A stretch of 64,000 nt of DNA from an uncultured Ectothiorhodospiraceae bacterium (lineage in GTDB: Bacteria > Pseudomonadota > Gammaproteobacteria > JAABTG01), in assembly GCA_937867305.1 (NCBI GenBank), contig CALMKJ010000022.1, forward strand, positions 1 through 64,000. Reading direction: 5' to 3'. This document shows positions 1 through 64,000 of this stretch, one piece after another. A model generated the notes under the pieces. That model saw nothing but the letters and a program-made list of their open reading frames with translations. It was not told where the DNA came from and did no database searches. Numbering within the stretch: position 1 is the first letter of the stretch; each line of letters begins with the position of its first letter. The position numbers and the translations under genes were made by a program.

Positions 1-167
1 GGGTGGAGGACGGCGGTCCCCGCCCCAAGGTCGAGCACGGCCGCGCCCCGGGGGAGGGCCAGGTCGCCCACCAGCTCCGCGAGTCGCGCGAGCGTCTCCG
101 GAGGGTAAGACCGCGCCTCCCAGCCTTCCGCCCGATCGTCGAAGAAGACCTGCTGAGGGTCGCGCAC
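1..167 (-). CDS. class I SAM-dependent methyltransferase, N-terminal part (runs off window)
   Basis: Only the first 55 or so codons lie in the window. The GTG start at 167 has AGGAG five bases upstream and follows the TonB receptor stop by 24 bases, so the two are probably co-transcribed. The visible protein ends in VLDLGAGTAVL, the glycine-rich motif I of Rossmann-fold methyltransferases, which binds S-adenosylmethionine. The substrate cannot be inferred. The fold assignment is fairly safe; any link to metal or siderophore uptake rests on position alone. Confidence 0.7.
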   Translation of the reverse strand, partial: MRDPQQVFFDDRAEGWEARSYPPETLARLAELVGDLALPRGAAVLDLGAGTAVLH

Positions 168-191
168 GGGGCTCCTGTCCGGTCCGGCGGT

Positions 192-2114
192 CTAGAGGGT
201 GAGGACGACGCCCACCATAGCGCCGAAGCCCGGCATCGGATAGCCCGGCCGGTACTCGTAGTCTTCGTCGGTGATGTTCTCGAGGGCGAGGAAGACCTCG
301 CTGCCCAGGCCGTGGCGCCGCTCCGTCAGCTGATAGGCGACGCGCGCGTTCAGCAGGAAGTGCCCGTCGACCTCGTCGGTGTTCTCGACGTTCAGGCGCC
401 GGGCCTGGGAGATGACCTGCATCTTCCCCACGTACTCGGCGTCGGCGCTGACCCGCAGGCGCGGCAGGGCCTGCCAGTTGGCGCCCATCGAGACGGAGGT
501 GTCCGGTGCGTAGGGCAGGTCGCTTGGCCGGGTGTCCTGCAGGGTCAGTCCCGCGAAGAGCGACAGGTCCCGGGTCGGGGCCGCGGTGACGGTCAGCTCG
601 GCGCCGCGGATCCGGAAGGTCTCGATGTTGGCGTAATAGGGCGGGGGTGGGGGGGCGGGTACCACGAGGTACCGATCGTGGCCCTTGTCGTAGAAGAAGC
701 TCAGGCCCGCCTGCAGCCAGGAGGTGAGCGCGTGGTCGACACCCACCTCGAAGTGGTTCAGGGTCTCCGGGTCGAGGTCCTCCCAGGAGTCGCCGAGCTT
801 GGGAATGATGTAGTCGGAGAAGACGACGACCTCGAGGCCCGGATAGTTGACGCCGCGGGCGTAGGAGGCGTGGAAGGTGGTCTCGTCTTTCCGGACCACC
901 AGGCCCGCCTGAGGTGCCCACTCGTCCTGGAACTCGTTGTGGTGGTAGTAGCGCACGCCCGCCGAGGGGGTGATCGACCACCCGTCCCCGAGCCCCCACT
1001 CCTGGCTCACGACGGCAAGCGGTGAGTCGATCCGGAAGGCCGAGGCCTTCCAGTGCGTCGTGGTCCCGTTTTGCCTCACGAAGTCGACGTCCCCGTCGAC
1101 GCGGTCGCTGTCGAAGCCGAGCTCGACCCGGCCGCCCTCCCAGGGCTGCAGGGACTCCCGCGCCCGCAGACCCGTCTGCTCCCAGTCCATGAGGGTGTCG
1201 CGATCGGTGCCGGTCTGCCCGGTCCACTCGGACCGGCCGTCGTTGGAGTAGACCTTGATCTCCCCGCCGACCCGGCCGTAGTCGTGGGCCAGGGTCAGGG
1301 TCCCGAGGGAGTCCCGGGTCCGGTACTTGCCCTGGCGCGTGGCCGGCTTGCCGACCTCTCCGGGGTCCATCGCGTAGTTGTTCGAGTAGAGACCCATGAC
1401 CGACGCCTGCCACTCCGGCGAGAGTTGATAGCCCAGCCGGCCGTAGACGTTGGAGGTTCGCCCGTCGGCGTGGTCCCGGTCCCCGTCGGAGCGCCGCCAG
1501 CCCTGGGCCACGTAGGCGTCGAAGGGGCCCTCGCGCACGCCCACGTCGAGGGTCTCGGCCCAGGTATCGAAGCTGCCGCCCTGCGCCGAGAGCCGGGCGA
1601 GGTGTCCCTCGTCCCGGACGACCTTGGGCTGCAGGTTGATGGCGCTGAAGGTGTTGCCGAACCGGTGGGGCTGGGCCCCCTTGACCACCTCGATGGAGCC
1701 GGCCGCGTCCACGGGCAGGATGTCCATGAGCGGGTGGTTGTAGATCCCCATCATCACCGGGACGCTGTCCACGTACGTCTTCATCTCGCCGCCCGGGCGG
1801 CTCGAGCCCATGCCGCGCACGAAGATCCCGCCGCCTTCCGCACCACCGAAAGAGCCCACCGGGTTGTAGCGGGAGATGGTGACGCCCGGGGTGCGGCGCA
1901 GGGCCGAGGGGAGGTCCTGGGCGTTCAGGTCCCGGACCTGGTCTTCACCGACCACCGTGGACACGCCGGCGAAGGGGTCGACCCGGTTCGCCTCGATGAT
2001 GGGGGTCGAGACCACATCGAGGGCTGGCAGGGCGACCGGTGTCTCGGCATGCACGGTGAACGGTGCCACCAGCAGGCTCGCCAGCGCCAGAGGCCCGACG
2101 GGGAAGTCTTTCAT
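192..2114 (-). CDS. TonB-dependent outer-membrane receptor
   Basis: 640 residues, the usual size for this family. A signal peptide (about residues 1-23, ending VHA) is followed by a TonB-box-like stretch LDVVST at 32-37. The plug domain runs to about residue 160 (LRRTPGVTISR, FVRGMGSSRPG, IEVVKGAQ) and a beta-barrel fills the rest. Such receptors import a scarce ligand such as ferric siderophore, heme or cobalamin, driven by TonB-ExbBD. The ligand is not identifiable here. An MFS gene lies upstream and a methyltransferase downstream on the same strand. Odd points: a proline run (PAPPPPPYY) near residue 488, probably in a surface loop, and a C-terminus ending in Leu rather than the usual aromatic residue. 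Confidence 0.92.
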   Translation of the reverse strand: MKDFPVGPLALASLLVAPFTVHAETPVALPALDVVSTPIIEANRVDPFAGVSTVVGEDQVRDLNAQDLPSALRRTPGVTISRYNPVGSFGGAEGGGIFVRGMGSSRPGGEMKTYVDSVPVMMGIYNHPLMDILPVDAAGSIEVVKGAQPHRFGNTFSAINLQPKVVRDEGHLARLSAQGGSFDTWAETLDVGVREGPFDAYVAQGWRRSDGDRDHADGRTSNVYGRLGYQLSPEWQASVMGLYSNNYAMDPGEVGKPATRQGKYRTRDSLGTLTLAHDYGRVGGEIKVYSNDGRSEWTGQTGTDRDTLMDWEQTGLRARESLQPWEGGRVELGFDSDRVDGDVDFVRQNGTTTHWKASAFRIDSPLAVVSQEWGLGDGWSITPSAGVRYYHHNEFQDEWAPQAGLVVRKDETTFHASYARGVNYPGLEVVVFSDYIIPKLGDSWEDLDPETLNHFEVGVDHALTSWLQAGLSFFYDKGHDRYLVVPAPPPPPYYANIETFRIRGAELTVTAAPTRDLSLFAGLTLQDTRPSDLPYAPDTSVSMGANWQALPRLRVSADAEYVGKMQVISQARRLNVENTDEVDGHFLLNARVAYQLTERRHGLGSEVFLALENITDEDYEYRPGYPMPGFGAMVGVVLTL

Positions 2115-2203
2115 GGGGGCTCATCCTCATCACGGTGAAAGTTGGGCCCGGGCAACCGGCGTTCCCTGCCGGCCCCCGGGCCCCCTGCGCGACAGCGGAG
2201 AGG

Positions 2204-2233
2204 ATATTACCACTATGGAGATTCGTATTACCA
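2204..2233 (-). promoter_or_regulatory. tandem TGGTAATA elements upstream of the TonB receptor (probable promoter or operator)
   Basis: In a very GC-rich gap, TGGTAATA occurs twice on the minus strand (2205-2212 and 2226-2233), exactly 21 bases apart, or two helical turns. The gene-proximal copy reads TGGTAATAT, an extended -10 (TG-N-TAATAT), about 90 bases before the receptor start. The repeats could be overlapping promoters or tandem half-sites for a regulator. No cobalamin riboswitch or Fur box is recognised. Confidence 0.45.
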
Positions 2234-2251
2234 GGGGCTTCGCGCGCCGCT

Positions 2252-3454
2252 TCACGCGCCCGCGGCGGGTCCCTCCTCACCGACCGGCTGCGGGGCCGGG
2301 CGGCCCGACTCCCGGATCTCGAGGACGGCGATGAGCAGCGTCAGCGCCAGCACGACGGTCCCGCCGCCCACGACGGCCGGCCAGCCGCCGTGCCGGTAGG
2401 CGTAGCCGCTCACCGTGATCCCGACGCTGCCGCCCGCGTAGTAGAAGAGCACGTAGAGTGCGTTGCCCCGCCCCCGGCTGCTGGTCAGCCGCCGATTGAG
2501 CGCGCCGGCCGCCGCGGCGTGGGTGGTGAAGAACCCCGCGCAGGTGAGCATCAGACCGGCGAGCACCGCAACGAGGGACGGGACGAGGGTCAGGGCGAGG
2601 GCGAAGGCGAAGACCGTGGTGCCGAGCGCGAGCGTGGGGCCGCTCCCGATGCGGTTGGCGAGCCGCCCGGCCAGCGGGCCCGTCACCGCGCCGATCAGGT
2701 ACACGACGTAGAGGAGGGTGATGAGCCCGGTGGACGCCTCGAAGGGTGGCGCGCTCAGGTAGAAGGGCAGGTAGTTGAAGGTGACCGAGAACACCCAGAA
2801 GGCGCCGAAGGCCACCGCGTAGGTCCGCAGCACGGGCCAGGAGGTGAGGAGCTGGCGGTAGCCGACCGCGGACCCGTGGCGCGGCGGGGTCTCTCCTACC
2901 CCGGGGAGCCAGCGGGCGGCGGCGAAGGCCGCGGCGAGCACGAGGGCCGCCGCGCTGACGAAGGCGTAGCGCCAGTGCAGGGGAGGGTGGATCCACCCTC
3001 CCAGCAGGCGCCCGCCGAGTCCCCCGACCACGGTGGCGGAGACGTAGGCCCCCATGACCACGTTCAGGCGGGCGAGCGGCAGCCGGTTCGCCAGATAGGC
3101 CGCGAGGCAGGTGGTCAGGGCCGGCATGAAGAGGCCCTGGGCCAGGCGGGCGGTCACCAGCAGCCCGAAGGAGGTGGTCAGCGCGCAGAGCAGGCCTGCG
3201 CCCCCGACCACCAGCCCGCCGGCGAGGATGATGGGGCGCATGGGATAGCGGTCCACGAGCTTGCCGAAGGGCAGGGTGGCGAGGGCGATTCCCAGGATGG
3301 CCGCGGAGATGGACAGGGACGCCCCGGCCTCGTCGACCCCGAATTCCCGGGCGAGCACCGGCAGCACCGGCTGGGTCAGGTAGATGTTGGTGAACGCGGC
3401 GGCTACGAGGGCGAAGACCAGCCCCTGCAGTCGGCGTGACTCGATGTCGCTCAC
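2252..3454 (-). CDS. MFS transporter, 12 TM
   Basis: 400 residues with about 12 hydrophobic segments in two halves. An MFS loop 2-3 motif (GKLVDRYPMRP) lies near residue 63, and the RLAQGLFMPALTT segment follows. It resembles the YnfM/arabinose-efflux-like drug:H+ antiporter branch of the major facilitator superfamily. The substrate is unknown. It lies upstream of the TonB receptor on the same strand with a 137-base gap that has its own promoter-like sequence, and diverges from feoA. An efflux role for a metallophore or toxic compound is only a guess from context. Confidence 0.85.
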   Translation of the reverse strand: MSDIESRRLQGLVFALVAAAFTNIYLTQPVLPVLAREFGVDEAGASLSISAAILGIALATLPFGKLVDRYPMRPIILAGGLVVGGAGLLCALTTSFGLLVTARLAQGLFMPALTTCLAAYLANRLPLARLNVVMGAYVSATVVGGLGGRLLGGWIHPPLHWRYAFVSAAALVLAAAFAAARWLPGVGETPPRHGSAVGYRQLLTSWPVLRTYAVAFGAFWVFSVTFNYLPFYLSAPPFEASTGLITLLYVVYLIGAVTGPLAGRLANRIGSGPTLALGTTVFAFALALTLVPSLVAVLAGLMLTCAGFFTTHAAAAGALNRRLTSSRGRGNALYVLFYYAGGSVGITVSGYAYRHGGWPAVVGGGTVVLALTLLIAVLEIRESGRPAPQPVGEEGPAAGA

Positions 3455-3630
3455 GATTCGCTCGGCTCCGGGTGTGGCATTCGCGCCGGCGGGGATTCAA
3501 CCGCCCTTTCGGCCGGGAGTCCACCACCGGGGCCGGGTCTGGGCGGTGGACCCGCGCCGTCAGGCGCCGGCATTTACTCGCCCCCGGATGTTGGTGGATG
3601 ATTGCGTGCACACGTACAACGCCCCTCCCG

Positions 3631-3861
3631 ATGACCCTCGACGCCCTGCCGTTGCTCGAGCCCGCCACCATCGACGAAGTGGAGCCGTCAGGCCCGCTGA
3701 CGACACGCATGCGGGCCATGGGTCTGCGCGCGGGGCGCGAGGTCGTCGTCGTGCGCCGCTCTCGGTTGGGGGGAACCATGCAGGTCCGGGTGGGCGGCAC
3801 CGACCTCATCATCCGCCCCCGCGAGGCGCGCCTGGTCCGCGTGCGGACCCCCTCCGCGTGA
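3631..3861 (+). CDS. feoA: ferrous iron transport protein A
   Basis: 76 residues forming the small SH3-like FeoA domain (LEPATIDEV, LTTRMRAMGLRAG, GTDLIIRPREARLV). FeoA is a cytosolic accessory of the FeoB Fe(II) transporter. The start at 3631 gives the family's usual length and N-terminus but has no clear ribosome-binding site. An in-frame ATG at 3598 would add 11 residues. The stop overlaps the feoB GTG (GTGA), implying translational coupling. No FeoC gene follows and no Fur box is visible upstream. Confidence 0.9.
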   Translation: MTLDALPLLEPATIDEVEPSGPLTTRMRAMGLRAGREVVVVRRSRLGGTMQVRVGGTDLIIRPREARLVRVRTPSA

Positions 3862-5708
3862 GCGCGGGGAGCGCCGCCGACCGCAGAGGGACGGTGGATC
3901 CCCAGGGGGCCACCGCGCAGACGCCCCCGCGGATCGCCATCGTGGGGATGCCCAACACGGGCAAGTCCACCTTCTTCAATCGTCTCACCGGCGCCCGCGC
4001 GCGCATCGGCAACTGGCCCGGGATCACCGTCGAGCTCCTCTCCGCCAGGGTCACCCTGGGCACGGAGGTCGTGGAGGTGGTGGACCTCCCCGGCGTCTAC
4101 GACCTGCACGGCTACTCGGAAGACGAGCGGGTCGTGCGCCACTTCCTGGAGCACAACGAGGTCAACGTCGTCGCGGTGCTGGTGAGCGCGACCCAGCTGG
4201 ACCGTCAGCTGGTCCTGCCCCTCCAGATGAAGGACCTCGGGCTCCCGCTCGTGCTCCTGGTGAACATGCACGACGAGGCCCAGAAGCTCGGGATCCAGGT
4301 GGACGTGGGCGCGCTGGCCCACGAGCTGGGGATCCCCGTGGTCGCGATGAGCGCGAAGTACGGCCTGGGATTCGCGAACGCCAGCCGCGCGCTCGAGCAG
4401 GCGCTGCGCAGCAGCGAACTGTGCCGCGCCAAGGCCGAGGCCCTGGCCGCGGACGACTCCCTCGAGGCGCGGCTGGACACCCTGATGGAGCGGGCGGTCC
4501 ACGTGCCGGTGCAGTTGCCCCAGGGGCTTACGGCGCGGCTCGACAAGGTCTTCCTGCACCCCTGGCTCGGTCTGCCGGTCTTCTTCGCCATCCTGTGGCT
4601 CGTGTTCGAGGCCGTTTACACCCTGGGCACGCCCCTGCAGGACGGGGTGGCCTGGCTGCTCGAGCACGTGAAGACGGTTGCCCTGTTGCCTGCCATGGCC
4701 GGGGCCCCGGAGGTCCTGCGCAGTTTTCTCCTCGAGGGCCTGTACGACGGCGTGGGGACGGTCGCCTCGTTCCTGCCGATCCTGCTGCTGTTCTTCCTCT
4801 TCATGGGCTTCGTCGAGGACAGCGGGTACCTGGCGCGCGCGGCCTTCCTGATGGACGCCTTCATGGCCCGGATCGGTCTGGACGGGCGCTCCTTCGTGAT
4901 GCAGTTGATGGGGTTCGGCTGCAACGTGCCCGCGCTCATGGGCACGCGGGTGATGCGCTCGCGCGGGCTGCGCCTGCTCACGATGCTGACGATCCCGTTC
5001 TCGCTCTGCTCGGCGCGCCTTCAGGTGTTCGTTTTCCTCACCACCGCGGTCTTCACGCCGGCCGTCGCGCCGCTGGCGCTGTTCAGCCTCTACCTCCTCA
5101 GCTTCGCCGCGGCCTTCCTCACGGCCCTCCTCTATCGCCGGCGGTTGGTGAACGATGAGCCGCTGCTGCTCGAGCTCCCGCCGTTCCGGGCGCCGACCCT
5201 CGGGCAGACGGCGCAGCGCGCCTGGCAGGAGGTGAGTCACTTCCTGCGCGGGGCGACGATCTTCATCGTGCTGGGCGTGGTGCTGGTCTGGTTCCTCACC
5301 CATTACCCGTTCGGCAGCGTGCCCGCGGGCCCCGAGACCCTGGCGGGCCGGCTCGCGGAGTGGACTCAGCCGGTGTTCGCGCCCCTCGGCTTCGACAGCC
5401 TGCTCAGCGTCAGCCTCATCTTCGGGTTCGTCGCCAAGGAGATCGTCCTCGGCGCGATGGCGGTGATCTACGGCGTGGGGGAGAACGGGCTTGCCGGAGT
5501 GGTCGCGAGCCGGCTGGACGCGATCCAGGCCTACAGCTTCATGCTCTTCGTTCTGCTCTACACCCCCTGCCTGTCGGCGGTCGCGACGCTCCGTCAGGAG
5601 TCCCGGAGCTGGGGCTTCACTGCCCTCGCCGTGGCCTGGCCCCTGCTCCTCGCCTGGCTCGCGAGCTTCCTCTTCTATCAACTGGCGCGGGCGCTGACGG
5701 CGGCCTGA
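3858..5708 (+). CDS. feoB: ferrous iron transporter B (GTPase-permease)
   Basis: 616 residues from a GTG that overlaps the feoA stop. The N-terminal G domain has G1 GMPNTGKST (30-38), G3 DLPG (about 76) and a G4 variant NMHDE (about 136; NxxD). The membrane domain follows with Gate motifs around SGYLARAAF, FGCNVPA and PFSLCSARLQVF, including the conserved pore cysteine after FG. It imports Fe(II) across the inner membrane. It is shorter than E. coli FeoB (773 aa), in line with the compact form found in many bacteria. A second in-frame GTG at 3894 is an alternative start. Confidence 0.95.
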   Translation: MSAGSAADRRGTVDPQGATAQTPPRIAIVGMPNTGKSTFFNRLTGARARIGNWPGITVELLSARVTLGTEVVEVVDLPGVYDLHGYSEDERVVRHFLEHNEVNVVAVLVSATQLDRQLVLPLQMKDLGLPLVLLVNMHDEAQKLGIQVDVGALAHELGIPVVAMSAKYGLGFANASRALEQALRSSELCRAKAEALAADDSLEARLDTLMERAVHVPVQLPQGLTARLDKVFLHPWLGLPVFFAILWLVFEAVYTLGTPLQDGVAWLLEHVKTVALLPAMAGAPEVLRSFLLEGLYDGVGTVASFLPILLLFFLFMGFVEDSGYLARAAFLMDAFMARIGLDGRSFVMQLMGFGCNVPALMGTRVMRSRGLRLLTMLTIPFSLCSARLQVFVFLTTAVFTPAVAPLALFSLYLLSFAAAFLTALLYRRRLVNDEPLLLELPPFRAPTLGQTAQRAWQEVSHFLRGATIFIVLGVVLVWFLTHYPFGSVPAGPETLAGRLAEWTQPVFAPLGFDSLLSVSLIFGFVAKEIVLGAMAVIYGVGENGLAGVVASRLDAIQAYSFMLFVLLYTPCLSAVATLRQESRSWGFTALAVAWPLLLAWLASFLFYQLARALTAA

Positions 5709-5741
5709 CCGGCGGGGCGCCGGCCAGGGTGAAGGGTCGGC

Positions 5742-5772
5742 TTGCCGGGAACGGGGCAGGCAAGGGTAATAT
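5742..5772 (+). promoter_or_regulatory. candidate promoter of the cytochrome c' gene
   Basis: TTGCCG (5742-5747) and TAATAT (5767-5772) stand 19 bases apart in one of the few AT-rich spots. The -10 lies inside an inverted repeat GGGTAA (5765-5770) / TTACCC (5785-5790), which could be an operator. The spacing is longer than the 17 bases usual for sigma-70, so the call is tentative. Confidence 0.3.
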
Positions 5773-5841
5773 GCTAACCGGCGTTTACCCGTCGAGCCGA
5801 TGAGCCCGTCGAGCGGCGAAGACCCGCTGGAGGAGAGAGCG

Positions 5842-6291
5842 ATGACCATCCGCGAGCGTTTCGTAGAGTCCCTGGCCCTCTTGGGCGTCCTCGTGGCCGG
5901 AGCCGCGTGGGCCGCGGACCCCGAAGAGGTGATCAAGTACCGGCAGGCGGCGATGAAGGCCCTCGGGGGCCACACGACCGCGATGTCCCAGATCGTCCGC
6001 GGCAAGGTGCCCTTCAACGGACAGCTCGAGGGCCACGCCCAGGCCGCGGCGTCCCTCACCCAGGACATCCCGGCGATGTTCCCTGCCGGCTCCGACTTCG
6101 GCGAGAGCGACGCCCGGCCGGAGGTGTGGAAGAAGCGGGCCGAGTTCGAGAAGGTCGCCGGGGATTCGAGCAAGGCGGCCGGGGCCCTCGCGGCAGCGGT
6201 CCGCTCGGGCGACTCCGCTGCAGCGGGCAAGGCCTTCGACGGTTTCGCCCAGACCTGCAAGGGTTGCCACCAGGGATTCAGGGAGAAGTAG
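5842..6291 (+). CDS. cycP: cytochrome c', periplasmic
   Basis: 149 residues with a signal peptide of about 24 (GVLVAGAAWA) and a four-helix-bundle body. A single heme motif CKGCH sits at 139-143, close to the C-terminus, as in cytochromes c' (cytochrome c_II family). These high-spin periplasmic hemoproteins bind NO and CO and are linked to NO tolerance. The ATG has GGAGGAGAG just upstream. A diheme cytochrome gene begins 13 bases after the stop, so the two form a probable operon. Confidence 0.92.
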   Translation: MTIRERFVESLALLGVLVAGAAWAADPEEVIKYRQAAMKALGGHTTAMSQIVRGKVPFNGQLEGHAQAAASLTQDIPAMFPAGSDFGESDARPEVWKKRAEFEKVAGDSSKAAGALAAAVRSGDSAAAGKAFDGFAQTCKGCHQGFREK

Positions 6292-6304
6292 GCGGGGCCG
6301 CGCC

Positions 6305-7222
6305 GTGGGACGCGGATGGCCCCGATGGGCGGCGGCGTGCCTGGTGCTCGCCGCCGGCTCCTCGTCGGCAGCGGATGCCGACGTCCTCGCCCGAGGCGCC
6401 TACGTCTATCGCGCCTCGGGCTGTCTCGCCTGCCACACCGAGGACCGGGTGGGGGCCGTGCCGCTTGCCGGCGGGCGTGCGCTCGCCACCCCTCTCGGTA
6501 CCTTCCACGCCCCCAACGTCACCCCCGACCCGGAGCACGGCATCGGGCGTTGGAGCGAGTCCGACTTCGCCCGGGCCCTGACCCGGGGCATCGCGCCGGA
6601 CGGGTCCCCGTACTACCCGAGCTTCCCGTACACGAGCTACACGCGGATGCGCCCGGAGGACGTCTCCGTGCTGTGGGCGTACCTGCGTACCGTCGAGCCG
6701 GCGCCGGCCCGGGACCGGCCCCACGAGCTGCCGCTCTATCTGCGTGCGCGGGTGGTCAACTGGGTCTGGCGGGCGCTGTATTTCACCCCGGGTGCCTTTG
6801 CCGACGACCCCTCGCGCCCGGCCGAGTGGAACCGGGGCGCCTACCTCGCCGAGGCGCTGGCGCACTGCGGGGAGTGCCACACCCCGCGCAACGTGCTGGG
6901 TGGGCTGGACGACGCGCGGCGCTATGCGGGTGCCGCGCAGGGCGCCGAGGGAGGGAGCGTTCCGAACATCACGCCCGACCGCGCCACCGGTATCGGCCGC
7001 TGGCGTCCTGGTGACCTCGCCGAGTACCTCGCGAGCGGCGCGACCCCATCGGGGGACTACGCGGGCGGCGGGATGGCCGAGGTGATCGAGAACGGCACCC
7101 GCCACCTGACCGCCGCCGACCGCGCGGCCATCGCGGCCTACGTGCTCTCCCTGCCGGCGGTCGAGAACGCGGCGGGGCGCAAGGAGCGCGGTGTGACCCA
7201 ACCCCGGGGAGAGTTCGATTGA
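6305..7222 (+). CDS. diheme cytochrome c
   Basis: 305 residues from a GTG. A signal peptide (cleavage around residue 23) precedes two cytochrome c domains with heme motifs CLACH (40-44) and CGECH (188-192). Each is followed by the NVTPD / NITPD..GIGRW segment found in diheme cytochromes of the alcohol-dehydrogenase and gluconate-dehydrogenase subunit type. Here there is no dehydrogenase partner, so it is probably a soluble or loosely bound periplasmic electron carrier working with the cytochrome c' upstream. The ribosome-binding site is weak. Confidence 0.88.
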   Translation: MGRGWPRWAAACLVLAAGSSSAADADVLARGAYVYRASGCLACHTEDRVGAVPLAGGRALATPLGTFHAPNVTPDPEHGIGRWSESDFARALTRGIAPDGSPYYPSFPYTSYTRMRPEDVSVLWAYLRTVEPAPARDRPHELPLYLRARVVNWVWRALYFTPGAFADDPSRPAEWNRGAYLAEALAHCGECHTPRNVLGGLDDARRYAGAAQGAEGGSVPNITPDRATGIGRWRPGDLAEYLASGATPSGDYAGGGMAEVIENGTRHLTAADRAAIAAYVLSLPAVENAAGRKERGVTQPRGEFD

Positions 7223-7401
7223 CCCGGGGCAGACGCTTCGCAGGGGCCCGGCGCCGGGCGGCGTGCGCCGGCCAGACCCTGCCAATGGGGATGCTCGCAG
7301 GGGTATCCTAGAGGCTTTGCAACCACTGACACGAACCGCCCGCACGCGTTCGTCGCCGGCCGAGACCGGCACCGGCCCGGGACCAGGGAAGCGAGGAGAT
7401 C

Positions 7402-9453
7402 ATGCCCAGCTACACGACGCAGGACATCCGCAACATCGCGTTGGTTGGCGCCGGTGGCGCCGGTAAGACCACCCTCCTGGAGGCGCTGCTGCACGTGGCT
7501 GGCGCCATCGCGGAGCCCGGTCGCGTGGACAAGGGGACCACGGTCAGCGACTTCGACGCCCTGGAGAAGGACCTGCTGCACTCGCTGGACTCGGCGGTCG
7601 CGAGCTTCGATTTCCGCGGCCGGCATCTGAACGTGGTCGACACGCCGGGGCTGCCCGACTTCCTCGGCCGCTCCGTGTCGGTGCTTCCCGCCGTGGAGAC
7701 GGTGGCGGTGGTGATGGACCCCCACGCGGGCGTCGAGATGACCACCCAGCGTCTGCTCGAGCGGGCCGCGGAGCGCGGGCTCTGCCGGGTGATCGTCATC
7801 AACAAGATCGACGCCGAGGGCGTCGACCTCCCCGCCCTGCTGCAGCAGGCGCGGGAGGCCTTCGGCAAGGAGGTGCTGCCGATCAACCTCCCGGCGCGGG
7901 GCGGAAAGGGCGTCGTGGACTGCTTCTTCCAGACCTCCGGGGAGTCCAGCGACTTCTCCTCCGTGGCCGACGCGCACACGCAGATCATCGACCAGGTGGT
8001 GGAGGTCGACGAGGCTCTGATGGAGCTCTACCTGGAGCAGGGTGCGGACCTCCAGCCCGAGCAGCTCCACGAGCCGTTCGAGAAGGCGCTGCGCGACGGG
8101 CATCTCATCCCCGTCTGCTTCGTCTCCGCCCAGACCGGCGCCGGCGTGAAGGAGCTCCTGGACGTGTTCTCGCGCCTGATGCCGAGCCCCCTGGAGGGCA
8201 ACGTGCCGCCGTTCCTCAAGGGTGAGGGCGCCGAGGCGCAGCGGGTGGAGATCGCTCCCGACCCCAGCCGGCACGTGGTGGCGCACGTCTTCAAGGTTAC
8301 GTTCGACCCCTACCTGGGCAAGCTCGCCGCGTTCCGGGTCCACCAGGGCACGGTCACGCCGAGCTCCCAGCTCTTCGTGGGCGAGTCACGCAAGCCCTTC
8401 AAGGTCTCCCACCTGTTCCAGCTGATGGGACGCGATCGCCGGGAGATCGACGCGGCCATCCCCGGTGACATCTGCGGCGTCGCGAAGGTCGAGGAGGTGC
8501 GCTTCGGGGACGTCCTCCACGACTCCCACGACGAGGACCACTTCCACCTGCGCTCGGTGCGCTGCCCCTCGCCGATGTTCGGGCTCGCCATCGAGGTCAA
8601 GCGCCGGGGCGACGAGAAGAAGCTCTCGGACGCCCTGCGCAAGATCGCGGAAGAGGACCCCTGCCTGATCGTGGAGCAGAACCCCTCGACCAACGAGACG
8701 GTGATTCGCGGGCTCGGGGAGATGCACCTGCGCGTCGTGCTCCAGCGCATGCAATCCGCCTACAACGTGGAGGTGGAGACGCGTCCCCCCCGCATCCCGT
8801 ACCGCGAGACGATCACGACGAACGCGGAGGGCCACCATCGGCACAAGAAGCAGACGGGCGGCGCGGGGCAGTTCGGCGAGGTCTATCTGCGCATCGAGCC
8901 GCTGCCGCGGGGCACGGGCTTCGAGTTCGTCGACGCCGTGGTGGGCGGGGCAATCCCCAATCAGTTCATCCCCGCCGTGGAGAAGGGGGTACGCCAGGTC
9001 CTGGAGGGCGGCGCCATCGCGGGCTATCCCCTGTCCGACGTGCGCGTGACCCTGTACGACGGCAAGTACCACGCGGTCGATTCGAAGGAAATCGCCTTCG
9101 TCACGGCCGGGAAGAAGGCCTTCGTGGACGCCGTTGCCAAGGCCAGGCCGGTCATCCTGGAGCCCGTGGTGACGATTCAGGTGAAGACCCCGGCGAGCGC
9201 CGTCGGTGACATCACCGGGGACCTCTCCTCGATGCGGGGGCGGGTGAACGGCACCGACATGCTTCCGGGCGGGCGGGTGCTGATCGAGGGTCTGGTGCCC
9301 CTCGCCGAGGTGGGCAACTACCAGTCGAAGCTGAAGTCGGTCACCGGGGGCGAGGGGAGCTACACGATCGAGTTCAGCCACTACGACCCGGTTCCGCCGA
9401 AGGTTCAGCAGGACCTGGTGGCGGCGTACAAGCCGCGCGAGGAAGAAGACTAG
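7402..9453 (+). CDS. elongation factor G-like GTPase (EF-G2 family)
   Basis: 683 residues in EF-G domain order: GTPase domain with G1 GAGGAGKTT (16-24), G3 DTPG (80-83), G4 NKID (134-137) and SAQTG; a domain II beta-barrel; and domains III-V (GGAGQFGEVYLRIEP in domain IV). The RGITI switch I motif of true EF-G is missing, and G1 differs from AHIDAGKT. This fits the EF-G-like EF-G2 family, whose role is poorly defined, and not the translocase encoded with rpsL-rpsG. The ATG has a GAGGAG site. It stands alone in its own transcript and ends at a hairpin shared with ppk2. Confidence 0.88.
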   Translation: MPSYTTQDIRNIALVGAGGAGKTTLLEALLHVAGAIAEPGRVDKGTTVSDFDALEKDLLHSLDSAVASFDFRGRHLNVVDTPGLPDFLGRSVSVLPAVETVAVVMDPHAGVEMTTQRLLERAAERGLCRVIVINKIDAEGVDLPALLQQAREAFGKEVLPINLPARGGKGVVDCFFQTSGESSDFSSVADAHTQIIDQVVEVDEALMELYLEQGADLQPEQLHEPFEKALRDGHLIPVCFVSAQTGAGVKELLDVFSRLMPSPLEGNVPPFLKGEGAEAQRVEIAPDPSRHVVAHVFKVTFDPYLGKLAAFRVHQGTVTPSSQLFVGESRKPFKVSHLFQLMGRDRREIDAAIPGDICGVAKVEEVRFGDVLHDSHDEDHFHLRSVRCPSPMFGLAIEVKRRGDEKKLSDALRKIAEEDPCLIVEQNPSTNETVIRGLGEMHLRVVLQRMQSAYNVEVETRPPRIPYRETITTNAEGHHRHKKQTGGAGQFGEVYLRIEPLPRGTGFEFVDAVVGGAIPNQFIPAVEKGVRQVLEGGAIAGYPLSDVRVTLYDGKYHAVDSKEIAFVTAGKKAFVDAVAKARPVILEPVVTIQVKTPASAVGDITGDLSSMRGRVNGTDMLPGGRVLIEGLVPLAEVGNYQSKLKSVTGGEGSYTIEFSHYDPVPPKVQQDLVAAYKPREEED

Positions 9454-9465
9454 AGGGGGTCGGGT

Positions 9466-9490
9466 CCCCGCGCCCGGGTGCGGCGCGGGG
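9466..9490. terminator. bidirectional hairpin between EF-G2 and PPK2 genes
   Basis: CCCCGCGCC (9466-9474) pairs perfectly with GGCGCGGGG (9482-9490) across a 7-base loop, between two convergent genes. No T-run follows on either strand, so it is a stable barrier and not a textbook intrinsic terminator. Confidence 0.55.
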
Positions 9491-9503
9491 CCGGCAAGCC
9501 CGG

Positions 9504-11135
9504 CTACGCGACGCGCCGGGGGGTGCTCCCCCCCTTCTTCGGGGGCGGGGTGCGCCCGGCAGGCCTCCCGGCGGACCCCTTCGCGGCGGGGGGCGTTCGT
9601 GCGAGCGCCTGCTCCAGACGCTCGCAGAGCACCTTCAGCACCTTGATCCGCGCGTAACGCTTGTCGTTCGCCTCCACCAGGGTCCAGGGTGCCAGGCGCG
9701 TGCTGGTGCGCGCGATCATGTCGTTGACCGCGAGCTCGTACTGGTCCCACTTCTCGCGGTTGCGCCAATCCTCATCGGAGAGCTTCCAGCGCTTCCACGG
9801 CACCTCGACCCGCTGGTTGAAGCGCGCGAGCTGTTCGTCCTTGGTGATGTGCAGCCAGTACTTCACCAGGACGATCCCGTGCTCCACGAGCTGCTCTTCG
9901 AAGTCGTTGATCTCCGCATAGGCCCGCATCCACTCCTTTTCCCTGGCGAAGCCCTCCACGCGCTCCACCAGTACCCGCCCGTACCAGCTCCGGTCGAAGA
10001 AGGTGACGCGGCCGGCACGGCCCAGATGCCGCCAGAAGCGCCAGAGGTAGTGGTGTCCGCGCTCCTCGTCCGTCGGCGCGGCAAACGGGATGACCTCGAA
10101 GTGCCTCGCGTCGAGGGCGCCGGTGCACCGGCGGATCGACCCGCCCTTGCCCGCCGCGTCCCAGCCCTCGAAGACCACCAGCGTGGAGATGCCGTTCTTC
10201 AGCGCCTCCCGGTGCAGCAGGTTGAGCTCACCCTGGTACTTGTTGATCTGCTGTTCGTAGGCCTGCTTGCCGAGGACCAGCTTCATGTCGAGCGCCGAGA
10301 GCACCGTGGGCATCTTGCCCAGGGTGGGGGGGGCCGAGGCCCCGTCGGGGAGCTCCCGTCCTTCGGTCGGTTGGAGGGGCACGTGCAGGGCCTGCAGCTC
10401 GGCGGTGACCCGGCGCTCGGCCTCCAGGTGGGCCATGTGCTGGCGAATCGAGTCACGCAGGATCGTGCCGACCGTGAGACCGCGGTACCGCTCGTCGAAC
10501 CCCTCGACGATGTGCCAGGGGGCGTGCCCGGTGCTCGTGCGCATGACCGTGCGCTCGGCGGCGCTGATGAAGGCGTCGTACATGTTCCAGTGGCGCCAGT
10601 CTCTCTCCGTGACCCGCCAGCTGAGCGTCGGGTCCTTCTCGAGGGCCTTCAGGCGCTTCTTCTGGGCCTCCTTGCCCAGGTGCATCCAGAACTTGACGAT
10701 GAGCGCGCCGTCGTCCGCGAGCGCCTTCTCGAACGCGGCCACGCGGTCCAGACGGTCGTCGAGCTCCGCGGGAGTGATGTGGCCGTGGGCGAGGTCGACG
10801 ACGGGTCTGGAGTACCACGCGCGCAGGAAGAACCCGATCCGCCCCCGCGGGGGAAGGTCGCGCCAGTAGCGCCAGTACTCGGGACGCTCGGCATCCTCCT
10901 GGGAGGGGTCGTCGTAGGCCCGCGTGATGAGCCAGCGGGGGTCCATCCACTCGTTGAGCAGATTGACGGTCTCCCCCTTGCCGGCCCCGTCCACCCCGGC
11001 GAACACCACGATGACGGGGAAGCCGGCGCCGCGCAGCGTCTGCTGGAGCTCCAGCAGGTTCTGGCGCAGCTCCGTCGCCTGTTCGTTGTAGACCTCTCGT
11101 GTGACCTTGCGGCCCAGCTCGGCAGTCCTGAACAC
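9504..11135 (-). CDS. pap: two-domain polyphosphate kinase 2 (polyphosphate:AMP phosphotransferase)
   Basis: 543 residues from a GTG at 11135 with GAGGAG upstream; this start gives the [10 protein letters not shown] opening typical of the family. Two fused PPK2 domains each keep a Walker A motif: GVDGAGKGE (N-terminal) and GWDAAGKGG (C-terminal). A lid segment ([18 protein letters not shown]) is also present. Fused-domain members (class II) phosphorylate AMP to ADP with polyphosphate, so the enzyme likely recycles nucleotides using stored phosphate. The C-terminal tail is Pro/Lys/Gly-rich. It follows a small membrane protein gene with a 35-base gap. Confidence 0.9.
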
Positions 11136-11170
11136 GTGCGGTCGGTCTCCTCGGCTGTGTCTGCTCCAGG

Positions 11171-11377
11171 CTAACTTCCCTTCCTGGCGGCGCGGGAGCC
11201 CTTTTCTTGCGGGGCGTGGCGGCCCCGGTAGACCATGCCCACGGGGATGAGAATGGCGCCCCCGATGAGCGCGACCCAAGCGGCCCACGCCGGCCAGGCA
11301 GGCTTCGGCGTGACCAGCGCGACGGCGCCGATTACCATGAGCCAGATGGACGCTTTGAGCAGGAGTCCGGTTTTCAT
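11171..11377 (-). CDS. small two-TM membrane protein, unknown
   Basis: 68 residues with two predicted membrane helices ([12 protein letters not shown] and [19 protein letters not shown]) joined by a Trp/Pro-rich turn, and a basic C-terminal tail. I do not recognise a family. It precedes the PPK2 gene on the same strand and is divergent from thyA by 66 bases. The reading frame is supported by its hydrophobic pattern; the ribosome-binding site is weak. Confidence 0.6.
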
Positions 11378-11443
11378 AGGGGTACCCCGCGGCCCGGCAG
11401 GGGCCGTATGGCGGTTGCGGTCGCAGTCCGACGGTTCACGCGC

Positions 11444-12238
11444 ATGAAACGCTATCTTGAACTGCTGCGCCACGTGAGGGAACACGGGGTGCCCAAATCC
11501 GACCGGACCGGCACGGGGACGCTCAGCACCTTCGGGTGGCAGATGCGCTTCGACCTCGAGGCCGGCTTCCCGCTCCTCACGACGAAGCGTCTGCACCTGC
11601 GCTCGATCATCCACGAGCTCCTGTGGTTCCTGCGCGGCGAGACCAACGTGCGCTATCTGCGCGAGAACCGCGTGACCATCTGGGACGAGTGGGCGGGGGA
11701 GGGCGGGGAGCTGGGGCCGATCTACGGCTTCCAGTGGCGCTCCTGGCCCACCTGCGACGGCGGACACGTGGACCAGATCGCGGAGGTCATCGAGCGCATC
11801 CGGCGCGACCCGGACTCCCGGCGGCTCATCGTTTCGGCCTGGAACGTGGCCGACCTGCCGCGGATGGCTCTCCCGCCCTGCCACCTGTTGTTCCAGTTCT
11901 ACGTGGCGGATGGCCGCCTGTCCTGCCAACTCTACCAGCGCAGCGCCGACGTCTTCCTGGGCGTGCCCTTCAACATCGCCTCCTACGCGCTCCTCACCCA
12001 GATGGTCGCCCAGGTGACGGGCCTGAGACCCGGCGAGTTCGTGCACACGCTGGGCGACGCGCACCTCTACTCCAACCACCTGCAACAGACGGACCTGCAG
12101 CTCTCCCGGGAGCCGCGGGCGCTTCCCCGCATGCGTCTCACCCCCGGGGTGGGGGACATCTTCGCCTTCCGGTTCGAGGACTTCGTGCTGGAGGGGTACG
12201 ACCCGCACCCGCACATCCCCGCGCCCGTGGCGGTCTAG
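11444..12238 (+). CDS. thyA: thymidylate synthase
   Basis: 264 residues, identical in length to E. coli ThyA. It converts dUMP to dTMP with methylene-tetrahydrofolate, producing dihydrofolate, which the next gene's product reduces. The catalytic cysteine is C146 in PPCH. The dUMP-binding [19 protein letters not shown] and C-terminal IPAPVAV segments are intact. The ATG at 11444 gives the family N-terminus but no Shine-Dalgarno precedes it. folA starts 4 bases after the stop. Confidence 0.97.
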
Positions 12239-12241
12239 GCG

Positions 12242-12745
12242 ATGCTCCTGTCCCTCGTCGCCGCGATGGACCGCAACCTCCTCATCGGCGTGCACGGCCG
12301 CCTGCCCTGGCACCTGCCCGCGGACCTCGCGCACTTCAAGCGGATCACCCTCGGGAAGCCGGTGCTGATGGGCCGTGGCACGTTCGAGTCCATCGGCCGG
12401 CCCCTGCCCGGGCGCCACAACATCGTGATCACCCGTGACCCGGGGTTCCGGGCCGAGGGGTGCACCGTGGTGCATTCGGTGGACGCTGGCGTCGCCGCTG
12501 CCGGAGCGGCGCCGGAGCTGATGGTGATCGGTGGTGCCTCGGTCTACGCCCAGTGCCTGCCCCGGGCCGGGCGGATGTACCTGACCCGGATCGAGGCCGA
12601 TCTCACGGGTGACGCCCGCTTTCCGGCCTGGAATCCCGAGGAATGGCGCGAGGTCGAGCGCCAGCAGTTCGCGCCCGACGAGCGCAACCCCTATCCCTAC
12701 CGCTTCGAGGTGCTGGAGAGGAAGGGGCCGGTGCCGGTCCGTTAG
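12242..12745 (+). CDS. folA: dihydrofolate reductase
   Basis: 167 residues. It reduces the dihydrofolate made by ThyA to tetrahydrofolate using NADPH. Family landmarks are the opening VAAMDRNLLIGVHGRLPWHLPADLAHFK with the active-site Asp, GRGTFESIG, and MVIGGASVYAQ in the NADPH-binding C-terminal half. The 3-base gap after thyA indicates translational coupling in a two-gene operon. Confidence 0.97.
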   Translation: MLLSLVAAMDRNLLIGVHGRLPWHLPADLAHFKRITLGKPVLMGRGTFESIGRPLPGRHNIVITRDPGFRAEGCTVVHSVDAGVAAAGAAPELMVIGGASVYAQCLPRAGRMYLTRIEADLTGDARFPAWNPEEWREVERQQFAPDERNPYPYRFEVLERKGPVPVR

Positions 12746-12808
12746 CGGGCGATACGCCGGGGCCCCCCTTTCGTCAGGTTCGCCGCGGGGAAAGGCTGGT
12801 GGGCCGCC

Positions 12809-13630
12809 CTAGGGGCAGGGGACGCGGAAGGTGCGCTCGTCGTCCAGGCGCAGGGCCGTCAGGGCGCCGTGCCACACGCAGCCGCTGTCCAGGGGGTAGA
12901 CCCGGTGACGGGGCGGCACGCGGGTGTGCAGCTGCAGCGTCGACCAGTGGCCGAAGACGATCCGGCTCCCCGCGCTGCGCCGGTCCGGCACCTCGAACCA
13001 GGGCACGAGCCCCTTCGCCTGCGTGCCCGGCGGTCCCTTCGACTTCAGCTCCAGTTGTCCGTCGCGGTCGACGTAGCGGATGCGGGTGAAGCAGTTGGTG
13101 AGGAACCGCAGCCGCTCCCAGCCCTCGAGGTCCTCCGACCAGCGCCGGGGAGTGTCCCCGTACATGGCTGCGAAGTAGGCCCGGTGCTCCGGACCCTGCA
13201 GCACGCGCTCCAGCTCGGCAGCCCTGGTCAGCGCCGCGCTCACGTCCCACTGGGGCGGGAGCCCCGCGTGCACCAGGGTGAAGCCGAGGGACTCGTCGTG
13301 GTGGGCGAGGGGACGGTGCCGAAGCCAGGTGAGGAGGGGTTCCCGGTCGGGGGCGCGGAGGACGTCGTCGAGGGTGTCCCGGGCACGCAGGGTCTCGCCG
13401 ACGTCGGCGGCGATCGCGAGCAGATGGAGGTCGTGGTTGCCGAGCACGCAGACGGCGCGCTCCCCCAGGGAGTGGAAGAAGCGCAGGACCTCCAGGGAGG
13501 CCGGACCCCGGTTGACGAGGTCACCGACGCACCACAAACGGTCACGCCCGGGGTCGAAACCGACCTCTTCCAGCAGCCGCTGGAGGGGCTCGAAGCAGCC
13601 CTGGGGATCGCCGACCGCGTAGGTGGCCAC
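12809..13630 (-). CDS. apaH: bis(5'-nucleosyl)-tetraphosphatase, symmetrical
   Basis: 273 residues, close to E. coli ApaH. It hydrolyses Ap4A to two ADP, clearing stress-associated dinucleotides. The metallophosphoesterase motifs are GDPQGCF (near residue 7), GDLVNRGP (about 36) and GNHD (about 64), with a later metal-binding segment VHAGLPP. It lies 21 bases downstream of apaG on the same strand, the usual pairing. It is convergent with folA. Confidence 0.96.
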   Translation of the reverse strand: MATYAVGDPQGCFEPLQRLLEEVGFDPGRDRLWCVGDLVNRGPASLEVLRFFHSLGERAVCVLGNHDLHLLAIAADVGETLRARDTLDDVLRAPDREPLLTWLRHRPLAHHDESLGFTLVHAGLPPQWDVSAALTRAAELERVLQGPEHRAYFAAMYGDTPRRWSEDLEGWERLRFLTNCFTRIRYVDRDGQLELKSKGPPGTQAKGLVPWFEVPDRRSAGSRIVFGHWSTLQLHTRVPPRHRVYPLDSGCVWHGALTALRLDDERTFRVPCP

Positions 13631-13651
13631 CGGCGCGCGGCGCCCCGGCGC

Positions 13652-14038
13652 TCAGTGGAAGACGAGGGGGAGCGAAAGGCGAAAGGCCTGGATCTCCGCG
13701 TCGAACCGCACCCCGTCGTCGGCCAGCATCCGGTAGCGGCCGTGCATGGTGCCGACGGGGGTGGCGATCATCGCTGCGCTCGTGTAGCGGAAGCCCTCGC
13801 CCGGATGCAGGTGGGGCTGCTCCCCGACCACTCCGTCGCCGACGACCTCCTGCACGTCCCCGTCGGCGTTGGTGATGTACCAGTGTCGGCCCAGCAGCTT
13901 GGCCGGGACCGAGCCGGTATTACGGATCGTGATCGTGTAGGCGAAGACGTAGCGGGACTCTTCCGGCGAGGACTGTTCCTCGACATAGGAAGTCTCGGCG
14001 TTCACCTCGATCCGGTAGGGGCTCGGGTCCTTGTGCAT
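13652..14038 (-). CDS. apaG: ApaG domain protein
   Basis: 128 residues matching E. coli ApaG along its length (YVEEQSSPEESRYVFAY, TIRNTGSVPAKLLGRHWYITN, GEGFRYTSAA, GTMHGRY). ApaG is a fibronectin-III-like protein of uncertain function, usually encoded with apaH. An upstream in-frame ATG at 14047 has a better Shine-Dalgarno (GGGGTGA) and would add three residues. The comM stop lies only 10 bases before 14038, so comM-apaG-apaH are probably co-transcribed. Confidence 0.95.
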   Translation of the reverse strand: MHKDPSPYRIEVNAETSYVEEQSSPEESRYVFAYTITIRNTGSVPAKLLGRHWYITNADGDVQEVVGDGVVGEQPHLHPGEGFRYTSAAMIATPVGTMHGRYRMLADDGVRFDAEIQAFRLSLPLVFH

Positions 14039-14048
14039 GCCCCGCATT

Positions 14049-15572
14049 TCACCCCAATCGGGTGCCCCCTGCAAGGCGGCGGTCCAGCGAGCGGTAGCCG
14101 AGGGCCTCGGCCAGGTGCGGGGCCTCGATGCCGCCCGTGCCCGCCAGGTCCGCGACCGTGCGCGCGACCTTCATGACGCGGTGCCAGGCGCGCGCAGAGA
14201 GGCGCATGCGCTCGACCGCCGTCTGCAGCAAGCGCCGCTCGGGCGCTGCGAGGGCACAGTCGCGGGCGATCTCCGGCACGCTGAGGGTGCCGTTCGGTTT
14301 TCCGGCCCGGGCGAGCTGGCGTTCCCGTGCTGCGACGACCCGCGCCCGGACCTCGCGGCTGGTCTCCGGGGGTGGGCCCGTGCCGGCGAGCAGATGGTCC
14401 CGGGGCACCCGGGGAACCTCCACCTGGAGGTCGAAACGGTCCACGAGTGGCGCGGACAGCCGGGAGAGGTAACGGCGGGCCTCGGCGGGTGGGCAGTCCT
14501 CTTCGCGGGCGTCGAGGCCCGCCCCCCGGCAGGGGTTCATGGCGGCGACGAGCTGGAAGCGGGCCGGGAACTCCGCCTGGTGGGCGGAGCGGGAGATCAC
14601 GATGGAGCCCGACTCGAGGGGCTCGCGGAGCACCTCGAGGACCCGGCGGTCGAACTCGGGCAGCTCGTCCAGGAACAGCACGCCGTGGTGGGCGAGGGAG
14701 ATCTCCCCCGGCCGGGGGATGTTGCCGCCGCCGACGAGCGCCACGCCGGAGGCGGTGTGGTGAGGGGCACGAAAGGGCCTCGCGCCCCAGAGGTCCGGGT
14801 CGAACCCCCGTGCGCTCACGGACTGGATCGCCGCCGACTCCATGGCCTCCTCGTCGGTCATCGGTGGCAGGATCCCCGGCAGGCGGGTGGCCAGCATGGT
14901 CTTGCCGGTACCTGGTGGCCCTACGAACAGGAGGTGATGGTGTCCCGCCGCGGTGACCTCGAGTGCCCGCTTCGCATGGAACTGACCCAGGACGTCGGCG
15001 AGGTCGCCCCCGGGGGCCGGCCGCTCGGGCCGCGGCGCGCGCCGGGTGGCGGGCAGTCGCGCCGAGCCGTTCAGGTGGGCGCACACCTCGAGGATGTGAC
15101 CGGCTCCGTGGACGACGGCACCCTCGACCAGGCTGGCCTCGGCCGCGTTGGCCCTGGGGACCACGAGGCTGTGCCCGGCGCGCCGGGTCTGCAGCGCGGC
15201 GGGGAGCACGCCCCGCACGGGCCGCAGCTCACCCGAGAGGGCGAGTTCTCCGATGAGCTCGCACCCGGCCAGGGCCGCGGCGGGGATCTGGCCAGAGGCG
15301 GCCAGGATGCCGAGCGCGATGGGCAGGTCGAACCGTCCGCCCTCCTTGGGGAGGTCGGCGGGGGCGAGATTGATGGTGACGCGCCGCAGTGGATACTCGT
15401 ACTGGGCATTGAGCAGCGCGCTGCGCACGCGGTCCTTGCTCTCCCGGACCGCCGCCTCGGGCAGGCCGACGATGGCGAGGCCCGGCAGTCCGTTGGTGAG
15501 GTGCACCTCCACGGTCACCGGGGGTGCGTCCACACCGACCTGGGCGCGCGTCCTGACGATGGCGAGGCTCAC
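14049..15572 (-). CDS. comM: ComM/YifB-family AAA+ ATPase
   Basis: 507 residues. The N-terminal Lon-protease-like ChlI domain (VEVHLTNGLPGLAIVGLPE) precedes the AAA+ domain with Walker A GPPGTGKT near 217-224 and Walker B VLFLDELPEF. The Mg-chelatase C-terminal helical region follows. ComM is a hexameric helicase promoting branch migration during natural transformation in Vibrio and Haemophilus. Presence alone does not show competence. It is divergent from the torF-glnK-amtB operon. Confidence 0.93.
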   Translation of the reverse strand: MSLAIVRTRAQVGVDAPPVTVEVHLTNGLPGLAIVGLPEAAVRESKDRVRSALLNAQYEYPLRRVTINLAPADLPKEGGRFDLPIALGILAASGQIPAAALAGCELIGELALSGELRPVRGVLPAALQTRRAGHSLVVPRANAAEASLVEGAVVHGAGHILEVCAHLNGSARLPATRRAPRPERPAPGGDLADVLGQFHAKRALEVTAAGHHHLLFVGPPGTGKTMLATRLPGILPPMTDEEAMESAAIQSVSARGFDPDLWGARPFRAPHHTASGVALVGGGNIPRPGEISLAHHGVLFLDELPEFDRRVLEVLREPLESGSIVISRSAHQAEFPARFQLVAAMNPCRGAGLDAREEDCPPAEARRYLSRLSAPLVDRFDLQVEVPRVPRDHLLAGTGPPPETSREVRARVVAARERQLARAGKPNGTLSVPEIARDCALAAPERRLLQTAVERMRLSARAWHRVMKVARTVADLAGTGGIEAPHLAEALGYRSLDRRLAGGTRLG

Positions 15573-15660
15573 GGGGTCCCTCCCTGAGCGGCAAATGCCC
15601 GCCTACGGTAGCGCCGACTCCCTGCCTTCCGCAAGGTCGGGCGCGGCTCACCCACCCGCA

Positions 15661-15677
15661 TGCACCAGAATGGAGCA
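15661..15677 (+). promoter_or_regulatory. NtrC-type binding site upstream of torF-glnK-amtB
   Basis: TGCACCAGAATGGAGCA matches the enterobacterial NtrC consensus TGCACC-N5-GGTGCA with one mismatch. Its centre lies about 150 bases upstream of the start predicted from the sigma-54-like site. It sits in the 338-base gap 15573-15910, which has no gene. That position and the downstream glnK-amtB genes fit NtrC control. Confidence 0.7.
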
Positions 15678-15691
15678 CCTGGCCCGCACCC

Positions 15692-15708
15692 GGTGCCTCC
15701 CTGGTGCG
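15692..15708 (+). promoter_or_regulatory. weaker second NtrC-type site
   Basis: The right half CTGGTGCG (15701-15708) fits an NtrC half-site; the left half GGTGCC is degenerate. Its centre is 31 bases, about three helical turns, from the first site, like the paired sites at E. coli glnA. A separate perfect arm pair GCACC-C-GGTGC lies at 15686-15696. Confidence 0.4.
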
Positions 15709-15795
15709 GAGGGCGGGCTGGAAGGGCGTTCCTGAAGGCGCCCGGGGCCCGCCGCCAGGGCCGATTGCCTCCTCATCCCGCGCTGACCCGGGTGC

Positions 15796-15810
15796 TGGCA
15801 CGGACCTTGT
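15796..15810 (+). promoter_or_regulatory. sigma-54 promoter for torF-glnK-amtB
   Basis: TGGCACGGACCTTGT matches the -24/-12 consensus TGGCACG-N4-TTGC except for T in place of the last C. The GG pair (15797-15798) is followed after the required 10 bases by the -12 G. Transcription would begin near 15821, about 90 bases before torF. Confidence 0.65.
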
Positions 15811-15910
15811 AGAGACCCTCTCCGCAAGCTGCGAGCGGTCGCCCCGGCAGGGCGACCCGGGAACGCGGCGTCACCCGGGACACACCCGGCACCATCGGGA
15901 GGGAAAGGGC

Positions 15911-17108
<1,198 letters not shown>

Positions 17109-17113
17109 GGGGG

Positions 17114-18481
17114 ATGACGGTGATGAGAACTCCATCGATGAGAGGTACAGCCCGAAGGGGTGCGGTGGCGCTGGCATCGATCGGCGCGTTGATGCTGGGG
17201 CAGGGGGCCGCGCTGGCCGCGGAGGCCGCGGCGCCTGCGGTCGACTCCGGACATACTGCGTGGATGCTCACGGCGACGGCGCTGGTGCTGTTCATGACCA
17301 TCCCGGGGCTCTCGCTCTTCTACGCAGGCATGGTCCGTTCCAAGAACGTGCTCTCGGTCCTGATGCAGTGCTTCGCGATCACCTCGCTGATGACGGTGAT
17401 CTGGGCGCTCGTGGGCTACAGCCTGGCGTTCGGCAACGCGGGGATGGAGAAGGGGGTCGTGAACCTTCACTCCTTCGTCGGCACGCTCGAGAAGGCGTTC
17501 CTCGGGGGCGTCACGCGTGACAGCGTCACACTCGCCATTCCGGAAACGGTGTTCATGGTCTTCCAGATGACCTTCGCCATCATCACGCCGGCCCTCATCG
17601 TCGGGGCCTTCGCCGAGCGCATGAAGTTCTCGGCAATGCTCTGGTTCATGGGGATCTGGTCGGTCGTCGTCTACGCCCCGGTCGCTCACATGGTGTGGGG
17701 CGGCGAGGGGGCGTTGATGGGGGACCTCGGCGTGCTGGACTTCGCCGGCGGCACGGTCGTGCACATCAACGCGGGCATCGCGGCCCTGGTGGCGGCGCTC
17801 GTGCTCGGAAGGCGCCGGGGCTACCCGACCACGGCCATGCCCCCCCACAACCTGACCCTGACCGTGGTGGGAGCGGGGATGCTGTGGGTCGGGTGGTTCG
17901 GCTTCAACGCGGGCAGCGCGGTGGCGGCGGACGGCAGTGCGGGGATGGCGATGGCGGTGACGCAGTTGGCGACGGCCACGGCGGCGCTGGCGTGGATGTT
18001 CGCGGAGTGGGTCGCCCACGGCAAGCCGAGCGTCCTCGGCATCGCCTCGGGCGCGGTGGCCGGTCTGGTGGCGATCACACCGGCCTCCGGCACGGCCGGC
18101 CCGATGGGTGCGATGGCCATCGGCGCGGTTGCGGGCGTCGTGTGCTTCCTCAGCGCGACCCGGATGAAACGAGCCCTCGGCTACGATGACGCGCTCGACG
18201 CCTTCGGGGTGCACGCCGTGGGTGGCATCGTCGGGGCCGTGCTGACCGGGGTGTTCGCTGACGCGGCATTCGGAGGGAAGGGACTGGCAGAAGGGATGAC
18301 CCTGGCCGGCCAGGTCTGGGTCCAGGTCCTGGGTGTCCTCCTCACCGCGGCGTACACGGCCGTGGCGAGCTACGTCATCCTGAAGGGCATCGACCTCGCC
18401 ATGGGGCTGCGGGTGGACGAGGAATCGGAGACGCTGGGCCTCGATCTATCCCAGCACGACGAGCGCGGCTACGTCCTGTGA
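17114..18481 (+). CDS. amtB: ammonium transporter
   Basis: 455 residues: a signal-peptide-like start (to about ALAAEA), then about 11 membrane helices. Family signatures include GLSLFYAGMVRSKN, the AmtB motif around GGTVVHINAGIAALVAAL with the first pore His, and FGVHAVGGIVGAVLTG with the second. It conducts ammonium across the inner membrane and is gated by GlnK, which is encoded immediately upstream with a Shine-Dalgarno GAGGGGG between them. The C-terminal tail (GLDLSQHDERGY) is the GlnK-contacting region. Confidence 0.97.
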   Translation: MTVMRTPSMRGTARRGAVALASIGALMLGQGAALAAEAAAPAVDSGHTAWMLTATALVLFMTIPGLSLFYAGMVRSKNVLSVLMQCFAITSLMTVIWALVGYSLAFGNAGMEKGVVNLHSFVGTLEKAFLGGVTRDSVTLAIPETVFMVFQMTFAIITPALIVGAFAERMKFSAMLWFMGIWSVVVYAPVAHMVWGGEGALMGDLGVLDFAGGTVVHINAGIAALVAALVLGRRRGYPTTAMPPHNLTLTVVGAGMLWVGWFGFNAGSAVAADGSAGMAMAVTQLATATAALAWMFAEWVAHGKPSVLGIASGAVAGLVAITPASGTAGPMGAMAIGAVAGVVCFLSATRMKRALGYDDALDAFGVHAVGGIVGAVLTGVFADAAFGGKGLAEGMTLAGQVWVQVLGVLLTAAYTAVASYVILKGIDLAMGLRVDEESETLGLDLSQHDERGYVL

Positions 18482-18482
18482 G

Positions 18483-18497
18483 GCCCCTGCCAGGGGC
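18483..18497 (+). terminator. short hairpin just after amtB
   Basis: GCCCCT (18483-18488) pairs with AGGGGC (18492-18497) across a 3-base loop directly after the amtB stop. A second small arm pair GTTCC/GGAAC follows. There is no T-run. It could end or stabilise the torF-glnK-amtB message. Confidence 0.4.
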
Positions 18498-18642
18498 GGT
18501 TCCGGGGAACGCAGCCCCGGGCCGCCCCCCCTCCCGGCCTCTGCCCGTTTGCGACCCCGTTCTCGGACCGGTCGAGCATTCTTTACAGTCCACGACGCCT
18601 GCGGGCCGAGGGGTGTCAGTCGGCTCAAGGGGTTACCTGACT

Positions 18643-18658
18643 TGGCCCGTGGCTTGCT
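18643..18658 (+). promoter_or_regulatory. second sigma-54-type promoter, upstream of a 66-codon gene
   Basis: TGGCCCGTGGCTTGCT matches TGGCACG-N4-TTGCW with one mismatch. GG (18644-18645) and GC (18656-18657) are exactly 10 bases apart. The predicted start near 18669 is about 34 bases before the ATG at 18703. No NtrC-like palindrome is seen in 18482-18640, so any activator would be different or bind a degenerate site. Confidence 0.5.
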
Positions 18659-18702
18659 GCAAGGGACCCCAGTGAGTCCCTCGAGCCCGGACGTGAGGAA
18701 CG

Positions 18703-18903
18703 ATGACGGACGACCCACTTGAAGACCCCCGGCACCGCTCGCCGCGCAGAGTCGCCCGTTCGAAGCCCAACCGGGCTCCGGTGGAGCGCCGGCCGACCGA
18801 GCAGTTGATCCAGTGGCTGTGGGACCGTTACCTGGCCGAGCACCGGCTGTCGGCACCGAGGAGCGGCCGCCGCGTGCCCCGCAGGCCGAAGCAGGCGCCG
18901 TAG
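18703..18903 (+). CDS. small basic protein, unknown
   Basis: 66 residues, about a quarter Arg/Lys, with many Pro. The centre (TEQLIQWLWDRYLAEHRLS) may form an amphipathic helix; the ends look disordered. No membrane segment or signal. I recognise no family. GTGAGGAACG precedes the ATG. It lies behind a sigma-54-like promoter after amtB and converges on a PilZ gene. The gene call rests on its ribosome-binding site, the promoter and the empty surroundings. Confidence 0.5.
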   Translation: MTDDPLEDPRHRSPRRVARSKPNRAPVERRPTEQLIQWLWDRYLAEHRLSAPRSGRRVPRRPKQAP

Positions 18904-18919
18904 AAGCGCCGCGCGCCGT

Positions 18920-19252
18920 TCATGCCGCCCGGGGCTGGTGGTGGAGCGAGGTGAGCCGGTCGATCGCGGCGTAGGGGTGGCTGAACATGACCCCGACCCC
19001 GTCCGCGTGGTGGTGAACCACGAGCGCCGCGACGTCGTTCCATCCACCCTCCGCGTCGGGGTCCGGGAGGTCCACCCAGAGCACCGATTCGGAGGACAGG
19101 TCCACCCGGCCCGTCTCGATGAACGCACCGCTCTGGCTGATGTCCCGCGTCGGAGAGAAGAAGACCCGCCCCGACCGGTCACGCACCCGGACACCGACGC
19201 GCAGGGGGTGCCTTTGCTCCAAGCGCCGCTCCATCATCTCTGCCGCCCTCAT
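18920..19252 (-). CDS. PilZ-domain protein
   Basis: 110 residues (or 105 from the Met at 19237), consisting of a single PilZ domain. The N-terminal arginine motif (MERRLEQRHPLR) and the DISQSGAFI segment match the RxxxR and D/NxSxxG c-di-GMP-binding motifs. Stand-alone PilZ proteins act as cyclic-di-GMP-dependent adaptors for motility, pili or polysaccharide export. The partner is not apparent from its neighbours. Confidence 0.85.
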   Translation of the reverse strand: MRAAEMMERRLEQRHPLRVGVRVRDRSGRVFFSPTRDISQSGAFIETGRVDLSSESVLWVDLPDPDAEGGWNDVAALVVHHHADGVGVMFSHPYAAIDRLTSLHHQPRAA

Positions 19253-19381
19253 TCCCGGGCGTCCGAGGCCGGCCCCACGGCCGTCCTCCCGGCACGCCGT
19301 CCATGGATCCGTCGGCCGAGACCGGGACTCCTTTAGCGGTCGACGCCGGAACTGTGCGCGATTCGAGCCGGCGACCTCCCC

Positions 19382-20305
19382 TCAGCGCTCGAGCAGGTCC
19401 CTCAGGGCCGTCTCGAGGTCGGGGAAACGGAACCGGAAACCCGCCTCCAGAAGCCGGCTGGGCAACGCCCGCTGTCCGCTCAGGACGAGGTCGGCGACCT
19501 CTCCCAGCAGCGCCCGCAAGGCGGATGCCGGCGCAGGCACCCAGGACGGGCGACCCAGGATCCGCCCCAGGGTCCGCCCCATCTCGGCGTTCGTCGCCGC
19601 GCCGGGGGCGGTCAGGTTGAAGGGGCCGCGGGCTTCCGCGTTTTCGATGAGGAAACGGATGGCCGCGACCTCGTCGGCCAGGTGGATCCAGGGCACCCAC
19701 TGCCGACCGCTGCCGAGGGGGCCGCCCGCGAACAGCCGATAGGGGAGGACGAGCCGCGGCAGCGCCCCGCCGGCCATGGTCAGGACCACCCCGGTCCGGG
19801 CAATCGCGCGCCGCACACCGAGCGCCTCCACCGGTGCCGTGGACGCCTCCCAGTCGACGGCGAGGCGGGCGAGGAAGTCGCTGCCGGCCGGTGTCTGCTC
19901 GTTCGCCACCGTCTCGTCCAGGGGTCCGTAGATGCCTACGCCCGAGGCCTGCACCAGCACCGAGGGTCGCTTGCGTGCCGCGCGAAACGCGTCCACCACC
20001 GCGCCCCCGGCGAGGATGCGGCTGTCCCGGATGCGCTGCTTGCGCTCCTCCGTCCAGCGTGAGGGCAGGGGGCCGGTGCCCGCCAGGTTCTCCCCCGCGA
20101 GGTTCACGAAGGCGTCGGCGCCCTCCAGCAGGTCCACCCACCCTTCGGGAGAGCGGGCGTCCCAGCGCCGGACCTCGACGCCGGGCAGGGGCCTGGCCCG
20201 CGCCGGGTCCCGCCCCAGCCACGTGACCCCGTGACCCTCGCCCAGCAGCGAGCGACTCAGCGCGCCGCCGATGAGGCCCGTACCGCCAGAGATGACGACG
20301 TGCAT
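19382..20305 (-). CDS. TIGR01777-family NAD(P)-dependent epimerase-like protein
   Basis: 307 residues. The Rossmann nucleotide-binding motif SGGTGLIGGAL opens the protein, followed by VNLAGENL and RTGVVLTMAGGALPRLVLPYRLFAGGPLGSGRQWVPWIHLAD, typical of the YfcH/SulA-like branch of extended SDRs. A DUF1731-like C-terminal tail (LLEAGFRFRFPDLETALRDLL) closes it. The reaction is unknown in this family. It stands alone, divergent from pdxA. Confidence 0.88.
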   Translation of the reverse strand: MHVVISGGTGLIGGALSRSLLGEGHGVTWLGRDPARARPLPGVEVRRWDARSPEGWVDLLEGADAFVNLAGENLAGTGPLPSRWTEERKQRIRDSRILAGGAVVDAFRAARKRPSVLVQASGVGIYGPLDETVANEQTPAGSDFLARLAVDWEASTAPVEALGVRRAIARTGVVLTMAGGALPRLVLPYRLFAGGPLGSGRQWVPWIHLADEVAAIRFLIENAEARGPFNLTAPGAATNAEMGRTLGRILGRPSWVPAPASALRALLGEVADLVLSGQRALPSRLLEAGFRFRFPDLETALRDLLER

Positions 20306-20458
20306 GGTGGACCCTCCTTACAGTGCTGCCCGAGGCACCTGTCCGAGGCGCCGTCGCCGGTGCGCTCGAGCCCGATGCCATCGCTGCCCCGGTGGGGAAC
20401 GCGGTTTTACTATACGCTTGGTGCAGACCGGAGCCGCAGCCCAAACGGAGGAGTCGGC

Positions 20459-21490
20459 ATGTCCAAGCCAGTGCTCGCCGTCACCCTCGGCGACGTCGCG
20501 GGTATCGGTCCCGAGATCACCGCCCGGACGCTCCTGGGCCACCCGCACCTTCGCGAGCGCTGCGTGCCCGTGGTCATCGGCGACGAGGCGGCCTTGCGGT
20601 CAGGGGCGCGGGTCGCCGGCCTCGACCCGGGTGCCGTCCGGGCGATCCGGGAGCCATCGCAGGCGACCAACGACCCGGCGACCCTCGAGGTGGTCCAGAC
20701 CGGGCCGTCGTTGGCGCACGTGCCGCCGGGCGAGATCCATCCGGATGCCGGCGAGGGTGCGTACCGTTTCGTCGTGGCCGCGTGTGACCTCGCCCGGGCG
20801 GGCAAGGTGAGCGGCATCGTCACCGCGCCGCTCAACAAGGCCGCGCTGCACGCGGCGGGACACGAGTACCCGGGCCACACCGAGCTGCTGGCCGAACGGT
20901 TCGGGGTCGAGGAGTACTCCCTGGTGCTCTCGGCGGGCGACCTGTACTTCTTCCACCTCACCACCCACGTGCCGCTGCGCCGCGCCATCGAGCTGATCAC
21001 CCGGGAGCGGACCACCTCCGTGATCGACCTCGCGGCGGCCTTCTGCCGGGCGCTGGGGAGACCCGGGGAGCCGATCGCCGTCGCGGGGCTCAACCCGCAC
21101 GCGGGCGAGAACCGGCTCTTCGGGGACGAAGAGGCGGACATTCTCGCCCCCGCCATCGAGGCGGCCCGGGCACGGGGCATCCCCGTCACCGGCCCGCTGC
21201 CGGGCGACGTGGTGATCCCGCAGGCGGTGCGCGGCAAATGGAACGTCGTCGTCTGCTGCTACCACGATCAGGGCCACGCGCCCTTCAAGGCCGTGTACGG
21301 TGAGGAGGGCGTGAACATCACCGTCGGCCTTCCGGTGGTGCGGGTGTCGGTGGACCACGGGACTGCATTCGACATCGCCGGCCGGGGCATCGCCCGCGAG
21401 GCGAGCCTGGTGCTCGCGATGGAGCGGGCGGCGGTCCTGTCGCCGGGCTGGCACGAGGTCTGGAACACTGCGAAGGAGGGTCTTGCGTGA
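20459..21490 (+). CDS. PdxA-family dehydrogenase (4-phospho-hydroxy-threonine type)
   Basis: 343 residues. Landmarks are GDVAGIGPEI, VTAPLNKAALHAAG..YPGHTELLAERF, GLNPHAGEN, CYHDQGHAPFKA (divalent-metal and substrate sites) and VSVDHGTAFDIAG. PdxA oxidises 4-phosphohydroxy-L-threonine in pyridoxal-phosphate synthesis. The FKAVYGEEGVNITVGLP and IARE.SLVLAME segments resemble the PdxA2 branch, which acts on D-threonate or D-erythronate 4-phosphate. The exact substrate is therefore uncertain. GGAGGAG precedes the ATG, and a TACTAT/TATACG -10-like patch lies at 20408-20416. The stop overlaps the next start. Confidence 0.85.
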   Translation: MSKPVLAVTLGDVAGIGPEITARTLLGHPHLRERCVPVVIGDEAALRSGARVAGLDPGAVRAIREPSQATNDPATLEVVQTGPSLAHVPPGEIHPDAGEGAYRFVVAACDLARAGKVSGIVTAPLNKAALHAAGHEYPGHTELLAERFGVEEYSLVLSAGDLYFFHLTTHVPLRRAIELITRERTTSVIDLAAAFCRALGRPGEPIAVAGLNPHAGENRLFGDEEADILAPAIEAARARGIPVTGPLPGDVVIPQAVRGKWNVVVCCYHDQGHAPFKAVYGEEGVNITVGLPVVRVSVDHGTAFDIAGRGIAREASLVLAMERAAVLSPGWHEVWNTAKEGLA

Positions 21491-22020
21491 TGCGTACGCT
21501 GCCGCTGGATCGCGTCTACCAGTTCATCGAGCCGGGGCCTGTGGTGCTGCTGACCACGCGCTACCGGGATAGGGCCAACGTCATGGCCATGTCCTGGCAC
21601 ATGATGGTGGACTTCGAGCCGCCGCAGCTGGCCTGCATCGTCAGCGACGCGAACGAGTCCTTCGTCCCCCTGCGCAAGACCCGGGAGTGCGTCATTGCCA
21701 TCCCCCCGGCGGGGCTGGCACGCACGGTCGTCGACATCGGCAACTGCTCGGGGCGTGACGTGGACAAATTCGCGCGCTTCGGCCTCGACACGAAGCCTGC
21801 CCGCCGGGTCGCGGCGCCGCTCCTCCCGGCCTGCATCGCGAACCTGGAGTGCCGCGTCATCGAGACGCGGCTGGTGAACGCCTTCTGCCTCTTCGTCCTG
21901 GAGGTCCTGCAGGCCTGGGTCGAGCCCCGGTTGCGGGGCGAGAAGACCCTGCACCACCAGGGCTACGGCCGTTTCGTGCTCGACGGGGACGTCGTGCGGG
22001 TCCCCTCCCGCAAGCCCTGA
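21490..22020 (+). CDS. flavin reductase-like (FMN-binding split barrel) protein
   Basis: 176 residues resembling the flavin reductase family (FMN-binding split barrel): PVVLLTTRYRDRANVMAMSWHMMVDFEPPQLACIV, then ECVIAIPPAGLARTVVDIG. Such proteins bind FMN and either reduce it with NAD(P)H for a partner or act alone. No monooxygenase partner is nearby. The ATG overlaps the pdxA stop (TGATG), so the pair is translationally coupled. An overlapping GTG at 21487 is an alternative start. Confidence 0.85.
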   Translation: MRTLPLDRVYQFIEPGPVVLLTTRYRDRANVMAMSWHMMVDFEPPQLACIVSDANESFVPLRKTRECVIAIPPAGLARTVVDIGNCSGRDVDKFARFGLDTKPARRVAAPLLPACIANLECRVIETRLVNAFCLFVLEVLQAWVEPRLRGEKTLHHQGYGRFVLDGDVVRVPSRKP

Positions 22021-22039
22021 GCCCGGGCCGCCCGCCGGG

Positions 22040-23902
22040 TCAGCCCCCCTGGCCCGCGTGCCCCGCGGCGCCGGGGCGTTCCGCGCACTCGCGGAAGATC
22101 CGCACCCGGCAGCGGCGGCAGACCTCGGGGTCCAGCCTCGGCACGATGCTGGCGATCGCCTCGGTCTTGCCCCCGAAGAGGTTCCCGCTCCCGATCTCCT
22201 CCAGGTAGCCGCCACGCACGAGGAGGTCCCGGACGCGGGGCTTGGGGCGGATCAGGTACAGCCCGCCCCCCCGGGCCCTGCGGCGCCCGGCCTCCGCGGA
22301 CAGGAACTCGGCGCCTGCCACGTCGACGAAGTTGATGCCGGTGGAGACGACCGCGAGGTGCTTGCGGGCCGGTTGGTCCGCCTCGAAGCGGCGGAACGTC
22401 TCGGCCACGTGGCTGACGGCGCCGAAGAAGATCGAGCCGTCCAGACGGACGATCCGCAACTGGGGGCACTCGGGCAGCGACGGGTCGGTCACGAAGTGGC
22501 GGTCGGGGCTGCGCGGGTCCGGGACCCGGGGCAGGATGGTGGGGCGGGAGGTCCGGCTGAGGTACAGCACCAGGGAGAGCAGAACCCCGGCGAGGATCGC
22601 GAGCTCGAGGTCCAGCACCAGGGTTGCCCCGAAAGTGACCCCCATCACCGCCGTTTCCTGGCGGCTGGTCCGCACGACCCGGCGGATGTGGTGGAAGTCG
22701 AGGAGGCCCCAGGCCACGAGGAAGAGCAGGCCGGCCATCGCCGCGTGGGGAAGGTAGGCGCCGAGCGGGGCGATGGCCCAGAGCACCCCCACCAGGAAGA
22801 CCCCCGCGAACACGGCCGCCAGGGGGGTGCGCGCGCCGGCCTCGAAGTTGACGGCGCTGCGATTGAAGGAGCCGGTGGCGACGTAGCCGGAGAAGAGGCT
22901 GCCGGCGAGGTTGGAGAGCCCCTGGCCGATGAACTCCTGGCTGCCGTCGATGTACTGGTGCGTGCGCAAGGCGAGCGCCCGGGCGATCGAGATGGCCTCG
23001 GTGAGGGCGAGCAGGGTGGTCGCGAGCGCGGCGGGCGCGAGCGCCCGGATGGTCTCGAGGGAGAGGTCCGGCAGCGAGAGCGGCGGCAGGCCGCCCGGCA
23101 GGGCGCCGAGGGTCCCGATGCCCGTGCGCTCCGGGCCGAAGACGGCGTTCAGCAAGAGGGCCCAGAGGCTTCCCGCCAGCATGGCGACCAGGAGATAGGG
23201 AGCCCGTGGCCAGCGGCGGCGCGCGAGGAGGCCGCTCACGAGGGTCAGGACGGCGACTGCGGTCGCGAAGGGATTCGCCTCCCGCGCCCGCGCCAGGAGC
23301 GTCTGCACCACTTCATGGACCGGCAGGCCCCGGGGCACGTCGACCCCGAAAAAGGAACCCGCCTGCTGGGCGGCGATGAGTATCGCCGCGCCCGCGGTGA
23401 AGCCCAGGACCACGGAGTGCGAAATGAAGTTGGCGAGCGCCCCCAGCCGGGCGAGGCCCATGGCCAGCTCGATCGCCCCCACCAGGAGGGTCAGCGTCAG
23501 CGCGAGGCGGACATAGTCGGCGCTGCCCGGCTCAGCCAGGCCGCTCAGGCTGGAGAAGAGGACGATGGAGGCGGTCGTGGTCGGCCCGGACACCAGGTGC
23601 CAGGAGGAGCCCCAGAGCGCAGCCACGATGGCCGGCACCATCCCGGCGTACAGCCCGTACTCCGGGGGCATGCCGGCCACGGTGGCGAGGGCGACCCCCT
23701 GGGGGAGCACGACGACGGCGCCGGTGAGACCGGCTGCCAGGTCAGAGCGCAGGGACCGGGCGTCGACCCGCTCACGCCAGGCGAGAAAGGGGAACAGCCT
23801 TGCGAGCCAGCGAGACCCGTGCCGGTGGCGGACGCCGGTGGGGCCGGGTGAGGGGGCGGGTGAGGGGCCGGCAGACTGCCCCTCGCGGGAGGAATGGGTC
23901 AT
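22040..23902 (-). CDS. SulP-family anion transporter with STAS domain
   Basis: 620 residues. The SulP membrane domain (about residues 50-450) includes DLAAGLTGAVVVLPQGVALATVAGMPPEYGLYAG and the ARTPLAAVFAG region. A STAS domain (about 475-580; SIFFGAVSHV, VSTGINFVDVAGAEFL) follows. A short tail with CRRCRVRIFRECAERP has three Cys. Bacterial SulPs move sulfate, bicarbonate or dicarboxylates. It is divergent from the sulfur oxygenase reductase gene with a 300-base gap, which favours a sulfur oxyanion, but this is inference. Confidence 0.9.
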   Translation of the reverse strand: MTHSSREGQSAGPSPAPSPGPTGVRHRHGSRWLARLFPFLAWRERVDARSLRSDLAAGLTGAVVVLPQGVALATVAGMPPEYGLYAGMVPAIVAALWGSSWHLVSGPTTTASIVLFSSLSGLAEPGSADYVRLALTLTLLVGAIELAMGLARLGALANFISHSVVLGFTAGAAILIAAQQAGSFFGVDVPRGLPVHEVVQTLLARAREANPFATAVAVLTLVSGLLARRRWPRAPYLLVAMLAGSLWALLLNAVFGPERTGIGTLGALPGGLPPLSLPDLSLETIRALAPAALATTLLALTEAISIARALALRTHQYIDGSQEFIGQGLSNLAGSLFSGYVATGSFNRSAVNFEAGARTPLAAVFAGVFLVGVLWAIAPLGAYLPHAAMAGLLFLVAWGLLDFHHIRRVVRTSRQETAVMGVTFGATLVLDLELAILAGVLLSLVLYLSRTSRPTILPRVPDPRSPDRHFVTDPSLPECPQLRIVRLDGSIFFGAVSHVAETFRRFEADQPARKHLAVVSTGINFVDVAGAEFLSAEAGRRRARGGGLYLIRPKPRVRDLLVRGGYLEEIGSGNLFGGKTEAIASIVPRLDPEVCRRCRVRIFRECAERPGAAGHAGQGG

Positions 23903-23964
23903 GGGCTCTCTCCGGCCTTCCTCGAGGGCGTTCCCGCGGGGGCCGTCACTCTCGGGTCCCTCGG

Positions 23965-23985
23965 GAAACGGTCCTGACCGATTTC
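23965..23985. promoter_or_regulatory. imperfect palindrome in the SulP / sulfur oxygenase reductase divergent region
   Basis: GAAACGGTC (23965-23973) and GACCGATTTC (23976-23985) form a dyad with one extra A, centred 2 bases apart. A minus-strand TAGACT (23995-23990), a possible -10 for SulP, lies beside it. A weak plus-strand pair TTGCCT (24025-24030) / TATAGC (24046-24051) could serve the oxygenase. No gene is seen in 23903-24202. Confidence 0.35.
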
Positions 23986-24202
23986 TTGAAGTCTAGCCCC
24001 GGAGACGGGCGCGGAGTCTCGCGGTTGCCTGCCGGCGGGTGTCCCTATAGCCTTGGCCCCGAGAGTCTTCGAGCGACCCGCGCGGTGTACGGGGCATCCC
24101 CCGGCGGGGCAGTTCGCCGCGACCCGCCGCAACCGCGAGCAGGGTGGTGCCGGTCTCCGCGGGGCCGGCGGTGTGAGTCGACCCCAAATGAGGGAGCAGC
24201 TG

Positions 24203-25243
24203 ATGGCACACAAGAGCAGCGATCTGGAGCGCAGGAAATTCCTCAAGATGACCGCCATGGCGGCTGGAGGTGCGACGATGATGGGTGTGAGCGGGCGGAC
24301 TGTGGCGGCCCCGCAGGCGCTGGACGAGCCCGACAGCCCCATCTATCTCGCCCTGAATATCTCTCGGGTACTCAACAACGAAGAGAGCTTCCGACTGATG
24401 CGCGAGGTCGGGCCGAAGGTGTGCATCACCACGGCATCCCACCCCGGTTTCCTGGGCTTCCAGGCCAACGTGCAGACCGGTGCCATGTCCATTGCGGGCC
24501 GCTACGGCGGGGCCAGGGTGGACATGGACAAGGAGCTCAACCCCATCGGGAACTACCAGTACACCATGTGGAAGACGTGGCAGGACCACGATGACTTCCA
24601 CAGCCGGCAGTTCAAGCGGGTCTTCGAGCTCTGCACGGCGTGCCTGCCCACCGTGGTCGAGGGACCGTGGGAGCCGGTCTACCGGGTCGTCAGGGCGAAG
24701 ATCCCCCAGGTCCGCTCCATGGGCGAGATCACGAAGCTCGCCCAGGACCTCCAGCAGGGCAAGGATTTCGTGCGCTTCGCCACCCCGGGTCGCTGCGTCA
24801 CGCTGGCTCCCCACACGGTCAAGCCCGGGGCGGAGGCCGCCTTCGAGAAAGGGGTGGTGGACACCCTGGAGGCCCTCTCGGATTCCACGGGGTTCCTGGG
24901 CTACATGGTGCTCAAGCAGATGGGGGTCTGCGCCCTCGGCAGCCTGATGCTGGACCCCGAGTCCATGGCCCAGGCCCTGATGACGCTGGGCGCCAACCCG
25001 CCGGACAACCCCAGGCCGGCCTTTGCCACTCCCGACGCCCGGCCCACCCCGCCGGACTACCTGGTGCACACGGAGTGGGATTCGCCCGAGCTGGCCAAGC
25101 TCGGTTTCGCCAAGGTCCTGGTCAACCACCGGATCCGGAAGATCCACGACGATGGGGTCATGGCGCACCTCATCAAGGGCCCCTACATCAAGTTCTTCCG
25201 TCCCATGATGGAAGAGCCCGGCTGGCGCGACCATCTGCGCTGA
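24203..25243 (+). CDS. sor: sulfur oxygenase reductase with Tat signal
   Basis: 346 residues. SOR disproportionates and oxidises elemental sulfur with O2 to sulfite, thiosulfate and sulfide using a mononuclear non-heme iron. From Tyr48 it aligns gap-free through the active site with the Acidianus enzyme at a constant +43 offset. All key residues are kept: C74 (C31 there, persulfide), iron ligands H129, H133 and E157 (H86, H90, E114), and C144/C147 (C101/C104). The 43-residue extension is a twin-arginine signal: ERRKFLK at 9-15, a hydrophobic MTAMAAGGATMMG stretch, and a TVAAPQA cleavage region, leaving about 307 residues, the normal SOR size. AGGGAG precedes this ATG; 24188 is an alternative start. 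Characterised SORs are cytoplasmic, so export here would be unusual. A strong hairpin follows the gene. Confidence 0.93.
   Translation: MAHKSSDLERRKFLKMTAMAAGGATMMGVSGRTVAAPQALDEPDSPIYLALNISRVLNNEESFRLMREVGPKVCITTASHPGFLGFQANVQTGAMSIAGRYGGARVDMDKELNPIGNYQYTMWKTWQDHDDFHSRQFKRVFELCTACLPTVVEGPWEPVYRVVRAKIPQVRSMGEITKLAQDLQQGKDFVRFATPGRCVTLAPHTVKPGAEAAFEKGVVDTLEALSDSTGFLGYMVLKQMGVCALGSLMLDPESMAQALMTLGANPPDNPRPAFATPDARPTPPDYLVHTEWDSPELAKLGFAKVLVNHRIRKIHDDGVMAHLIKGPYIKFFRPMMEEPGWRDHLR
24266..24271 (+). promoter_or_regulatory. internal Shine-Dalgarno inside the sor signal-peptide region
   Basis: GGAGGT at 24266-24271 stands 6 bases before the in-frame Met26-Met27 codons (24278-24283) of sor. Initiation there would give a 321-residue protein without the RR motif. 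The bases come from Gly codons GGA GGT, unlike the GGC/GGG codons this genome favours. It may be chance. Confidence 0.4.
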
Positions 25244-25262
25244 GAAGGTCAGCACGAGGGTC

Positions 25263-25295
25263 GGGCGGGCCCTGCCCACGCGGTGGGGCCCGCCC
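25263..25295 (+). terminator. strong hairpin after sor
   Basis: GGGCGGGCCC (25263-25272) pairs perfectly with GGGCCCGCCC (25286-25295) over a 13-base loop, 19 bases after the sor stop. No T-run follows. It probably ends or protects the sor message and separates it from the next small gene. Confidence 0.6.
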
Positions 25296-25371
25296 GCAGT
25301 CTGCAGGCCCCAGCCCTGCCTGACCCGTTTCGCCTCACCAAGCCATTTCCTACCCTAGAGGAGAGCCGCCC

Positions 25372-25575
25372 ATGGCAACCCGCAAGCCCAACTACGCATT
25401 CGAGCGCAACCAGCGCACCAAGGCCAAGGCCGCCAAACGCCAGGCCAAACAACAGGCGAAAACGGAGGCGAGGCGCCGCGAGACTCCGGGCGAGCCGGCG
25501 GGTGCCCCATCCGCAGACCACGAGTCCGGCAGCGACGCGGCCGAGGACGAGGGTGGGGAGTCCGAGGGCGCGTAG
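25372..25575 (+). CDS. small conserved Lys-rich protein, unknown
   Basis: 67 residues. It opens with RKPNYAFERNQRTKAKAAKRQAKQQAKTEARRR, a charged helix-forming stretch, then an acidic Ser/Glu/Asp tail. Small proteins starting RKPNYxFE with Lys/Ala-rich helices are common in Proteobacteria and have no assigned role. AGAGGAGAG precedes the ATG. It is separated from sor by the hairpin, so a direct link to sulfur oxidation is unlikely. Confidence 0.7.
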   Translation: MATRKPNYAFERNQRTKAKAAKRQAKQQAKTEARRRETPGEPAGAPSADHESGSDAAEDEGGESEGA

Positions 25576-25645
25576 GGGGCTCGAGAACTGGAGCAGAACC
25601 GCGCCCGTATACGGATGACCTTTCAGCAACGCAGGAGGGTGAGCC

Positions 25646-26584
25646 GTGCCCGTGCGTGACATCTCCGCGTGGACTCACGAGCACGTGTTCGACTCCGGCA
25701 ACCGGGCCGGGGAGCGGGGTACGCGGGTCGTCACGTGGATCACCGCGGCCACCATGGTCGTCGAGATCGTGGCCGGCTGGGCCTACAACTCCATGGCGCT
25801 CCTGGCCGATGGATGGCACATGAGCTCGCACGCCGTTGCCATTGGCGTGAGCGCCTTTGCCTACGCGGCAGCCCGGCGCTACGCGGGTGACCCGCGCTTT
25901 GCCTTCGGGACCTGGAAGATCGAGATCCTCGGCGGTTTCGCGAGCGCCGTGTTCCTGCTCGTCGTCGCCGCCCTCATGGTCCTTGGCTCCGTGGAGCGCC
26001 TGGTGGTGCCGCAGGTCATCCACTATCCCGAGGCGATGGCCATCGCGGCGTTGGGCCTTGCGGTCAATCTCGTCTCGGCAGTGATCCTGGGCGACGCTCA
26101 CGACCACCACGACGGGCCGGAGCACCAGGACCACGGGCCCCATCATCATCACGACCTGAACCTTCGGTCGGCCTACCTGCACGTCCTCGCGGACGCGGTG
26201 ACCTCCGTGCTGGCGATGGTTGCCCTGGGTGGCGGTTGGCTGTACGGATGGTCGTGGCTCGACCCCCTGATGGGGCTCGTCGGAGCCGCCCTGGTCGCCC
26301 TCTGGGCACGTAACCTGCTGACGGAAACTGGAAAGGTGCTCCTCGACCGGGAGATGGACCACACGGTGGTGGACGAGATCCGTAAAACGCTAGAGACGGG
26401 CTCCGACCGAGGGGGGACCCGGATCGCCGACCTGCACGTCTGGCGCGTTGGCAAGAACGCCTACTCCTGCGCACTCAGCGTCGTGACGTACGATGCGAGC
26501 GTGAACCCGGCTCGCGTGCGGGAGTGGCTCTCCGTGCACCAGGAGATCGTGCATTCAACCATCGAGGTGCACGTCGGCTCGTGA
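25646..26584 (+). CDS. dmeF: cation diffusion facilitator, DmeF-like
   Basis: 312 residues from a GTG behind AGGAGGGTGAG. The CDF pattern is clear: six membrane helices, a metal site HMSSH in helix II (ALLADGWHMSSH), the paired LHVLADAVTSVLAM in helix V, and a cytosolic C-terminal domain (IADLHVWRVGKNAYS). The opening HEHVFDSGNRAGERGTR and a His-rich loop (HDHHDGPEHQDHGPHHHHD) are typical of DmeF exporters of Co(II), Ni(II) or Zn(II). It lowers cytosolic metal by proton antiport. Confidence 0.9.
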   Translation: MPVRDISAWTHEHVFDSGNRAGERGTRVVTWITAATMVVEIVAGWAYNSMALLADGWHMSSHAVAIGVSAFAYAAARRYAGDPRFAFGTWKIEILGGFASAVFLLVVAALMVLGSVERLVVPQVIHYPEAMAIAALGLAVNLVSAVILGDAHDHHDGPEHQDHGPHHHHDLNLRSAYLHVLADAVTSVLAMVALGGGWLYGWSWLDPLMGLVGAALVALWARNLLTETGKVLLDREMDHTVVDEIRKTLETGSDRGGTRIADLHVWRVGKNAYSCALSVVTYDASVNPARVREWLSVHQEIVHSTIEVHVGS

Positions 26585-26614
26585 CGGGGTCCGGCCGGCC
26601 GCAGGCGCGGTGAA

Positions 26615-26690
26615 TGGTGCCGGTTGAGGGAGTCGAACCCCCGGCCTGCCGCTTACAAGGCGGCTGCTCTACCAGCTGAGCTAAACCGGC
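26615..26690 (-). tRNA. tRNA-Thr (anticodon UGU)
   Basis: On the minus strand a full cloverleaf runs from GCCGGTT (26690 inward) to AACCGGC-A-CCA, with CCA encoded. The D-arm TAGCTCAGCTGGTAGAGCA, an anticodon stem GCCGC/GCGGC with loop CTTGTAA, and T-loop GGTTCGACTCC are all intact. Positions 34-36 read TGT, so it decodes ACA as threonine. Confidence 0.97.
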
Positions 26691-26751
26691 GTCGCGGCGG
26701 ATTCTAGGTGCCGGAGCGCGGTGGGTGCAACGCGGGCCAGGGTCTGCTCCC

Positions 26752-27054
26752 TCAAGCGGCAGGCTCGGCAAGCTCCTCGACCCACTCGAAGCCGATCTCC
26801 CAGGCGTGGCCGTCCTGGTCGGCCCAGGTCTGGAACGACTCCCGGGCCTCCAGCAGTACGTGCCGGCCCGGCGTGTGCCACTCCGGCTCCGGAACGTCGT
26901 CGTCGCAGGTGAACCCGACGGGCAGGCGTTGCGCAGTGACCGCCAGCTTCAACGCCTCCTCGCGGCTCGGCGCCTCGAGTAGCGCGTGATAGGTCTCCGC
27001 CAGGCCCCGGCCTTCCACGTCGCGGTAACTTGCCCAGATGCTCCAGCGTCTCAT
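26752..27054 (-). CDS. hypothetical cytoplasmic protein
   Basis: 100 residues from the ATG at 27054 (an extension to 27096 is possible). Acidic, with many Trp (WSIWASYRDVEGRG, ESFQTWADQDGHAWEIGFEWVEEL). No signal or membrane segment. I recognise no family. It stands between tRNA-Thr and an AT-rich intergenic patch. The frame has the codon bias of real genes here, but the ribosome-binding site is weak. Confidence 0.55.
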   Translation of the reverse strand: MRRWSIWASYRDVEGRGLAETYHALLEAPSREEALKLAVTAQRLPVGFTCDDDVPEPEWHTPGRHVLLEARESFQTWADQDGHAWEIGFEWVEELAEPAA

Positions 27055-27376
27055 GTCGGTGCGCTCGAATGGATGCCGACTCTCCCGATGCAACAACCGT
27101 GCACGGGGTGCCGAGAGGCCGCAATCACAAGGGGATGAGCCGTTCCTCCCTACGCTGTGTCGGCTCGCCCGTCAACTGTCTCGACAGCGCGTGCGCCCTG
27201 ACCGGTCCAATCTGTGAAGGCCCTCACGGAGATCGGGGCATTTCCGGGCGCTCATCGGAAAACTTGACACGTGCTCGACGCCTTTTCAACTCCAGAGAAC
27301 CTTTCAAGTCAACTGGTTCTGGAATGCATCTCAGATGAATTAGTATGGTCCAGGGTGGGTGACGGAGGGCGCGAGG
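27055..27376. other. gene-free region with an AT-rich patch upstream of the Nudix gene
   Basis: 322 bases without a gene. From about 27245 to 27345 the AT content is well above the surroundings. It holds TTGACA (27264-27269) without a good -10 at 16-18 bases, and TAGTAT near 27341. A bulged inverted repeat CCAGA-GA-ACC (27292-27301) / GGTTCTGG (27315-27322) could form a leader hairpin. The region may hold the Nudix promoter and 5' leader, or a small RNA. Confidence 0.4.
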
Positions 27377-27799
27377 ATGGCTGAAGGTGTTTCCCGCTTT
27401 TCCGCCGGGGTGGTCGTCCTGCGCCGGCAGGGGGAGACCTGCCGCTTCCTCCTCCTGCGTTCCTTCCGCTACTGGGACTTCCCGAAGGGTCAGGTGGAGC
27501 CGGGCGAGGAGCCCATCGACGCCGCCCGTCGCGAGGTGAGGGAGGAGACGGGCATCACGGACCTGGATTTCCGCTGGGGGTTCGACTACCGGGACACCCC
27601 ACCGTATGGGCGCGGCAAGGTGGCCCGTTACTACGTGGCGGAGACCGCAGAGCACCACGTGACGCTCCCGGTGAACCCCGCACTCGGCCGTGCCGAGCAC
27701 GAGGAGTTCCGGTGGGTGACCCGGGCCGCCGCGCGCGACCTGGTGGTCCCGCGGGTCGCCGCCATCCTGGACTGGGCGGTGTCCGTCGCCGGGTGCTGA
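27377..27799 (+). CDS. Nudix hydrolase (Ap4A hydrolase-like)
   Basis: 140 residues. A complete Nudix box (G-x5-E-x7-REVREETGI) spans 38-60 within FPKGQVEPGEEPIDAARREVREETG. The YWDFPKGQ opening and small size resemble bis(5'-nucleosyl)-tetraphosphatases of the MutT/Nudix family. The substrate is unproven. The ATG follows GGAGGGCGCGAGG; an in-frame GTG at 27359 is less likely. Confidence 0.88.
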   Translation: MAEGVSRFSAGVVVLRRQGETCRFLLLRSFRYWDFPKGQVEPGEEPIDAARREVREETGITDLDFRWGFDYRDTPPYGRGKVARYYVAETAEHHVTLPVNPALGRAEHEEFRWVTRAAARDLVVPRVAAILDWAVSVAGC

Positions 27800-27897
27800 C
27801 CGGGCTCCCGGGTCGCGGGCTCGCCCGCACCGGTGCCGCCCCGGCAGGTGACCCGCCGGACGGCGCCGCAATGTCCTCCCGCCCTGGTTGAGAGGAG

Positions 27898-29439
27898 CTA
27901 GACTGCCCCGGCCCCGGCCGCTGGCGATTCCGCTGCCGCTGCCGGTCCGGGGGCTGCGGCGGGCCCCGGGGCCGCCGTCGCCCCGGGTGCCTCCACCCCG
28001 GACGGATTGGTGAAGCGGTCGTTCAAGCTCTGCACGTAGCGGTCCGCCTCGGCGAGAACCGTGGCGAGTCTCCGGCGGGCGCGCTTGCCCCAGCCCGCCG
28101 GACGGGTGAAGAAGATCGAGCGCCAGGGGGCGGTGTTGCGCGCGAACGCTTTGCGCAGGGACTCCCGGGTGAGCAGGTGCGGGATGTCGGCGCCGAGCCG
28201 TTGGCCGATGCGCCGGGCGTGCACGCGCCGGGCGGTGAAGTGGGCGTACAGCGCCAGGGCAAGCGCGGCCAGCACCCCGAGCGCGGTCCCGAGGGTCCGG
28301 GCGAGAGGTACCTCGCCGCTGCGCCACGCATCGAGCGAGACGTTCTGCCAGAAACCCGTGTACAGGCCGAGGGCCAGGCCCAGGACCAGGAGGACACCGG
28401 CAATGGCGGCGTCGGTCCAGAGCACCCGGCGCTTCCAGGTCTCCTTGGCCTGGCGCAAGCGAGGCACCCAGTCGCCCTCGATGTTCTTCGCGGTCTTCTC
28501 CAGCACGCCCACGAGCCGGTAGGCGCGCTCCACCTCGACCTGGCGCATGCGGCCGTGGATCTCGGCCAGGTCCTGGTCGCGCTTGGCCTCGAAGCGCTGG
28601 CGCCTGACCGGGTCCTCGATGGGCACGGCGGCCTCGGGGCTGTAGATCCGGTAGAAGCGGCCGGCGGTGAGGCCGCGCTGGCCGAGGGCCCGCTGCCAGG
28701 CCGCAAACACCTCCTCGGGATTGTCCTCGCGCGCCGCGGTGTCGATCTGGTTCAGGACGTAGAGGAACTTGTTGGAATCCGGCCGGTGGAAGGTGTTGGT
28801 GACCAGGTGCTCGAGGGTGTCCTGCATCGCCCCGGGCTCGGGGTGCCGGGCGTCGAAGAAGACCAGCACCAGGTCCGAGAGGTCCATGATGTGGTCGGTG
28901 ATCCGCAGCGTCGACGTGCGCTGGGCATCGGCGTCGAATCCCGGGGAGTCGATCAGGATCTTGCCCTTCAGTTTCTCGCTGGGGCAGGTCTTCAGCTGGA
29001 GGTAGGCGTCGACCCGCCGGCCCTCTCCGGTCGCGACGGCCTCGATGTCGGCGCTCACCTGGTAGAAGGGGAAGCGCGGGTCGGCGTCGAGCGAAAGCCC
29101 GGGCAGGACGCGGCTCGTGCCGTCGTTGCTGTAGGTGATCACGGTGAACTTGTCGTCCACCGCCTGGTTCCCCGTGGACTGCAGCCGGGCCCCGAGGTAG
29201 TTGTTGATGAAGGTCGACTTGCCCGAGGAAAAGGTGCCCAGGACGGAGATGAGCGGCCACCAGGAGACCCGCGTGGCGTAGGACTCATCGCGATCGAGCA
29301 GTCCGAGGCGGTAGGCTACGGCGTCCAGCTCGCGGAAGCTGTGCACCGACTCGAGGAGGACCGGGTTCTCCCGCTCCAGGTGGTGCTCCAGGCTGCGGAT
29401 GCGCTGCTCGATCGGACGGGGTTCGGCGGCGTGGCTCAT
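27898..29439 (-). CDS. dynamin-like large GTPase with two TM helices
   Basis: 513 residues. The dynamin-type GTPase domain has G1 GTFSSGKST (68-76), G3 DSPGFD (about 168) and G4-like LNQID (about 228). A helical stretch follows, then two membrane helices near 345-365 (AAIAGVLLVLGLALGLYTGF) and 385-405 (LGTALGVLAALALALYAHF). The C-terminal tail is Ala/Pro/Gly-rich low complexity. Bacterial dynamin-like proteins remodel or fuse membranes. Here it is a single gene, not the tandem pair seen in some bacteria. A minus-strand TATACT at 29579-29574 may be its -10. Confidence 0.85.
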   Translation of the reverse strand: MSHAAEPRPIEQRIRSLEHHLERENPVLLESVHSFRELDAVAYRLGLLDRDESYATRVSWWPLISVLGTFSSGKSTFINNYLGARLQSTGNQAVDDKFTVITYSNDGTSRVLPGLSLDADPRFPFYQVSADIEAVATGEGRRVDAYLQLKTCPSEKLKGKILIDSPGFDADAQRTSTLRITDHIMDLSDLVLVFFDARHPEPGAMQDTLEHLVTNTFHRPDSNKFLYVLNQIDTAAREDNPEEVFAAWQRALGQRGLTAGRFYRIYSPEAAVPIEDPVRRQRFEAKRDQDLAEIHGRMRQVEVERAYRLVGVLEKTAKNIEGDWVPRLRQAKETWKRRVLWTDAAIAGVLLVLGLALGLYTGFWQNVSLDAWRSGEVPLARTLGTALGVLAALALALYAHFTARRVHARRIGQRLGADIPHLLTRESLRKAFARNTAPWRSIFFTRPAGWGKRARRRLATVLAEADRYVQSLNDRFTNPSGVEAPGATAAPGPAAAPGPAAAAESPAAGAGAV

Positions 29440-29717
29440 CGTTGTGCTCCTGTGGCCGGCGCCAGGGCATCGGCGGCTGCGGTGGGCGTGGGTTTCTGGG
29501 AGAACCGCCCCGGCACCCGCTCGGGGCGTGGGGAGGTTTCCGGCACGGTCTGGTACTGCAAGGACGCGGGACCAGTATACCCCAGGGGTGGCCCGGGTCG
29601 TCGGCCGGGGAGGGGAAAGGGGGCGCCGGGGGAGAGATCCGGGGCCTGTGGCCGCGGGTCGCCCGGCTCCGGAAAGGGTGCGGACCGCGGGGGTGTTGCC
29701 CCCGGAGGCTGAGGCCC

Positions 29718-30431
29718 ATGCGATTCTCCTCGGCGCTGACCGAGGGCCGCCTGGCGCGGCGCTACCAGCGGTTCTTCGTGGACGTCGACCTGCCGGACGG
29801 CCGGCGGGTGACCGCCCACTGCCCGAACACGGGCTCGCTCATGGGTTGCGCGGACCCGGGGCTCCGGGTGTGGCTGAGCGACGTGTCCGGGGTGGGCCGC
29901 AAGCTGGACCTGCGCTGGGACCTCGTGGAGGTGGGGGGTGGCGCCCTCGTCGGTGTCAACACGCTCTTCGCCAACCGGCTGGTGCGCGAGGCCATCGGGG
30001 CGGGTGTGGTCCCGGAACTCGGGGGCTACGGGGAGGTGCGCGGGGAGGTCCGTTTCGGCAGTGAGGGAAGCCGGGTGGACCTGCTGCTGTCCCGCCCGGA
30101 GGGTGGGGCGCGCTGCTTCCTCGAGGTAAAGAATGTCACGGCCGCCGTTCAGGGGGGAGTTGCGCTCTTTCCCGACGCGGTGAGCCGTCGGGCGAGCAAG
30201 CACCTCCGGGAGCTGATGGCGGTGGTGGCGGGGGGTGAGCGGGCGGCCCTTCTGTTCTGCGTGCAGCGCGGCGACGTGGAGGAGGTCCGCCCTGCGGACG
30301 CCATCGACCCGGTCTACGGCCGCACGCTTCGGGAGGCCGTGGCCGCGGGAGTGGAGGTCCTGGCCTACCGCGCCCGCGTGAGCCTCGCGGGCATCGCGCT
30401 CACCGACCGGGTCCCCGTGGTCTGCGAGTGA
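29718..30431 (+). CDS. sfsA: SfsA (DNA/RNA nuclease family protein)
   Basis: 237 residues matching the SfsA family: RRYQRFFVDVDLPDGRRVTAHCPNTGSLMG, PxSRVDLLL, FLEVKNVTAA and FPDAVSRRASKHLREL. It was first described as a sugar-fermentation stimulation protein in E. coli; the fold includes a PD-(D/E)XK nuclease-like core (SRVDLLL..FLEVKN). Its role is still unclear. It stands alone, divergent from the dynamin-like gene across a 278-base gap. Confidence 0.93.
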   Translation: MRFSSALTEGRLARRYQRFFVDVDLPDGRRVTAHCPNTGSLMGCADPGLRVWLSDVSGVGRKLDLRWDLVEVGGGALVGVNTLFANRLVREAIGAGVVPELGGYGEVRGEVRFGSEGSRVDLLLSRPEGGARCFLEVKNVTAAVQGGVALFPDAVSRRASKHLRELMAVVAGGERAALLFCVQRGDVEEVRPADAIDPVYGRTLREAVAAGVEVLAYRARVSLAGIALTDRVPVVCE

Positions 30432-30473
30432 GCGCGAGGGGAGCGCGAGGGGAGCGGCCTCTCCCCGGAGCGG

Positions 30474-30965
30474 TCAGGGGGTCTCGGCCGGTGGGCGCCG
30501 CCAGGTGCCTGACTTGCCCCCGGATTTTTCCAGGAGCCGGATGTCGGTAAGGGTCATCCCCCGGTCGACGGCCTTGCACATGTCGTACACGGTGAGCAAC
30601 GCGACCTGCACCGCGGTGAGGGCCTCCATCTCCACGCCGGTGGGCCCTACCGTCTCGGCCCGCGCGCGGCAGTGGACCGATGGCGGGTCGTCGTGGGGCT
30701 CGAGATCGAGCTCGACCCGGGTGAGGGCGATGGGGTGGCAGAGCGGGACGAGGTCGGCGGTCCGCTTCGAGGCCATGATCCCGGCGACCCGGGCCACGCC
30801 GAGCACGTCGCCCTTCTTGTGGCCGCCCTCGACGATGAGGCGCAGGGTGGCGGGAGCCATCCGGATGGTGCCCTCGGCGACGGCGACTCGGTGGGTTGCA
30901 GGCTTGGGGCCGACGTCGACCATGTGGGCCTCGCCCGCGTCGTTGAAGTGGGTCAGCTCGCGCAT
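30474..30965 (-). CDS. moaC: cyclic pyranopterin monophosphate synthase
   Basis: 163 residues. It converts the MoaA product to cyclic pyranopterin monophosphate, step one of molybdenum-cofactor synthesis. Signatures are [46 protein letters not shown] and the active-site segment [19 protein letters not shown] with the conserved Asp and Lys. The start at 30965 lies 75 bases from the divergent moaD. No MoaA is in the window. Confidence 0.95.
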
Positions 30966-31040
30966 ACACTGTGCCTTGCGGTGCGGGGGCATACTGGACA
31001 CCCCGGGGGGCAGCCCTCGGTGGGGCGGAAGGAGGTGAGG

Positions 31041-31274
31041 GTGGCAATCACGGTACGGTACTTTGCCAGCCTGAAGGAACGGATGGGAAGGGCCGGGGAC
31101 TCCCTGGGACCGGGCGCCGCGGGCACGGTGCGGGAGGTCTGGGAGCAGGTGGGGGGCGGCGTGCCCCTGCCGCCCCACACGCTGGTGGCGGTCAACCTGG
31201 AGTACGTCGACCCCTCGCACCCGGTGCGCGACGGTGACGAGGTGGCCTTCTTCCCACCCGTCACGGGGGGCTGA
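31041..31274 (+). CDS. moaD: molybdopterin synthase sulfur carrier subunit
   Basis: 77 residues with a beta-grasp fold ending in the diagnostic Gly-Gly (PPVTGG), which is thiocarboxylated to deliver sulfur to MoaE. It opens [12 protein letters not shown]. The GTG at 31041 follows AAGGAGG; GTG 31035 is an in-frame alternative. moaE begins 4 bases after the stop, so the two synthase subunits are coupled. Confidence 0.93.
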
Positions 31275-31278
31275 GCCC

Positions 31279-31734
31279 ATGCGGGTGGAGATTCGAACGA
31301 CGCCCTTCGACCCCTGGTCCGAGCTCGCGGCCTGGACCTCGCCGGTGGGGGACTCCGGGGCGGGGGACTCCGGCGCGGCGGATGCCGGCGCCACGGCGGT
31401 GTTCGTGGGCACGACCCGCGATTTCAACGGCCCCCATGCCGTGCGGGAGATGACGCTCGAGCACTACCCGGGGATGACCGAGCGTTACCTCGAGCGCATC
31501 GCGGGGGAGGCCACGGAGCGCTGGGCACTTCTCGACGTCCTGGTCGTGCACCGGGTGGGGCAGCTGCTGCCCGGCGACCCCATCGTCCTCGTGGCCGCGC
31601 GGTCCGCCCACCGGGGGCCTGCCCTGGATGCCTGCCGCTACCTCATCGAGGAGCTGAAGCATCGGGCGCCCCTCTGGAAAAAAGAGGTGACCCCGGGGGG
31701 CGACCGCTGGGTGGAGAGCAATACGCCCGGTTGA
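31279..31734 (+). CDS. moaE: molybdopterin synthase catalytic subunit
   Basis: 151 residues. It forms a heterotetramer with MoaD to make molybdopterin. Landmarks: [44 protein letters not shown], and [13 protein letters not shown] with the catalytic lysine. Odd: a Gly/Asp/Ser/Ala insert ([15 protein letters not shown]) before the core strand, built from short repeats of GGGGACTCC-like sequence. It converges on glnD across a strong hairpin. Confidence 0.95.
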
Positions 31735-31739
31735 CCGGG

Positions 31740-31778
31740 GAGGCCGCCGCGGCCCGGGCGCAACCGGGCCGCCGCCTC
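31740..31778. terminator. bidirectional hairpin between moaE and glnD
   Basis: GAGGC and GCGGCCCGG on the left pair with CCGGGCCGC and GCCTC on the right, with a small internal bulge and a GCGCAA loop. It lies between two convergent stops and could end both messages. No T-run. Confidence 0.6.
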
Positions 31779-31795
31779 GGCCCGGCGCTCGGGGC

Positions 31796-34468
31796 TCAGT
31801 CCGCCAGCGCCCTCAGCACGTGTTCCCTCAGGCGCGCGCACGCGGGCGCCGCGAGGGGCTCGCCGCTGCGATCCGTGACGTAGAAGAGGTCCTCGACCCG
31901 TTCCCCGAAGGTCGCGATGCGGGCGCTGTGCAGGCTCACGCCGCCTTCGCTCAGGGCGACGGCGATCCGCGCCAGTACGCCCGGCCGGTCGGTGGCCGTC
32001 ACCTCGACGACCGTGCGCCCGGCCACGTCGTCCCGGTACCGCACCTCGGTGGACACTGCGAAGTGCCGCAGGCGCCGGTGCGCCCTGCGGCTCACCGGCG
32101 CCGGTGGGCCGGAGATGGCAACGAGCTCCCGGCGCAGGGTGTCCGAGACCTCGCGCAGGCGCTCCGGGTCCGTGAGGGGCCCGCCGTTCTCGTCGAGCAC
32201 GATGAACGTGTCCAGCACCGTGCCGTCGCGGGAGGTGACGATCCGGGCGTCCTGCACGTCGAGGCCGAGCCGGTCCAACACCGTGGTCGCGGTCGCGAAG
32301 AGATAGTCCCGATCGCGGGTGAGGACGAAGACCTCGGTGCCGCCGCGCCGGCTCCGGGGGCTCACCTCCACCAGGGGAAAGTCCTCCGGCGAGTTGTAGA
32401 TCACCGCTCGCGCGTGGCGCGCGATCTCCTCCGGCGAGTGGCGCAGGAAGTAGTCCTCCGGCAGCCCGTCCCAGAACCGCGCGACGCGCACGTCGGTGCG
32501 CCGGAGCTCGGTCAGCCGTCCCCAGGCCTCGTCCCTCGCCTCGGCGACGAGCTCGGCCTTGTCCACCGGGTTCTCGAGCCCACGGCGCAGGGCGCGCAGC
32601 GTGGCCTCGTAGAGCTCGAGGAGCAGCGCCGCCTTCCAGCCGTTCCAGACCCTGGGGCTGGTGCCGCGGATGTCCGCGACCGTGAGCACGTACAGGTAGT
32701 TCAGGTGGACCTCGTTGCCCACGATTCGCGCGAAACGGTCCACGACGACCGGGTCCGTGATGTCCTCGCGCCGGGCCGTGCTCGACATCGTCAGGTGGTG
32801 ACGCACCAGCCAGGCCACCAGGCGGGCGTCGTGGGCGCTCAGGTCGTGGCGCAGGCAGAACTGCAGCGCGTCCGCCGCGCCGAGCTCGGAGTGGTCCCCC
32901 CCGCGCCCCTTGGCGATGTCGTGGAACAGCGCGGCGAGGTAGGCCAGCTCCGGCTTCGGCAGGGCGTTCATCGCCTCCACCGCCCGGGGTGTCTCCTCGG
33001 CTCCCCCGCCGGAAGCGAGGCGGCGGAGGTTGCGCACCACCGCGAGGGTGTGCTCGTCGACGGTGTAGACGTGGAAGAGGTCGTACTGCATCTGGCCCAC
33101 GATGGCCCCGAACGCGGGGACGTAGCCTGCGAGCACCCCGTAGCGGTGCATGGCGCGCAGGGCGTGGGTCACGCCCCGTGGCTGGCGCAGGACCTCGAGG
33201 AACAGGCTGCGATTGCGGATGTCGGCGCGGAAGGCGTCGTTGATGAGGTGGCGGTGGTCGCGGATGAGACGGATGGTCGATGCGCGCACCCCCCGCAGGC
33301 CCGGGTTCTGCTGCAGGATCAGGAACACCTCCAGCAGCGCGAAGGGGTAGCGCTCGAAGACGCGCGCGGCGGTGGCCTCCACGTAGCCGTCCCGAGCACG
33401 GAAACGGGAGTTGATCGGCGTGGTCCCGCCCGGCTCGTCGGCGGTCAGGATGGCCTCCCGGAAGAGCTGCAGCAGCAGCTCCGCGAGGCGGTCGATCTCG
33501 CCGATCGCCCGGTAGTAGTCCTTCATGAAGCGCTCGACGCCGAGCTGGTGGCCGTCGTCGCGGTAGCCGAAGGACTGTGCGAGGGCCCGCTGATGGTCGA
33601 ACAGCAGGCGGTCCTCGCGCCGGCCGGTCAGGTCGTGCAGGCCGAACCGCACGCGCCACAGGAAGTCGCGCGCCTCGATGAGCGTCGCGTACTCGTTGCG
33701 GTGAAGGAACCCGGTCCGGACCAAATCGCCGAGGTCGTCCGCGCCGAAGTGCCGTTTCAGGACCCAGCCGATGAGCTGGACGTCCCGCAGGCCCCCGAGG
33801 CCCTCCTTCACGTTCGGTTCCAGGTTGTAGACGGCGTCGTCGAGCCTGGCGTGGCGTGCCTGCTGCTCGGCGAGCTTCGCGGCGAAGAACTCGGCGCTCG
33901 GCCAGATGCGCTCGCGACCCGTCGCCTCGCGCATCCCTTCGAAGAGCCCCGGCGAGCCGGCGAGGTGGCGCGACTCCATCAGGTTCGTGACCACCGTGAG
34001 GTCGGCGCGGGCCTCCCGCGCGCAGTCCTCCACGGTGCGCACGCTGTGCCCCACCTCCAGCCCGACGTCCCAGAGCAGGGTGAGGTAGCGCTCGACCTCG
34101 CGCGCGCAGCGCTCCTGGCACTCGGGCTCGATGACGACCATGACGTCGATGTCGGAGGACGGGAAGAGCTCGCGCCGCCCGTAGCCCCCCACGGCCACCA
34201 GCGCCGCCGACGCGGCGTGGGGACCCAGGACGTGGCCCCAGAGGCCCGTCAGGACCTGGTCCGTAAGGTCCGAGGTCTGGTGCAGCAGCTCGCCCACCGC
34301 GAGCCCGGCCTGGTAGTGGAGTTGGATCTCCCGGCGTGCGCCCCTCAGGGCCTCGCGCAGGCCGGCGGCGAGGCCGCCCTCCGGCAGCGCCGACGCGAGC
34401 GCCTGCACGTCGAGGAGGGGGGCGCCGATGGGGGTGTCGTCGTCGGGGGCGGGCCCGGCCTCGCTCAC
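31796..34468 (-). CDS. glnD: bifunctional PII uridylyltransferase / uridylyl-removing enzyme
   Basis: 890 residues from a GTG overlapping the map stop, exactly the E. coli length. The nucleotidyltransferase motif GGYGRRELFPSSDID is near residue 85. The HD domain (ALFHDIAKGRGGDHSE) removes UMP. Two ACT domains at the C-terminus (VFVLTRDRDYLFA..., VEVTATDRPGVLARIAVAL) sense glutamine. It uridylylates PII at Tyr51 when nitrogen is short, and a GlnK with that residue is encoded at 16.8 kb. Confidence 0.97.
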   Translation of the reverse strand: MSEAGPAPDDDTPIGAPLLDVQALASALPEGGLAAGLREALRGARREIQLHYQAGLAVGELLHQTSDLTDQVLTGLWGHVLGPHAASAALVAVGGYGRRELFPSSDIDVMVVIEPECQERCAREVERYLTLLWDVGLEVGHSVRTVEDCAREARADLTVVTNLMESRHLAGSPGLFEGMREATGRERIWPSAEFFAAKLAEQQARHARLDDAVYNLEPNVKEGLGGLRDVQLIGWVLKRHFGADDLGDLVRTGFLHRNEYATLIEARDFLWRVRFGLHDLTGRREDRLLFDHQRALAQSFGYRDDGHQLGVERFMKDYYRAIGEIDRLAELLLQLFREAILTADEPGGTTPINSRFRARDGYVEATAARVFERYPFALLEVFLILQQNPGLRGVRASTIRLIRDHRHLINDAFRADIRNRSLFLEVLRQPRGVTHALRAMHRYGVLAGYVPAFGAIVGQMQYDLFHVYTVDEHTLAVVRNLRRLASGGGAEETPRAVEAMNALPKPELAYLAALFHDIAKGRGGDHSELGAADALQFCLRHDLSAHDARLVAWLVRHHLTMSSTARREDITDPVVVDRFARIVGNEVHLNYLYVLTVADIRGTSPRVWNGWKAALLLELYEATLRALRRGLENPVDKAELVAEARDEAWGRLTELRRTDVRVARFWDGLPEDYFLRHSPEEIARHARAVIYNSPEDFPLVEVSPRSRRGGTEVFVLTRDRDYLFATATTVLDRLGLDVQDARIVTSRDGTVLDTFIVLDENGGPLTDPERLREVSDTLRRELVAISGPPAPVSRRAHRRLRHFAVSTEVRYRDDVAGRTVVEVTATDRPGVLARIAVALSEGGVSLHSARIATFGERVEDLFYVTDRSGEPLAAPACARLREHVLRALAD

Positions 34469-35232
34469 AGGCTCTCGTCCGAGCGCAGCGTGAGTACCTC
34501 GCAGCCCTCGGGGGTGACCAGCACCGTGTGCTCCCACTGGGCCGAGAGGCTGTGGTCCTTGGTGACGACGGTCCAACCGTCGGGCAGCACCTTCACCTGG
34601 CGTTTGCCCGCGTTCAGCATGGGCTCGATCGTGAACGTCATGCCGGGCTGCAGGACGAGGGAGGTCTTCGGGTCGTCGTAGTGCAGCACCTGCGGGTCCT
34701 CGTGGAACTCCCGCCCGATCCCGTGCCCGCAGTACTCGCGCACGACGCTGCAGCCGTTCGCCTCCGCGTGGCGCTGGATCACCCGTCCGATGGTGCGCAG
34801 GGAGGCGCCGGCACGGACCTCGGCGAGGCCGAGGAGCAGGCACTCCCGGCTCACCTGGGAGACCCTGCGGGCCTGAACGGAGACCTCGCCGATGAGGAAC
34901 ATCTGGCTCGTGTCCCCGTAGTAGCCGTCCTTGATGACGGTCACGTCGATGTTGACGATGTCCCCACCGCGCAGCACGCGATCACCGGGGATGCCGTGAC
35001 AGACCTGCTGGTTCACCGAGGTGCAGATGGACTTCGGGAACCCGTGGTAGTTGAGCGGCGCCGGCACGGCGCCCTGCACCCTCACGATGTGGTCGTGGCA
35101 GACCCGGTCGAGCTCCTCCGTGGTGACGCCCGCCTGGACGTGGGGTGCCACGACCTCGAGCACCTCGGCGGCGAGGTGCCCGGCGACGCGCATCTTCTGG
35201 ATCTCCTCGGGGGTCTTGATCGTGACGGCCAT
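34465..35232 (-). CDS. map: methionine aminopeptidase, type I
   Basis: 255 residues. It removes N-terminal Met from new proteins in the cytosol. The five metal ligands lie in [19 protein letters not shown] (two Asp), the [13 protein letters not shown] His, the TIEPM Glu, and SAQWEHTV Glu. Its stop overlaps the glnD GTG start (GTGA). It is divergent from rpsB, the gammaproteobacterial arrangement. Confidence 0.97.
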
Positions 35233-35266
35233 GGGTCTGGGGTCTCGGGCCGGTGCGGCAGGCCGA

Positions 35267-35296
35267 TTGTCGGTACAGGGGGCGCTATGGTATAAA
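35267..35296 (+). promoter_or_regulatory. rpsB-tsf promoter with long leader
   Basis: TTGTCG (35267-35272) and TATAAA (35291-35296) are 18 bases apart, a sigma-70-like pair in an otherwise GC-rich gap. Transcription would start near 35303, leaving a leader of about 160 bases before rpsB. In E. coli the rpsB leader binds S2 for autoregulation; whether this leader does is not shown. Confidence 0.6.
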
Positions 35297-35461
35297 CCGG
35301 CGCCCCGTAAAGGCAAACCGAGGCCCGGGCTCGGCATCGAGCGGCGGGCCGCAAGCGACGCACACGTGCCGTCACACGCGCCGGGGTGCCCCGCGGCTCG
35401 AAGCCCGGGGTTGGCGCGCGGGGCGCGTGGAGGCTCAACCCGACCCGCGAGGACGAATCCG

Positions 35462-36313
35462 ATGGCAGCAGTGACGATGCGTGACATGCTGGAGGCCGGC
35501 GTGCACTTCGGCCACCAGACCCGGTTCTGGAATCCCAAGATGGCGCCCTTCATCTTCGGCGACCGCAACCGGATCCACATCATCAATCTCGAGAAGTCCC
35601 TTCCCCTGTACCTCGATGCCGTGAACTTCTGCGGCCGCATGGCTGCGAACAACGGCACGGTCCTGTTCGTCGGCACCAAGCGCTCTGCCCAGGACGCGGT
35701 GCGCGAGGCGGCGCAGCGCTGCGGCATGCCCTACGTGAACCGGCGCTGGCTCGGCGGCATGCTCACCAACTTCAAGACCGTCAAGCAGTCCATTGCCCGG
35801 CTGAAGGAGCTGGCGGCGATGATGGAAGACGGCAGCGTGGACCGCGTGAACAAGAAGGAAGGCCTGCTGCTGCGGCGCGAGCTGGAAAAGCTCGAGGCCA
35901 GCCTCGGCGGAATCAAGGATATGGGCGGGCTCCCCGACGCGCTCTTCGTGATCGACGTGGGCTTCGAGAAGATTGCCATCAGCGAGGCCGCCAAGCTCGG
36001 GATCCCTGTGGTGGGGGTGGTGGACACCAACAACAGCCCGGACGGCGTGGACTACGTCATCCCCGGCAATGACGACGCCATTCGCTCGATCCAGCTCTAC
36101 GTGGGCGGCGTCGCCGACGCCATCATCGACGGGCGCGAGCGGGCCCAGGCCGTTCTGACGGGCAAGCCCGAGGAGGCGGACGACGCCTCCGCACGGCGGC
36201 CGGCCCGGCGCCGCCCGGCGGCGCGCCCGCGCGGGCGTGGCGCGGCAGGAGACGCGGCGGAGTTGGATTCGACTGCCGAAGACCTGGCCGCGGAAGCCGG
36301 CGCAGAGGGTTGA
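35462..36313 (+). CDS. rpsB: 30S ribosomal protein S2
   Basis: 283 residues; E. coli S2 has 241. The core ([65 protein letters not shown]) is canonical. The C-terminal 50 or so residues form an unusual tail, first basic ([16 protein letters not shown]), then acidic ([15 protein letters not shown]). S2 sits on the 30S solvent side and is needed for S1 binding. GAGGA precedes the ATG. Confidence 0.97.
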
Positions 36314-36359
36314 CGGAGGCCCGGGGCCCCGAGGGGCCTGCCGGGTCGGATTCCACGTC

Positions 36360-36381
36360 CGCGGGAGGGTTCCCTCCCGCG
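36360..36381 (+). terminator. perfect 10-bp hairpin between rpsB and tsf
   Basis: CGCGGGAGGG (36360-36369) pairs fully with CCCTCCCGCG (36372-36381) over TT. It ends 21 bases before the tsf ATG and is not followed by a T-run. It could attenuate transcription into tsf, guide RNA processing, or set the S2:EF-Ts ratio. Confidence 0.6.
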
Positions 36382-36402
36382 CGGATAGCGAGGCCTATTC
36401 CT

Positions 36403-37287
36403 ATGGAAATCAACGCAGCACTCGTGCGCGAGCTGCGCGAGCGGACCGGCGCCGGCATGATGGATTGCAAGAAGGCGCTGGTGGAGGCGGGGGGCGACAT
36501 CGAGGTCGCCGTGGAGTTGATGCGCAAGTCCGGCGCGGCCAAGGCGGACAAGCGCGCCGGCCGTGTCGCGGCCGAGGGCGTGGTGACCCTCGAGACGTCG
36601 CCGGACGGTGCTGCCGTGGCGATGGCCGAGGTCAACAGCGAGACCGACTTCGTCGCCAAGGGCGACGAGTTCCAGACGTTTGCCCAGGAGGTGGCCGCCG
36701 CGGCGCTTGCGGCCGCGCCGACGGACGTGGACGCCCTGGGCGCGGTGGCGTTGCCGGGGCGCAACGGGCTGACCGTGGCGGAACGCCGGCGCGAGCTCAT
36801 CGCCAAGATCGGCGAGAACATGAACGTGCGCCGCGTCTACCGGCGTGAGCGGGGGGCGGGGGTGCTCGGCGTCTACCGGCACGGAACCCGGATCGGGGTG
36901 GTCGTGCACCTGGAGGGCGGTGACGCCGCGCTCGCGAAGGACATCGCCATGCACGTGGCGGCCAGCCGCCCGGTGGCGATCGACGGCGCGGGGCTGCCGG
37001 CCGAGCTGCTCGCCAAGGAGCGGGAGATCTACCTCGCCCAGGCCCAGGAAAGCGGGAAGCCCGCGGACATCGTCCAGAAGATGGTCGAGGGGCGGGTCAA
37101 GAAGTTCATGCAGGAGGTGACGCTCCTCGGTCAGCCCTTCGTGAAGGACCCCGAGACGACCGTCGCCCAGCTCCTGGCCAAGCACAAGGCGCGGGTGATC
37201 GCCTTCGAGCGTTTTGCCGTCGGGGAGGGCCTGGAGAAGAAGTCGGGCAACTTCGCGGAAGAGGTGATGGCCCAGGCGGGTCGCTGA
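36403..37287 (+). CDS. tsf: elongation factor Ts
   Basis: 294 residues. It is the guanine-nucleotide exchange factor for EF-Tu. The N-terminal UBA-like domain ([21 protein letters not shown]) contains the family signature. NSETDFVAK and the coiled-coil dimerisation region follow, ending [11 protein letters not shown]. The ATG at 36403 lies after the hairpin and has only a weak ribosome-binding site (AGGCC). Confidence 0.97.
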
Positions 37288-37318
37288 CGCGGCCCGGCCC
37301 CTGCGAGGACGGAGCGTG

Positions 37319-38074
37319 ATGGAAGGGAAAATGGGGCAGGGGGCGGCTTCCACGGCCTATCGCCGGATTCTGGTCAAGCTGAGCGGCGAGGCGCTGATGG
37401 GTGAGGGGGAGTGGGGGATCGACCCGCTCGTCCTCGCCCGCGTCGCCAGCGCAGTAGGGGAGGTGCGGGCGGCGGGCGTGGAAGTGGCCCTGGTGATCGG
37501 CGGGGGCAACATCTTTCGGGGCGCGACGCTGGCGGCCTCGGGGCTCGACCGGGTCACGAGCGACCACATGGGCATGCTGGCCACGGTCATCAACGCCCTC
37601 GCCCTGCAGGACGCACTCGAGCGTGCCGGCCTGTTCGTGCGCGTGATGTCCGCCATCCGGATCCAGGAGGTCTGCGAGGACTACATCCGGCGCCGGGCGG
37701 TACGCCACCTGGAAAAGGGGCGGGTCGTGGTCTTCGCCGCGGGGACCGGCAACCCGTTCTTCACCACCGATTCCGCGGCCGCCCTGCGTGCGGTCGAGGT
37801 GAACGCGGACCTCATGGTCAAGGCGACCAAGGTCGACGGCGTGTTCTCCGACGACCCGGTTCGCAATCCCTCGGCGCAGCGCTACGATTGGCTGGGATAC
37901 GACGAGGTGATCGAGCGCAAGCTCAGGGTGATGGACGCCACCGCGGTCGTGCTCTGCCGTGACCACGGCCTGCCGCTGCGGGTGGTGGACATGAACCAGC
38001 CCGGTGTGCTGATGCGGGTCGTCTCCGGGGAGCCGGTCGGGACCCTGGTGAGCGCGACACGCCCCGGCGCCTGA
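37319..38074 (+). CDS. pyrH: UMP kinase
   Basis: 251 residues. It phosphorylates UMP to UDP; bacterial UMP kinases belong to the amino-acid-kinase fold. Landmarks are [60 protein letters not shown] and [13 protein letters not shown]. The ATG at 37319 is preceded by an overlapping GTG. It sits in the standard tsf-pyrH-frr order. Confidence 0.97.
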
Positions 38075-38092
38075 GTACGTGGAGACAAGTCC

Positions 38093-38653
38093 ATGACGAT
38101 CAACGACGTCACCACTGACGCCAAGACCCGGATGGCCCGGAGCATCGACGCCCTGCGCCAGGAACTGAGCAAGGTCCGCACGGGGCGGGCACACCCGAGC
38201 CTGCTGGACCACGTCCGGGTCTCCTACTACGGATCCGACATGCCCCTCAACCAGGTGGCGAACGTGTCGGTGCAGGATGCCCGGACCCTGGGGGTCGCAC
38301 CGTACGACAAGGGGATGGTCAGCGCGGTCGAGAAGGCCATCCGGGACTCGGACCTGGGACTGAACCCGGTCACCGCGGGGACACTCATCCGCGTTCCGTT
38401 GCCGGCCCTGACCGAGGAGCGTCGCCGGGACCTGATCAAGGTCGTCCGCCACGAGGCCGAGGCGGCTCGGGTCGCGGTGCGCAACGTCCGCCGGGAGGCA
38501 AACCACGCACTGAAGGAGCTGGTCAAGGAGAAGCTGGTCTCCGAGGACCAGGAGCGGCGGGCCGAGGAGGAGGTCCAGAAGCTGACCGACCGTTTCATCG
38601 TGGAGGTCGACAAGGTCCTGCAGGCGAAGGAAGCGGACCTGATGGAAATCTGA
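38093..38653 (+). CDS. frr: ribosome recycling factor
   Basis: 186 residues, near the usual 185. It splits post-termination ribosomes together with EF-G. Signatures are [38 protein letters not shown] and [27 protein letters not shown]. The three-helix bundle ends in [20 protein letters not shown] precedes the ATG, and uppS follows after 14 bases. Confidence 0.97.
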
Positions 38654-38667
38654 GGTCCGGTCCCGGC

Positions 38668-39435
38668 ATGCCAGTCGGCGAACAGACCGCCCGGCGCGAG
38701 AGGCGGGTTCCCAGGCACGTAGCCATCATCATGGACGGCAACGGCCGCTGGGCCGAGCGCCGTCACCTTCCCCGGTTCGCCGGCCACAAGGCCGGGGTGG
38801 ACGCCCTGAGGGTCGCGGTCGAGAGCGCAGGCCGGCGCGGCGTGAAGGTCCTCACCGTCTTTGCCTTCAGCAGCGAGAACTGGCGCCGGCCCGAAGAGGA
38901 GGTTGGCCTGTTGATGGGGCTGTTCCTGACCGCGCTCGAGCAGCGGGTGCAGGAGCTCCACGAGAACAACGTCCGGGTGCGGGTCGTCGGTGACCGCACC
39001 GCGTTCAACGCCAGGCTCCAGCAGCGCATCGAGGAGGCGGAACGCCTGACCCGCGCGAACGACGGGCTGCAGCTGATCATCGCGGCCAATTACGGGGGAC
39101 GCTGGGACGTGGTCCAGGCCGCGCGCCGGGTGGCCGAGGCGGTCCAATCCGGCACCCTCGCACCCGGGCAGGTCGACCTCGAGGTCTTCGCCTCCCACCT
39201 GTGCCTGCACGGCGTGCCGGAGCCGGACCTCTTCATCCGGACCGGGGGGGAGCGGCGGGTCAGCAACTTCCTGCTCTGGGACCTCGCCTACACGGAGCTC
39301 TATTTCACGGACACGCTCTGGCCCGACTTCGACGCCGAGGCACTCGACCAGGCCCTCGCCTCTTACGCGGCCCGCCAGAGACGGTTCGGGAAGACCGGGC
39401 AACAGGTCGAGCAGGGCGAAGGCGAGCACGGCTGA
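38668..39435 (+). CDS. uppS: undecaprenyl diphosphate synthase
   Basis: 255 residues. It builds the C55 lipid carrier for peptidoglycan and O-antigen from isopentenyl diphosphate. Landmarks: VAIIMDGNGRWAERRHLPRFAGHKAG with the catalytic Asp, FAFSSENWRRPEEEV, and PDLFIRTGGERRVSNFLLWDLAYTELYF. It is a cis-prenyltransferase working at the inner face of the membrane. The C-terminus is Gln/Glu-rich. Confidence 0.97.
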   Translation: MPVGEQTARRERRVPRHVAIIMDGNGRWAERRHLPRFAGHKAGVDALRVAVESAGRRGVKVLTVFAFSSENWRRPEEEVGLLMGLFLTALEQRVQELHENNVRVRVVGDRTAFNARLQQRIEEAERLTRANDGLQLIIAANYGGRWDVVQAARRVAEAVQSGTLAPGQVDLEVFASHLCLHGVPEPDLFIRTGGERRVSNFLLWDLAYTELYFTDTLWPDFDAEALDQALASYAARQRRFGKTGQQVEQGEGEHG

Positions 39436-39531
39436 CGGCCGGTTCCCCCGTGCTCCATGGCTTTTCCCACCCCGCCCCGAAGCACCCCTGGCTGGGGTGC
39501 CCCGGGCGATGGTTCTGACTCCGGAGGTACG

Positions 39532-40365
39532 GTGAGTGGTCTGAGACAGCGTGTCCTCACCGCCGTGGTCCTGGGGCTCGGTGCGCTCGCGGCCATCTTC
39601 TGGCTCCCGACCCCCGCATTCGGCGTCGTCACCGCGGGCGTCGTCCTCGCGGGCGGGTGGGAGTGGTCGCGGCTCGCCGGCTGGACCGACGCAGCCCACC
39701 GGCGGGTCTTCCTGCTCGTGCTCGCCGTGGTCCTCGCGGCGGCGGCAGTCCTGGTGCACCGGGGTGGGCTCGCCCTCGTGCTGGTCGCCGGGGCCCTCTG
39801 GTGGCTCGCCGCCCTGGGGCTGGTGCTGCGCTACGAGCGGTCCGGCAGGGGGCTGCCGACCCCGGCGGGGCTGCGGCGCGCGCTGGCCGGGCACCTGACG
39901 CTCGTGCCGGCCTGGGCGGCCCTGGTGGCGTTGCACGCGCATGGGGATTGGGGGTCGGCGTGGGTGTTCTTCCTGGCCGCCCTGGTGTGGCTCGCGGACA
40001 TCGGCGCCTATTTCGCGGGCCGGCGCTGGGGCCGCCGTCGCCTGGCCGTGCGGGTGAGCCCCGGGAAGAGCTGGGAAGGGGTCGCCGGCGGCACGTTGGC
40101 TGCGCTGGCGTGGACCCTCGTGGCCGCACTCGTGGCGGGGTTGCCGCCCACCCGGTGGCCCGCCCTGCTGCTCGTGGCGGTGGGTACCGTGGCCGCGTCG
40201 GTGCTCGGTGACCTGAGCGAGAGCCTGTTCAAGCGCGAGGCCCAGGTCAAGGACAGCGGCGACCTGTTGCCGGGGCACGGCGGCGTCCTCGACCGCATCG
40301 ACAGCCTGACCGCGGCGGCGCCGGTCTTCCTGCTGCTCGGGCAGTGGGCCGGGGTACTGCCGTGA
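39532..40365 (+). CDS. cdsA: phosphatidate cytidylyltransferase
   Basis: 277 residues from a GTG preceded by GGAGGTAC. It makes CDP-diacylglycerol from CTP and phosphatidate. About eight membrane helices are visible. The family signature at the C-terminal end is intact ([28 protein letters not shown]). Its stop overlaps the dxr GTG start. Confidence 0.96.
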
Positions 40366-41552
40366 AGGGCGTCGCCATCCTCGGCGCGACGGGCACCATC
40401 GGGCTGAACACCCTGGACGTTCTCGCCCGTCACCCGGACCGTTTCCGCGTCGTGGCCCTCACGGCGAACACCGACGACGCCCGGCTCGCCGAGCAGTGCG
40501 AGCGCTGGAAGCCTGCCTTCGCGGTCATGGCCGACGCGGCCGCTGCCAGGCGCCTCGCGCGGCGGCTCCAGGCCTCGGCTCCAGAGGTCCGGGTGCTCTC
40601 GGGTGTCGCGGGGCTGGAGACCGTGGCGCAGCTGCCCGAGGTCTCCAGCGTGATGGCCGGGATCGTCGGTGCCGCGGCCTTGCTCCCGACGCTTGCCGCG
40701 GCGCGCGCGGGAAAGCGGGTGCTGCTCGCCAACAAGGAAGCGCTCGTGATGTCGGGTCGCCTGTTCCTGGACACCGCGCGGCGCCACGGCGCCGAGGTCC
40801 TGCCCATCGACAGCGAGCACAACGCCATCTTCCAGTGCATGCCGCGCGACTATGGCCGCGGGTTGGATTCCGTCGGCGTGCGCCGTATCCTCCTGACCGC
40901 GTCGGGGGGACCGTTTCGCACCCGCACGCTCGCGAGTCTCGATGCGGCGACGCCGGAAGAGGCCTGCGCCCACCCGAACTGGGTGATGGGGCGCAAGATC
41001 TCGGTCGACTCGGCCACCATGATGAACAAGGGCCTGGAGGTGCTCGAGGCCTGCTGGCTCTTCGACACCACACCCGACCGGGTGGAGGTCCTGGTGCATC
41101 CCCAGAGCGTCATTCACTCGATGGTCGAATACCAGGACGGCTCGGTGCTCGGGCAACTCGGGAATCCCGACATGCGTACCCCCATCGCCCACGCGTTGGC
41201 CTGGCCCGAGCGCATCGGATCGGGCGTCGCCACGCTGGACCTGGTGTCCATCGGGCGGCTCGATTTCGAGCCCCCCGACCCGCACCGTTTCCCCTGTCTG
41301 CGGCTCGCCCGCGAGGTGGCCGAGGCGGGGGGCACGGCCCCCGCGATCCTCAACGCCGCCAACGAGGTCGCCGTGGAGGCGTTTCTCGGCCGCCGACTGC
41401 GCTTCACCGACATCCCGCGCGTCATCGAGGCGGCGCTGTCGGTCCTGCCGGCGCGTCCGGCCGAGGAGCTCGACGTGATCCTCGAGGACGACCGGCGGTC
41501 GCGCGAGGTCGCGCTCGATTTCGTGCGCCGGCTCGAGCCCGGGCACGCCTGA
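40362..41552 (+). CDS. dxr: 1-deoxy-D-xylulose-5-phosphate reductoisomerase
   Basis: 396 residues from a GTG overlapping the cdsA stop. It catalyses the first committed step of the MEP isoprenoid pathway, feeding UppS encoded upstream. The NADPH motif is [37 protein letters not shown] (metal and substrate site) and the [18 protein letters not shown] segment are present. It lies 3 bases before rseP. Confidence 0.97.
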
Positions 41553-41555
41553 GCC

Positions 41556-42920
41556 ATGGAAGCGCTGTCCAGCCTCGTCTGGTTCCTGGTGGCCCTCGGC
41601 ATCCTGATCACGGTGCACGAGGCCGGTCACTTCCTGGTGGCCAAGCGGCTGGGGGTGAAGGTGCTGCGCTTCTCCCTCGGTTTCGGCCGGCCTCTCTGGA
41701 TGCGCCGGTACGGGCCGGACCGCACCGAGTACGTGGTGGCAGCCTTGCCGCTTGGTGGCTACGTCAAGATGCTGGACGAGCGGGAAGGGCCCGTGGCACC
41801 GGCGGAGCGGGGGCGGTCCTTCAACCGCCAGCCCCTGTGGGTGCGGTTCGCCGTCGTCGCCGCGGGACCGGCCGCCAACCTCGCCTTTGCCCTGTTCGCC
41901 TACTGGCTGATGTTCGTCGTGGGCGTGACGGGTCTGCGGCCTCTCGTGGGGTCGGTGGAGGTGGGCTCCCCGGCCGCGGGGGCCGGCCTCAAGGCGGGAG
42001 ACGAGGTGCTGGCCGTCGCCGGTGAGCCGATCGTCACCTGGGACGGGGTGCTGCAAGGCCTCATCGACGCGGCGCTCGACGGAACGCCCGTCCTGTTGGA
42101 GGTCCGCGGTCGCGGGGGGGGCACGCGGGAGGTGGAGCTGGACCTCCGGGGGACCGAGCTCGAAGAACTCGCCGCCGGGTCGGTCCTGGAACATCTGGGG
42201 GTGCGGGCGGCACGCCAGGAGCTGGCCCCGGTGATCGGAAAGGTCGAGTCGGGTGGAGCCGCCGCCCGGGCCGGTCTGCGGCCCGGCGACCGGCTCACGA
42301 GCGCAGACGGCCAGCCGGTCGGGAACTGGCAGACCTGGGTCGAGTACGTCCGCTCCCACGGGGGCCGTGACATCGTGCTCGAACTGGAGCGCGAGGGTGC
42401 CACCGTCACCCTCGAAGTGCGTCCCGACCTGGTCCAGGGAGCGCAGGGGCCGGTGGGCCGGGTCGGGGCCGCGGTGCAGGTCGACGAGGACGCCGAGGCC
42501 GGTGACTACGCGACCGAGCGGTACGGGCCCCTCGCAGCCCTCGGGCGGGCCGCCGGCAGGACCTGGGAGGTCTCGACGCTCACCCTGCGCATGATCGGCA
42601 AGATGCTGACCCTGCAGGTCTCGGTCGACAACCTGAGCGGCCCCATCAGCATCGCCCAGTACGCGGGACACTCGGCGCGCGGCGGGCTCTCGCGCTTCCT
42701 GGAGTTCCTCGGCGTCGTCAGCGTCAGCCTGGCGGTGCTGAACCTGCTCCCGATTCCGCTACTGGATGGGGGGCACCTGATGTATTATCTGGTTGAACTG
42801 ATTAAGGGTAGGCCCGTGTCCGAGGAGGTTCAGATGATCGGTCAGCGGGTCGGGCTCGCCATGCTCATCGGGCTCATGGGTCTGGCGTTCATGAACGACC
42901 TGGCGCGCGTGCTGGGTTAG
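41556..42920 (+). CDS. rseP: site-2 protease RseP
   Basis: 454 residues. This inner-membrane zinc protease cuts anti-sigma factor RseA in the sigma-E envelope stress response. HEAGH near residue 22 and LLPIPLLDGGH near the C-terminus supply the zinc ligands. Two PDZ domains lie between (about 120-200 and 210-290). The flanking membrane helices fit. The neighbour bamA is a classic sigma-E-linked gene. Confidence 0.96.
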   Translation: MEALSSLVWFLVALGILITVHEAGHFLVAKRLGVKVLRFSLGFGRPLWMRRYGPDRTEYVVAALPLGGYVKMLDEREGPVAPAERGRSFNRQPLWVRFAVVAAGPAANLAFALFAYWLMFVVGVTGLRPLVGSVEVGSPAAGAGLKAGDEVLAVAGEPIVTWDGVLQGLIDAALDGTPVLLEVRGRGGGTREVELDLRGTELEELAAGSVLEHLGVRAARQELAPVIGKVESGGAAARAGLRPGDRLTSADGQPVGNWQTWVEYVRSHGGRDIVLELEREGATVTLEVRPDLVQGAQGPVGRVGAAVQVDEDAEAGDYATERYGPLAALGRAAGRTWEVSTLTLRMIGKMLTLQVSVDNLSGPISIAQYAGHSARGGLSRFLEFLGVVSVSLAVLNLLPIPLLDGGHLMYYLVELIKGRPVSEEVQMIGQRVGLAMLIGLMGLAFMNDLARVLG

Positions 42921-42943
42921 ACCGCGGTACCTCTGATCACGAT

Positions 42944-45244
42944 ATGACCTCGCTCGGCCGGGTTTTCCTCGCCCCGTTTCTCATCGCACTGTGGGTCTCG
43001 CCGGCCGCTCGGGCGGCGGAGAGCTTCGTGGTTCGCGACATCCGCGTGGACGGGTTGCAGCGGATCTCGGCCGGCACGGTGTTCAATTATCTCCCCGTCA
43101 AGGTCGGGGAGACCTTCGACGACGCGCGTTCCGCCGAGGCCGTGCGGGCGCTGTTCAAAACGGGATTCTTCCAGGACGTCTCGCTCCTGCGCGAGGGCCA
43201 GCTGCTGGTCGTGAACGTCGTCGAGCGGCCGGCGGTCGGAGAGATCTCCTTCTCCGGGAACAAGAACCTCGAGACCGACAAGCTCAAGGATTCGTTGAAA
43301 CAGGTCGGATTCGCGGAGGGTCGCATCTTCGATCAGGCGATCCTCGATCGGGTGCAGCAGGACCTGCGCGAGCTCTACTTCTCCCAGGGCCGCTACGCCG
43401 TGAAGGTGGAGTCGACGGTCACGCCCCTCGAGCGCAACCGCGTCGGCGTCAACTTCGACATCACGGAGGGAGACGTCGCCCGCATCAAGCAAATCCGGGT
43501 CGTCGGCAACCAGAGTTTCTCCGAAGACACGCTGCTCGATCTCTTCCAGCTCTCGACGCCGACCTGGTCCAGTTGGTTCACCAAGAACGACCAGTACTCG
43601 AAGCAGAAACTCTCGGGCGACCTCGAGGCGTTGCGCTCCTTCTATCTGGACCGCGGATTCATCAACTTCAACATCGACTCGACGCAGGTCTCCCTGACCC
43701 CGGACAAGAAGGACGTCTTCCTGACGGTCAACCTCTCCGAGGGTGATCGATACCGGATCGGCGACGTCAAGCTCGCAGGGGAGCTCCCGGTGGCGGCGGA
43801 CGAGCTCTCGAAGCTGGTGCAGATCCGGCAGGGCGCGGAGTTCTCGCGCAAGCAGGTGACCGAGACCAGCACCAAGATCGCAGAGCGCCTCGGGGACGAG
43901 GGCTACGCCTTCGCGAACATCAACGCGATCCCGGAGATCCAGGAGAAGACCAAGACGGTCAACCTGACCTTCTTCGTCGATCCGGGCAAGCGCGTGTACG
44001 TGCGCCGCATCGCCTTCAAGGGCAACGCCCGGACCTCCGACGAGGTCATGCGGCGCGAGATGCGCCAGATGGAGAGCGCCCCCATCTCGACGAGCAAGGT
44101 CAAGCGCTCCCAGCAGCGTCTGGAGCGCCTCGGATTCTTCGAAGAGGTCGACGTGGAGACCCCGGCCGTCGCCGGGACCACGGACGAGGTGGACGTCAAT
44201 TTCAGCGTGAAGGAGCGCCCGTCGGGCAACCTGATGGCCGGCATCGGCTATGCCCAGACCCAGGGCCTGATCTTCAATGCGAGCATCAGCCAGGAGAACT
44301 TCCTCGGCACCGGAAAGCGGGTCCAGCTCATCTTCAACAACAGCAAGGTCCTGCAGACCTATCTCTTTTCCTACACCAACCCGTACTGGACGGCGGACGG
44401 GGTCAGCCGTGGTTTCGACCTCTACAAGCGCAAGGTCGACGCCGAGGACGCGAACATCAGCGACTACACCGCCGACCGCTACGGCGGGAACGTCCACTTC
44501 GGCATCCCGCTGACGGAGCACGACACCATCAACCTCGGGGTCGGCGGCGAGCGCATCAAGATCAAGACCGGGACCTATCCGTCGAACGTCGTTCAGGACT
44601 TCCTGGAGGACGAAGGCGACGAGTACACGGTCGTCCCCGTCACGCTCGGGTACGCGCACGATACCCGCAACCGCGCGATCTTCCCGGACGAAGGCGGTAT
44701 CACGCGGGTGAGCGGGGAGGTCGACATCCCGGGGGGTGACCTTTCGTACTACAAGGTCACGCTGCGTCAGGAGTGGTATCAGGCCCTCACCGAGCGGTTC
44801 ACCTTCCACCTGACCGGCGAGACGGCCTACGGAGACGGCTTCGGCGGCACCAACGGACTGCCGTTCTTCGAGTATTTCTACGCGGGCGGTATCCGCTCGG
44901 TGCGTGGTTTCCGCGACAACACGCTCGGTCCGCGTGACAACTACGACGATCCGACGGGCGGAAACTTCCGGGCCTATGCCTCGGCCGAGCTCCTGATGCC
45001 CATGCCCTTCGCGAAGGACTCGAAGTCCGTGCGGCTCAGCACGTTCGTGGACGCGGGCAACGTCTGGATCACGGACGACCAGGTGAGGACGAGCGACGAA
45101 GGGCCGATACGGTACTCGGCGGGTGTGGCGACGAGCTGGTATTCCCCGCTCGGCCCGATCTCCGTGAGCTTCGCGTGGCCCCTCAACAAGCAGAGCGGCG
45201 ACGACACGCAGGTCTTCCAGTTCACTCTGGGTGCGATGTTCTGA
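42944..45244 (+). CDS. bamA: outer-membrane assembly factor BamA
   Basis: 766 residues. The signal peptide runs to about residue 25 (SPAARA). Five POTRA repeats follow (about 25-420), then a 16-strand Omp85 barrel. The loop-6 motif appears as SVRGFRDNTLGPRD near residue 660, and the protein ends in aromatic Phe (LGAMF). It inserts barrels such as the TorF porin and TonB receptor of this window into the outer membrane. Confidence 0.97.
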   Translation: MTSLGRVFLAPFLIALWVSPAARAAESFVVRDIRVDGLQRISAGTVFNYLPVKVGETFDDARSAEAVRALFKTGFFQDVSLLREGQLLVVNVVERPAVGEISFSGNKNLETDKLKDSLKQVGFAEGRIFDQAILDRVQQDLRELYFSQGRYAVKVESTVTPLERNRVGVNFDITEGDVARIKQIRVVGNQSFSEDTLLDLFQLSTPTWSSWFTKNDQYSKQKLSGDLEALRSFYLDRGFINFNIDSTQVSLTPDKKDVFLTVNLSEGDRYRIGDVKLAGELPVAADELSKLVQIRQGAEFSRKQVTETSTKIAERLGDEGYAFANINAIPEIQEKTKTVNLTFFVDPGKRVYVRRIAFKGNARTSDEVMRREMRQMESAPISTSKVKRSQQRLERLGFFEEVDVETPAVAGTTDEVDVNFSVKERPSGNLMAGIGYAQTQGLIFNASISQENFLGTGKRVQLIFNNSKVLQTYLFSYTNPYWTADGVSRGFDLYKRKVDAEDANISDYTADRYGGNVHFGIPLTEHDTINLGVGGERIKIKTGTYPSNVVQDFLEDEGDEYTVVPVTLGYAHDTRNRAIFPDEGGITRVSGEVDIPGGDLSYYKVTLRQEWYQALTERFTFHLTGETAYGDGFGGTNGLPFFEYFYAGGIRSVRGFRDNTLGPRDNYDDPTGGNFRAYASAELLMPMPFAKDSKSVRLSTFVDAGNVWITDDQVRTSDEGPIRYSAGVATSWYSPLGPISVSFAWPLNKQSGDDTQVFQFTLGAMF

Positions 45245-45275
45245 CGCAATCCGTTCGGATCGGGGGAGGCATATC

Positions 45276-45797
45276 GTGAGGCGTGTGCACGGGGCCGCCG
45301 CGGCCCTCCTCTGCATGCTGGGCACGGGCGCTATCGGGGCGGAGCTGCGCGTCGCCTATGTGAACATGGCCAAGGTTCTGGAGGACGCCCCCCAGGCAAC
45401 GGAGGCCTCGGCGAAGCTGGAGCAGTCGTTCTCCCCACGGGAGCGCGAGATCGTCGCGTTGCAGCGCGAGGTGCGCGAGCTCGAGGAGCGGCTGCTGCGG
45501 GACGGGCAGGGGATGACCGACGTGACGCGTGGTGGCCTGGAGCTGGACCTGCGCAGCCGCAAGCGGGAGTTGAAGCGCCAGCAGGACGAGTTCCGGGAGG
45601 ACCTGAACCTGCGCAAGGGCCAGGAGCTGGCGGCCATCCAGCGGCTCGTGATCGACGCGATTCAGGGGCTCGCCAAGCGCGAGGGCTATGACCTGGTGCT
45701 GAGCGAAGGAGTGGTCTTTGCGAGCAGCCGCGTGGATGTCACCGACAGGGTCCTCGAGCGCCTGCGCCAGGCGGCCGAGCGCCGCGGCGGGAACTGA
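45276..45797 (+). CDS. skp: periplasmic chaperone Skp (OmpH)
   Basis: 173 residues from a GTG with GGGGGAGG upstream. A signal peptide (about 1-21) precedes VAYVNMAKVLEDAPQA, then a long charged coiled coil (about residues 45-120). A C-terminal VVFASSRVDVTDRVLERLR completes it. Skp holds unfolded outer-membrane proteins as a trimer for BamA. Its position between bamA and lpxD is the usual one. Confidence 0.94.
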   Translation: MRRVHGAAAALLCMLGTGAIGAELRVAYVNMAKVLEDAPQATEASAKLEQSFSPREREIVALQREVRELEERLLRDGQGMTDVTRGGLELDLRSRKRELKRQQDEFREDLNLRKGQELAAIQRLVIDAIQGLAKREGYDLVLSEGVVFASSRVDVTDRVLERLRQAAERRGGN

Positions 45798-45806
45798 GGG
45801 GTCGCC

Positions 45807-46856
45807 GTGGGCCTGACCCTGGGGGACCTCGCCCGTGCGATCGGGGCGGAGTTGTCGGGGGACCCCGGGCTCGTCGTCGAGCGCGTGGCGACCCTGCAGG
45901 GCGCGGACGGCGCTGCCGTCAGCTTCCTCGCCAATCGGCAGTATCGCCGCCTCCTCGGCTCCACCCGGGCTGCCGGGGTGATCCTCTCCGCCCAGGACGC
46001 ACCGGCGTGCCCGGTGGCGGTCCTCGTGATGGAGAACCCCTACCTCGGGTACGCCCGGGCGGCCGCGCTGCTCGGGCCCCAGGACAGGCCGCGCAGTGGC
46101 GTGGACGGGATGGCGTGGGTGAGCCCCGAGGCCCGGGTGCACGAGACGGCCTGGGTCGGGCCCCACGCCGTGGTCGAGTCGGGCGCGGAGGTGGGTCCCC
46201 AGGCGCAGGTGGGGCCCGGCTGCGTGGTGGCCGAGGGAGCCGTGATCGGCGCAGGCACGCGGCTCGTCGCGAACGTGACCATCGGCGCGCGGGTGAGGCT
46301 CGGTGCGCGGGTCCTGGTCCACCCCGGGGCGGTGCTCGGGGCGGACGGCTTCGGGTTTGCCCAGGCGGGCGGCACCTGGGTGAAGATCCCCCAGCTCGGC
46401 TCGGTGGTGGTCGGTGACGACGTGGAGATCGGGGCCAACACGACCATCGACCGCGGTGCCCTGGACGACACGGTCGTCGAGGACGGAGTGAAGCTCGACA
46501 ATCAGATCCAGGTCGGGCACAACTGCCACATCGGGGCGCACACGGCCATCGCGGGCTGCACCGGCATCGCCGGCAGCGCGCACATCGGACGCCACTGCAT
46601 GATTGGCGGTGGGGTCGGCGTGAACGGCCACATCGACATTTGCGACGGGGCGGTGATCTCGGGTCGGTCCGTGGTCTATCAGTCGATCACGAAGCCTGGC
46701 CAGTACGCCTCGGGCGTGCCCCTGCTGCCCCAGGAGACGTGGGCGCGGACCTTCCAGCGATTCCGCCAGCTGGAGGACCTCGCCCGCCGGGTCAAGCGGC
46801 TCGAGCAGGACGCGCCCGCGCGAGCCGCCTTTTCGGGAGCGGAGGAGGAAGAGTGA
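45807..46856 (+). CDS. lpxD: UDP-3-O-(3-hydroxyacyl)glucosamine N-acyltransferase
   Basis: 349 residues from a GTG. The third lipid A enzyme adds the N-linked acyl chain. An N-terminal uridine-binding domain (to about residue 100) is followed by a left-handed beta-helix of hexapeptide repeats. The catalytic His is in [44 protein letters not shown] is characteristic. Its stop overlaps the fabZ GTG. Confidence 0.96.
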
Positions 46857-47317
46857 GCGATTCGGGCTCCAGATCCATGGACATCCACGAGGTGCGCCGG
46901 TACCTGCCGCACCGCTACCCCTTCATGCTGATCGACCGTGTCCTGGACTACGTCCCGGGGGAGTACCTCACGGCGGTCAAGAACATCACCTACAACGAGC
47001 CGCAGTTCACCGGGCACTTCCCCGAGCGGCCCATCATGCCGGGTGTCCTCCTGATCGAGGCGATGGCCCAGACGGCCGGGATCCTGGCCCAAGTGAGCAC
47101 CGGCGTGCGCGTCGACGACCGCCATCTGTACTACCTCGTGGGTGTCGACAACGCGCGCTTCAAGCGCCCGGTGGAGCCCGGTGACCAGGTCATCCTGAGG
47201 GCCGAGCTCCAGCGCGCGATCCGCGGAGTCTGGAAGTTCAGCTGCGAGGCGCGGGTCGACGGGCAGGTCGTCGCCAGCGCCGAGGTGATGTCGGTCCTGA
47301 AGGAAGTCGGCGACTGA
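46853..47317 (+). CDS. fabZ: 3-hydroxyacyl-ACP dehydratase FabZ
   Basis: 154 residues from a GTG overlapping the lpxD stop and preceded by GGAGGAGGAA. An ATG at 46877 would give a shorter form. It dehydrates 3-hydroxyacyl-ACP in fatty-acid elongation and competes with LpxA and LpxD for the same substrate. The hot-dog fold has catalytic His in [13 protein letters not shown] and Glu in LIEAMAQ. Confidence 0.95.
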
Positions 47318-47327
47318 GGCGTCGCCC

Positions 47328-48101
47328 GTGATCCACCCGACGGCGGTCGTGGACCCCAGCGCCCGGCTGATGCCGGGCGTGAGCGTGGGGGCGTACAGCG
47401 TCATCGGTCCCGAGGTCGAGATCGGGGAGGGGACCTGGGTCGGTCCCCACGTGGTCATCAACGGCCCCACGCGGATGGGCCGCGAAAATCGGATCTATCA
47501 GTTCTCGTCCATCGGCGAGCAGGCGCAGGACAAGAAGTACTCGGGCGAGCGTACCTGGCTCGAGATCGGCGACCGCAACGTCATCCGCGAGTACTGCACC
47601 TTGAACCGGGGCACCGCCCAGGACGCGGGCGTCACCCGGGTCGGGGACGACAACTGGCTCATGGCCTACGTGCACATCGCGCACGACTGCGTGGTCGGCT
47701 CGGGCACCGTCTTCGCGAACGGCGCGTCGCTCGCCGGGCACGTGCGGGTCGAGGACTACGCCATCCTCGGCGGCTTCGCCCTGATCTACCAGTTCTGCCG
47801 CGTGGGGGCCTACAGCCTCTGCGCGTTCGGCAGCCACGTGCGCAAGGACGTGCCGCCGTTCGTGGTCGTGGCCGGTCAGCCGGCGGAGCCCCACGGGCTG
47901 AACACGGAGGGCATGCGGCGCCGGAAGGTGCCCCAGGACACCATCGCGGCGCTCCGCCAGGCCTACAAGGTCCTGTATCGCGACGGCCTCACGCTGGAGG
48001 ACGCCCGCGTGCAGCTGGCGGAGTTCGCCTCCGCGACGCCCGACGTGGCCCGGTTGCTCGAGTTCCTGCAGGGGGAAAGCCGCCACGGGATCGTCCGCTG
48101 A
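47328..48101 (+). CDS. lpxA: UDP-N-acetylglucosamine acyltransferase
   Basis: 257 residues from a GTG. It is the first enzyme of lipid A synthesis. The beta-helix is built of hexapeptide repeats. The catalytic His lies in YVHIAHDCVVGSG; SSIGEQAQDKKY and CTLNRGT bind substrate. A helical C-terminus (NTEGMRRRKVPQDTIAALRQAYK) follows. The stop TGA at 48099-48101 comes just before the lpxB reading frame, which has no obvious start codon. Confidence 0.96.
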   Translation: MIHPTAVVDPSARLMPGVSVGAYSVIGPEVEIGEGTWVGPHVVINGPTRMGRENRIYQFSSIGEQAQDKKYSGERTWLEIGDRNVIREYCTLNRGTAQDAGVTRVGDDNWLMAYVHIAHDCVVGSGTVFANGASLAGHVRVEDYAILGGFALIYQFCRVGAYSLCAFGSHVRKDVPPFVVVAGQPAEPHGLNTEGMRRRKVPQDTIAALRQAYKVLYRDGLTLEDARVQLAEFASATPDVARLLEFLQGESRHGIVR

Positions 48102-48108
48102 GGCGGGT

Positions 48109-48125
48109 CGGGGGACCCTCCCCCG
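48109..48125 (+). promoter_or_regulatory. perfect stem at the start of lpxB
   Basis: CGGGGGA (48109-48115) pairs with TCCCCCG (48119-48125) over CCC. It occupies the region where the lpxB start codon should be. It may affect initiation, or the two five-base homopolymers may hide a sequencing indel. Confidence 0.5.
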
Positions 48126-48126
48126 G

Positions 48127-49257
48127 CTGGGCCTCGTCGCGGGTGAACTCTCCGGCGACCTGATCGGGGCGGGGCTGGTGGGCGCGCTCGCGCGGCGGCT
48201 CCCGGGCCTGTGCTGCGAGGGGATCGCGGGGCCGCAACTGCTGGCCGCCGGCTGCCAGGGCCTCTACCCCATGGAGCGGCTCTCGGTCGTGGGCCTGGCG
48301 GAGGTGGTCCGCCGCGTTCCGGAGCTTCTGCGGGCGCGCCGGCGCCTCCTCGCGCGCTGGGCCGCGAGCCCCCCCGGGGTCTTCGTCGGGGTCGACGCCC
48401 CGGACTTCAATCTGGGCCTCGAGCGCCGGCTGCGCGCGCGGGGCGTTCCCACCGTTCACTACGTCAGCCCCTCCGTCTGGGCGTGGCGCCGCTATCGGGT
48501 ACGCAAGGTCGCCCGCGCGGTGGATCGGCTGCTGGTGCTGTTCCCGTTCGAGGCCGACTTCTACGAGCGCCACGGGGTGCCGGTGCGCCTGGTGGGTCAC
48601 CCGCTGGCTGACCGGATCCCCATGGAGCCCGTCGTCGCCCAGGCGCGCCGGGAGCTCGGGCTGCCGGCCGAAGGTGAGTGGGTAGCCCTCCTGCCCGGGA
48701 GCCGGGCGGGGGAGGTCGCGCGGCTCTCCGCACCGCTGCTCGGTGCGGCGGCCTGGTTGCGCGCCCGGCGCCCCGGGCTCGGTTTCCTGGTGCCCGCGGC
48801 GAGCCCGGAGACCCGGGCGGTCTTCGAGTCCGAGTGGCGCCGTGCGGGGGCGGACCTGCCCCTGCGGGTCTTCGACGGCCACAGCCGTACCGTCATGGCG
48901 GCGGCCGACGTGGTCCTGCTGGCGTCCGGCACGGCGACCCTGGAGGCGCTCCTCCTCAAACGGCCCATGGTCGTCACCTACCGCGTGCACCCGCTGACCT
49001 ACGCCCTCGCCCGACGCCTGGTTCGTGTGGCACACGTCTCGCTGCCGAACCTGCTGGCCGGCCGGGCGCTGGTGCCGGAACTCCTGCAGGACCAGGCGAC
49101 CCCCGAGCGGCTGGGAGCGGCCGTGCTTCCCTTCCTGGAGGACCCCGGGGCCAGCGCCAGCCTGCAGGACGCGTTTCGGGGTCTGCACCGGACCCTGCGC
49201 CGTGGCGCCGACGACCGGGCGGCGGAGGCGGTGCTCGAGCTCCTCGGGCAGGGGTGA
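48127..49257 (+). CDS. lpxB: lipid-A-disaccharide synthase, start uncertain
   Basis: About 376 residues from CTG 48127; E. coli LpxB has 382. It joins UDP-diacyl-GlcN to lipid X. The conserved opening LGLVAGELSGDLIGAGLV (GExSGD motif) lies upstream of the first GTG (48178), so that GTG cannot be the true start. No ATG, GTG or TTG occurs in frame between the lpxA stop and the motif. Either CTG 48127 is used, or a one-base indel in a G5 or C5 run hides a start at CTG 48098, which overlaps the lpxA stop. Downstream, FVGVDAPDFNLGLE, HYVSPSVWAWR and LLASGTATLEALL are intact. Confidence 0.9.
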   Translation: MGLVAGELSGDLIGAGLVGALARRLPGLCCEGIAGPQLLAAGCQGLYPMERLSVVGLAEVVRRVPELLRARRRLLARWAASPPGVFVGVDAPDFNLGLERRLRARGVPTVHYVSPSVWAWRRYRVRKVARAVDRLLVLFPFEADFYERHGVPVRLVGHPLADRIPMEPVVAQARRELGLPAEGEWVALLPGSRAGEVARLSAPLLGAAAWLRARRPGLGFLVPAASPETRAVFESEWRRAGADLPLRVFDGHSRTVMAAADVVLLASGTATLEALLLKRPMVVTYRVHPLTYALARRLVRVAHVSLPNLLAGRALVPELLQDQATPERLGAAVLPFLEDPGASASLQDAFRGLHRTLRRGADDRAAEAVLELLGQG

Positions 49258-49263
49258 CAGGTC

Positions 49264-49842
49264 ATGCGGGGAACGGTTCTCGTGGCCGGGGTCGACGAGG
49301 TGGGAAGGGGCCCTCTCGCGGGGCCCGTCGTCACCGCAGCCGTCATCCTCGACCCGGCCCGCCCCATCGCGGGGCTGCGCGACTCCAAGACCCTGGCACC
49401 GGCCCGCCGCGAGGCCCTGGCTCTTCTCGTTCGCGAGCGGGCGCTGGCCTGGGCGCTCGGACGGGCGGAGGTCGAGGAGATCGACCGCTGGAACATCCTG
49501 CAGGCGACCCTGCTCGCCATGGAGCGCGCCGTGCGGGCCCTGGCGGTCGCCCCGGAGAAGGTGCTCGTGGACGGCAACCGCTGCCCCCGGGTGCCGTACC
49601 CCGTCGAGGCGATCGTCGGGGGCGACGGCCTGGTCGAAGCCATCAGCGCCGCGTCGATCGTGGCCAAGGTGGCCCGGGACTCGGAGATGGTCGAGCTCGA
49701 CGCCCGTTACCCCGGCTATGGGCTGGCGGGGCACAAGGGTTATCCGACCCGGGAGCACCTGGAGGCCCTCGGCCGGCTCGGTCCCGCGCCGGTCCACCGC
49801 CGCTCGTTCGGGCCCGTCGCCAGGGCGGCGCGCACCACCTGA
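49264..49842 (+). CDS. rnhB: ribonuclease HII
   Basis: 192 residues. It cleaves RNA in RNA-DNA hybrids and single ribonucleotides in DNA. The active-site motif [19 protein letters not shown] is near residue 10. [13 protein letters not shown] and the C-terminal [19 protein letters not shown] segment are intact. The ATG is close behind the lpxB stop with ACAGGTC upstream. Confidence 0.96.
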
Positions 49843-49900
49843 GGGCTGCACTCGCGGCTCCTGGCGAGCCTCTCCAGCTCCCTGGTAAGGTAACCGGGTC

Positions 49901-53359
<3,459 letters not shown>

Positions 53360-53441
53360 ACGCCCGGGCCTTGCCTTGCCATCGGTGGGGGTGGCGTTTA
53401 ATGTCTGCGGTCTGTCCGCACGCGCAGGACCATTCCCCGGC

Positions 53442-54398
53442 ATGAACCTGAACTTTCTCGACTTCGAGCAGCCCATCGCCGAGCTCGAGGCGAAGATCGA
53501 GGAGCTGCGCTACGTCGGCAAGGACGCGGAGCTCAACATCTCGGACGAGGTCGCGCGGCTCCAGAAGAAGAGCGACGAGCTCACCCGGTCCATCTTCTCG
53601 TCGCTCTCGCCCTGGCAGGTCTCCCAGCTCGCGCGCCACCCCCAGCGCCCCTACACGCTCGACTACGTGGACCGGATCTTCACCGATTGGCAGGAGCTGC
53701 ACGGAGACCGGGCCTTTGCCGACGACCCGGCAATCGTGGGAGGGTTGGCCCGTCTCGACAAACAGCCCGTCATGGTCATCGGGCACCAGAAGGGGCGTGA
53801 CACGAAGGAGAAGATCCACCGCAACTTCGGCATGCCGCGTCCCGAGGGCTATCGCAAGGCACTGCGCCTGATGCAGATGGCCGAGCGCTTCCGCCTACCG
53901 CTCATCACCTTCATCGACACGCCGGGCGCCTACCCGGGCGTGGGCGCCGAGGAGCGCGGCCAGAGCGAGGCCATAGCGCGGAACCTGTTCGTCATGTCGG
54001 AGCTGCGCACACCCGTGCTCTGCACGGTCATCGGCGAGGGGGGATCGGGGGGTGCGCTGGCCATCGGGGTCGGCGACCGGGTGCTGATGATGCAGTACGC
54101 GACTTATTCGGTGATCTCGCCGGAGGGCTGCGCCTCGATCCTCTGGAAGAGCGCGGAAAAGGCGCCCGACGCTGCCGAGGCCCTGGGGATCACCTCGGCC
54201 CGGCTGCAGGAGCTCGGTCTCGTGGACGGTGTGATCGAGGAGCCGCTCGGGGGGGCGCACCGGGACGTGGCCGCGATGGCCGCGGCCCTGCGCGAGCGCC
54301 TCACCCAGGAGCTCGACGTCCTGAACGCCGTCCCGCTGCACGACCTCGTGGAGAGCCGCTACCGCCGGCTGAGGCAGTACGGGGCCTACCAGGGGTGA
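53442..54398 (+). CDS. accA: acetyl-CoA carboxylase carboxyltransferase alpha
   Basis: 318 residues, matching E. coli AccA (319). With AccD it transfers CO2 from biotin carrier protein to acetyl-CoA for fatty-acid synthesis. [20 protein letters not shown] opens it; [48 protein letters not shown] and [20 protein letters not shown] carry the crotonase-fold motifs. It converges on pgm with 34 bases between the stops. Confidence 0.97.
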
Positions 54399-54432
54399 GC
54401 CGGACTCGCGCCGGTACCCCCGTTCGACGCGC

Positions 54433-56120
<1,688 letters not shown>

Positions 56121-56200
56121 GCGGCGGCCGGGCCACCGCAGCGTACTGCCAGGGGAGGGGCCCGGTGCGGTTCCACGCTATCGACGCAGGGGGAGGGAGG

Positions 56201-57547
56201 GTGGCCGGAAGGGAGTTTTCGTGTGCCGCGTTGGTCCGAATCCTGGGGGAGTTGCCGCCGGCGCCGCGCTACCGGGTGGCGTTCAGCGGGGGACTCGATT
56301 CCGCCGTCCTCCTCCACGCCCTGGGAGAGGTCCGCGGAGACCTTCCGGGGGTGCTCGAAGCCCTGCACGTGAACCACGGGCTGCACGGGGACGCGGGGCG
56401 CTGGGCGGAGCACTGCCAGCGGGTCTGTGCCGGGCTCGGGGTTCCCTGCCGGGTGGTGAGGGTGGCGGATGCCGCAGGCTCGGCCGGTGAGAGCCCGGAG
56501 GCGGCCGCGCGCGCCGCGCGTTACCGGGCCTTCGCCGAGGGGCTCGAGACGGGCGACGCGGTGCTGACCGCCCACCACCAGGACGACCAGGCAGAGACCC
56601 TGCTTCTCCATCTGCTGCGGGGGAGCGGCACCCGGGGACTGTCCGCGATGCCGGTGCGCCGTCCGCTCGGTGAGGGGTGGCTGGTGCGCCCCCTGCTCGG
56701 GTGGCCCCGGTCGGCCCTGCGTGCCTGGGCCGGGTCCCGGGGACTCGCCTGGCTCGATGACCCCAGCAACCAGGACGAGCGCTTCGAGCGCAATTTCCTG
56801 CGCCGGCAGGTGCTGCCCCTGCTCGAGACCCGTTGGCCCGGTGCCGCCCGGGTCCTGGCCCGGGACGCCGTGCTGCAGGCCGAGGCAGCCTCCGTCCTGG
56901 AGGACCTGGCGCGGGGCGACGCACGAGGTGCCCGCGGTCCCGGCGCGGGGACGTTGTCGGTGCGGGCCCTGCTCGAGCTGTCGTCGGCCCGACGGGTCGG
57001 GGCCCTGCGGGAGTGGTTGCGCCAGCGGGGCCTGCCGCCGCCTGGAAGCGCGCATCTGGACCACGTCGTCCGCGACGTGCTGGCCGCCCGGTGGGATGCC
57101 GAGGCCCGGGTCGCCTGGCCTGGCGCCGAGGTCTGGCGCTACCGGGACACCCTTGCGGCCTTGCCCCCTGCGCCGGTGCTCTCCCCGGGGCAGGTCTGGA
57201 GCTGGCGGCCGCCGGCCCCGCTCGCCCTTCCGGCCGGCACGCTCACCGCGACGGCGACCATGGGCGAGGGGCTGGCCGCGGTGCGCGTCGCGGCCGGGCC
57301 GCTGCAGGTCCGTCTGCGCACGGGCGGGGAACGCTGCCGCCTTCCGCACCGGGCGCACACGCACGCCCTGAAGAAACTGCTGCAGGCCCAGGGTGTCTCA
57401 CCGTGGGTACGCCGCTATCTGCCGCTCGTCTACCGGGGTGAAGAGTTGCTGGCCGTCGCCGATCTCTGGGTGTGCGAGCCCTGGGCCGCCGGTCCCGGCG
57501 AGGCCGGGTGGGCGCTGCGTTGGCAGCGTCCGGTGGGCTGGCCGTGA
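56201..57547 (+). CDS. tilS: tRNA(Ile)-lysidine synthetase
   Basis: 448 residues from a GTG behind GGGGGAGGGAGG; GTG 56165 is an alternative. It converts the CAU anticodon C34 of a tRNA-Ile to lysidine so that it reads AUA. The PP-loop ATPase motif is YRVAFSGGLDSAVLLHAL, followed by LHVNHGLHGDAGRWAEHC and AHHQDDQAETLLLHLLRGSG. Linker and C-terminal domains (CRLPHRAHTHALKKLLQAQGV) follow. Confidence 0.95.
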   Translation: MAGREFSCAALVRILGELPPAPRYRVAFSGGLDSAVLLHALGEVRGDLPGVLEALHVNHGLHGDAGRWAEHCQRVCAGLGVPCRVVRVADAAGSAGESPEAAARAARYRAFAEGLETGDAVLTAHHQDDQAETLLLHLLRGSGTRGLSAMPVRRPLGEGWLVRPLLGWPRSALRAWAGSRGLAWLDDPSNQDERFERNFLRRQVLPLLETRWPGAARVLARDAVLQAEAASVLEDLARGDARGARGPGAGTLSVRALLELSSARRVGALREWLRQRGLPPPGSAHLDHVVRDVLAARWDAEARVAWPGAEVWRYRDTLAALPPAPVLSPGQVWSWRPPAPLALPAGTLTATATMGEGLAAVRVAAGPLQVRLRTGGERCRLPHRAHTHALKKLLQAQGVSPWVRRYLPLVYRGEELLAVADLWVCEPWAAGPGEAGWALRWQRPVGWP

Positions 57548-57670
57548 GGGTCGAGGTTGCCGAAAATTCCACCCGGCCGCTACAGTGGCCGACGTTCGTG
57601 AGCGAGGGGGTGTAAGGTGCGAGGCCGAGGTTTCGATGCCGATGGGCGTCGCGAGGGAGGCGCGAGGGAA

Positions 57671-58336
57671 ATGGTGCGCGGGTGGCTCGGGTCGGCGATG
57701 GTGTTCTGTCTCGTGCTCCTGGCGGGGCCCGCCCCGCGCGCCGAGTCCACGGACCCCGCGACCCTCCTGGCCGGGGTGACGGACCGCCTGGTCCAGGAGG
57801 CGTCTCGTCACGGCCAGGAGTACCGGCGCGATCCGGACCGCGCCCGGGCCCTGGCCCGGGAGCTGCTGGCGCCGCTGGTGGACTTCACCGGGATCGGGAG
57901 GCGGGTGCTGGGCGCCCACGGTCGTCGGGCGTCCGCCGAGCAGCTCGACCGTTTCGCGGCGGAGTACCGGGAATTCGTGGTCAACACCCTGGCCAGCGGC
58001 TTCGTGGAGCAGGTCGAGCGGGTGGCCCGCTATGGCCAGGGGGTGCGTTTCCTGCCGACCCGATTTGGCGACGACCAGCGCACCGCCGCCGTCCGCGGCC
58101 GCGTCACCCTGGAAGGGGGTGTGCCGCTGGAGGTGGACTTCCGGGTCCGCGAGGTCGGGGGGGCCTGGAAGGTGTACGACGTGCTGGTCGCGGGGGTCAG
58201 TCTGGTTCAAGCCAACCAGGCCGCCTTCGCGCGCGAGCTGGAGTCGGCCGGAGTCGAGGGCCTGACGGCCCGACTGGCAAGCCGCAACCGCACGGCTGCC
58301 CCGAGCGAGGCGGGCCCGCGCGCCTGCTGCGGTTGA
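57671..58336 (+). CDS. mlaC: MlaC-family periplasmic lipid-binding protein
   Basis: 221 residues from ATG 57671 (GTG 57617 also has a good site). A signal peptide (VFCLVLLAGPAPRA) precedes an MlaC/Ttg2D domain: LAPLVDFTGIGRRVLG, FVEQVERVARYGQGV, VDFRVREVGGAWKVYDVLVAGVSLVQANQAAF. MlaC carries phospholipid between the outer-membrane complex and the inner-membrane ABC transporter. It comes first in the operon, unlike E. coli mlaFEDCB. Confidence 0.9.
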   Translation: MVRGWLGSAMVFCLVLLAGPAPRAESTDPATLLAGVTDRLVQEASRHGQEYRRDPDRARALARELLAPLVDFTGIGRRVLGAHGRRASAEQLDRFAAEYREFVVNTLASGFVEQVERVARYGQGVRFLPTRFGDDQRTAAVRGRVTLEGGVPLEVDFRVREVGGAWKVYDVLVAGVSLVQANQAAFARELESAGVEGLTARLASRNRTAAPSEAGPRACCG

Positions 58337-58339
58337 GCG

Positions 58340-59479
58340 GTGGCAGGCCTCTGGTTGCCCGTGGGTGGGCTCGAGGTCGATGACCCGGGCGAGGGCGACC
58401 TGCGCTGGCTCCTGAAGGGTGACTGGACCACCCGCGCGATCCCGGCGTTCGAGCCGGCGCCTCCCGCTCCCTCCCGCCGCCCCGTGCGGGTCACGGTCCA
58501 TGCGGGGGGGCTCACCGCCCTCGACACCGGCGGGGCCCTCCTGCTGCAGCGGCTGGTGGACGGTCTCGGGGGGGCGGGCGTGCAGGTCGGCGTGACCGGG
58601 CTCGCCCCGGCCCACCAGCGCCTGCTGGAACTCGTGCGCTCGCGGTCTGCGGCCGCCGGGTCACCGGTGCCGCCTCCGGCCCCCGAGCCGCGCCTGGAGG
58701 CGCTGGGGCGCCAGGTCTGGCGACACCTCGCCGAGGGTTGGGCGTTGCTCGGCTTCATCGGGGAGACCACCAGCGTGCTCGCCCGCGCCGCGGTCCGCCC
58801 GGCCCGCTTCCGGTGGCGGGCGCTCCTCGCGACGCTGCAGTCGGCCGGTGTGGAGGCCGTCCCCATCATCTCGCTGCTGGCCTTCCTGATCGGTGTCGTG
58901 GTCGCCTACCAGGGGGGCGTGCAGCTGCGCGCCTACGGGGCGAACGTCTACGTGGTCGACCTAGTGATCCTCATGGTGCTGCGGGAGCTCGCGCCGATGA
59001 TTGCCGCGATCATCGTGGCCGGTCGCACCGGGTCGGCCTTCACCGCGCAGATCGGGTCCATGAAGGTCCACGAGGAGGTGGACGCCCTGCGCACCATCGG
59101 CATCGACCCCGTGGAACTGCTGGTGGCGCCCCGGGTCGTGGGGCTCGTCCTCGCCCTGCCGCTGCTCACCGTACTGGCCGGTCTGATGGGGGTGGCGGGC
59201 GGGATGGCCATGGCGGCGGGGCAGCTCGGGGTCGGCTTCCACGACTTCCTGCAGCGGGCGCCCCAGGCGGGCACCCTTTCCTCGTTCCTGGTGGGGATGA
59301 GCAAGGCACCCGTCTTCGCGGCCATCGTGGCTACCGTGGGGTGCTTCCAGGGCTTTCGCGTCGGCATGGGGGCCGACAGCGTGGGACGGCACACGACGAT
59401 GAGCGTCGTGCAGGCCATCTTCCTCATCATCGTGGCCGATGCGGCCTTTTCGGTCCTGTTCGGCTGGATGGGCGTCTGA
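58340..59479 (+). CDS. mlaE: MlaB-MlaE fusion: STAS domain plus MCE-type ABC permease
   Basis: 379 residues from a GTG 3 bases after mlaC. The N-terminal 110 residues look like a STAS domain (VRVTVHAGGLTALDTGGALLLQRL), the part E. coli encodes separately as MlaB. A linker leads to the permease domain with its conserved helices (VVAYQGGVQLRAYGANVYVVDLV, REL-APMIAAIIVAGRTGSAFTAQIGSMKVHEEVDAL). It forms the membrane core of the lipid transporter. Confidence 0.92.
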   Translation: MAGLWLPVGGLEVDDPGEGDLRWLLKGDWTTRAIPAFEPAPPAPSRRPVRVTVHAGGLTALDTGGALLLQRLVDGLGGAGVQVGVTGLAPAHQRLLELVRSRSAAAGSPVPPPAPEPRLEALGRQVWRHLAEGWALLGFIGETTSVLARAAVRPARFRWRALLATLQSAGVEAVPIISLLAFLIGVVVAYQGGVQLRAYGANVYVVDLVILMVLRELAPMIAAIIVAGRTGSAFTAQIGSMKVHEEVDALRTIGIDPVELLVAPRVVGLVLALPLLTVLAGLMGVAGGMAMAAGQLGVGFHDFLQRAPQAGTLSSFLVGMSKAPVFAAIVATVGCFQGFRVGMGADSVGRHTTMSVVQAIFLIIVADAAFSVLFGWMGV

Positions 59480-60265
59480 GTGGGCGGGGAGCGCGAGGCC
59501 GTCGTCGAGGTCCGCGGGCTCACCACCCGGCTGGACGGTGTCACCGTGCACGAGGCCCTCGACCTGGACGTGCGCCGGGGTGAAGTGCTCGCGATCGTCG
59601 GCGGCAGCGGCACGGGTAAGACCACCCTGCTGCGGGCGATGGTCATGCTGCTGCGCCCGGCGGCGGGGACCGTGCGCCTGCTCGGCGAGGACGTGAGGGA
59701 TGCGTCACCGGCCGAGGCGTCCCGGCTGCGCGAGCGCATCGGGGTCACCTTCCAGCAGGGGGCCCTGTTCAGCTCCCTGAGCGTGCTGGAAAATGTGGCC
59801 CTGCCGCTGCGCGAGCACACGGCGCTGCCTGCGGCCCTGGTGCAGGACGTCGCCCGGCTCAAGCTCTCGCTGGCCGGCCTCCCGGCCTCGGCCGCCGACA
59901 AGCAGCCGGGGGAGCTGAGCGGTGGAATGACGAAGAGGGCCGCGGTTGCCCGCGCCCTGGCGCTCGACCCCGAGATCCTGTTTCTCGACGAGCCCACGGC
60001 GGGCCTCGACCCGGACAGCGCGTCGGCCTTCGACGAACTGGTGCTGGAGTTGCGTGACTCGCTCGGCCTCACGGTGGTGATGGTCACCCACGACCTGGAC
60101 ACGCTCTGGCGCACCGCCGACCGGGTCGCGTTCCTGGGGGAGCGGCGCGTGCTCGCGCTCGACACGATGCGGGGCCTCTGCAGCCTGGGACACCCGCTGG
60201 TGAAGTCCTTCTTCGACGGCCCGCGCGGTCGCGCGGCGAGGGAGTGCGCGTGGAAGAGCGGGTAA
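59480..60265 (+). CDS. mlaF: MlaF-type ABC ATPase
   Basis: 261 residues from a GTG directly after mlaE. It powers the Mla transporter from the cytosolic side. Walker A GGSGTGKTT, signature LSGGMTKRAAVARAL, Walker B ILFLDEPTAGLD and the switch His in VTHD are intact. Its stop lies inside the next reading frame; the genes overlap by 22 bases. Confidence 0.95.
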   Translation: MGGEREAVVEVRGLTTRLDGVTVHEALDLDVRRGEVLAIVGGSGTGKTTLLRAMVMLLRPAAGTVRLLGEDVRDASPAEASRLRERIGVTFQQGALFSSLSVLENVALPLREHTALPAALVQDVARLKLSLAGLPASAADKQPGELSGGMTKRAAVARALALDPEILFLDEPTAGLDPDSASAFDELVLELRDSLGLTVVMVTHDLDTLWRTADRVAFLGERRVLALDTMRGLCSLGHPLVKSFFDGPRGRAARECAWKSG

Positions 60266-61194
60266 ACTACGCCCTGATCGGGCTCTTCGTCGTGGTGCTG
60301 AGCGCGGTGTTCGTGGGGGTGGTCACCTGGCTTGCCGCCGCGGGCGGCGAGAAGACCTACGACACCTACGCCGCCTACACGGCGGAGTCGGTTTCCGGCC
60401 TGAGCCCGAAGGCGGCGGTGAAGTATCGGGGTGTCGACGTGGGCAGGGTCCGGGAGATCGCGCTCGATCGGGACAACCCGGAGCGCGTGCGCCTGCTGCT
60501 CGAGATCGAGCGCGGCGCCCCGATCAAGGTGGATACGGTGGCCGTGCTCGCCACCCAGGGCGTGACCGGCCTGGCGTTCGTGGACCTGACGGGGGGGAGC
60601 CGCGAGGCCGAGGCGCTGGTGGCCCCGCCGGGACAGGAGTACCCGGAGATCCGGACCGGACCCTCCCTGATGATGCGGATCGACACGGCCGCCACGACCC
60701 TGTTGACCCAGTTGGGGCAGGTCGCGGGGGACCTCTCGAGGGTCACGGACCGGATGACGTCCCTCCTGGACCCCGGGACCGTGGCCTCCGCCGGCGGCAC
60801 CCTGCGCCACCTGGAACAGGTGACGGGGGCCGTGGCGGAGCGGGTGGGTGACCTGGGGGAGGGGATCCGCGAGGGGCGGGTGATGCTCTCGAACTGGGCC
60901 AGGGCCAGTGAGGACCTTCCCGCGCTGATCGGGAGCCTCAAGGACGGCGCCGCTTCCGTGCACGAGGCCCTGGGGGGGGTGAACCGCGCCGCGGCGGGGA
61001 TCGACCGGATGGTCGCGGACACCCGCAAAGACCTGGTGCGGGCCTCCACGGACACGCTGGCCCAGCTCGAGGCGTTGCTGGTGGAACTGAAGCAGCTGAC
61101 CCGCACGTTCCAGCGCCTGGGGGCCGACATCGAGCGCGACCCGAATCTTCTGCTGTTCGGGCGCAGGGGACGGGAGAAGGGACCGGGGGAGTGA
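60244..61194 (+). CDS. mlaD: MlaD-type MCE-domain protein
   Basis: 316 residues from GTG 60244, overlapping mlaF by 22 bases; GTG 60250 is an alternative. One N-terminal membrane anchor (YALIGLFVVVLSAVFVGVVTWL) and one MCE domain (about 38-115; VSGLSPKAAVKYRGVDVGRV). A long helical C-terminal region follows that is predicted to form a periplasmic helix. MCE proteins assemble hexameric channels that pass lipid from the outer-membrane side. It is longer than E. coli MlaD (183 aa), like other single-MCE proteins with helical tails. Confidence 0.92.
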   Translation: MRVEERVNYALIGLFVVVLSAVFVGVVTWLAAAGGEKTYDTYAAYTAESVSGLSPKAAVKYRGVDVGRVREIALDRDNPERVRLLLEIERGAPIKVDTVAVLATQGVTGLAFVDLTGGSREAEALVAPPGQEYPEIRTGPSLMMRIDTAATTLLTQLGQVAGDLSRVTDRMTSLLDPGTVASAGGTLRHLEQVTGAVAERVGDLGEGIREGRVMLSNWARASEDLPALIGSLKDGAASVHEALGGVNRAAAGIDRMVADTRKDLVRASTDTLAQLEALLVELKQLTRTFQRLGADIERDPNLLLFGRRGREKGPGE

Positions 61195-61199
61195 TACCG

Positions 61200-61859
61200 A
61201 TGGGATGGTTGCTGAGCTCGGCGCCCGTCGCTCGGGGCCGGTACAGGGCGGTCGGCCTGGGGGCGCTCGTCCTGGCCGCCGCAGGGCTCGCCGGCTGCGC
61301 CTCGGGCGGGCCGCTCGCGCAGGACAGCCTGCAGACGCACGTGCTCTCGGTGCCCGCGGCGCCGCGGTCGGCACCGGCCTCCAGCGGACCCGTTCTGCTC
61401 GTCTCGCCTCCGGCGGCGCGCGCCGGGCTCGACTCCCGGCGTATCGCCTACATCCAGCGGCCCTTCGAGCTGAGCTACTTCGCCCGCAGCGAGTGGGCCG
61501 ACACGCCAGCCCGCATGCTGCAGCCGCTGCTGGTGCAGTCGCTCGAGGGAAGCGGGGCGTTCCAGGCCGTGGTGGCGGGTCCGAGCCCCGTGGCGGCGGA
61601 CCTGCGGCTCGAGACCGAGGTCCTCGCACTCCACCAGGAGTTCCTCTCGACACCGAGCGTCGCCCGGGTCGCCCTGCGGGCCCAGGCGGTCGACCCTACC
61701 TCGCGCCGGGTGGTGGCGACCGAGACCTTCGAGGCCACGGAGCCGGCCGATTCCGCCGACCCCTATGGTGGGGTGGTCGCCACGAACCGGGCGCTCGGCC
61801 GGGTGCTCGCCGACCTCACGGCCTTCGCGTCCCGACTCGGGCGGGGCCCGGCGCGCTGA
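61200..61859 (+). CDS. ABC-type transport auxiliary lipoprotein (PqiC-like)
   Basis: 219 residues from ATG 61200 behind GGGGGAG (GTG 61191 is possible). A lipobox LAGC follows a hydrophobic leader (LGALVLAAAGLAGC), so it is a lipoprotein. The body (RIAYIQRPFELSYFARSEWADTPARMLQPLLVQSLEGSGAF) matches the auxiliary lipoprotein family that includes PqiC. It likely acts at the outer-membrane end of the MCE system. It may take the place of a missing outer-membrane partner (no mlaA in view). Confidence 0.88.
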   Translation: MGWLLSSAPVARGRYRAVGLGALVLAAAGLAGCASGGPLAQDSLQTHVLSVPAAPRSAPASSGPVLLVSPPAARAGLDSRRIAYIQRPFELSYFARSEWADTPARMLQPLLVQSLEGSGAFQAVVAGPSPVAADLRLETEVLALHQEFLSTPSVARVALRAQAVDPTSRRVVATETFEATEPADSADPYGGVVATNRALGRVLADLTAFASRLGRGPAR

Positions 61860-61870
61860 ACGCCTCACAC

Positions 61871-63238
61871 CTAGGTCTGCGTCCGGAGCCGGGAGAGGAT
61901 CTCGGTGCGGGCGGAGTTGAGGAGCGAGTCCCGGTCCAGGGTGTCGAGGATCTCCTGCACCGCGCGCTTCGGGCCGAGCTCGCCCCAGGACCGGCCCTGC
62001 TGGAAGTAGCGCTGGGCGGCCCGGCCGACCACGTAGGTGGCGAAGTAGGCGACGGCACCCTGGGCCGTCCCCGTCACGAGTGTCGATAGCCCGAAGGTTC
62101 CCCCCTTCAGCAGGGAGGACACCAGGTTGACGCCCCACACCGTCCCCAGCACGAGCCCCATCTGGGCGCCGATGGTGCGCACCAGCGCCCCTGCCTCGTT
62201 GTGGGTGACCGGCAGTCCGTAGACCCGGGACAGGTGCCAGACGAGGCTCACGTCCACCGCGACGGCCGCCATCAGGTCGGAGATCGGCACGGGGTTGAGA
62301 CCGACGAGCACGCCTTTGGCCAGGCTCCAGTTGCGCAGGATGCGCTCGGCCAGGTCCCGCTGGGCGTCCACCGCTCGCCGGGCGAGGGTGTCGCTCAGCT
62401 TTCCGGCGAACAGGGTCGCGTTGAGGGCGGCGAGCGTCTTGCCCTCCCGCTCCAGGATGGTCCAGAGCCGGTCGCGCAGGTCCTGCACCTCCTTGGGCGG
62501 GGTCCGCTGGGTCTCCCTCTCGTTGCCCTGCGCGTCCACCTCCAGGTAGACCCTGGGCGCAGGCGCGGCGGCCGAGGTGACGATGTTCGCGGCGGGCACG
62601 ATGCCCGCCGTTCGCCGCGCGAGCGACTCGATCACGAGGGCGCGGTCGGCCCGGGTGTAGCGGTCGGCCTTGTTGAATACGAGCAGCATCGGCCGGGACT
62701 CGGCCGCGATACGCCGCAGGGCGGCAATCTCGGGCTGGGTGATGTCACCGTCCACCACGAAGAGCACCAGGTCCGCGCGCCCCGCCACCTCGTGCGCCAG
62801 CCGCTCCCGGGCCTCGCCGTCCACCTCGTTGATGCCGGGGGTGTCGATGAGATAGACCCCCCCACCGCCCGACTCGGTCCGCCAGTGGGCCATGCGGGCG
62901 TCCTTCGTCTCCCCGTGCAGCGGGCTCGTCGCGAAGCGTGGCTCCCCGAGCAGCGCGTTCAGGAGCGCGGACTTGCCGACGCCGACCCGGCCGAAGACCG
63001 CGATGTGGATCTGGCCGTGCTCGAGCTTGTCGAGCATCGCCTGGACCCGGGCGAATTCGCCCGACAGCGCCCGGCGCACGGGCGCCGGGACGTCGGTGTC
63101 GCTCACCAGGGCGCGCAGGGAATCGCGCGCCCGCTCCAGGTGCTCGTCGCCGGCCTCAGGAGCGCGTGGAGCGCGTGAGGCGGACTTCGGCCAGAGCGAG
63201 CTTCGCCAGGCGACGAGCGCGTCCTTCCACGTCTTCAC
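61871..63238 (-). CDS. GTPase with C-terminal DUF697-like membrane region
   Basis: 455 residues from a GTG at 63238 with GGAGAGG upstream. An Era-like GTPase domain has G1 GRVGVGKS (about 84), G3 DTPGINE (about 128) and G4 NKAD (about 185). The C-terminal half is hydrophobic and resembles DUF697 (VGLNPVPISDLMAAVAVDVSLVWHLSRVYGLP). Function is unknown. Its first 83 bases overlap the end of the next gene upstream in a different frame. Confidence 0.85.
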   Translation of the reverse strand: MKTWKDALVAWRSSLWPKSASRAPRAPEAGDEHLERARDSLRALVSDTDVPAPVRRALSGEFARVQAMLDKLEHGQIHIAVFGRVGVGKSALLNALLGEPRFATSPLHGETKDARMAHWRTESGGGGVYLIDTPGINEVDGEARERLAHEVAGRADLVLFVVDGDITQPEIAALRRIAAESRPMLLVFNKADRYTRADRALVIESLARRTAGIVPAANIVTSAAAPAPRVYLEVDAQGNERETQRTPPKEVQDLRDRLWTILEREGKTLAALNATLFAGKLSDTLARRAVDAQRDLAERILRNWSLAKGVLVGLNPVPISDLMAAVAVDVSLVWHLSRVYGLPVTHNEAGALVRTIGAQMGLVLGTVWGVNLVSSLLKGGTFGLSTLVTGTAQGAVAYFATYVVGRAAQRYFQQGRSWGELGPKRAVQEILDTLDRDSLLNSARTEILSRLRTQT

Positions 63239-64000
63239 TCAACCTCTCCTCGAACGTCTTCAGGGCGACCTGCTCGGGCAGGGTGCCCCGTGAGGCCAGG
63301 GTGTCGGCCACGGCCCGCCCCAGGCTGTCGAACAGTAATCCGTAGGCGACCGCGTGAACCAGGCCGCCCGTGAGGGTGCCCACCCCCGGGAAGGCCTTCA
63401 GGGCGTTGCCGGCGACTGCGAGCAGGACCGGGACTGTTTTGTTCACCCGCCCGCTGGCGTTCAGCAGAAAGCGCTCCACGTCCACCTTCGAGAGAGGGAC
63501 CTCGTAGATGTCCGCGAGGCCCCGCAGCATCTGAAAGCCCAGGTAACCCTGGATGACCACGTCGGTTCCCGGGCTCACGGCCGCCATCGCGCCGAGAATC
63601 GCCTTGCGGGTCGAGCTCGACACGACCTCGAGGGCGCGCGTGCGTCGGTGGGTGGCGAGCGACTCGTCGAGCTTGCGCGACGCCAGGACGAACACCGCGG
63701 CGTCGCGCAGCCCGTCCAGCACCTTCCGGTCCCCGTCGATGCGCCGCTGGATCGCCTGCGCCAGCTCTTCCGTTCGGGGCGGGATGACACGGGTCACGAC
63801 GTCCTCGCGGCCGTCGCTGTGCATCCGGACGAGCTCCCGCTCGGCCCCGGCGCTCACCGAGACGACGTCGACCCGGCTTCCGCCGGCCACCCTCGCCGCC
63901 AGCCGCGCGCGCAGGGTCTCCTGGTCCTGGGCGCTCATCAGGTCGCTCTTGCCGAGCGCCAGGACGACCGGTTTGCCGAGGGCCAGCACCTCGTGCAGGG
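63156..64000 (-). CDS. second GTPase-like protein, C-terminal part (runs off window)
   Basis: About 281 codons are visible and the 5' end lies beyond 64000. Visible are ALGKSD (a G4-like GKSD), and a hydrophobic C-terminal region (GAMAAVSPGTDVVIQGYLGFQMLRGLADIYEVP) resembling the DUF697-like part of its neighbour. It ends inside the downstream GTPase gene (83-base overlap), so the two are translationally linked. The G1 motif is not in view, so the family call is provisional. Confidence 0.75.
   Translation of the reverse strand, partial: LHEVLALGKPVVLALGKSDLMSAQDQETLRARLAARVAGGSRVDVVSVSAGAERELVRMHSDGREDVVTRVIPPRTEELAQAIQRRIDGDRKVLDGLRDAAVFVLASRKLDESLATHRRTRALEVVSSSTRKAILGAMAAVSPGTDVVIQGYLGFQMLRGLADIYEVPLSKVDVERFLLNASGRVNKTVPVLLAVAGNALKAFPGVGTLTGGLVHAVAYGLLFDSLGRAVADTLASRGTLPEQVALKTFEERLSEDVEGRARRLAKLALAEVRLTRSTRS

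Follow-up and report, generated by a model that had tools for sequence, protein, structure and literature searches.

A sulfur oxygenase reductase with a predicted, conserved twin-arginine signal suggests periplasmic sulfur oxidation in an uncultured Ectothiorhodospiraceae bacterium and related SOR carriers

The analyzed stretch of 64,000 nucleotides, hereafter the window, comes from an uncultured Ectothiorhodospiraceae bacterium and contains a gene for a sulfur oxygenase reductase (SOR) with a predicted Tat signal peptide at its N-terminus. The gene, its divergent neighbor and its internal features are listed below; G001 denotes a second genome of the same genus.

22040..23902, minus strand: divergent SulP-type sulfate permease with STAS domain (PF00916, E 5.7e-92; same order in G001)
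24190..24196, plus strand: GAGGGAG ribosome-binding site, separated by 6 bases from the start ATG (from the sequence; recurs before the same start in G001)
24203..25243, plus strand: sor, 346 aa, Tat-tagged sulfur oxygenase reductase (stop-free translation, PF07682, PDB alignment)
24203..24307, plus strand: residues 1-35 as predicted Tat signal peptide, its end uncertain, with a weak cleavage site TVA↓APQ (TIGR01409, conserved in eight SORs, low pLDDT)
24227..24247, plus strand: twin-arginine motif ERRKFLK, residues 9-15 (translation, motif comparison)
24341..25228, plus strand: SOR catalytic domain, residues 47-342 (PF07682, E 2.5e-133; model compared with SOR structures)
24422..24424, plus strand: C74, equivalent to Acidianus C31, the catalytic persulfide cysteine (alignment; invariant in 26 SORs)
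24587..24601, plus strand: iron ligands H129 and H133, equivalent to Acidianus H86 and H90 (alignment; invariant in 26 SORs)
24632..24673, plus strand: C144, C147 and iron ligand E157, equivalent to Acidianus C101, C104 and E114 (alignment; invariant in 26 SORs)

The host assembly (G000; 2.8 Mb, estimated 100% complete) has one SOR. The gene order epimerase, pdxA, flavin reductase, SulP, sor is common to the window and G001, which rules out a single-genome artefact or MAG contamination. The SulP permease is thus a conserved neighbor of sor in the genus, with a putative functional link; no sulfur gene cluster surrounds sor in the window, and no conserved operon partners of tagged SORs were found beyond the divergent SulP block within the genus. 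The GC content of sor is 0.658, compared to 0.708 for the window. A cation-efflux gene 3′ of sor in the window is missing from G001; there, a partial resolvase and a DUF499 fragment lie in the stretch directly downstream of sor (L066 10645-16400), possibly a mobile insertion. A t44 RNA lies just before rpsB, in a gene order read as glnD-map-rpsB-tsf-pyrH-frr; both point to Gammaproteobacteria, and the assembly yielded no 16S gene. At 3631-7222 the window carries FeoA-like and FeoB iron transport genes, then cytochrome c′ and class I cytochrome c genes; these cytochromes are possible candidates for periplasmic carriers, with a hypothetical tie to sor.

The PF07682 profile matches residues 47-342 of the window SOR over positions 2-300 of 300 (444 bits, E 2.5e-133), and the two His and one Glu ligands and the three active-site cysteines are all present. 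An earlier note on this DNA, made from the sequence without database searches, had described an alignment to the Acidianus SOR without gaps from residue 48, with six active-site equivalents at an offset of +43. Both features were reproduced against the Acidianus structure 2cb2, the alignment being gap-free from residue 48 to about 179, and the window protein is confirmed as a complete SOR with all six catalytic residues. Its NF047630 score is 306.6 bits, below the equivalog cut-off of 400, placing it in the family but outside that strict equivalog set. The best PDB sequence match is the Halothiobacillus neapolitanus enzyme (6qpa, 316 bits), followed by the Acidianus and Sulfurisphaera enzymes at about 238-258 bits. 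An AlphaFold2 model built with its own alignment as input (pLDDT 83, pTM 0.80) has the SOR fold, with TM scores of 0.88-0.91 to SOR structures (normalized to the target). In this model, residues 6-22 are helical, while residues 1-5 and 21-39 have pLDDT below 50, as expected for a predicted signal peptide lying outside the fold.

The N-terminus of the window SOR carries LERRKFLK-MTAMAAGGATMMGVSG. It scores 18.9 bits with TIGR01409 (TAT_signal_seq, NCBIfam) against a cut-off of 16.7, and the Pfam TAT_signal profile scores under its cut-off; taken alone, the profile score gives modest support for a Tat signal, and the comparative evidence decides. The pattern RR.F[LMI][KR] arose in none of 20,000 shuffles of the protein's own N-terminus. 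Among 241 predicted proteins of the window and the fetched loci, its sole non-SOR carrier is a putative hydrogenase small subunit, which we take to be one from its sequence; hydrogenase small subunits are textbook Tat cargo.

SORs were surveyed by a single collection scan together with roughly 1,300 genome searches; since the survey was limited to these, further tagged lineages may exist. Eight tagged SORs were found, two in the window's genus and six in other MAGs, mostly Desulfobacterota, and identities for the full-length ones are 67-97%. In all eight, RRxF[LMI][KR] occupies exactly residues 10-15 and is accompanied by a moderately hydrophobic h-region, an Ala/Gly-rich stretch that leads to a conserved E-P-x-S-P-[IV]-Y at the start of the enzyme. 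Identities to the window SOR are as follows.

Tagged, G001 SOR (same genus as the window): 97%
Tagged, L002/G095: 74%
Tagged, L003/G096, L067/G379, L068/G097 (the same gene as L004) and L015/G108: 67-69%
Tagged, L072/G337: cut by the contig end, not full length
Untagged, L005-L011 (Desulfobacterota-type): 66-72%
Untagged, Halothiobacillus-type SORs: about 45-50%
Untagged, distant SOR branch: about 30%

Among the 26 full-length SORs, TIGR01409 matches precisely the 7 tagged ones (7/7 in the tagged alignment); the other 19, all untagged, have neither a TIGR01409 match nor the RR motif, which rules out the tag as a general SOR trait. The earlier note's central claim, a Tat signal ahead of an intact SOR, is therefore strongly supported by the TIGR01409 match, by N-terminal RR extensions at an identical position in eight SORs, and by the presence of tatABC in the host genome, where tatA, tatB and tatC run consecutively on contig C204, a different contig from that of sor.

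Several other SOR sequences were encountered in the survey. Two tagged-clade-like fragments, L047 (G267 contig C1) and L038 (G107), have an in-frame TGA in the reported match and are possibly decaying copies or assembly errors. G004, a genome of the window's family, has two untagged SORs (L018 and L023): one is of the Halothiobacillus type, and the other is more diverged, at about 45% to the window. The distant untagged branch (about 30% to the window) includes L021, L022, L055 and L057, which come from genomes of the window's class. L055 has a 533-bit match to PDB entry 9rdn; of the main family's conserved flanking features, it is missing the third and the fourth.

In an unrooted tree, seven tagged rows cluster with the untagged L005. 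A constraint that keeps the seven tagged SORs together as a clade carries a penalty of 1.35 log units (p-AU 0.19), so that a single origin of the tag is neither shown nor rejected. Since the tagged SORs group with the Desulfobacterota-type SORs in this tree, we infer that sor would have entered the window's genus by lateral transfer.

Most tagged genes have a ribosome site ahead of the long start: GAGGGAG in the window, AGAGGAGGAGG in L002, AAAAGGAGG in L068 (the frame of which opens one codon ahead of the long start), and GAAAGGAGG in L072. In contrast, untagged sister SORs have their own ribosome site directly ahead of the short start, so that start calling does not account for the difference between tagged and untagged proteins. 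When the window is compared with G001, identity is 75.7% over the 100 bases 5′ of the start, where a 3-base indel falls just before the ATG, and conservation increases at the Met1 ATG: the signal region is 91.5% identical and gap-free (dN/dS 0.18), and the SOR domain is 94.9% identical (dN/dS 0.06). By these sequence comparisons, the Tat signal is translated and under purifying selection, and the 5′ leader is not conserved. The earlier note had named a true start at Met26 or later as one finding that would overturn its reading. The ribosome site, the rise in conservation at the ATG and the indel just before it all back Met1. In L002, the RR motif and the SOR domain are not separated by any ATG, GTG or TTG, and no untagged form could be made there from those starts. 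An internal start at Met26/27 as the main form is rejected on these grounds and because the Shine-Dalgarno-like GGAGGTG located 7 bases ahead of codon 26 in the window is altered to GGCGGTG in G001; a minor cytoplasmic product from Met26 may nevertheless be made in the window organism.

The characterized members of the family, which the earlier note gave as cytoplasmic 24-mers, are described in agreement with that account: SOR is reported to be cytoplasmic (PMC12345210, PMC7398979), and the Sulfurisphaera tokodaii enzyme forms a hollow 24-mer with a mass of 857 kDa (PMC7398979). The SORs of Acidianus ambivalens (2cb2) and S. tokodaii (6m35) have the same fold (TM 0.89-0.91 to the target) and active-site residues as the window SOR, but they have no signal and are described as cytoplasmic. 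The H. neapolitanus SOR (6qpa), the closest solved structure by sequence, belongs to the same family with the same catalytic residues (46% identity in a structural alignment), but its chain begins directly at the enzyme, with no Tat signal. Likewise, the untagged L005-L011 contain the same five cysteines as the window SOR, but each has its own ribosome site, starts at the enzyme and lacks the RR motif. A parallel for export is YcdB/EfeB of Escherichia coli, from the related ferredoxin-like barrel superfamily: according to a reference cited in PMC4835899, YcdB is a known Tat cargo, exported with its cofactor, as is proposed for the tagged SOR. However, it is a heme protein with no sulfur chemistry and a much smaller oligomer, and the likeness is one of fold only. 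A literature search to which most subscription papers were out of reach found no report of an exported SOR; what appears to be new here is a conserved, predicted export tag on a branch of an already known SOR family.

Taken together, it is likely that the window protein is a genuine SOR that is exported across the inner membrane by Tat and oxidizes sulfur with O2 in the periplasm. Under the proposed mechanism, the SOR chain would fold in the cytoplasm and bind its mononuclear iron, and the RR signal would bring the folded monomer or a small oligomer to TatABC. A metal enzyme must fold around its iron first, which suits Tat rather than Sec. After reaching the periplasm, the enzyme would be freed by cleavage, or would stay tethered if its weak site is unused, and would assemble there, probably into the usual hollow sphere; an 857 kDa particle is too large for Tat and could not cross in assembled form, so assembly after export must be assumed. 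With O2, periplasmic SOR would convert elemental sulfur or polysulfide to sulfite, thiosulfate and sulfide with no sulfur import. In the window's genus, whose SoxB is Tat-tagged too, thiosulfate may then pass to a Sox system, and other enzymes facing the periplasm may take up the sulfide. Because SOR requires no external electron carrier, only its products could feed periplasmic cytochromes. For the tagged SOR, we infer that it is exported and cleaved and assembles afterwards, as well as its substrate and the downstream pathway. The fuller picture is offered tentatively, as somewhat less likely than not: in an SOR group common to Desulfobacterota and the window's lineage, folded, iron-loaded subunits would cross Tat, build a periplasmic cage of roughly 0.8 MDa, attack extracellular sulfur without import and, in the window's genus, replace the Dsr pathway.

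The sulfur and oxygen genes of the respective genomes bear on the role of such an enzyme. Both genomes of the window's genus contain the tagged SOR, SoxB and COX1 and lack dsrA, whereas two other genomes of its family contain an untagged Halothiobacillus-type SOR (at about 48%) and dsrA; an exported SOR fits the combination of SoxB and terminal oxidases without dsrA in the genus, as opposed to dsrA with an untagged SOR in the same family. The soxB gene of the genus (L082 10642-12429 in G001; G000 contig C163 1842-3569), whose product has a Tat-like RRDF at its N-terminus, stands alone, with no other recognizable sox genes in the stretch examined. Among the six tagged MAGs outside the genus, none has COX1 and five contain dsrA, a profile that would be anticipated for sulfate reducers or disproportionators. 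This pattern, along with a reaction that consumes O2 and conserves no energy (PMC12345210), would suit a Tat-exported SOR that serves mainly to remove periplasmic O2 at the expense of sulfur before it enters the cytoplasm, above all in Desulfobacterota, rather than energy metabolism. Such a main role seems rather unlikely: by COX1, the oxygen-reducing marker examined, two clear matches per genome indicate that the window's genus lives with O2, and untagged SORs likewise occur in MAGs without COX1, so that its absence does not set the tagged ones apart.

The untagged L008 and L009 adjoin paired YeeE/YedE-type sulfur-transport genes (PF04143), which fit a cytoplasmic enzyme supplied by import, and no such genes were found in the flanks of the tagged loci; because several tagged loci are short and five untagged loci also lack these genes, this contrast is only suggestive. 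Paired PF04143 genes also lie beside the untagged SOR of L084 (4123-8335, G101 contig C10), as they do in L009 (2581-4757). The L084 gene is additionally accompanied by a metallo-beta-lactamase/rhodanese fusion (persulfide-dioxygenase-like) and SoxB-like genes, and in these Desulfobacterota-type MAGs the two loci may represent a gene cluster for importing sulfur and oxidizing it in the cytoplasm.

The form taken by the exported enzyme can be considered from its cleavage site and chimney. The cleavage site is weak in both the window and G001 SORs, and the chimney region is kept but shorter than in Acidianus, with Ile in place of F133; the archaeal enzymes have a longer chimney with Phe133 and Phe141. 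These features could point to an SOR that stays membrane-tethered by an uncleaved signal, or to a small oligomer in place of the 24-part sphere. We consider this improbable, as other tagged members have normal sites (e.g., ALA↓QQQ, SFA↓QEP, AGA↓AEP) and the shorter chimney is common to untagged sisters, and hence is not linked to export. That the tagged SOR acts in the cytoplasm, through a start inside the signal or a Tat-like extension that goes unused, is hinted at by GGAGGTG in the window and by untagged sisters in the same group, but is very improbable in view of the loss of that site in G001, the lack of a Met there in tagged members outside the genus, the lack of any motif-free start in L002, and a gap-free signal under constraint with its motif at one position in eight proteins.

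Because SOR is described as cytoplasmic, models of sulfur oxidation that include it need a route carrying insoluble sulfur into the cell. Surveys that score every SOR as cytoplasmic would overlook the tagged clade. The tagged clade also raises the question of whether the subunits of a 24-part cage can be exported folded by Tat and then built on the far side. Judged from its sequences, the whole SOR branch with the conserved tag probably works outside the inner membrane. If true, O2-consuming sulfur chemistry would sit in the periplasm of bacteria without a heme-copper oxidase, and the tagged clade would remove the need for sulfur import and help to explain sulfur-oxidizing genomes that lack Dsr.
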